DNA from: Promethearchaeota archaeon
GTDB lineage: Archaea > Asgardarchaeota > Lokiarchaeia > Sigynarchaeales > SOKP01
DNA length: 31,302 nucleotides
Reading direction: 5' to 3'
Assembly (NCBI GenBank): GCA_016839905.1
Contig: JAEOTJ010000315.1
Location: 1-31,302 of the forward strand
The stretch's first letter is position 1. Each line of letters starts with the position of its first letter. Under the pieces are notes generated by a model, which worked only from the letters and a program-made list of their open reading frames with translations, did not search any database and was not told the DNA's origin. Shown here piece after piece: positions 1 to 31,302 of this stretch. The translations under genes and the position numbers were made by a program.

Positions 1-1
1 A

Positions 2-376
2 TATTATTATATCTTATTTACTGATATGTGGCATTCTGTTGGCATTAATGAGCCTGGTGAATGGGAGATATATGATGATTGGCTTCACCCTCTTTCGCCC
101 ATGCATTTAATGATTAATTTATTTATTTTAATAAATTTAATCCCTGCACTTTTTGGATTTAACAAGTTTAGGAAGAGTTCTCCGGGTATATTAAAAAAAA
201 AGATGGGTTATTTAGTCTATGCTTCCATTATTGTCGGAATGGTTATTAGTTTAGATGTGGTAATTTTAACTGATGCGAAATATATACCTTTTCTATTCTT
301 AGTACGTTTTCCCATGTGTCTCGGATTATATTTAATATATCTTGGTATGAGACCGGTAGAATTTGAGGAATTTTAA
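2..376 (+). CDS. C-terminal part of a multi-pass membrane protein (5' truncated by window edge)
   Basis: The reading frame is open from base 2 with no stop before the first ATG at 26, so this is most likely the 3' end of a longer gene that starts outside the window. The visible ~124 residues contain about three hydrophobic segments: one after SPMHLM, one beginning at GYLVYASIIVG, and one at IPFLFLVRFPMCLGLYLIYL. The protein ends with a short acidic tail (PVEFEEF). There is no recognisable catalytic motif and I do not recognise the family. It lies 188 bp upstream of purB and is followed by a T-rich stretch, so it is probably not part of the purine operon. If the ATG at 26 were the real start, the protein would be 116 residues. 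Confidence 0.6.
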   Translation, partial: YYYILFTDMWHSVGINEPGEWEIYDDWLHPLSPMHLMINLFILINLIPALFGFNKFRKSSPGILKKKMGYLVYASIIVGMVISLDVVILTDAKYIPFLFLVRFPMCLGLYLIYLGMRPVEFEEF

Positions 377-379
377 AAA

Positions 380-395
380 TTTTTTTATTTTACAT
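380..395 (+). terminator. T-rich transcription termination signal
   Basis: A run of seven T, an A and four more T follows the stop codon of the first gene within about 5 bp. Oligo-T stretches without a strong hairpin are the usual intrinsic terminators of archaeal RNA polymerase. In so AT-rich a sequence such runs also occur by chance, so this is only a candidate. Confidence 0.3.
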
Positions 396-564
396 TCTTT
401 TGTATTAAAATTTCTTTTATTATACGAAATCCTCGCGTTATAACATTTTTAAGATTTATTTAGTCTCTAATAAAATAAGATATATTTCTTGATGAATCAT
501 TATTATTTAACGAGATTAATGAATTGATTTGATTATTTAATTAATAATAAAACAGAAAAAAGAA

Positions 565-1917
565 ATGGAACATAAATTTATTCATCCCGTAGAAACGCGA
601 TATCGGACAGAAATTGCCGAATTATTCACCGAAGAAAAGAAATTGGATATTTGGATGTTAGTTGAGGCTGTTTTAGCAAAGGTACATTCTCAAATGGGAA
701 CAATACCTAAGAAAGCTGCTGGAGAAATAGATAAAGCGAGAAAAAAGGTTAAAATAGAGAGAGTAAAAGAAATTGATAACCAAATACATCACGATTTAAT
801 GGCAATGGTTAAAGGTTTAGCAGAGCAATGTGAAGGAGATGCAGGTAATTATATACATTTAGGGGCTACTAGTTATGATATAGAAGATACTACGATAGCT
901 ATACAATTGAGAGAAGCTTTAGAATATATCCAAAATTCATTAAAAGGTCTTCTGAGAGAACTAGTTAGATTGATGGAAGATAAAAAGGATCTCGTATGCA
1001 TTGGTCGTACTCATGGTCAACACGCAATCCCTACTACATTTAGCATGAGATTTGGTGTTTGGGCTTATGAAATAGATAGACATTTTGACAGGATATCTGA
1101 AGTGTTAAACAGGATTTCTTATGGTAAAATGTCCGGAGCGGTCGGAACAATGGCTAGTTTTGGTGATAAAGGAATAGAATTGCAAGATATGGTAATGAAA
1201 GAACTCAATTTAAATCCCGTACTCATTGCAAATCAAGTAGTTCAAAGGGATCGTCATGCAGATGTCATATTATTGACTGCATTGATTGGGCAAACGCTTG
1301 CTAAAATTGCAAGGGAAAATCGAATTTTGCAAAGAAACGAGATAGCAGAAATGTTTGAGCCTTTCAAGAAGAAACAAGTAGGTAGTTCCACAATGCCACA
1401 TAAAAGGAATCCCCATAAATCAGAGAGGATCTGCAGTTTGGCTAGAATAGTTAAATCTAATGTAATACCCGCACTAGATAACATGATTTTAGAGGATGAA
1501 AGGGATTTGACAAATTCTGCATCTGAGAGAGTAATATTCGCAGAAAATTTTATATTTTTAGATTTTATGATTCAAGAACTAACTCGTAATTTCAAAGATA
1601 TTGAAATTAATGAAGAAAATGTTGAAAAAAATCTAAATCTTACAAAAGGTGCTTGTTTAACTGAAAAAGTAATGGTTGAATTAGTAAATAAAGGAATAGG
1701 GAGACAAGAAGGTCATGAGATTTTACGACAAGCTGTCATTAAAGCTAGAAATAAAAAACTTTTCATGAAGGATATCTTGATTGAGAATGAAAAAATAGGA
1801 GATAAGTTTTCAAAGGAAGAATTAGAAGGGTTATTTGATCCTTCTCAATATATCGGGAAAGCAATTGAACAAACTGAGAATCTAGTTAAAGTTCTAAAAA
1901 ATAAGCATGATTTATGA
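565..1917 (+). CDS. purB: Adenylosuccinate lyase
   Basis: Cleaves SAICAR to AICAR and adenylosuccinate to AMP, each releasing fumarate, in purine synthesis. At 450 residues it has the normal length for the family. The fumarase/aspartase signature SSTMPHKRNPHKSE lies near residue 274 and includes the flexible catalytic-loop serines. The upstream conserved motifs GATSYDIEDTT (near 99) and GRTHGQHAIPTTF (near 147, catalytic histidine) are intact. The N-terminus HPVETRYRTEIAELF is typical of the archaeal/Bacillus type rather than the E. coli type. The ATG at 565 follows an A-rich leader. The stop overlaps the purM start as ATGA, so the two genes are translationally coupled in a purine operon. Confidence 0.97.
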   Translation: MEHKFIHPVETRYRTEIAELFTEEKKLDIWMLVEAVLAKVHSQMGTIPKKAAGEIDKARKKVKIERVKEIDNQIHHDLMAMVKGLAEQCEGDAGNYIHLGATSYDIEDTTIAIQLREALEYIQNSLKGLLRELVRLMEDKKDLVCIGRTHGQHAIPTTFSMRFGVWAYEIDRHFDRISEVLNRISYGKMSGAVGTMASFGDKGIELQDMVMKELNLNPVLIANQVVQRDRHADVILLTALIGQTLAKIARENRILQRNEIAEMFEPFKKKQVGSSTMPHKRNPHKSERICSLARIVKSNVIPALDNMILEDERDLTNSASERVIFAENFIFLDFMIQELTRNFKDIEINEENVEKNLNLTKGACLTEKVMVELVNKGIGRQEGHEILRQAVIKARNKKLFMKDILIENEKIGDKFSKEELEGLFDPSQYIGKAIEQTENLVKVLKNKHDL

Positions 1918-3107
1918 GCAAGAAAATGCCTGAAAAAAATAAAATATATTCACAATTGGGCGTTTCATCCAAAAAAGAAGATGTTCATAAAGCAATTGAA
2001 AAATTAGATAAGGGTCTTTTTCCCGGTTCATTTTGCAAAATCGTTGAAGATATTCATGGTAGAAACGATTTTTGTTCAGTATTTCACGCGGACGGTGCTG
2101 GAACTAAATCAAGTTTAGCATATATGTATTATAAGGAGACGGGAGCCATCTCGGTTTTTAAGGGGGTTGTCAGGGATGCGATAGTAATGAATATTGACGA
2201 TATTCTATGCGTTGGAGCAACAGGGAACATTTTTTTATCTAATAATCTTGGTAGAAATGAAAAACTCGTCTCAGGGGATATTATAGCCACAATTATAAAT
2301 GAATATAATGATTACAGTAAAAAATTAAGTTCTCTCGGCCTGAAAGTTATAGTGTGTGGAGGAGAAACGGCTGATGTAGGGGATTTAGTTAAAACGCTCA
2401 TATTGGATGCTTCAGTCTTCACGAGCATGAAGAGAGAGGAGGTTATCGATGCTAATAACATTAAAAGTAATGATGTAATTGTGGGTTTGGCTAGTTTTGG
2501 AAAAGCTTCTTATGAGGATGTATATAATAGCGGAATTGGAAGTAATGGTTTAACACTAGCGAGGCATGGTACGCTTTCACATAAGTATTACAAGAAATAC
2601 CCTGAATGTTATGATCAAAATCTTGAGGAAAAATTAATTTTTTTTGGTAAGCATCAATTAACTGACAAGATAAAAGAAATAAATTTAACAGTTGGAGAAG
2701 CTCTTTTATCACCAACAAGGACTTATGCACCAATTTTAATAGAAATATTAAAGGATTATAGAGATAAGATCCATGGAATAATACATAATACCGGTGGAGG
2801 GCAAGCTAAGAACCTGAATTTTGGCAATGGTATTAATTATATAAAAAACAATCTTTTTACAACTCCTAAGATTTTTGAAATAATCCAAGAATCTTCCAAA
2901 GCCAAATGGGAGGAAATGTATAGTGTATTTAATATGGGTCATAGAATGGAACTATATTGTGAAGAGTCGATTGCTAAAGATATTATGAAAATTGCTAAAA
3001 AATTTAATGTCGAATCAAAAATCATTGGGCAGTGTGAAAAATCAGAAATAAAGGATAAAAATAAGGTTGAAATAAAGTCTAAACATGGTTCTTTTAATTA
3101 TAATTAG
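1914..3107 (+). CDS. purM: Phosphoribosylformylglycinamidine cyclo-ligase (AIR synthase), long Bacteroidetes-like type
   Basis: Converts FGAM and ATP to aminoimidazole ribonucleotide (AIR) in purine synthesis. The motifs in order are HADGAGTKSSLAYMYYKETG (near residue 59), NIDDILCVGA, the GGETADVGDLV loop, GIGSNGLTLARHG, SPTRTYAPI and FNMGHRMELY. These are the PurM nucleotide- and substrate-binding motifs. At 397 residues it is longer than the ~330-350 of ordinary bacterial and archaeal PurM. Its wording (HADGAGTKSS, DVGDLV, FNMGHRME, a C-terminal GSFNY) matches what I recall of the long Bacteroidetes enzyme, which suggests horizontal transfer. The ATG overlaps the purB stop by 4 bp, so translation is coupled. 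The TAG stop is just before the PfkB gene. Confidence 0.94.
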   Translation: MSKKMPEKNKIYSQLGVSSKKEDVHKAIEKLDKGLFPGSFCKIVEDIHGRNDFCSVFHADGAGTKSSLAYMYYKETGAISVFKGVVRDAIVMNIDDILCVGATGNIFLSNNLGRNEKLVSGDIIATIINEYNDYSKKLSSLGLKVIVCGGETADVGDLVKTLILDASVFTSMKREEVIDANNIKSNDVIVGLASFGKASYEDVYNSGIGSNGLTLARHGTLSHKYYKKYPECYDQNLEEKLIFFGKHQLTDKIKEINLTVGEALLSPTRTYAPILIEILKDYRDKIHGIIHNTGGGQAKNLNFGNGINYIKNNLFTTPKIFEIIQESSKAKWEEMYSVFNMGHRMELYCEESIAKDIMKIAKKFNVESKIIGQCEKSEIKDKNKVEIKSKHGSFNYN

Positions 3108-3118
3108 GTTGATTCAAG

Positions 3119-4075
3119 ATTACCGAGATATTTGATGTTATTTGCATTGGAGCAGCCTTAGTTGATATGGTTGCGCGTGTTGAGAGGCATCCTTTAGAAG
3201 ATGATGAAGTCTTTGTATCAGATTTAAAATTATTATCCGGAGGAGCGGCGGCTAATTCCGCTTACATATGCGCCAAATTAGGATTAAAAACTGCTTTTAT
3301 AGGAAAATTAGGTTCTGATGATGAATTTTGTAATAAAATAATTAATGATTTTAAAAAGGTTTCTTTAGATATATCATTGATAAAATATTCTAAGGAACAT
3401 GGAACAGGATCTGCATATATCGCTTTAAATAAAGAAGGAGATCGTAGAATTTATGCTCATAGCGGGGCCGCCAATTTACTTTCTAAGGATGATATAAGAG
3501 CCGAGGAAATCTTGAAAACGAAAGTTATTTTTTTAAGTAGTTTAAAAAATCTGGAACCTTTTATTGAGGCTGTTGAAATTGCAACGAATAACAAAATAAC
3601 TACTATTTTAAATCCAGGTATGTTAATAGTTGACCAAGGTTTATCTGAGATAAAAAAATTGCTTGAGAAGTTAGATATTTTAATATTATCATGGCGGGAA
3701 TTTACATCGCTTTTGAAAATTCAAGAATCAAATCTGAATGAAAAATTCATAAAAAAAAAGGCTCAAACACTTTTGAAATTAGGAATTAAACTACTTATTA
3801 TAACAATGGGAAAAAAAGGAGCTTTTTTAGTAAGTAGTGAAAATTCTGAATTAATCCCTTCAAGTAGAATAGATGAAGTGGTTGATACCACGGGGGCGGG
3901 AGATGCGTTTTCTGCAGGCTTTATCTATGGATTTGTTCAAAATTTAAGTTATGAATTTGCAGATCTCATAAAAAATGTAAAAATAGGAAATTTTATAGCA
4001 GGAAGATGTATTCAGAAATTAGGGGCGAGAAATGGAACTCCTAATGTTGAGGAATTAAAAAAGGGTTTAATATAA
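3119..4075 (+). CDS. PfkB/ribokinase-family carbohydrate or nucleoside kinase, apparent ATT start
   Basis: An ATP-dependent kinase of the PfkB fold. The C-terminal signature DTTGAGDAF carries the catalytic aspartate (about residue 262 counted from ATT), and the N-terminal region has the GG dipeptide region LLSGGAAANSA. The first ATG (3167) would remove the first beta strand. The conserved N-terminus DVICIGAALVD is encoded directly upstream in frame, and the frame is open back to a TGA at 3110. No ATG, GTG or TTG lies in that stretch. ATT at 3119, about 9 nt after AGGT, gives a family-like start (MTEIFDVICIG) and a 318-residue protein. It sits 11 bp after purM, so a nucleoside or ribose-linked substrate is plausible, but specificity cannot be read from the sequence. 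Confidence 0.87.
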   Translation: MTEIFDVICIGAALVDMVARVERHPLEDDEVFVSDLKLLSGGAAANSAYICAKLGLKTAFIGKLGSDDEFCNKIINDFKKVSLDISLIKYSKEHGTGSAYIALNKEGDRRIYAHSGAANLLSKDDIRAEEILKTKVIFLSSLKNLEPFIEAVEIATNNKITTILNPGMLIVDQGLSEIKKLLEKLDILILSWREFTSLLKIQESNLNEKFIKKKAQTLLKLGIKLLIITMGKKGAFLVSSENSELIPSSRIDEVVDTTGAGDAFSAGFIYGFVQNLSYEFADLIKNVKIGNFIAGRCIQKLGARNGTPNVEELKKGLI

Positions 4076-4153
4076 TTCCAAATAATAAAATTTATAATAT
4101 TTTAATTCAATAATTTTTTAATTAATATAATAATATCTCTGAGAGTAGTAAAG

Positions 4154-5218
4154 TTGGTTGAGAATTATAGCATAAGGAAAAAGCTAGTAAAGGATAGAGT
4201 TATCTTTTTATTTGAGGTTATATTAGTTTTTGGTGGAATAGCATTATTGATGTTAGGTCTTAGAAGAGTTCTACCTTTTATCTTAGAAGAAGGTTCTACC
4301 ACGTATGGTCTCTTTTTTTATCTATTTAGGGCATTATGTTTATTTATTGCACTTCCATTACTTTTAATTGTTTCAAATTTCATATTCGAATCACAAAAAG
4401 GAGAAATCATAATTGAAGAAGATATTAGTCCATTCAAGGGGCATCTTAAGCAGTATAAACTTACAAAAAATAATTTTAAATACCAATTATTATTTGGAAT
4501 TTTATTGTTATTTCTCTTTTTCATTCCCCTTGATTTCTTAGGTTATCTTCTCATACCAGAGTTCTTAGATTACCAAAGTGAGGCAATAACAGAAAGTGCA
4601 TTAAATTCTTATTTTTTACAAAGTTATTTCATGTTTTTAATTCTTGTTATTATTATTCAATTATCAGTTGCTCTATATGAAGAAACCTTATATAGAGGTT
4701 ATATTGTAAAGCGGGGAGCTGATAGTTTTCACAAGAGCTCAGCAATAGCAATCGGAGCCCTTTATTTTGGTTTAATGCATTTTGCTTATATTTTTAGTCC
4801 AGTAAGCCAAAATTATTCAATATTATTTCCATTCATATTTTTTATGCAATCATTTTTGGTTGCAATAATTCTGTCACTCTTTTTATTACGGAAGAATTGG
4901 ATATTTCCCTTAATTTTTGCACATGGAGTTAATAATATAATTTCGGCCCATACTGTCTGGTTACACTTACAGGGAATTGATTTTTTAATAACTGCATTAA
5001 GCCTTTACATGCCCTTGCTAATAATAAGTGTAATTTTATTAATATGGCAATTTCCTAGAATAAAAGAGGGAATCTCCACTGGTTTAAAAGATATTAATGC
5101 ATATTTTAAAACAGATGATAAAGTTGGAGAAAGTCGTAATGATAAATTTTATAGGATCCTTATAGACATTACAATAGGAATTGCACTTTTTGGAATAGGA
5201 ATATTTTTAGCATTATAA
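4154..5218 (+). CDS. CPBP-family intramembrane metalloprotease (Rce1/CAAX-protease-like)
   Basis: A polytopic membrane protein of 354 residues with the three motifs of the CPBP (ABI) family. These are EETLYRG (E176, E177, R181), FGLMHFAY with H209, and FAHGVNN with H257 and N261. They form the glutamate/histidine active site in the membrane, as in Rce1 and MmRce1. About eight hydrophobic segments are visible, including two before residue 80 and one at the extreme C-terminus. The predicted start is TTG (MVENYSIRKK), since no ATG precedes the first membrane segment. The substrate is unknown: archaeal members may process prenylated proteins or act in other membrane proteolysis. The next gene starts 18 bp downstream on the same strand. 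Confidence 0.85.
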   Translation: MVENYSIRKKLVKDRVIFLFEVILVFGGIALLMLGLRRVLPFILEEGSTTYGLFFYLFRALCLFIALPLLLIVSNFIFESQKGEIIIEEDISPFKGHLKQYKLTKNNFKYQLLFGILLLFLFFIPLDFLGYLLIPEFLDYQSEAITESALNSYFLQSYFMFLILVIIIQLSVALYEETLYRGYIVKRGADSFHKSSAIAIGALYFGLMHFAYIFSPVSQNYSILFPFIFFMQSFLVAIILSLFLLRKNWIFPLIFAHGVNNIISAHTVWLHLQGIDFLITALSLYMPLLIISVILLIWQFPRIKEGISTGLKDINAYFKTDDKVGESRNDKFYRILIDITIGIALFGIGIFLAL

Positions 5219-5236
5219 TGAGGAAACGGATTAATA

Positions 5237-5755
5237 GTGAAGTTTGGCATAATTTCTGACACACATATAACAAGTAAAGATGATCCTAAAAAAGTCAAAA
5301 TGCTTTTAGACCAATTAAAGGAGATATTTAGAGATTCTGATGAAATAATTCATGCGGGAGATGTATGTGAGAAAACTTTTTTAAGTAATCTTAAAAAGAT
5401 TGCACCAGTTAAATGCGTAGCAGGTAATATGGATAATATCAAGGATTTAGATAAATTTATCAAATTTTCAGTTGGTAAGTATAATATTGGAGTAATTCAT
5501 AAACCTCCAAAAAATATGGAGGAATTTTTTAAAAAAAATAATTTACATATTCTCATACATGGACACACTCACCAGCCAATCCTTCAAGGTACTCCTTATA
5601 ACACTTTAATTATAAATCCGGGGTCCCCAACATTACCCAAAGCACCCCCTCCAAAAAAAGGTTTTGCAACACCCGTAGCAAGACCCACAGTTATTACCTT
5701 AAAAATTGATGATCAAGATATAATATCAACCTTTACAATAAATTTAAAACTTTAA
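5237..5755 (+). CDS. YfcE/MJ0936-type metallophosphoesterase
   Basis: A small calcineurin-like phosphoesterase of 172 residues, the usual size for the YfcE/MJ0936 family. The metal-binding motifs appear in order: ISDTH (D8, H10), HAGDV (D42), GNMD (N64), IHKP (H88) and IHGHTH (H108, H110, H112). Members hydrolyse phosphodiesters with Mn2+ or Ni2+ in vitro; the physiological substrate is usually unknown. The start is GTG at 5237, preceded by an AGGA-containing stretch (5221-5224) at a reasonable distance. It lies 18 bp behind the CPBP protease gene and is probably cotranscribed. The C-terminal strand order (INPGSPTLPK) is also typical. Confidence 0.88.
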   Translation: MKFGIISDTHITSKDDPKKVKMLLDQLKEIFRDSDEIIHAGDVCEKTFLSNLKKIAPVKCVAGNMDNIKDLDKFIKFSVGKYNIGVIHKPPKNMEEFFKKNNLHILIHGHTHQPILQGTPYNTLIINPGSPTLPKAPPPKKGFATPVARPTVITLKIDDQDIISTFTINLKL

Positions 5756-5837
5756 TAAATAAGAAAAGAAATAAATTATATAGAAAGAATTGATTTTATT
5801 AGTTAAATTAAAATTTTAAAGAGATGAAACTTACAAA

Positions 5838-6236
5838 ATGGTTTCAAGATTAGATATTGTTCTTAAGGAACTTAACACAAATGGTAATTTCCGGGCCTCT
5901 TTATTCTCTACCAATACAGGCCTGGTTCTTGCTTCCCAAAAAGAGGAAGGGATCGATGATAGGACTGTTGCGGCAATGGGTTCATTATTAAGCGATGCTG
6001 CTTATAAGGCAGCCGAGGAGATGAGTCTAACAGATATGGTTTCAATGAAAATTAAATATAAAGAAGACTATATATTATGTAGAAATATCACAGTAATTGA
6101 GACACAAACAACATTTACTTTAGCAGTTTTATCAAAATTGCCGGGATCAGATGAACACGAAAAGTATTTTGACCAGCTCTTAGACTGGGCAATAGATAAC
6201 TCTTATCCTGATTTACAAAAACTCTCATCTATTTAA
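5838..6236 (+). CDS. Roadblock/LC7 domain protein
   Basis: A 132-residue protein consisting of a single Roadblock/LC7 (MglB-like) domain. The central strand LFSTNTGLVLASQ, the following helix with AAMGSLLSDAAYKAAEEM, and the C-terminal strand pair ending FTLAVLSKLPG match the fold seen in MglB and dynein light chain 7. Such proteins dimerise and act as regulators or scaffolds for small Ras-like GTPases. They are strongly expanded in Asgard archaea, which is the main lineage hint in this window. No GTPase gene is adjacent. It follows the phosphoesterase after 82 bp and may have its own promoter in the AT-rich gap (5757-5837). The partner is unknown. Confidence 0.85.
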   Translation: MVSRLDIVLKELNTNGNFRASLFSTNTGLVLASQKEEGIDDRTVAAMGSLLSDAAYKAAEEMSLTDMVSMKIKYKEDYILCRNITVIETQTTFTLAVLSKLPGSDEHEKYFDQLLDWAIDNSYPDLQKLSSI

Positions 6237-6290
6237 AGCTATTAAATTCTCCACTTATTAGTTTTAAAAATTCTTTTTAATTAATTCGTC

Positions 6291-6298
6291 TTTTTTTT
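6291..6298 (+). terminator. Oligo-T terminator after the Roadblock gene
   Basis: Eight consecutive T lie in the 83-bp gap between two convergent genes, after a shorter T5 at about 6274-6278. Position and composition fit an archaeal oligo-T terminator for the plus-strand operon. Confidence 0.4.
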
Positions 6299-6319
6299 AT
6301 ATTGAAAAAATTAAATAAA

Positions 6320-6958
6320 TTATAGATTTAAAGATTCATAAAATTTCAAAACTTCATTAGCAACACGTTCTTCATATCCACGATAAAAATGATTCGCCCC
6401 ATCTATTATTGCCTTAAGTTTTGGTTCATTGAAATATTCATAATGAGAATTGAATTTTTTGTAATTATTAATGATGTCTATATTACCTTGAACAAATAAT
6501 TTAGGCTTTTCAGTTTGAGACTGTTTTTTTAATGAGCCTCCCATTAGATACCACATGAATGATATTGCAACAAAACCAACGACTTTATCTGAATAATTTA
6601 CTGCAGAACAACCAATCGCAGCGCCATAGGAATATCCACAAATTAGGATCTTTTCTAATCCTTTATTATTTATTAAAAAATCAATGCAAGCTTTTACATC
6701 ATTTATTTCTCCGGTTCCATCTGAGGAATCTCCTTCTGACATTCCAATTCCCCTATAATTAAATCTTAAGCAAGAGAGATTATTATTCAGAAATTTATAA
6801 AATACTCCAGATATTATATTATTTAGCATAGTTCCTCCAAATTGGGGATGTGGGTGACATAAAAGAATTCCGAAGGTCTTATTAGAGCTTGATTGAAAGT
6901 ATTCAGCTTCAAGTTTGATATCATTATTAGTAATGAAAATTTTTTCAGTTTCAACCAT
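6320..6958 (-). CDS. Alpha/beta hydrolase (COG2945-like)
   Basis: A 212-residue single-domain alpha/beta hydrolase. The nucleophile elbow GYSYG places the catalytic serine at S110. D161 (GNIDII) and H190 (GANHFYRG) are the likely acid and base of the triad. The N-terminal HPHPQFGG motif and FNYRGIGMSEG oxyanion-side motif are characteristic of the short COG2945/dienelactone-hydrolase-like group. The substrate is unknown; an esterase or thioesterase on a small ester is likely. It lies alone on the minus strand, convergent with the Roadblock gene. The start MVETEKIFI at 6958 is the only ATG before the first strand. Confidence 0.85.
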   Translation of the reverse strand: MVETEKIFITNNDIKLEAEYFQSSSNKTFGILLCHPHPQFGGTMLNNIISGVFYKFLNNNLSCLRFNYRGIGMSEGDSSDGTGEINDVKACIDFLINNKGLEKILICGYSYGAAIGCSAVNYSDKVVGFVAISFMWYLMGGSLKKQSQTEKPKLFVQGNIDIINNYKKFNSHYEYFNEPKLKAIIDGANHFYRGYEERVANEVLKFYESLNL

Positions 6959-7120
6959 AATTTTATTTTATTTTCGATATTAATAAAGTAATTTGTATGG
7001 ATCAAAAATTTATATTTTTAACTTATAATATAAAATTGTTTTGAATTTGAATAATATTAAAAAAAATTAATAAAAACCATTTATTTAATAAAATCAACAC
7101 TTAAGAAAGTACAATGACAT

Positions 7121-7975
7121 ATGAGTTATAATCGAATCATAATAGAAAAGAAAATAAAGGAATATTTAGAAGAGGATTGCCAATTTCAAGATGTCAGCTC
7201 AAGTTTCATTCCTGAAAAAGCAGTAAGTTCAGCAAAAATCATTGTTAAAAGCAAAGGTTATATATCAGGATTGGAAGAGATAAAGATATTATTCGATATC
7301 TTAGAAGTTGATATAGACATTAAAAAAAAAGATGGTGAAGCGATTAAAAAAGGCGATATAATTATAGAATTGAAAGGAAGCACGAGAAAAATATTGATTG
7401 GAGAAAGAATGGGACTTAATTTTTTAACTCATATGAGCTCGATTACTACAACAACGAGAAAATTTGTTAATATCATAAAAAAATCGGGAAAAAATGTAAA
7501 AATAGCGGCTACCAGAAAAACCTTACCCGGATTTCGCATTTTTGAGAAAAGAGCCGTGGAATTAGGAGGGGGAGATACACATAGGTTCTCTTTAGATGAC
7601 ATGATATTGTTAAAGGACACTCATTTAAGATACTATGATGGGAATGTTGAAAAACTCTTAAAAAATGTAAAAGAATCAGCTAGCTTTTCAAAAAAAATCG
7701 AAATAGAACTCGAAAAGGTTGATGATGTATTAATAGCGGTAAAAAATGGCGCAGACATAATAATGCTTGATAACATGAATCCAGACCAAATAGAAGATGC
7801 AATAACTCTGTTAAAAAAAAACAATTTAAGAGAAAAAGTACTAATTGAAGTCTCAGGTGGAATAACTCCAGAGAATATTGTTGATTATTTAATTTCAGAA
7901 CCTGATATAATAAGTTCTAGCAGGTTAACCCAATTTCCCTCTGAATACATAGATTTATCACTCAGGTTTGATTAA
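7121..7975 (+). CDS. nadC: Nicotinate-nucleotide pyrophosphorylase (carboxylating)
   Basis: Quinolinate phosphoribosyltransferase of NAD synthesis: quinolinate plus PRPP gives nicotinate mononucleotide, CO2 and PPi. The 284-residue length is normal. Visible motifs are the N-terminal EEDCQFQDVSS region, the GERMGLNFL helix, ATRKTLPGFR (residues 130-139, substrate-binding arginine and lysine), GGGDTHRFSLDD, and LLKDTH where most family members have KDNH. The phosphate-binding ends VSGGITPEN and ISSSRLTQ are present. The paralogue ModD is less likely because the LPGFR and GGGxxHRxxL wording is NadC-like. No nadA or nadB is in the window. NAD kinase occurs 7.5 kb downstream in a separate operon. 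Confidence 0.93.
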   Translation: MSYNRIIIEKKIKEYLEEDCQFQDVSSSFIPEKAVSSAKIIVKSKGYISGLEEIKILFDILEVDIDIKKKDGEAIKKGDIIIELKGSTRKILIGERMGLNFLTHMSSITTTTRKFVNIIKKSGKNVKIAATRKTLPGFRIFEKRAVELGGGDTHRFSLDDMILLKDTHLRYYDGNVEKLLKNVKESASFSKKIEIELEKVDDVLIAVKNGADIIMLDNMNPDQIEDAITLLKKNNLREKVLIEVSGGITPENIVDYLISEPDIISSSRLTQFPSEYIDLSLRFD

Positions 7976-7981
7976 TTTATT

Positions 7982-8374
7982 TTAATCAATAATTAATTCT
8001 TGAATTGAACATATTAACTCTTTAATGCTCGTTAATTCTTGATAAAGATCTTTTATTAAGGAAAATTCACCAACAACCAATAAAAGTTCGATTTTTTTTT
8101 CCGCTATTCGCCAATCTGTAATTGTTTTAATAATTGAATGATACTTAGAATAAAGTTCAGAGACCTCATCTATTATAATTTCTTTAAATGGGTAAATTAA
8201 ACTAATATTCATTATCTTATAACCCTCCAGGTTATTAAATTTTTCACGGGTTTCAATAAAATTTACAATAGCATCTCGTAAACCTTCGCTTTTAGAGAGA
8301 AATCCTGATAAAGTCCGAATCTTTTCAAATCGATCTAATAACTCTTGAGAAATTTGTAATGAAATTATGGGCAT
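7982..8374 (-). CDS. NikR-like ribbon-helix-helix regulator lacking nickel ligands
   Basis: The 130-residue protein has an N-terminal ribbon-helix-helix DNA-binding domain (ISLQISQELLDRFEKI, then SKSEGLRDAIVNFI) and a C-terminal ACT-like domain as in NikR. Aligned by eye to E. coli NikR through the conserved VxGE/KGD strand end, the ligand positions H87, H89 and C95 become T, W and K. Only a histidine near the H76 position is kept. It is therefore unlikely to sense nickel the NikR way and may bind another effector or none. It is convergent with nadC (6 bp between stops) and lies upstream of nothing obviously metal-related. The target genes are unknown. Confidence 0.75.
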   Translation of the reverse strand: MPIISLQISQELLDRFEKIRTLSGFLSKSEGLRDAIVNFIETREKFNNLEGYKIMNISLIYPFKEIIIDEVSELYSKYHSIIKTITDWRIAEKKIELLLVVGEFSLIKDLYQELTSIKELICSIQELIID

Positions 8375-8416
8375 AATATCAAAATAGAATTGTTTTTTAA
8401 TATCATTTTTTAAAAT

Positions 8417-9256
8417 TTATATAAATTTTCTAATAAAATCTATGCTTTTATGTAAATCTCCTGCGTTTGATATTTCTATTATTAAAGAACCATCATAATC
8501 ATATTTCTTTATTAAATCAAAAATTTTTTGAAAATTAATTTTACCTGAACCGAGTGCTGGATGGGTATCTGTTTCTTTATCGAAATTATCTACAATATGA
8601 ACATTTTTAATTCGGTCATAAAGGTTTTCCCATAATTTTTCGATGTTAGTATTAACAGTCCATGCGTGAGATGTATCATATGTAAAATATAGATCATCTC
8701 TATTAAGATCTTTAAAAAAATCTTTAATTTCATTCTCACTTAATAGAATTTTCGCTTTTTTTGGCATATTTTCAATGCAGACTTTTATATCTAAATCTGA
8801 AATTGAGTCTAATAGGACTTTTAAGGCTTTAATCAATTGTTTTTTATTATATTTATGAATCGAATTTATGAGAAAATTTGCTACTCCAGGGTGAATGGTT
8901 AATATTTTAGCGTTAATTTCTTGACATATTTTTGCAGTTTCGATATAGGATTCTACAGATGCATTGGATATTTTATCATTATGAGAACAAAGTCCCAAAT
9001 CAATGAAAGGCCCGTGAATTTGCTTTTTTATCGAATATGAATTACACAAATCAATGAATTTCTGCTTTTTTTCATCAATAAATATATCTGGTGGATCAAT
9101 AATTAACTCACAGATTTTTAATTTATTTTCTTCAGAAAAACTTAAACAAGCATCAGATGCATCAAGCAATAATTCATTTAAATCATTGTAATTATCTTTT
9201 TTAATCAATCCAAAATTAATAATGTGCCCTAATGAACTTATTCCCAATTCTCTCAT
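8417..9256 (-). CDS. Sugar phosphate isomerase/epimerase-like TIM barrel (AP endonuclease 2 fold)
   Basis: A 279-residue xylose-isomerase-like TIM barrel. Family features in order are KKQIHGPF (strand 2), AKILTIHPG, VCIENMP with the metal-binding glutamate, YFTYDTSHAW with aspartate and histidine, IKNVHIVDN with histidine, and the terminal SLIIEI glutamate. This set forms the divalent metal site of AP_endonuc_2 proteins, which range from sugar isomerases to endonuclease IV. The acidic substrate pocket and lack of endonuclease IV wording favour a sugar or cyclitol isomerase; the substrate is unknown. Its ATG overlaps the stop of a 28-codon ORF by one base (TAATG), so its translation is probably coupled to that leader. 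Confidence 0.82.
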   Translation of the reverse strand: MRELGISSLGHIINFGLIKKDNYNDLNELLLDASDACLSFSEENKLKICELIIDPPDIFIDEKKQKFIDLCNSYSIKKQIHGPFIDLGLCSHNDKISNASVESYIETAKICQEINAKILTIHPGVANFLINSIHKYNKKQLIKALKVLLDSISDLDIKVCIENMPKKAKILLSENEIKDFFKDLNRDDLYFTYDTSHAWTVNTNIEKLWENLYDRIKNVHIVDNFDKETDTHPALGSGKINFQKIFDLIKKYDYDGSLIIEISNAGDLHKSIDFIRKFI

Positions 9257-9342
9257 TATAAATCAACTAAACCAATTTTAAAAATGGTGTTTGCTCCCTC
9301 AAAGACTTCCATTCTTAATTGTTCTATTCTTTCTGTATCCAT
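9256..9342 (-). CDS. 28-residue leader ORF coupled to the isomerase-like gene
   Basis: On the minus strand an ATG at 9342 opens a 28-codon frame (begins MDTERIEQLRMEVFEG, ends KIGLVDL). Its TAA stop shares a base with the ATG of the isomerase-like gene. The reading is compositionally protein-like, with an amphipathic charged start. The one-base overlap argues that it is translated, as a small protein or as a leader controlling the downstream gene. I recognise no family. It could alternatively be the remnant of a longer N-terminal domain. No other gene uses this strand between 9256 and 9860. Confidence 0.45.
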   Translation of the reverse strand: MDTERIEQLRMEVFEGANTIFKIGLVDL

Positions 9343-9416
9343 ATTTTAATTAAATAATGAAATAGTTTTAAAAAGCTTTTATAATATTAGTTAAAACTTT
9401 ATATTTATATAAGATT

Positions 9417-9818
9417 TTGATAGAATTAAAACATAAACGTAAAAATTTAATACAAATAAAGAAGATGAAAGCATTAGGATTAGTTTTATTATATGATAGG
9501 AAGCTAGGAATACCAGAAGATATTTCTCAGAGATTTAGTGAATCTTTTCCTCAAATCACGGAAAATCTAGTAAAACAAGGACTACTCGATTTATTAGAAT
9601 TAAAGAATATAATGGATAGAAAATTAATTTTTTGGGGGGGTATAAAAGAGAAGTTTGAGGAAATATTGAAAGATAGTGAATCAATTGGTCAGATTGCATG
9701 GCAAGTCTTTAATAATCATTCAGATTTGGAATGTTCAGAAGAAATAAAGAGTTTAATTTATGATGGAGTAAGTGCTCCATGGAAATTTACAGTAATGGCT
9801 TGCGTTCTTTATGAATAA
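9417..9818 (+). CDS. Hypothetical protein, unrecognised
   Basis: A 133-residue soluble protein with no recognisable motif. The middle is helical and charged (PEDISQRFSESFPQITENLVKQG), and the end is more hydrophobic (GVSAPWKFTVMACVLYE). The longest frame starts at TTG 9417. An ATG at 9465 (MKALGLVLLYDRKLG) would give 117 residues, beginning at a clear hydrophobic strand, and is a reasonable alternative start. It is 41 bp upstream of the TIM-barrel-like gene on the same strand, so the two are likely cotranscribed. No cysteine clusters, membrane segments or nucleotide-binding motifs are visible. Confidence 0.7.
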   Translation: MIELKHKRKNLIQIKKMKALGLVLLYDRKLGIPEDISQRFSESFPQITENLVKQGLLDLLELKNIMDRKLIFWGGIKEKFEEILKDSESIGQIAWQVFNNHSDLECSEEIKSLIYDGVSAPWKFTVMACVLYE

Positions 9819-9859
9819 ATAATTTAAATGATATTTTCATTATTACATTTTATCCGAAG

Positions 9860-10585
9860 GTGTTTCAAATTTTTTGTAAAATAAGCGGGAAAAGAATTCC
9901 TTTAGTATCAACGGGTACATCTCCTTTCCTTGGTGCGGGTCAATTTGGGATGAAAGCCCATAAATGGCGTAGAAGATTCTTAAATAATCCAGATGCAATG
10001 ATAGAGATTTTAGAAGCAAGTTACCGAGCAGGAGCCCGAGGAATTGAAGCAATTCCAACAGGAAAAATATTAGAGGCTTCTCGAATAATGGCAGAAACTC
10101 ATAGCGATTATATAATAACGGGTTCTACCTATCCTGGAAGCGATCCTGGCATTGAAGCTCTAATTGAAGTAGGAGCAAAATTAATTTTCGTCCATGGAAT
10201 GATCTCAGATGATAGGGGAAATAAATTACTTAGTTTATTAGATGATATCAACTCTCGAGATGTGATTCCTGGAATTGCAACTCACGATCCAATCCCTACT
10301 TTGAAGTATATCTTTGAAAACAATTTAAATGTTAAAGCTTTTTTGATCCCCTTTAATTCAAATGGAAGTTTTATGGGAGACAAGTTAAGATTAGAAGAGC
10401 TCGTGGACAAGACCATTAATTACTCTTTCATTGGAATGAAGACTTTATCTGCGGGAACAATTGAACCAAAAAGGGCTTTTAATTATATAGCTAAACATAA
10501 TATATGTGCTGTTACTATAGGGATGGTAACTAAAGAAGAAGCAAAGGAATCAACTATGATTGCTTTAGATGTATTAAATAAATAA
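9860..10585 (+). CDS. Uncharacterised conserved protein, probable TIM barrel
   Basis: A 241-residue protein starting at GTG 9860, after an AAGG stretch. The alternation of strands and helices looks like an alpha/beta barrel: AGARGIEAIP, DYIITGSTYPG, AKLIFVHGM, VIPGIATHDP, VKAFLIPFNSNGSFMG, SFIGMKTLSAG, ICAVTIGMV. The polar residues at the strand ends (histidines in VHGM and THDP, the FNSNGS loop) could form an active site. I do not recognise the family and cannot name a reaction; an aldolase- or phosphate-binding-type barrel would fit the GMKTLSAGTIEP segment. It is paired with the preceding 133-residue gene. Confidence 0.75.
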   Translation: MFQIFCKISGKRIPLVSTGTSPFLGAGQFGMKAHKWRRRFLNNPDAMIEILEASYRAGARGIEAIPTGKILEASRIMAETHSDYIITGSTYPGSDPGIEALIEVGAKLIFVHGMISDDRGNKLLSLLDDINSRDVIPGIATHDPIPTLKYIFENNLNVKAFLIPFNSNGSFMGDKLRLEELVDKTINYSFIGMKTLSAGTIEPKRAFNYIAKHNICAVTIGMVTKEEAKESTMIALDVLNK

Positions 10586-10594
10586 GAATTTTGA

Positions 10595-11227
10595 CTATTT
10601 TAAATATTTTCTAAGGACTTCTCCCCTTGGTTCTTTTTCTTCGAAAAGTATTGCTTGAAAGGAATAGATTTTTGTATCTTTTTCTTTCCAAGCATTTTCA
10701 GGAAGCCATGCTTTCTGGCATGTATGTTTCAAAAAAGTTTTAACATCCCAATTTCGATCATGATCAATAGGAACTTGTGGGAGTAATAAACCCCTTCTCA
10801 TACCCTTCTCAGCAATAAGTCCATCTCTTCCAATAACAATTTTTTCGAGATATTCTTTTGAGTCATCTACTTCAATTAATTTAGGAGGAGTTAAAATTGA
10901 TAATTCAATAACAATATTATCCATTTCTTCAAGACTAACAGATGGAAATCGAGGATCTTCTGTTGCAGAGCTAATGGATACCCTATGAATTACATCATAT
11001 AGGTCATATGTTGGTTCAATATATCCTATACAACCTCGTAAGGGATTACCAGATACATTAGTTTTATTAAGGGTTACAAAAGCACCATACTTATCATTGA
11101 ACTTTTCTTTTATATCATCAGGTACTCCGATTCTTTTATCGTTTTGTAAAAAATATTCTATATTTTCACGAGCAAATTTAATCAGTGCTTTTCCATCCTC
11201 TTTAGAAAATCTTTCTTCATCAGACAT
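10595..11227 (-). CDS. AMMECR1 domain protein
   Basis: A 210-residue protein of the AMMECR1/PH0010 family (TIGR00296), found across archaea and eukaryotes. The hallmark LRGCIGYIEP (R64, G65, C66, G68) is followed by SSATEDPRFPSVSLEEMDNI and the ELSILTPP strand. The C-terminal LLLPQVPIDHDRNWD and FLKHTCQKAWLP segments complete the domain. The biochemical function is not established; in some genomes the gene lies beside the radical-SAM AMMECR1-linked gene or the Memo gene, neither of which is here. It converges on the TIM-barrel-like gene with 9 bp between them and is downstream of dihydroorotase with a 60-bp gap. Confidence 0.92.
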   Translation of the reverse strand: MSDEERFSKEDGKALIKFARENIEYFLQNDKRIGVPDDIKEKFNDKYGAFVTLNKTNVSGNPLRGCIGYIEPTYDLYDVIHRVSISSATEDPRFPSVSLEEMDNIVIELSILTPPKLIEVDDSKEYLEKIVIGRDGLIAEKGMRRGLLLPQVPIDHDRNWDVKTFLKHTCQKAWLPENAWKEKDTKIYSFQAILFEEKEPRGEVLRKYLK

Positions 11228-11287
11228 AATTTCATTAAAATATATGGTTCTTTTATTATAAATTAAGTGAATAAATATTTAATATTT

Positions 11288-12682
11288 CTATAACGTTCTT
11301 TTTATTATTTTACCATAGGATTTAGATTCATCAATATTTATTTCATTACCTCCTAAAAATACTTTCCAAATTTGAACATTGGTTTTAAAATTTTCATAGG
11401 GCGAAAATTTTGCTTTTGATTTGAATATTTTTGATTTTATGGTATATTCTGGAACTTTATCAACAATAATTAAATCAGCGTCATATCCTTCCATGATAAA
11501 TCCTTTATTTTTTAAATTAAATGTTTTTGCAGGATTTTCTGAAGCTATTTTAACAAAATCTTCAAGTGAAAGTTCATATTTAATCACTTTATCTAAAAAC
11601 ATTAATGTATATGTCTCAAATCCTGGAAAACCTGAGGGGGCATCAAAATATTCTTTGGATTTTTCTTCCATAGTATGTGGTGCGTGATCTGTTCCTATAA
11701 GCTTTACACGCCCTTCTTTAAGTTCTCTGAATAGAAATGAAGGATGTTCTTCATCTCTTAAAGGAGGTAAGACTTTACCATAATTTATATTATTTAACTG
11801 AATTCTATTGTTTAAAAATAGGTGATGTGGCGTTATTTCAAAAGAGATTTTTAAATTTTTATGATTTTTTAAAGCCTTTTGTATTAATGAATAGCTTTCC
11901 ATGCAACTAATATGACAGAAATGCACGATAGGATAGTCTTTATAATCTAAATTATTGTCTGCAATGATTCTATAATAGTTTTGAAGGATAAAATTCACAT
12001 ATTTTGCTTCCATTTCTTTAGGATATAAATTATCATGAAGTTTTAAGATTGGATATTTCTCTAACTCAAATTCTTGGAGAATATTATCTCCCCGTTCAAT
12101 TGAAAGTGGCCAATCAGGATGAATAAATATTGGAATTTGAAATTTAAATGAAATATTAAGAAGTTTTTGAACATTTAAATAATCAGTCCAATCTATATTA
12201 CTTAATGGACTCAGCGGATATATTTTAAATCCTATAACGCCTAAGTCAATAATCTTAAATATTTCTTCATAATTTAATCCTTTTGGAACTCCAGCAATGA
12301 ATCCTATATTTACATAAATATTATTTTGAGCTTTTTCCATCCAGTTTTCAATTTGTTCAGCACTGATCGCCGGTGGTTTCGTATTAGGCATGTTAAAAAC
12401 AGTTGTTATTCCAGAATGGGCTGCTGCTTTCGTCCCTGTTAAAAAGGTCTCTTTATCACTCTGACCCATATCACGTAAATGTGAATGAATGTCGATGATT
12501 CCAGGTATAATTATTTTATTTTGGCAATCAATTTCTTTTCCATCCTTGTTTTGATCAGATAATTCTTTTAGAATTTTATCAGAAGGTTCATAAATTATGG
12601 ATTTAATTAACCCATCTTCTAAAAACATCGTACCATTACGTAATAACCCCTCTGAAAAAATTTTAGAATTTTTTAAAATCAT
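11288..12682 (-). CDS. pyrC: Dihydroorotase
   Basis: A cyclic amidohydrolase converting carbamoyl-aspartate to dihydroorotate in pyrimidine synthesis. At 464 residues it is of the class I/allantoinase-like length. The metal site is visible: DIHSHLRD (H66, H68), the likely carboxylated lysine in GVIGFKIYP, IHPDWP, HFCHIS, and GTDHAPHT with the catalytic aspartate. The FNMPNTKPP motif is typical of dihydroorotase and separates it from hydantoinase. The C-terminal strand DADLIIVD closes the small beta domain. It lies 11 bp after the TrmY-like gene, so the two are probably on one transcript. No other pyr gene is in the window. Confidence 0.93.
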   Translation of the reverse strand: MILKNSKIFSEGLLRNGTMFLEDGLIKSIIYEPSDKILKELSDQNKDGKEIDCQNKIIIPGIIDIHSHLRDMGQSDKETFLTGTKAAAHSGITTVFNMPNTKPPAISAEQIENWMEKAQNNIYVNIGFIAGVPKGLNYEEIFKIIDLGVIGFKIYPLSPLSNIDWTDYLNVQKLLNISFKFQIPIFIHPDWPLSIERGDNILQEFELEKYPILKLHDNLYPKEMEAKYVNFILQNYYRIIADNNLDYKDYPIVHFCHISCMESYSLIQKALKNHKNLKISFEITPHHLFLNNRIQLNNINYGKVLPPLRDEEHPSFLFRELKEGRVKLIGTDHAPHTMEEKSKEYFDAPSGFPGFETYTLMFLDKVIKYELSLEDFVKIASENPAKTFNLKNKGFIMEGYDADLIIVDKVPEYTIKSKIFKSKAKFSPYENFKTNVQIWKVFLGGNEINIDESKSYGKIIKRTL

Positions 12683-12693
12683 TACTATTAAAA

Positions 12694-13386
12694 TTAAGTA
12701 TCTACTTGTTTATCAATTTGAAAATTAATATATAAAATTTTATCTTCAATAGCATTTATTTTTTTTAATGATATTATTGCTATGTTCTCTAATATGGATG
12801 GAAAGATTTGGACGAGTGGTTTTAAGAATCCAATCATAATACCAGTGCTATTCAGATCAGGAGAAAGGATATATGACCTGTTATTAATATCGTTAAGTGA
12901 TTCAAATTCCTTTATTATTGGTATTTCATACATATGTGTTATAAATGTGAACATAAAAGGGAATATTGAATTAAAAACTAAAGTTATGCTTTCTAAATTT
13001 TTAGAGTTTAAATCTATAATGAAAGAATTAATGTTTTTGAATTTTTTAAAATATATCCCAGGAGTAGATTCAATATATTTTTCTTTAATTAAAATATTAT
13101 TTTGAATTGCCTTATCTAACGCCTTTTGTAATAGTAATGCTTGAGATCTTTCATCTGGACCTAAATATCTTAATTTTTTTCCCTTAAATTTAATAAGAAT
13201 TTTTTTATCTAAGTAAAAAATGTATAAATTATTATTTTTTCTTATATCATATGAGATACAAAATGTTTCTCGAATACATGCACATATAGAATATATTTCA
13301 GGGGGAGTATTTCCTTCATCTATATCCTTCTTAGAATAATTAATAGTTCTTTCAGTTAAAAGTAAGAAATCGACCAAATTAATCAA
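12694..13386 (-). CDS. Divergent TrmY-like SPOUT protein (tRNA pseudouridine-54 N1-methyltransferase family)
   Basis: A 230-residue protein whose N-terminal two thirds follow archaeal TrmY. RETFCISYDIRKNNNLYIFYL matches the SHDIRR strand, then come IKFKGKKLRYLGPDERSQALLLQKAL (the PDER helix) and ESTPGIYFKK (the TPGIY motif). TrmY methylates N1 of pseudouridine 54 in archaeal tRNAs. In the C-terminal SAM-binding knot, the usual GDHIGI-type loop is not recognisable: the corresponding stretch reads FTFITHMYEIP. A segment ILSPDLN still resembles the SLSPLEL strand. It may therefore have lost or altered cofactor binding, or be a subfamily with another role. It is flanked by dihydroorotase and SRP54 on the same strand. 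Confidence 0.68.
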   Translation of the reverse strand: MINLVDFLLLTERTINYSKKDIDEGNTPPEIYSICACIRETFCISYDIRKNNNLYIFYLDKKILIKFKGKKLRYLGPDERSQALLLQKALDKAIQNNILIKEKYIESTPGIYFKKFKNINSFIIDLNSKNLESITLVFNSIFPFMFTFITHMYEIPIIKEFESLNDINNRSYILSPDLNSTGIMIGFLKPLVQIFPSILENIAIISLKKINAIEDKILYINFQIDKQVDT

Positions 13387-13405
13387 TAAAAGTTTTAATT
13401 AAGAA

Positions 13406-14779
13406 TTATAAACCCCCAAATTTTTTCATAAGTTTATCAAAACCAGGAGGAAGGCCAGGAAGACCGCCTTTTCCACCTTTTCCACCCTTTTTTCTCATCT
13501 GCAAGATTCTTTTCATTAATTTCTTCATTTGATTATATTGATCTAACATTTTATTTATCATAGCATATGAAGTTCCAGAACCAATAGAAATTCTTTTTTT
13601 ACGTGTCTTTTTTATTATTTGTGGATTATTTTTCTCTTCTTGAGTCATTGAATTAAGTACAACTTCCCATTGTTCAATATTCTTCTCAGCACCATCTTTC
13701 ATGATATCAGGGATGTTTCCAGCACCTAACATGCTAATTATCTGTTTAAATTTACCCACTTTTTTTATTGACTTTAATTGATTATATAAATCATCTAACG
13801 TAAATTTTCCATGCATCATTCGACCTATAGTTTCTGGATCGGGCATTACTTCAGCATCTTGGACTTTTTGAATTAATGACTCTAAGTCTGGAACGCCTAA
13901 TAAAGAGCCAACAAAGCCAGTAGAATCAAATTCTTCAAAATCATCGATTCTTTCTCCAGTTCCTATGAAACGAATGCCCACCTTTGTAGCGGCGCAGGCA
14001 GATAAAGCGCCCCCTCCCTTAGCGGAACCATCTAATTTTGTTACAATAACACTTCCAATATTCGTAGCTTTTGCGAATTCTTCTGCTTGATTATATGCTT
14101 GTTGGCCTAATGTACCGTCGATAACGAGACAAACTTCATTAGGTTTTAATTTTTGCTCAATAATCGCCATTTCTTCCATTAATTCCTTTTCTTCTTTATG
14201 TCTCCCAGCAGTATCTACAATAATTAACTCATTACCTTCAGATATGGCCTTTTTAGTTCCTCTTAAAGCAATTTTTATAGCATTCTTTTCATTAGGATTT
14301 CCATAACACTTCACGCCTAGTTGTTTTGTTAATTGTTCCAATTGTTCATATGCTCCTGGACGCCATGTATCGGTTGTAAGAACGGCAACTTTAAAGCCTT
14401 TACCTTTATAAAAATGTGCTAGTTTTCCAACAGTAGTGGTTTTTCCTGATCCTTGAATTCCAACGAGAAGTATTATATTTTTCTTTCCTGTCTTAATTCT
14501 TATGGGAGCTTTTTTACCACCAATGGTCTTGATTAATTCATCATGAACTAATTTGATTACGAAATCCTTCCTTCTAGATCCTTTTAGGTTTGTATTCATT
14601 GCTTCTTTTTTAATATTTTCTGTCATTTGAAAGACTATTTCTACTTTTACATCTGCAGTAAGCAAGTTTCGCTGGAGTTCTTGAACAAGTGCATTAATGG
14701 CATCTTTATCCACCTTAGGCAAGCGTCTTATCTTCCGAATTGCGTTGTCTATGCCTCTACCAAGATTTTCTAAGACCAT
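13406..14779 (-). CDS. srp54: Signal recognition particle GTPase SRP54
   Basis: The GTPase subunit of the signal recognition particle, which binds signal peptides and SRP RNA and delivers ribosomes to FtsY at the membrane. The order is N domain (1-~95), G domain with P-loop GIQGSGKT (107-114), DTAGRHKEE and [11 protein letters not shown], and a methionine-rich M domain. The M domain includes [12 protein letters not shown] (the RNA-binding SGSG-type loop) and a basic glycine-proline-rich tail ([15 protein letters not shown]). The length of 457 residues is normal. It is transcribed divergently from the aIF5A N-domain ORF across a 173-bp AT-rich gap that must hold both promoters. Confidence 0.97.
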
Positions 14780-14871
14780 AATTTATTGTATTTTATCATT
14801 CTTTTATTCGTAATAAATAATATTAAATAATAAATATTGATATGAGATTTTTTGATATTTTCACATCTTTA

Positions 14872-14890
14872 ATATAAATATAAAAATTTT
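14872..14890 (+). promoter_or_regulatory. Candidate TATA region for the aIF5A transcript
   Basis: An uninterrupted AT-rich TTAATATAAATATAAAAA-like stretch lies about 60-80 bp before the ATT start of aIF5A, in the divergent gap with srp54. The spacing would put transcription start near 14905-14915 with a short leader. In this base composition the assignment is weak. Confidence 0.25.
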
Positions 14891-14939
14891 TTAGGTTTTC
14901 TTTCTTAATATTTTTAAAAGAAAAAGTAGATTAAATAAA

Positions 14940-14945
14940 AGGTGA
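14940..14945 (+). promoter_or_regulatory. Shine-Dalgarno AGGTGA in front of an ATT start
   Basis: AGGTGA, a six-base match to the anti-Shine-Dalgarno complement, lies 7 nt before ATT at 14953. An in-frame TAA at 14947 sits between the two, so translation cannot start earlier. Since no ATG, GTG or TTG follows until well inside the conserved domain, this site decides the start. Confidence 0.6.
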
Positions 14946-14952
14946 ATAACTT

Positions 14953-15144
14953 ATTTCTATTAGAAGAACTGAGATTCAGAAGCTTAAATCTGGTCAGTAT
15001 ATAATGGTGGATGATGAACCATGTTTAATCAAATCTACTGAACGGTCTAAAAGTGGAAAACATGGTCATGCAAAAGTCAGAATTACTTGTGTTGGGGTGT
15101 TTGATAATAATAAAAAAAGTCTCACAATTCCATCAGGTCATTAA
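14953..15144 (+). CDS. Translation factor aIF5A, N-terminal (hypusine) domain, apparent ATT start
   Basis: It encodes 63 residues that match the N-terminal SH3-like domain of aIF5A/eIF5A, the factor that helps ribosomes form difficult peptide bonds and terminate. The sequence reads SIRRTEIQKLKSGQYIMVDD, then the hypusine loop SKSGKHGHAK with K36 as the predicted hypusine or deoxyhypusine site, then VRITCVGVF and LTIPSGH. The next codon is TAA, exactly where a normal aIF5A continues KVEVP into the OB domain. That domain is in a different frame 28 nt downstream. There is no ATG, GTG or TTG before the conserved N-terminus. ATT at 14953, 7 nt after AGGTGA, gives the expected MSIRRTE. It is either half of a split factor or the first exon of an interrupted gene. 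Confidence 0.85.
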   Translation: MSIRRTEIQKLKSGQYIMVDDEPCLIKSTERSKSGKHGHAKVRITCVGVFDNNKKSLTIPSGH

Positions 15145-15145
15145 A

Positions 15146-15162
15146 ATTAACAATTCGTTAAT
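15146..15162 (+). other. Hairpin in the spacer between the two aIF5A halves
   Basis: ATTAAC and GTTAAT are perfect inverted repeats around the 5-base loop AATTC, in the short stretch between the aIF5A half-genes. Outside it, 15128-15135 (TTCCATCA) can pair with 15174-15181 (TGGTGGAA) over 8 bp including one G-U. The combined structure would place the downstream start codon at the edge of a helix. Confidence 0.5.
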
Positions 15163-15172
15163 ATTAGATTAA

Positions 15173-15412
15173 ATGGTGGAAGTGCCCGAAATCATAAAGG
15201 GCAATGCTCAGATTAATTTCATTGAAGATGATACGATAAATATAATGAATCTTGAAACCTACGAATCCTTGGATGTAGATTGGCCTCAGGACGAGAGCTT
15301 AAAGAATAAACTTAAAGATATACAGGCACATCCAGATAGTATATCCTCAACTCAGGTGGAATTTTGGCAATTAGGTGGAAAAACGTTAATTAATAGGGTT
15401 TTTAGTGATTAA
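15173..15412 (+). CDS. Translation factor aIF5A, C-terminal OB-fold domain
   Basis: It encodes 79 residues that correspond to the S1/OB-like C-terminal domain of aIF5A. MVEVPEIIKGNAQINFIEDD matches the KVEVPII...AQV start of that domain, NIMNLETYESLDVDWP matches the MDLETYET strand, and the end VEFWQLGGKTLINRV matches VEYIEAxGxxKITRV. About ten extra residues (DIQAHPDSISSTQ) lie before the last strands. No clear Shine-Dalgarno precedes ATG 15173; AGATTAA is the nearest. Expression probably depends on ribosomes terminating at 15144, or on joining to the N-terminal half at RNA level. Frame 2 upstream carries TAA at 15170, so simple extension into the N-domain is impossible. Confidence 0.85.
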   Translation: MVEVPEIIKGNAQINFIEDDTINIMNLETYESLDVDWPQDESLKNKLKDIQAHPDSISSTQVEFWQLGGKTLINRVFSD

Positions 15413-15502
15413 TTAAAAAAAAACAAATCATATAAATATCATATTTTAATATTTTTTTAAGAATGATTATTATTCAACCTTAAAATTTAAATTAGGATTT
15501 TG

Positions 15503-16402
15503 ATGGAGAAAAAAGGAATTGCAATAGCTTCTAGGATGGATTCTAATAGGGCCATTAAATTAGCTAAAGAAGTATATAATTTTTTAGCTCAAAAGAAAAA
15601 AGAAACTGTTTATTTAGAAACCCGCTTAGCTCCTAAAATCGCTCCCTATAACGGTAAGGATCTAATTTCAATGACAGAAAAAGATACTAGTTTTGTCGTT
15701 TGCATCGGAGGTGATGGGAGCCTACTTCGCGTGGCAAATAGCATGCCTCAACAGAATGCTCCCCCGATATTAGGTGTGAATATTGGCTCTATTGGATTTT
15801 TAGATGAGTCAAATGAAAGAACTGTTTTTAAAGATTTGAATAAGGTTTTAGACAATAATTTTAAAATAGAAAATTGTTTAAAAATTACACCCTATATTGT
15901 TAAGAGTAATTCTGAAAGAATTAAACTCAATAATGCTTTAAATGAAGTTTTAATTGTTTCATCTAAAAATTCAAAGGTATTACAAGTCTCAATTAAGATT
16001 AATGGAGTTTTTCTTAATAGGTCTTATTTAGATGGTGTTTTAATAAGTACTCCTATAGGGTCTACGGCATATAATCTTAGTGCAGGAGGGGCCATAATAA
16101 ATCCTAAATTAGAATGCATGCAAATTGCAGCTTTAAATCCATTTGCGCGATCTGGATTAAAACCCATAGTGGTTCCACTAGATTCAGAAATAGAGGTAAA
16201 ATTATTGCGACCACGTTTGAATGCTAAAATTGTAATAGATGGGCAGCAAACAATTAATAAAATTCAACCTAACACTAAAATAATTGTTCATAATGCAAAT
16301 GTTCATACAAAATTTATTCGTTTTAGGGAAAGTTATTATAAGCGCTTAAAGAGAATCTTTCCAATTACTAAAGTACCACTAAGTGATTCCCCTGAAGAAT
16401 AA
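15503..16402 (+). CDS. nadK: NAD kinase
   Basis: Phosphorylates NAD to NADP using ATP or polyphosphate. The GGDGS motif (about residues 69-73) is followed by GVNIGSIGFLDE, the LNEVLIV motif and the GSTAYNLSAGG motif that binds NAD and positions the catalytic region. VIDGQ near the C-terminus completes the family pattern. The protein is about 299 residues, normal for the archaeal enzyme. A TTG at 15500 directly precedes ATG 15503; the ATG with AGGA at 15494-15497 is the better start. Its 3' end overlaps the most upstream possible start of nob1 by 20 nt, so the two are in one operon. Confidence 0.94.
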   Translation: MEKKGIAIASRMDSNRAIKLAKEVYNFLAQKKKETVYLETRLAPKIAPYNGKDLISMTEKDTSFVVCIGGDGSLLRVANSMPQQNAPPILGVNIGSIGFLDESNERTVFKDLNKVLDNNFKIENCLKITPYIVKSNSERIKLNNALNEVLIVSSKNSKVLQVSIKINGVFLNRSYLDGVLISTPIGSTAYNLSAGGAIINPKLECMQIAALNPFARSGLKPIVVPLDSEIEVKLLRPRLNAKIVIDGQQTINKIQPNTKIIVHNANVHTKFIRFRESYYKRLKRIFPITKVPLSDSPEE

Positions 16403-16952
16403 TGGCATAGAGTACATAACCGATTTCTTAATTTTTGACACAAATATTTTTTTAACTGGAATAGATATCAATTTAATTAAGGGAATTTTATTTACGACAC
16501 CTAAAATCATTGAGGAAATTAAAGTAAAAAAATTTTTTGATAAAAATCGAATTATTCTAACAAGGATTCAAGCTGCAATTGATAGTAAAAAATTATATAT
16601 TAGATCTCCATCAGCAAAATATATTCAAATTGTTAATGAAAACGCAAGATTTACTGGAGATTATAATGCATTGTCAGATGCCGATAAAGAATTAATTGCT
16701 TTAGCTCTTGAATTTAAGCATAATAAAAGGAAAAATGTCATTATATATACAGATGATTATTCAATGGAAAACGTTTGCTCTGAATTAAAAGTATCCTATT
16801 CATCATTAAATAAAAATGGAATAAATAAAAAGATAATCTGGGAAGTATATTGTCCTTTCTGTGAAGATTCTCATAAACCTGAAGATTTAAATAAAAGTTG
16901 TGAGAAATGTGGATCAAAATTAAAGCGAAAACCAAAAAAAAATAATAATTAA
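16383..16952 (+). CDS. nob1: Endoribonuclease Nob1 (PIN domain plus zinc ribbon)
   Basis: The nuclease that matures the 3' end of 16S rRNA in archaea and 18S rRNA in eukaryotes. The PIN domain starts at LIFDTNIFLTG (first acidic residue), with the later acidic motifs ALSDADKELIALALE and IYTDDYSMENV. It is followed by a rubredoxin-like zinc ribbon, CPFC near residue 157 and CEKCGSK near 174, and a basic tail. At 189 residues it is somewhat longer than many archaeal Nob1 proteins. The start is uncertain: GTG 16383 overlaps nadK by 20 nt and has no Shine-Dalgarno. A shorter start such as ATA 16407 (after the nadK stop) cannot be excluded, given the apparent ATT starts elsewhere. Confidence 0.88.
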   Translation: MIPLKNNGIEYITDFLIFDTNIFLTGIDINLIKGILFTTPKIIEEIKVKKFFDKNRIILTRIQAAIDSKKLYIRSPSAKYIQIVNENARFTGDYNALSDADKELIALALEFKHNKRKNVIIYTDDYSMENVCSELKVSYSSLNKNGINKKIIWEVYCPFCEDSHKPEDLNKSCEKCGSKLKRKPKKNNN

Positions 16953-17011
16953 TAATTAATATAAGGAAATTACTAAAATAAAAAATAGAAATAATCTTTT
17001 AAAGATGAAAA

Positions 17012-18067
17012 ATGGGTACAAAAATTAATGAATTAGTAAAAGAAGTAAAAAGAGCAATTACTATAGAAAATCTTTTTAATAAACGCATAGCAATTGATGC
17101 CTTCAACACATTATATCAATTTTTGGCAATAATTCGCCAGCAAGATGGAACTCCTTTAAAGGATTACAATGGAAACGTTACATCCCATATCTCAGGATTA
17201 TTTTATAGAACGATAAATTTTCTTGAGCATAATATAAAGCCTATTTTCGTTTTTGATGGAAAACCTTCTGGATTAAAATTAGAAACTATTAGAGGGAGAA
17301 GGGAAGTTAAGGAAAAAGCACGGGAGAAAATGATTGAAGCACAAGAAGCAGAAGATTTTAGGGAAGCTAAAAAATATGCACAACAAACATCAAAGCTAAC
17401 CACTAATATGATTGAAGAAAGTAAAAAATTAATTGATTACATGGGGATTCCTATTATTCAAGCGACTTCTGAAGGAGAGGCTCAAACAGCTTATTTAGTA
17501 GAGAAAGGAGATGCTTGGGGATGTGCTTCACAAGATTATGATACCTTGTTATTTGGAGGGGAACGGTTAATACGGAATTTTGCAGTGAGTAGGAGTAGGA
17601 AGGTGGGAAATACAAAAATCACTCTGGATATTGAATATGTATCTTTATCTAAATTATTAGATCATTTAAAAATTTCCCGGGAACAATTAATAGAGATGGG
17701 TATCTTAATTGGAGTTGATTTTTTTCCGGGCATAAAAGGTATTGGACAGCATACAGCTTTAGAATTGATTAAAAAATATAATTCTATAGAAAACATGGTA
17801 AAGGAGAAGGTAAAAGTTGGAAAAAAAGAAATTGATTTAAACATTGATATGATTCAAAAAATAAAAGATATCTTTTTAAATCCAAATATTGAAAAAAACT
17901 ATCAAAAATTAGTGTGGAAAAAATTAAATTATGAAAAAATAGAGGAATTACTTGTTGAACGACATAATTTTTCAAGACAAAGAGTAGAAAACGCTTTGGA
18001 ACGACTAAAAAAATTAGATACATCATCCGTTCAAACTTCCTTAAACGGATTTTTTAAGAGGAAATAA
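17012..18067 (+). CDS. fen: Flap endonuclease FEN1
   Basis: Structure-specific nuclease that removes 5' flaps during Okazaki-fragment maturation and repair. The start MGTKINELV has the conserved Met-Gly, whose glycine is exposed after Met removal. Metal-binding acids are seen in RIAIDAFNTLYQF, FVFDGKP, SEGEAQ and ASQDYDTLLFGG, and at GVDFFPGIKGIG, the helix-hairpin-helix region. The C-terminus QTSLNGFFKRK is a perfect PIP box (QxxLxxFF) for binding PCNA. The length of 351 residues is typical. It lies 59 bp after nob1 and 90 bp before cdc48 on the same strand. Confidence 0.97.
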   Translation: MGTKINELVKEVKRAITIENLFNKRIAIDAFNTLYQFLAIIRQQDGTPLKDYNGNVTSHISGLFYRTINFLEHNIKPIFVFDGKPSGLKLETIRGRREVKEKAREKMIEAQEAEDFREAKKYAQQTSKLTTNMIEESKKLIDYMGIPIIQATSEGEAQTAYLVEKGDAWGCASQDYDTLLFGGERLIRNFAVSRSRKVGNTKITLDIEYVSLSKLLDHLKISREQLIEMGILIGVDFFPGIKGIGQHTALELIKKYNSIENMVKEKVKVGKKEIDLNIDMIQKIKDIFLNPNIEKNYQKLVWKKLNYEKIEELLVERHNFSRQRVENALERLKKLDTSSVQTSLNGFFKRK

Positions 18068-18157
18068 AAGATTATAATATAAAAGCAAAAGATTTTTACA
18101 AAATTTTAATATCATTTAATTATAAGAAAAAAAAAAATACTCTAGAATAAATAAGAT

Positions 18158-20395
18158 ATGACAGTGAAAGACGGTAAAGATGATGAAGATGACGCTCTAA
18201 AGGAAGGAGAAAGCGTTTCTTTACGAGTACAAGAGGCAAGAAAGAGGGATATCGGGAGAAATATTATAAGAATTGATCAAAAAACTATGGAAAAATTATT
18301 TATTCAAACTGGTGATATAATTGCAGTTAAAGGCAAAAAGGAGAGTGCAGGTATTGCATGGCCATCCTATCCTCAAGATGATGGTTTAGGAATTATTCGG
18401 TTTGATTCTAGATTAAGGAAAAATACTGGAACAAGTATAGATGATAATATTGAAATTAGAAAAGTAAATGCCAAACCTGCCCAAAATATTGTTTTGGCAC
18501 CCGCAATGGTTAAAATTAGAACTAATCCTAAATTTGAATCTTTTGTAAAAAGAAAGCTAATTAATTATCCTATTACAATGGATGATATGATATACATAGC
18601 TATTGGGATTAGTAGAGAAATTATATTTAAAGTTATAAATTTAAGACCTAAAGGAGTCTGTGTTATTAAACAAGAGACATCACTTCATATTAGCGAGCGT
18701 ATAACTGATGAGGATGAGAAAGGAACCGAATATGTAACATATGAAGATGTAGGAGGTTTAGATAAAGAAATACAAAAAGTAAGAGAAATGGTGGAACTAC
18801 CATTACGACATCCTTCATTATTTAAACGATTAGGGATAGATCCTCCAAAAGGAGTGTTATTAAGAGGACCTCCAGGTTGTGGAAAAACATTATTAGCTAG
18901 AGCTGTTGCTAATGAAAGTGAGGCACATTTTATTTCAATCAATGGTCCAGAAATTATGAGCAAGTTTTATGGTGAGTCTGAGAAGCGTCTTCGCAAACTC
19001 TTTGATGAGGCGGAGGAGAGGAGCCCATCTATTATATTTATTGATGAGCTTGATGCGATTGCTCCAAAAAGAGAGACTGTTACAGGAGAGGTTGAAAGAA
19101 GGGTTGTTGCACAATTATTAGCACTCATGGATGGGTTACACGGGAGAGGGAGAGTAATTGTTATTGGAGCAACGAATAGACCTAATAGCTTAGATGCTGC
19201 TTTACGAAGGCCAGGGAGATTTGATCGTGAAATTGAGATAAAAGTTCCTAATGAAAAAGGACGTCGAGAGGTTTTTCAAATACATACTCGAAACATGCCA
19301 CTTGATAAGAAAATCTCTTTAAAAGAATATTCACAAATAACTCATGGTTTTGTAGGTGCGGATATTACTGCAATTTGTCGAGAGGCCGCCATGTCTGCTT
19401 TAAGACGTTATTTACCTAAAATAGATCTCGAATCTGAAATAATTGACTCAGAATTATTAGAACAAATTGAAGTAACTAAAGATGATTTCAATCAAGCTCT
19501 TAAAGAAGTTTTACCTTCTGCAATAAGAGAAGTATTTGTAGAAATACCAAATATAAAATGGGAACAGGTTGGAGGATTAGAAGATTTAAAACAAAAATTA
19601 CTTGAGGCTGTAGATTGGCCACTTTCACATCCAAAAATATTTAAGAGAATGGGAATAGCACCTCCAAAAGGTATATTACTTTACGGACCACCGGGTTGTG
19701 GAAAAACATTGCTAGCTAGAGCAGTTGCTACAGAAAGTAAGGCAAATTTTATATCAATTAAGGGTCCAGAACTTTTATCAAAATGGGTTGGAGAAAGTGA
19801 GAAAGCCATTCGTGAAGTATTCCGTAAAGCTAAAATGGCTGCACCTTGTATAATCTTTTTCGATGAATTTGATTCTATTGCTCCAAGCAGGGGCCGACAT
19901 ACTTCTGATGCCGGTGTGAGTGAGAAAGTATTATCACAGTTTTTAACAGAATTGGATGGATTAGAACGCATGAAAGATATTGTAGTAATTGCTGCAACTA
20001 ACCGTCCAGATATACTAGATCCTGCATTAATAAGACCGGGAAGAATTGATCGCATTTTACTAGTCCCTGCTCCTGATAATAAAGGGCGGTTTGAAATATT
20101 AAAGATTTTTACAAAAGATATGCCTTTAACGAATAATGTACAACTTGAAGATTTAAATAAATTAATTGAAGGTTTTTCTGGAGCGGATATAGAAACACTA
20201 TGCCGAGAAGCTGCCATGATAGCGCTGAGAGAGAATATTCGAGCAAGAAAGGTTTCTCTTGAGCATTTTAAAGAAGCTAGATTAGATGTTCATCCATCAA
20301 TAACTCCAGAAGTTAAAAAACATTATGAAGAATTTGCAATAAAACTTAAAAGAATGAACCTTGAAAAAACAGGGAAAGAAGAATTTTTTATTTAA
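18158..20395 (+). CDS. cdc48: Cdc48/VAT AAA ATPase
   Basis: Hexameric ATP-driven unfoldase (archaeal VAT, eukaryotic p97). The order is an N-terminal double-psi barrel/Cdc48_2 substrate-recruiting region (1-~190), then D1 and D2 AAA modules. Walker A GPPGCGKT is at residue 237 and again at 510. Walker B appears as [10 protein letters not shown] and [10 protein letters not shown]. The second-region-of-homology arginines are in [10 protein letters not shown] and [10 protein letters not shown], and an intersubunit linker lies between. The 745-residue length is standard. The C-terminus ends in EEFFI, which resembles a hydrophobic-aromatic-X proteasome-docking tail, with Phe in place of Tyr. No proteasome gene is nearby. 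Confidence 0.97.
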
Positions 20396-20495
20396 ATCGA
20401 AATCTTAATTAGAAAATGATTATTCCTTTTATATATAATATTTCATTATTTTCTTATCCTTCTTAGATTCTTATAGGATATATATAATTTTTAAG

Positions 20496-20777
20496 GTGAA
20501 TTTTATAGAAAATTATAGATGGAACCAAAAACCAATAATAAATTCAATTATAGACATTTTGATAAAAAATAAGGGAGAAATCCTTGATAAACGTCTTGAA
20601 GAATTATTAAAAAAGGAGTTTCCTTATGTTAATCCATTAAATTTGGAAGAAATGTACATGAAATTAGAAAGTCAGAATATTATTCATGTTTTTAGGGTTT
20701 CGAAGAATAAAAAGATGATTGTCTATAATAAAAATAATAAGGCTTTAAAAAATAATCTTATAGAAGATTTAAGTTAA
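20496..20777 (+). CDS. Small hypothetical protein, possible winged helix
   Basis: A 93-residue protein starting at GTG 20496, with AAGG immediately before it. The pattern of three helices (IINSIIDILIKNKG, DKRLEELLKKEFP, LNLEEMYMKLESQNII) followed by a beta hairpin (HVFRVSKNKKMIVYNK) suggests a winged-helix fold, for DNA or protein binding. I recognise no family. It lies 100 bp after cdc48, beyond a T-rich stretch, and its 3' end overlaps the 3' end of the convergent HerA gene by 9 nt. Function unknown. Confidence 0.6.
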   Translation: MNFIENYRWNQKPIINSIIDILIKNKGEILDKRLEELLKKEFPYVNPLNLEEMYMKLESQNIIHVFRVSKNKKMIVYNKNNKALKNNLIEDLS

Positions 20778-22295
20778 TTGTTTATTATGCCAATTTAAAC
20801 AAATTTCTTCTAATAATAAATCTTTTCTTTGAGATTGATATTTTCGTTCTCTAATATCTATAAAAATTGGATAATTTACAGCATTTCCCATTATTAGCAT
20901 CTCTCCAACACCTAAACTTGAGATTGTATCGGCATAATCTTTCGTGATAGCTTCCGAACTTTCCATTAGATGTTTTAAATCGTAAGGATTTTTAATATTT
21001 AAAATCATTTTAGAATTACATTGAGAGAGTGCTGTTGTACTCAATTTTTTTGGCCTTTGGCTCAATAAACATAAGCACGCCATAAATTTTCTTCCTTCTC
21101 TTGCGATTGTTTCTATAATTGCCTTAGAAAGAGCCTTTGATTGGGATGCTTCGGGACATAATTGGTGGGCTTCTTCAATAATTAATAAAAAAGGAGGGAC
21201 ATTATTCATCCTTCTTTCAAAGAACAAACGATTACATAAATGATCCACAATTATTTGCTTTTTTCTAATGCTTGTTTCATTAGCTAAATTAAAAATTGTT
21301 ATTTCTCGTTTATTTACAATATTATTTAACTGTGGATTTTCCATAGGACCAAAAAGATTTAGATGATCTAACTCTGATAACCACCCGATTAAGGCTTGTT
21401 TTGAGCTCTTATTTCCATCTATTTCTTTTTCAATATATTCAATTAAATCATTAATAGCATAGAAATTATTTTTATTTTCTTTTTTTTTCATATTTTTTAT
21501 ATATTTTGTAAGATCTCTTATCTGAACATTTGATATTTGAGATTGATATTTTTTAAAAGTATAAGCATGCATTTTAGGTACAGATATTTGAAAATAAGAA
21601 CAATCAAAAATCTTTACTTTATCGCTTAACTCAGGAACATCTTTTAGATATGAATATTCTCCATGTACATCAATTAAAATAATTGCTGGAGTACCTTGAG
21701 ATTCATCTCTAGTTAATAATTCTTCAATTAGAACCGAAGTCAAATAACTTTTTCCTCCTCCCGAAATCGCTAAAATGGCAATATGCTTATTTAATAGACG
21801 ATTAATATTAATTGAAGCTTTATAATTTGTAACCTTTACTTTACCCAAATTTAATCCATTTTCAATATCAAATCCAAGAAATAGGTTGAGAATTTCCTGT
21901 TCTACAAGGAAGACTTCGGCTCCGGGGTGGGCAGGGAAAGTCATTCTTTGGACTTTTTTAATCTCTTTTTTATTATTATCTTTAAAATTAATTAAGCCTA
22001 AACTCTTAACCATTGCGATTGCATATTCAAAATCTTTACTAGGGAAGAGTCCTTTCAGAATATCTTGATTTGGATTGCTATTATAAGCCTTAATTGTTAA
22101 TGCATCAGAAAAATATTCATTTGAAAGTATAATTCTTTCAATAATCCCTATTAAATACCCCTCACTTGTTTCAGTAGAAACAAATAATCCCTTTCGAATA
22201 AGAGTTCCATTTTTAAATTTATTTATAACAAAAGGGTATTTACTGACATCTGGAAAATTATTAAAATTAAAAACGATTCCTACTTTAACTGACAT
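20769..22295 (-). CDS. HerA-family ATPase (DUF87)
   Basis: A 508-residue FtsK/HerA superfamily motor. The N-terminal ~150 residues resemble the HAS beta-barrel. Walker A ISGGGKSYL is at 177-185 (preceded by NKHIAILA), Walker B is LLIIEEAHQLCPEA, and the sensor region is LLSQRPKKLSTTALSQCNSKMILNIKNPYD. HerA works with the NurA nuclease to resect double-strand breaks in archaea. No nurA, mre11 or rad50 gene is adjacent, so this may be a HerA paralogue rather than the recombination helicase itself. The ATG at 22295 is followed by the canonical VKVGIVFNFNNFPDV barrel start. Confidence 0.87.
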   Translation of the reverse strand: MSVKVGIVFNFNNFPDVSKYPFVINKFKNGTLIRKGLFVSTETSEGYLIGIIERIILSNEYFSDALTIKAYNSNPNQDILKGLFPSKDFEYAIAMVKSLGLINFKDNNKKEIKKVQRMTFPAHPGAEVFLVEQEILNLFLGFDIENGLNLGKVKVTNYKASININRLLNKHIAILAISGGGKSYLTSVLIEELLTRDESQGTPAIILIDVHGEYSYLKDVPELSDKVKIFDCSYFQISVPKMHAYTFKKYQSQISNVQIRDLTKYIKNMKKKENKNNFYAINDLIEYIEKEIDGNKSSKQALIGWLSELDHLNLFGPMENPQLNNIVNKREITIFNLANETSIRKKQIIVDHLCNRLFFERRMNNVPPFLLIIEEAHQLCPEASQSKALSKAIIETIAREGRKFMACLCLLSQRPKKLSTTALSQCNSKMILNIKNPYDLKHLMESSEAITKDYADTISSLGVGEMLIMGNAVNYPIFIDIRERKYQSQRKDLLLEEICLNWHNKQLT

Positions 22296-22424
22296 AATTT
22301 ATCCCAAAAAACAAATAAAATAGTGAAAGTTCTACTTGATTTTAGAAAAGATAAGTTATAAATATAAAGAAAATGTGTGTAATAGTTTTCTAATTTGATA
22401 AAAAAAATTTTTTGAATTAGAAAT

Positions 22425-23207
22425 TTATTCTTCTAATTCACCTACCATTTTAAGTATTAGATAATAACCATTATACCAAAGATAATTTAATGCGAATGCT
22501 AAACCATCAAGGATTAATAGTCCAGCTCCTATTATCAAAATAAGTTGGCCCCATGAAAGATTAATTAAAAAGCCGACAATAGAATCTTCCCCAGTATTTC
22601 CAATCACTAATTCTTCAATGAGAACATATATTATACCTATGATTATGGCAAAAATACTTAACATTAATGCTCCAGCTCCAATTTTTATGATAGGTTTGTC
22701 TTTATATTTTTTGTCCAGGTCTCTTTTCCTAAAAGTAATTTTCATTATTATGTGTATTCCCTTTGTGGCTAAGCTGTAAAAGAAAATCACAAAGAAAAAT
22801 AATCCTGCTAAGATTCCTCCTATAAGAGCAATTTTAAAACCTGTACTTGATTTCATAAATGCTTCCGCTTTACCCGTTGGTGCTAATAGCTCTACAAATG
22901 CCCAGACGCCACCTGTTACTATTACTATACAAGAAATGACTATTGAAATATATAGTAGTGTCGCAATGATTTTTTGTCTTTTAGTATATTCGAGAATTAT
23001 CCCAGATTTAGTTTCAACTATTTTCTTTTTGGGCTTTTTTTTATCATCCTTCTTTTTTTCCGGCTTTTCAACCTTGATTTCTGGTAATTTTAATTTATCC
23101 TTCGCTTTTTCTAGGTTTTTAGTATTAATTAGTTCTTTTTTATCCTCTAAGGATTGGTCATTTTCCTCAGATTTTTTTTTTTCTTGATCAAAGAAAGGAT
23201 CACTCAT
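22425..23207 (-). CDS. Four-helix membrane protein with long charged N-terminal tail
   Basis: A 260-residue protein of unknown function. Residues 1-75 form a very lysine- and glutamate-rich, probably disordered cytoplasmic tail (with repeats of the KKK/PEKKKDDKKKPKKK type). Four hydrophobic segments follow, near 80-108, 124-148, 174-200 and 210-240, with a basic loop (FRKRDLDKKYKDK) between the second and third. There are no catalytic or binding motifs. It sits alone between the FGGY kinase and HerA genes on the same strand, with gaps over 120 bp on both sides. It may be a lineage-specific membrane adaptor. Confidence 0.7.
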   Translation of the reverse strand: MSDPFFDQEKKKSEENDQSLEDKKELINTKNLEKAKDKLKLPEIKVEKPEKKKDDKKKPKKKIVETKSGIILEYTKRQKIIATLLYISIVISCIVIVTGGVWAFVELLAPTGKAEAFMKSSTGFKIALIGGILAGLFFFVIFFYSLATKGIHIIMKITFRKRDLDKKYKDKPIIKIGAGALMLSIFAIIIGIIYVLIEELVIGNTGEDSIVGFLINLSWGQLILIIGAGLLILDGLAFALNYLWYNGYYLILKMVGELEE

Positions 23208-23335
23208 GATATAAAAATAGACTTTTTTATATATAAAATTGTTTATTAGAATAATTTAGAAAAATTAATTAAACAATCTCTATTATAAATTTCTTTATTT
23301 ACTCATTTTCTTCAATAATAAAAAAAGATAATAAT

Positions 23336-24871
23336 TTATTCTGAATTTGGAATCTTTGTTAAATCTGTAAATGTCTTATAGAAATTTTTACTGTTAATGA
23401 GTTTATATAAATCATTTGAGAAATTAAAGATTCCATCATAAAAATTATGCCGATTTTCATTTGGTGTCCATTTTCTATCTACTTTACAGATATTTTCAGC
23501 TGCTTTTGCTATATCTGGAAATATTCCTGCTCCAGCAGCTGCTAAAATGGCAGCACCTAAAGATGTAGCTTCTTCAACTATATTTCTAACACATTTTATA
23601 CCTAATACATCTGCCATTATTTGATTCCAGAAATTAGAACGCGAGCCACCACCAGTTAATTTTAGTTCCTTAGGTTCTATTCCTAATTCTTTAAATACTT
23701 CAATATTTTTTCGAATTTCAAAAGTAACACTCTCTAGCACTGCTCTATAAAGATCTTTTCTCTGATGGCCTAATGATAAACCAAAAATTACTCCTTTTGC
23801 ATATGGATTCCAATGGGGAGCTCCCGCACCTATAAAATGAGGTATTAATAAAATTCCATTAGCCCCTATAGGAGATTTTTCTGCTTCACTTGTGATTATT
23901 TCATATGGATCTTGGTCTTTTTCGGCTTTTATTCGCTCTTCATATCCTATTTCATCTCTAAACCATTTTAAAATTGAACCTGTGCTAAATATTGCGCTCT
24001 CTTGAACCCATGTTCCTGGAATAGCTCCACAACTACATAAAACTCGCTTTTCAGGGTCAAATTTTGGCATGTTTAAATACGCTAAGATAAAGCTTCCTGT
24101 TCCAGTAGTACATTTCATTTCCCCTGGAGCGACTACCCCTACTCCTAATGCGGCTGATTGTTGATCTCCTGCTCCAGTAATGACTAAAGTTTTTTTATCA
24201 AAACTTGTTTCGTCACAATTAATTTCACCGATATCTACTCCACTCTCCACTGCTTCTGGCATTTTATCTAAATCCAATTCAAGTTCTGAAGCAATCTTAT
24301 CTGAATATTTTAATTTATTTATATCAAATAACATTGTCCTAGAGGCATTAGAAAAATCAGTACAGAATTGCCCTGTTAATTTATGAATTATAAAATCAGA
24401 TACCAACAGGAATTTATGAGTTTTATTATATATTTCTGGTTTATTATCTTTAAACCATAAAATTTTCGTAGCAGAAAAATAGGGATCAATTGTTAAGCCT
24501 GTTATATCATAAATCTTATTAACTCCAATTTTATTTTTAATGAATTCAACCTGTTCTGTAGTTCTTCTATCTTGCCAGACTATAGCTTTGGATAAAGCTT
24601 CTCCATTTTTTCCAACTGGAACAATTGTTTCCCTCTGGTTTGTAACTGAAAGACTGACGATTTCAGTCTTATCAATCCCGCTTTTTTTAATTGCGGTATC
24701 AATTGTTTTTTTTATTGACTCCCACCATATATTCGCATCTTGTTCTACAGATGATGGCGTAGGATAATAACTATTCCATTCTTGGTAATCGCTTGCTAAT
24801 ATTGACCCTGCAATATCAAAAATAATAGCACGACAACCAGAAGTTCCTAAATCGAGAGCTGCAATATGCAT
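23336..24871 (-). CDS. FGGY-family carbohydrate kinase, glycerol-kinase-like
   Basis: A 511-residue FGGY kinase beginning MHIAALDLGTSGCRAIIF (the ATP-binding phosphate-1 motif). The glycerol-binding set of GlpK is kept: NQRET, AIVWQDRRT, DPYFSATK, AGDQQ and TGTGSFIL. These correspond to the Arg-Glu, Trp, Tyr, Asp and Phe ligands in E. coli GlpK. The second half (GAPHWNPYAKGVIFGLSLG, ESVTFEIRKN, LTGGGSRSNFWNQIMADVLG) is closer to xylulokinase-type members. Glycerol is the most likely substrate but another polyol cannot be excluded. No glycerol-3-phosphate dehydrogenase or transporter gene is nearby. Confidence 0.85.
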   Translation of the reverse strand: MHIAALDLGTSGCRAIIFDIAGSILASDYQEWNSYYPTPSSVEQDANIWWESIKKTIDTAIKKSGIDKTEIVSLSVTNQRETIVPVGKNGEALSKAIVWQDRRTTEQVEFIKNKIGVNKIYDITGLTIDPYFSATKILWFKDNKPEIYNKTHKFLLVSDFIIHKLTGQFCTDFSNASRTMLFDINKLKYSDKIASELELDLDKMPEAVESGVDIGEINCDETSFDKKTLVITGAGDQQSAALGVGVVAPGEMKCTTGTGSFILAYLNMPKFDPEKRVLCSCGAIPGTWVQESAIFSTGSILKWFRDEIGYEERIKAEKDQDPYEIITSEAEKSPIGANGILLIPHFIGAGAPHWNPYAKGVIFGLSLGHQRKDLYRAVLESVTFEIRKNIEVFKELGIEPKELKLTGGGSRSNFWNQIMADVLGIKCVRNIVEEATSLGAAILAAAGAGIFPDIAKAAENICKVDRKWTPNENRHNFYDGIFNFSNDLYKLINSKNFYKTFTDLTKIPNSE

Positions 24872-24974
24872 TTATTTGATTACCCTTTTTATTATATTAT
24901 TATTTTATTAATATATTATTTTAAATTTTAATTATTAATAAATTTCCTAATTGCTAAATTAACATCATATGCAT

Positions 24975-25664
24975 TTATTTTTCTTTTTTATATCCACATT
25001 TCGTACAAATTAATTGCCCGAAACCAACTTTATAATCTAAACCAGAAATATTAGTCATTAGTTCATTACAAATAGGACATTTAGGTTCATATGCAGGAAA
25101 CCATTGCCCTTTAATATTCGGCATTTTACCTATAGTATTAATAAATCTCATTTTATCTAAATATTCTCTGTTGAATTGAAAGACTTGTTGCTCCTCTGCT
25201 AATGATTTTCCTTTAGGGGCTAAAATCATCAGAAATTTTATTTTTGAGGGCATGTTTAATAAAGAAAGCGTTTTTAATAGAGCCTCACTCTTATAATCTA
25301 CTAATAATTGACCTAATTCTGGAGGGGCTAAAGCTACTAGAATTCCTTGAGGAATCTCTTCTTTCTTAATCTTTTGGAATAGGAACTGAAACATCCTCCT
25401 TTGATCATCAAAGGCCCACACGAAATTCCAATCAGCTATATTGTAATCTTCGTTATTAGGTCCTACTATTCTTTTTATAGTTTGAGACCATGAGTAATGG
25501 TTATTATCATACACTTTTGAAATTAAATCGTCAAAAAACACTTGCTCGATCACGGGAAATTTCTTAAAGATGTTTTTAAGTGATAATAATCTTATTTGGG
25601 TTAATTGATTTGTATTTAGTCCATCCCAAGGCGTATAAGTGTAAACTGAAAAAAAATCAGTCAT
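24975..25664 (-). CDS. Hypothetical protein with C-terminal zinc ribbon
   Basis: I do not recognise this family. The longest frame (232 residues) begins at a TTG at 25673; ATG 25664 (MTDFFSVYTYTPWDG) is preferred here. The body is mixed alpha/beta with YTPWDGLN, a WNFVWAFDDQRR segment and hydrophobic strands GILVALAPP and IKFLMILAP. In 232-residue numbering a CxxC-x20-CxxC zinc ribbon (C199, C202, C223, C226) closes the protein. It lies 48 bp downstream of the DNA methyltransferase on the same strand. No PD-(D/E)XK, HNH or GIY-YIG nuclease motif is visible, so calling it the partner restriction enzyme would be speculation. Confidence 0.7.
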   Translation of the reverse strand: MTDFFSVYTYTPWDGLNTNQLTQIRLLSLKNIFKKFPVIEQVFFDDLISKVYDNNHYSWSQTIKRIVGPNNEDYNIADWNFVWAFDDQRRMFQFLFQKIKKEEIPQGILVALAPPELGQLLVDYKSEALLKTLSLLNMPSKIKFLMILAPKGKSLAEEQQVFQFNREYLDKMRFINTIGKMPNIKGQWFPAYEPKCPICNELMTNISGLDYKVGFGQLICTKCGYKKEK

Positions 25665-25712
25665 TAATATCAATTAAGGTTTTAATTATAATAAATTCTA
25701 TTTGTGTTTTAT

Positions 25713-26975
25713 TTACTTGAAAAAATCCAATATTTGAAATTGTTTTGAGATTATATGTTCAATAGTGGTTATTTGAATTTTCTTTGAAAATTCAAACGAT
25801 TTTAAATATTCTTGACTAATATATAAGAAATTACTTTTTTCTTTGAATCGTGTATTTATTATTATAACATAATTTTCATAAAGGTTCCAATTCTCTTTTC
25901 CTTTCATGTAATTTTGAACAGTATTTTCTTCGAGTTTTGATTTTAGTTCTCTTAAAAAAGTTTTTTTATTAAAAACTTCATCCTCAAATAATAAATAATC
26001 AACAATAATCTCGGAATTCTCTTTATTTTTCAGTATGATGATGCCTTTCTGTTTTTGTTTTTCATAATTGAATTCGATTTTTTTTTCTATAGCCATTTGG
26101 TGAATTTTATATATTAAAAATTGATAATCTAAAAAATATCCGATCTTTCCTTGGTTTATCTTATTTTCAATGATTTCTCTGAATGTTCCATTAATTTCAT
26201 AACCAATACTCTTTCTAAACAAGGATTTAGCGACTTTTAGAGTGGTACCAGAGCCTAAAAAAGGATCTAATATAGTATCTCCGATAAAAGAAAACATTCT
26301 GATTATTCTATAGGGTAATTCTTCAGGAAACATCGCCACGTGTTCTTTTTGAACGATACCGGGAAACCTCCAATGCCCTACATACCATTTTTTCCACTCG
26401 CTCAGAGAAATTTTGGATAATTCTTTTGTTTTTAAATTAGTTTTTCTCTCTTTTCCTTCATATTTTTTAAAGATAAGGACATGTTCATAATCGTAAGTTA
26501 ATAACCCATTTCTAGGGTAGTATATGGAGCCCATTAAGGAACAACCACCAGTTGTATTAGTTGTACTAATTTTCTGCCAAATGGTATCTCCTAAAAAATC
26601 AAACCCTAACTCCATACAATCGTTAATGATTTGACTTGCGATTGATAATATTCTATATCGCCCGTATTGAGCGGTTCTTAAGTATTGATCACCAATATTT
26701 ATAACCATTCGACATTGAGGCTCAAGAACTCGATGACATTCTCTCCATACTGCTTTTAATCGTTTAAAATAATCCTCAAAAGAATCAGGAAACCCAATCT
26801 GATTTTCTAGCTCATAATCCTTAATTTTTCCATAAGGAGGTGAGGTTACTATTAATTGAATTAAGTTATCCTCAATTTCCTCCATACTTTCTGAAGATTT
26901 ATAATAAATAATTGGTTCTTCTATATTGAACGACACTTCTATATTAAACAACACATCGTGAAACTTAAATTTCAC
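25713..26975 (-). CDS. N4-cytosine/N6-adenine DNA methyltransferase (beta-class order) with C-terminal extension
   Basis: A SAM-dependent DNA methyltransferase of the N6_N4_Mtase family. Catalytic motif IV, TSPPY, is at residues 44-48. The SAM-binding motif I, DPFLGSGTT, is at 237-245, so the order is motif IV before motif I (beta class). TSPPY is the form commonest in N4-cytosine enzymes. The ~155 residues after motif I (from about 265) are unusual: charged, with a strand-rich block (EIIVDYLLFEDEVF, ENYVIIINTRF) and no motif I recognise. This part may be a target-recognition or dimerisation domain. It is the first gene of the accessory right end; the recognition sequence is unknown. Confidence 0.88.
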   Translation of the reverse strand: MKFKFHDVLFNIEVSFNIEEPIIYYKSSESMEEIEDNLIQLIVTSPPYGKIKDYELENQIGFPDSFEDYFKRLKAVWRECHRVLEPQCRMVINIGDQYLRTAQYGRYRILSIASQIINDCMELGFDFLGDTIWQKISTTNTTGGCSLMGSIYYPRNGLLTYDYEHVLIFKKYEGKERKTNLKTKELSKISLSEWKKWYVGHWRFPGIVQKEHVAMFPEELPYRIIRMFSFIGDTILDPFLGSGTTLKVAKSLFRKSIGYEINGTFREIIENKINQGKIGYFLDYQFLIYKIHQMAIEKKIEFNYEKQKQKGIIILKNKENSEIIVDYLLFEDEVFNKKTFLRELKSKLEENTVQNYMKGKENWNLYENYVIIINTRFKEKSNFLYISQEYLKSFEFSKKIQITTIEHIISKQFQILDFFK

Positions 26976-27171
26976 TTTTAAAAAAATCTATATTTTATAC
27001 AAAAATCAGAGATAAATAACCTCTCTTAAATCCTTAGAAAGCAATTTAATTATATTAAATTTACTAATATGATTACAAGAAAGAAAAATGCATTGAATTA
27101 TATGATAAGTATGATCCCTATAAACGAGGTAATTTTTAAGCCTTAAATCTCTTTTTTATCTTATTTTTAAA

Positions 27172-27540
27172 TTATATTTTTAATCTAAAGATATTTTTTA
27201 TATGTGTTTCTATTTCATTATATTTACTATTACTAATTATTCCTCTTTTATATTTAAATCTATTTTTACTAATTGATTTCATTTGGAAAACCAATGCAAT
27301 AGAATCACTACTTAATCCATTTTTATTATTTCTCTTTATTTTTGTTGTATAAGGAAAACGGTGAGCTCCTAATTCTCCTGTAAATGGTATAAGTAATACC
27401 ATATCGCCGGTTTTAAACTCCTTAATTATTAGACAAGGTCTTACTCCTTTTTGTTCATGACCTTGTGAATCAGTATAAGTTACATCAACTTGCCATATTT
27501 CTTTGAATTTTGGTTTAAAGTATTTCCAATTATTAGCCAA
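27172..27540 (-). CDS. MazF/PemK-like toxin
   Basis: A 122-residue protein with the CcdB/PemK-like barrel pattern. KEIWQVDVTYTD stands at the GDIW position, KGVRPCLIIKEF has the RP(C/V)(L/V)I motif with the conserved arginine, and VLLIPFTGE, RFPYTTKI and DSIALVFQMKSISKNRF complete the fold. MazF/PemK proteins are endoribonucleases that cleave mRNA or other RNA, and are held inactive by an antitoxin. The usual short MazE-type antitoxin is absent. Instead it lies 21 bp downstream of a YwgA/Panacea-like gene on the same strand, which makes that protein the candidate antitoxin. Confidence 0.78.
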   Translation of the reverse strand: MANNWKYFKPKFKEIWQVDVTYTDSQGHEQKGVRPCLIIKEFKTGDMVLLIPFTGELGAHRFPYTTKIKRNNKNGLSSDSIALVFQMKSISKNRFKYKRGIISNSKYNEIETHIKNIFRLKI

Positions 27541-27561
27541 TATATTGCACCCTTAGATAAA

Positions 27562-28113
27562 TTAATCAATGTTGTCCCACATATCTAATTCTTTTCTAAT
27601 TTCTTCTGTTAAATACTCTGGTTTAAATAATAGTTCTTTAGAAATGTTATTAGAAATTATAATCATAGATTCTTTTAGATGAGATTTCATTTTTTTGACC
27701 GTTGCAAAAATATCATCATCAGAAATATCAGGGTTTTCTTGTTTAAGATAAATTATGGTTGATATAGCTTCTAATAATTCTGATTCATAATCCTTAGTTA
27801 AATAATGACCTAACACATTCTCCTTAATTTTATCTGCAATCTGTCTCTCACTCTCATTTAAAACATAATCAGTTTCTAAATTTACAATAACATCTGGAAA
27901 ATTATAATAATCTTGGGCTAAGACATGAGAATACGGACCATGAACATAGATATTGAATTCGTGATAAAGATCCATCCCCAAACCTTTACAAAGATATGCG
28001 ATCTTTTGAATTTTAAATCTTGAGTTAAACGAAATATTAGGACTATCAGATCTCTCTATTGAAAATCCTAAATATTTTAAAACTGCTATGATTTTTTTAT
28101 AACTCGGTTTCAT
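27562..28113 (-). CDS. YwgA/Panacea-like protein, candidate antitoxin
   Basis: A 183-residue soluble, mainly helical protein. RFKIQKIAYLCKGLGMDLYH followed by FNIYVHGPYSHVLAQD is the LQKLxYL...YGPYS pattern of YwgA-type proteins, related to the SocA/Panacea (DUF4065) antitoxin fold. Panacea proteins neutralise a wide range of toxins directly. The rest is helical and charged (YLTEEIRKELDMWDNID at the end). Its ATG overlaps the stop of the winged-helix regulator by 4 bp (ATGA), and the MazF-like gene follows after 21 bp, so all three genes form one translation-coupled cassette. The antitoxin role is inferred from family and position. Confidence 0.62.
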   Translation of the reverse strand: MKPSYKKIIAVLKYLGFSIERSDSPNISFNSRFKIQKIAYLCKGLGMDLYHEFNIYVHGPYSHVLAQDYYNFPDVIVNLETDYVLNESERQIADKIKENVLGHYLTKDYESELLEAISTIIYLKQENPDISDDDIFATVKKMKSHLKESMIIISNNISKELLFKPEYLTEEIRKELDMWDNID

Positions 28114-28448
28114 TTATCCCTCTCCAACAACTTTTTGATTAATTCTATCCAATTCATAATTTTTTCTAATTCTTTTTTACCATTTTTTGTTATTGTATAA
28201 TATTTAATTTTCTTTTTATCTAAAATAGTATCTTCTTCCTTGAGATAATTAATCTTTGTGAGAACTTTAAGATTAGAACTTAAGTTTCCATCAGAAATAT
28301 TTAATGCCGTCTTTAATTCTCTGAATTGGATTCCATCTATAAAATAATAAAATAATGCTAAAAGAAGGCTTCTATTTAAAGTACAAGCTTTTGAGTTAAT
28401 CCTTTCAGTTCCTTTAATAATTTTATCCAATATTTGATTTATTGACAT
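28110..28448 (-). CDS. Winged-helix transcriptional regulator
   Basis: A 112-residue single winged helix-turn-helix domain. LLLALFYYFIDGIQFRELKTAL is helix 1-2, NISDGNLSSNLKVLTKINYL is the recognition helix pair, and KIKYYTITKNGKKELEKIM is the wing and C-terminal dimerisation helix. This layout is found in the MarR/PadR-like archaeal regulators (winged helix DNA-binding domain, HTH_34 type). A strong Shine-Dalgarno (GGAGGA) precedes the ATG at 28448. As the first gene of the cassette with the YwgA-like and MazF-like genes, it is probably the autorepressor of the operon. Confidence 0.82.
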   Translation of the reverse strand: MSINQILDKIIKGTERINSKACTLNRSLLLALFYYFIDGIQFRELKTALNISDGNLSSNLKVLTKINYLKEEDTILDKKKIKYYTITKNGKKELEKIMNWIELIKKLLERDK

Positions 28449-28745
28449 AAATAATATTCCTCCAAAAATATATTAGAATGTAAGTATTTAAAGATAAAGA
28501 TTTTCTTTTTTTTTGAAAGTAAAATTTTTAATTAAAAACCATAGTTTATATATGAATATTATTATATAAATCTACTTACTCTAAAAGATTTATAATTTAA
28601 TACTTAAATATCATTAGAAATCTCTAAAACGGCTTAAAAATAGTGTTTTTGTTAATGATAAAAGTTTTATTTAGTATAAAATAAATAATTCATCAATTCC
28701 AGGAAAAAAATAAAATTCCTTATTTTTAGGTAAAATAAATAGAGG
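28449..28745. other. AT-rich intergenic region without a gene
   Basis: This 297-bp gap separates the toxin cassette from the gene ending at 28746. Both neighbours are on the minus strand, so the left part must carry the promoter of the cassette. I find no ORF of note, no tRNA cloverleaf and no repeat array. Confidence 0.5.
28458..28464 (-). promoter_or_regulatory. Strong Shine-Dalgarno for the regulator/toxin cassette
   Basis: On the minus strand GGAGGA precedes the ATG at 28448 by about 8 nt, the strongest ribosome-binding site in the right third of the window. A TTTAAATA-type TATA candidate lies about 25-30 nt further upstream (around 28482-28492), so the transcript leader would be short. 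Confidence 0.5.
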
Positions 28746-29363
28746 TTAATCCTTAAGATTTTCAGAAATTAATTTATAAAAATCAATTTTTTGCTTTAAT
28801 TTAGGTCTAAAGATTCTTTTATGGAAGTTTTCATCCCAATAATTTCGTAAACTATCGAGAAAAAAGTAAATATGAAGGATTTCTGATCTCTTCATTTTTA
28901 GAACATTTTCAGTAATCTTCTTACTTTTTCTTAAGAATTGGTTTATTTCAGAATGGAATTTAAGTTCAGTTTTATTTATATCATAACCCCACAGTTGAAT
29001 CTCATAAGGACTACTATTATAAATTCTAAAATATTCCTTGTCTTCTTTTTCAAAAACAATCCCGAGATATTCAGAGTATTTCTCAAAATTCTGTTCAATG
29101 AATGTTGAGATGAAATATATTTTATCTGAGATTTTTGAAAATTTTTCTTTAAATTTTTCCTCTCTTTTAGGATCTTCTCTGACTAAGATTAGTATTTTCT
29201 GACGTTTAAAACAAAAGTATATAAAGGACTCTATTAATTCATAAAACTTTTGAACTCTTTTAGTAAGTTGTCTATCATCCTTTATATGATCCCATAAAAC
29301 AATGAAAATAGCAATAATACCACTAATTCCTGCGAAAAAGCTTATAATCTCAAAGACACTCAA
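28746..29363 (-). CDS. Membrane-anchored hypothetical protein
   Basis: A 205-residue protein of no family I recognise. One N-terminal hydrophobic segment (SVFEIISFFAGISGIIAIFI, residues 2-21 and slightly beyond) is followed by a positively charged, mainly helical cytoplasmic domain. This domain includes QKILILVRED, a long helix ending FSKISDKIYFISTFIEQ, and a basic C-terminus (RPKLKQKIDFYKL). There is no nucleotide-binding or nuclease motif. It is in the accessory right end between the toxin cassette and the zinc-ribbon membrane proteins. A single-helix anchor with a cytosolic helical domain would suit a membrane-linked effector, but that is a guess. Confidence 0.6.
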   Translation of the reverse strand: MSVFEIISFFAGISGIIAIFIVLWDHIKDDRQLTKRVQKFYELIESFIYFCFKRQKILILVREDPKREEKFKEKFSKISDKIYFISTFIEQNFEKYSEYLGIVFEKEDKEYFRIYNSSPYEIQLWGYDINKTELKFHSEINQFLRKSKKITENVLKMKRSEILHIYFFLDSLRNYWDENFHKRIFRPKLKQKIDFYKLISENLKD

Positions 29364-29678
29364 AATTATTCACTTAGGAATTTTATTTTATTTTTTTAAT
29401 ATTTTATTCATAAGAATATTTTATTTTATGAAATATTTAAGCTTTGTGTCAAAAAATATAAGTAGCGATACTCTTAACGATACTATTATGATACTGATAA
29501 ATTTAATTATGAGTAGTAATTCATTTTATATTAAATTAAAAATAGATCCTCTCTAATGCATTCAGATCTATTCTTGAAAAACACTCTTTCAAGAATAAAC
29601 AAATGAGTTGACTTTAAAGTAAATTCTTTTAAATGATGAAACAAAAATAGAAATAAAGTAAAAGAAGAGTTTAATTAA
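29364..29678. other. 315-bp intergenic region between divergent genes
   Basis: It contains no convincing gene. A 42-codon plus-strand frame (29428-29556) is unconvincing. It does hold three GATACT copies at 29467, 29479 and 29490, and an 11-bp perfect stem-loop at 29569-29597. Promoters for both flanking genes must lie here. Confidence 0.5.
29569..29597. repeat. Perfect 11-bp inverted repeat with 7-base loop
   Basis: TATTCTTGAAA and TTTCAAGAATA are exact reverse complements flanking AACACTC. It lies 81 bp upstream of the first zinc-ribbon membrane gene, inside a promoter region. It is a candidate operator for a dimeric regulator, or an RNA hairpin; no T-run follows, so a terminator is less likely. 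Confidence 0.6.
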
Positions 29679-30095
29679 ATGTCTAATTGTATAAATTGTG
29701 GTTTGAAAATTACTGAAGAGCAGAATAAAAATTTTAGGAGATTATGTCCTGATTGTATTCGAATCTTTGAAATAGATAATTTTAAAATAGGAAGATTAAT
29801 GTTATGGATTGGTGTTGGGATGTTTATTATAATTGGTATTCCAATGGTGTTAATGTTCTCTATAAATTATTATTATTATGAATCAACATTATTGTATATT
29901 AATGGATTAATCCTATTCTTGACTTTAGGTTTTATCTTATTTTTAATATTTTCAGGTTGGATTAAATATAGTAGATTAAGAATTATTAGAAAACAAGCAT
30001 TAAATAAAAGAAGTGTTTTACAATTAATTAGAGAGTCCGGAGAGTTGTTTAGAGATAAAGAGAAAATAAAACAGCTTTCAAAGAAATTAAGATAA
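29679..30095 (+). CDS. Zinc-ribbon membrane protein, copy 1
   Basis: A 138-residue protein. An N-terminal zinc ribbon (C4, C7, C23, C26: CINCGLKITEEQ ... LCPDC) is followed by two transmembrane segments (about 40-62 and 70-92) and a basic, probably helical C-terminal tail (RLRIIRKQALNKRSVLQLIR). The function is unknown. The ribbon is the short type often used for protein or nucleic acid contacts. It is followed after 34 bp by a second gene with the same ribbon spacing and length, so the two are tandem paralogues. Confidence 0.75.
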   Translation: MSNCINCGLKITEEQNKNFRRLCPDCIRIFEIDNFKIGRLMLWIGVGMFIIIGIPMVLMFSINYYYYESTLLYINGLILFLTLGFILFLIFSGWIKYSRLRIIRKQALNKRSVLQLIRESGELFRDKEKIKQLSKKLR

Positions 30096-30129
30096 AAAGT
30101 AATGAGAATCAATAAAAAATAGTAGAAAT

Positions 30130-30546
30130 ATGCCTCATTGTAAAAATTGTGGAGAAAAGATCACCGAAGACCAAAAAGAGAATTTTAATCATCTATGTCC
30201 TGCTTGTATTCGATTAGAACAACAAAAATCAATGATTTCTCAACAACCACTAAAAGTTTCAATTGAACAAGAAAAAGTTTTTGCAGATAAAGTGGGTAAT
30301 ACATGTGCTCTTTTTGCTTTGATTTTTTTATCGATAGTATGTGGGTTTTTCTTCTATCGTTTTTATACTTTTTACAATATCATTATATTGATTTTATTAT
30401 TTTATTATAAACATTATCGAGTTAAGAATAAATTAGATATCTCAAAAATAGATATAATATTAACTATCTATTTAATTATTACAGGGATTATGTGGATTAT
30501 GGATTTGGTATATTTTTATTCTTTAATAATAAACAATGGATTTTAA
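30130..30546 (+). CDS. Zinc-ribbon membrane protein, copy 2
   Basis: A 138-residue paralogue of the preceding gene. Cysteines C4, C7, C23 and C26 are at identical positions, and CKNCGEKITEDQ ... LCPACIR is nearly the same wording. The rest has diverged: a polar linker (residues ~30-53) precedes three hydrophobic segments, ending YFYSLIINNGF, and the basic tail of copy 1 is missing. Similar ends with different membrane parts suggest duplication followed by fast change, or domain shuffling behind a shared ribbon. The function is unknown. Confidence 0.75.
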   Translation: MPHCKNCGEKITEDQKENFNHLCPACIRLEQQKSMISQQPLKVSIEQEKVFADKVGNTCALFALIFLSIVCGFFFYRFYTFYNIIILILLFYYKHYRVKNKLDISKIDIILTIYLIITGIMWIMDLVYFYSLIINNGF

Positions 30547-30673
30547 TTAAACCATACTTATATACATATTTTTGAGTAATAATAGACAAGAATAATTGAT
30601 TGAAAATGGAGAATTAAAAGCAAAACTCTTTGAATCTTCTAAAGCAATTGTTTTTGAGATATAATTCTTTCTA

Positions 30674-30693
30674 ATCTAATATCATCTAATATC
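30674..30693. repeat. Two tandem copies of a 10-mer ATCTAATATC
   Basis: ATCTAATATC occurs twice head to tail in the 151-bp gap between the second zinc-ribbon gene and the minus-strand genes at the right end. It may be a slippage product in AT-rich DNA or a small protein-binding site. Confidence 0.4.
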
Positions 30694-30697
30694 TCAG

Positions 30698-30847
30698 TCA
30701 TAGCGATTTAATTCCATTTCTCTTGAGTTTTTTTAATTCCTTTCGTGATACTATAGTAATTGGTTTATAATATTCAATTCCCGGTCTTTCTACATGTTTT
30801 ATGTAGAAATCATTACCAATTTTCAATAAATCATTATTATTAAGCAT
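30698..30847 (-). CDS. 49-residue hypothetical protein
   Basis: A small basic protein (MLNNNDLLKIGNDFYIKHVE to the C-terminal KELKKLKRNGIKSL). A longer frame starts at 30898 but would overlap the end of the preceding gene. ATG 30847 starts 19 nt after that gene's stop and is preferred. The DDL-type acidic start followed by a lysine-rich tail could be a nucleic acid- or partner-binding peptide. No family is recognised. It might also be the detached C-terminus of the truncated gene upstream. Confidence 0.4.
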   Translation of the reverse strand: MLNNNDLLKIGNDFYIKHVERPGIEYYKPITIVSRKELKKLKRNGIKSL

Positions 30848-30866
30848 TATTATATCAATCCATTGA

Positions 30867-31302
30867 TTAATTTTTATTAAGAAATTCTGCCGTTTCACTA
30901 TATCCTAAGTCAATATGATACCTCTTAGGATTACTCCTAAAATCTAAGTCTTCATTATACCTATCAACAAGTTGAGATACGCTTACCGGCTTATCATTTG
31001 CAATATTATTAATATAACAAGCTTTTGCGAAATCTCTTATGATTAGTTCTTTCTTTCTTTTATAATAGTAAATTCCATAAAATTGAGGTAAGATACTTAT
31101 AATGATCTTACCTTTTAACATTTGATAAAATTCCAGAGGTTTGAACTTTTTCTTCTCATATTCATAATAAGTAGTGGTTTTGCTAGTCCCATAACCAAAA
31201 TGTACTCTTTTTATCAATCCAATCCAAGAATTTATATCATTAATGCAGGATCTTTTCCAACTTGAATGATTAAGAAAATCCCTTAATTCTCTATCATTAA
31301 GA
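30867..31302 (-). CDS. C-terminal part of an unrecognised gene, cut by the window edge
   Basis: The minus-strand frame is open to the last base, giving at least 144 residues, so the gene starts outside the window. The visible part is rich in Tyr, Lys and aromatic residues (IKRVHFGYGTSKTTTYYEYE, ILPQFYGIYYYKRKKELII), with a later RDFAKACYIN and an acidic-basic DRYNEDLDFRSNPKRYHIDLG stretch. It looks like a soluble DNA- or RNA-related protein, but I see no transposase, integrase or nuclease signature. The small ORF 19 nt downstream may be cotranscribed or a remnant. Confidence 0.55.
   Translation of the reverse strand, partial: LNDRELRDFLNHSSWKRSCINDINSWIGLIKRVHFGYGTSKTTTYYEYEKKKFKPLEFYQMLKGKIIISILPQFYGIYYYKRKKELIIRDFAKACYINNIANDKPVSVSQLVDRYNEDLDFRSNPKRYHIDLGYSETAEFLNKN

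Follow-up and report, generated by a model that had tools for sequence, protein, structure and literature searches.

An aIF5A gene in two adjacent open reading frames on a Lokiarchaeia contig: possible gene fission

The aIF5A locus and its orthology

In the window, i.e. the whole stretch of 31,302 nucleotides analysed here, the aIF5A gene occupies positions 14953-15412 as two neighbouring ORFs, seen in the DNA of this one Lokiarchaeia contig only (Table 1). The frame of the N half is open from 14950 to 15144, and the product begins I/SIRRTEIQKLK (as read, ISIRRTEIQKLK...SGKHGHAK...TIPSGH) before the TAA. The C half, MVEVPEI and onwards, lies in a different frame, and the spacer between the two contains a weak hairpin (15146-15151 paired with 15157-15162). 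With 31 nt omitted, the halves join into an uninterrupted reading of 142 aa that has PSGHMVEVP at the junction and is 85 % identical over 99 % to P0001, an intact aIF5A of the Promethearchaeota type. The 63 and 79 residues of the halves make up the full 142 of intact relatives, with nothing lost. The sequence-only reading had described an aIF5A in two ORFs with a TAA right after PSGH, an intact SGKHGHAK loop, an OB part resuming at VEVPEI in another frame 28 nt past the stop, and a family-like reading restored by the removal of 31 nt; all of this was confirmed by the frames, and the split itself is real in the sequence of this contig. The two adjacent ORFs together cover the composite protein, as in archaeal gene fission, and the single chain of the e/aIF5A family is interrupted at the DNA level by a stop and a frame change between residues 63 and 64.

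Table 1. Position of the aIF5A halves, associated signals and adjacent genes in the window
Feature	Position	Strand	Remarks
SRP54	13406-14779	-	divergent upstream neighbour; conserved synteny
Shine-Dalgarno-like AGGTGA	14940-14945	+	before the N half
aIF5A N half	14953-15144	+	hypusine domain minus the final short strand; start position occupied by ATT; TAA at 15142-15144
Spacer	15145-15172	+	28 nt, AT-rich; stops in the N-half frame and in the C-half frame
aIF5A C half	15173-15412	+	MVEVP strand and OB domain; ATG start at the native conserved Met; Shine-Dalgarno sequence absent
NAD kinase	15503-16402	+	downstream neighbour; conserved synteny

The N half matched Pfam IF5A-like_N (PF21485, E = 7.9e-16), and the N-terminal SH3-like domain with the hypusine-site loop is present. 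The C-terminal OB domain of the family was recognized despite a score against Pfam eIF-5a (PF01287) of 17.5 bits, below the cut-off of 24.2: the C half aligned with positions 65-128 of the NCBIfam aIF5A model (E = 5.4e-9) and was 84 % identical to the C half of P0133. Among the matches listed, a precomputed PF01287 match was present in just one of 120 relatives (P0060).

Six neighbouring genes of the 31.3-kb contig matched Candidatus Lokiarchaeota loci at 43-86 % protein identity with the order mostly kept. SRP54 is divergent upstream of aIF5A, and NAD kinase, a PIN protein, FEN1 and CDC48 follow downstream. Of 58 loci (57 Loki loci and one nanoarchaeal), 43 showed this order in full. Part of it was retained in 11 of the remaining 15, in most cases truncated at a contig end or locus border; L020 showed only SRP54 and aIF5A without being cut there, L052, L054 and L055 were rearranged, and the nanoarchaeal locus matched aIF5A alone.

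No acceleration of the gene was detected when pairwise identities of aIF5A and SRP54 were compared (the window ranked 30 of 52). Values of dN to six near relatives were 0.11-0.16; dS was 0.9-2.0 for the N half, whereas for the C half it had reached saturation. In those columns of a 58-row alignment that were conserved to 97 % or more, the window departed once, by a private R55K, and at least one such departure was present in 12 other rows; by eye, in a 35-row alignment, it departed from two invariant columns, R55 and A131. The lack of acceleration and the single conserved-column departure thus give no sign of long decay. Since the neighbourhood is conserved, the rate normal and the gene otherwise intact, it is regarded as the ortholog and not as an old decayed duplicate, with the proviso that a very recent break would look equally conserved.

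Start codon of the N half and position of the break in the fold

The N half has no ATG, GTG or TTG start, and its frame is open only from CTT ATT. Its start gave the longest anti-Shine-Dalgarno run and the lowest duplex energy (-8.5) among 28 hand-picked starts tested against an archaeal anti-Shine-Dalgarno sequence, with the PfkB row of that test placed two bases off (3121 instead of 3119). The C half starts with an ATG preceded by no Shine-Dalgarno sequence; 12 of the 17 other ATG starts tested on the contig paired more weakly than -3.5.

At the corresponding alignment position, the 57 relatives carry ATG (27), TTG (19), ATT (10) or TTT (1), with L050 and L056 re-registered by eye from upstream DNA. 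A GGTG Shine-Dalgarno-like site precedes the ATT in nine of the ten ATT relatives. Seven of them (L011, L045, L050, L051, L054, L055 and L056) contain no in-frame ATG, GTG or TTG upstream; the other three (L023, L024 and L027) have an in-frame TTG or GTG 3-4 codons upstream of the ATT, which could be the start instead. When the ATT label of the ten relatives and the window was placed on a tree of three neighbouring proteins, six changes were needed, at least four of them by well-supported branches. Decay of the N half, as might be suspected from the missing ATG, was therefore rejected, and the recurrent ATT was taken as a feature and not as damage. The AUU starts constitute a separate oddity, better supported than the split. 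A recurrent AUU start of aIF5A recalls bacterial infC, whose start codon is AUU.

Two side observations concern unusual starts. L048 has TTT at the aIF5A start position (around 3001), with none of ATG, GTG, TTG, CTG, ATT, ATA and ATC upstream of Ser2 in the open frame. In the window itself, a gene of the PfkB kinase family (3119-4075) has an apparent ATT start, the Pfam PfkB match beginning at residue 6, upstream of the first ATG; of 30 PfkB loci in relatives, 28 gave a readout, with ATG in 20 and GTG in eight at about that place and ATT in none.

The break was located in an AlphaFold2 model of the intact relative P0001 (the best of five models, with a mean pLDDT of 90.3 against 65.8-86.4 for the other four). 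Strands were modelled at residues 54-60, 64-67 and 70-80, with residues 61-63 as a loop, so the break cuts no strand and the short strand 64-67 goes with the OB half. In this model the break (63/64) falls in the loop that leads into the final short strand of domain 1, a few residues short of the hinge and not exactly at the interdomain linker, where the sequence-only reading had placed it. The domain limits published for Sulfolobus aIF5A are 1-68 and 69-131 (PMC9599864), and the 131-residue chain 8put_E aligned without gaps through the break region; if the Sulfolobus numbering carries over, the break would lie about five residues before the published boundary.

The 31-nt insert and the search for it in relatives

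The 31-nt insert has a GC content of 12.9 %, compared with 14.3 % for the intergenic DNA of the contig, and 31-mers as GC-poor make up 61 % of intergenic DNA and 2.2 % of the NAD kinase gene. Both its ends are clean: a TAA directly follows His63 and an in-frame TAA directly precedes the native Met64. When random 31-nt intergenic-like insertions were simulated, the N product was without any extra residue in 3.4 %, and both ends were clean in a fraction of 8e-5 of 200,000, a figure that serves as a likelihood hint and not as a test since the criterion was chosen after the case had been seen. A copy of other window sequence was not recognized in the insert (best score 15, reached by 59 of 60 shuffles), and duplication of window DNA was rejected as its source for lack of a match above shuffles. 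Scans of the window for Rfam families (gathering thresholds) and tRNAs returned nothing. No break was found in five neighbouring genes compared with relatives, nor in the Pfam-matched proteins among ten others.

A comparison with related genomes had been proposed as a check of the split. The same break was present in none of the 57 related Loki loci, whose DNA was read in one scan, and in none of the 78 Lokiarchaeia genomes with a match (out of 83), the loci and genomes being largely the same assemblies. All 57 loci comprise single ORFs of 140-146 residues, L050 and L056 counted from a shifted ATT start. Uninterrupted aIF5A of Lokiarchaeia (e.g. L001, P0001) thus resembles the window gene in its neighbourhood (L001), its hypusine loop, 84-85 % identity over the joined reading and a start that is often not ATG, and differs from it in being one ORF instead of two. 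Across the phylum, an aIF5A match was obtained in 213 of 227 genomes. The 78 class genomes gave one match each except G033, in which a second match of 44 residues lies on the other strand (5e-6); the five class genomes without a match are compatible with incomplete assemblies. Flagged stops in G021 and G074 proved on reading to be the terminal stop only. In G018 (L104), close to the start of its contig, the N domain of aIF5A contains a TAA, either an edge fault or a real interruption; the gene is not split at the break site of the window.

Several shorter database proteins were also considered. Four others of 79 aa begin at Met64 (P0132, P0149, P0197 and P0227), P0123 is an N half ending in PSGHMCQFY, and in P0224, a C half, SIPEI is preceded by unrelated letters. 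The 79-aa forms may be due to contig ends. In a C-half tree, built from few columns and poorly resolved, the five rows of 79 aa, among them that of the window, were scattered (5 changes, with 500 of 500 shuffles as low). A recurrent split at the same place was considered, but in view of this scatter and the possible contig ends the 79-aa and fragment proteins, examined as protein sequences, were not counted as support. Alternative start calls account for at least some of the numerous proteins of 125 aa: P0134 is identical throughout to the copy in the genome of L001 (L065), which has an upstream TTG start, and the C halves of several 125-aa rows recur in rows of 142 aa. As a separate observation, the N halves P0127 and P0128 leave the family sequence right after SGKHGHA, and P0126 after SGKHGHAKV. 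P0127 and P0138 bear neighbouring locus tags (ACFFDH_24525 and 24520), a C half next to an N half. Judging from these protein sequences, a second interruption point in Loki aIF5A, after SGKHGHA, is possible.

Alternative explanations and the gene fission reading

Gene fission of the single orthologous aIF5A gene, giving two chains, is the leading reading of the locus, to which we assign close to an even chance. The putative production of two polypeptides, already suggested by the sequence-only reading, is still the most direct reading of the DNA, although no relative with readable DNA has the split. Clean insert ends, intergenic-like GC content, the conserved neighbourhood, the intact hypusine loop, the recurrent ATT, the similarly weak Shine-Dalgarno pairing of 12 of the 17 other ATG starts, the absence of acceleration relative to SRP54 and the location of the break in a loop between strands were all counted for fission. 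Counted against it were the uniqueness of the case among relatives, its occurrence in one contig only, the departures at R55 and A131 and the fact that a very recent break would leave conservation just as normal. A C half without a Shine-Dalgarno sequence would moreover need internal initiation or reinitiation, and the cut separates domain 1 from its final strand and does not coincide with the published domain boundary.

The main rival is a strain-level disruption or an assembly fault, a real possibility well short of an even chance: the cell, or most of the population, would have an intact aIF5A, and the contig would represent a recent 31-nt insertion or a wrong consensus. The lack of the break in every relative with readable DNA favours this explanation. 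A survey of archaeal gene fusions and fissions cautions that faulty assembly may lie behind many apparent fissions, metagenomic records being thought to yield spurious ones (PMC11237513), and a review recounts how S. solfataricus aIF1, a gene with a frameshift in its annotation, turned out to be full length once re-sequenced, with a possible sequencing error suggested (PMC8211752). Broken genes do occur in Loki assemblies, as the PfkB-family gene is pseudogene-like in two relatives, with four in-frame TAA codons in L146 (G044) and a frame break plus a stop in L145 (G035). On the other hand, the insert is not a copy of other window sequence, it is a 31-nt unit and not a small indel, both of its ends are clean, and the compared neighbouring genes and Pfam-matched proteins contain no break.

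Removal of the insert by the splicing endonuclease, as a very small intron, is improbable. The junction restored by omitting 31 nt reads PSGHMVEVP or PSGQMVEVP, both of which occur in the family, and relaxed motifs are described as being accepted by some archaeal endonucleases (PMC12397907). The archaeal cbf5 intron likewise interrupts a conserved archaeal gene, but by a bulge-helix-bulge (PMC2738675), and neither such a motif nor evidence of splicing was found for the window aIF5A. As the sequence-only reading had noted for the strict form, no near-strict bulge-helix-bulge (two bulges of 3 nt separated by 4 bp, at cuts that restore the frame) was found when 280 combinations of cut pair and offset that keep the frame were scored. 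The highest total was 8 of 12 pairs, and all 100 shuffled inserts scored at least as high (mean 9.6); this control is lenient, as stops are lost on shuffling and more cut pairs become admissible. The region 15130-15185 folds with an exon-exon helix at z = -2.77, with only 3 of 200 dinucleotide shuffles as low, but when the insert alone was shuffled 29 of 300 folded equally low. Flank helices of at least 8 bp were present in 4 of 53 uninterrupted relatives, and one of the 53 folded more stably than the window when the insert was grafted into it; these 53 distinct rows were those kept by a loose pattern, and five with TGC or TGT in the Val65 column, which look off by one, were left in. The intron was rejected as a candidate on the grounds of the motif search and of these controls.

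A dying second copy accompanied by an intact aIF5A elsewhere in the genome is very unlikely, given the conserved neighbourhood, the absence of accelerated change and the single match in all matching class genomes but G033, with its short second match. Slightly less probable again is the joining of the halves by ribosome bypassing or other recoding: a stop directly after the last codon followed by a small hairpin is reminiscent of phage T4 gene 60, as reviewed (PMC8211752), but the C-frame triplets before the ATG (ATA TTA GAT TAA, by direct reading of 15133-15175) include no GGT or CAT and thus no landing codon equal to a take-off codon, simple readthrough would run into another in-frame TAA two codons past the first stop, and the hairpin has one G-C pair in a fold unexceptional against insert shuffles. 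Splicing and a ribosomal jump, both left open by the sequence-only reading, have gained no support.

Under gene fission, the insert would have ended the first ORF and come to precede the native Met64, creating a two-ORF unit. The hypusine-bearing N half (63 residues) would be started at AUU from the strong Shine-Dalgarno site. The C half (79 residues), comprising the last short strand of domain 1 and the OB domain, would be started separately or by reinitiation, at an ATG lacking a Shine-Dalgarno sequence as in many ATG genes of the contig. The two chains would then work as a two-part aIF5A, in which the MVEVP strand would dock in trans onto the N half. The two clean ORFs, the orthology, the normal conservation and the lack of a splice motif are seen in the sequence; that both chains are expressed, assemble and function is what we infer in this scheme. 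The complete proposal, in which a Lokiarchaeon would produce aIF5A as a pair of proteins encoded by adjacent ORFs, of which the first is started at AUU, with the last strand of domain 1 provided in trans by the OB-domain chain, is put forward tentatively, at somewhat below an even chance.

According to the archaeal survey, fissions are commoner in housekeeping families (PMC11237513). The informational-protein fissions described there also consist of two adjacent ORFs covering a composite protein; IF5A is mentioned zero times in the main text of that survey, and the split described here comes from one unverified contig. Among the matches listed in a search of open-access literature, no title or beginning of an abstract described a split aIF5A. 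In every relative whose DNA was read aIF5A is one ORF, and a two-chain aIF5A would be unusual, if the cell really makes two chains. The hypusine arm and the OB domain contact different parts of the ribosome. Should the split prove to be an artefact, it would be a warning about fission calls in metagenomes; if it is true, a natural two-chain aIF5A would directly test the need for the interdomain tether, in a lineage near the origin of eukaryotes.
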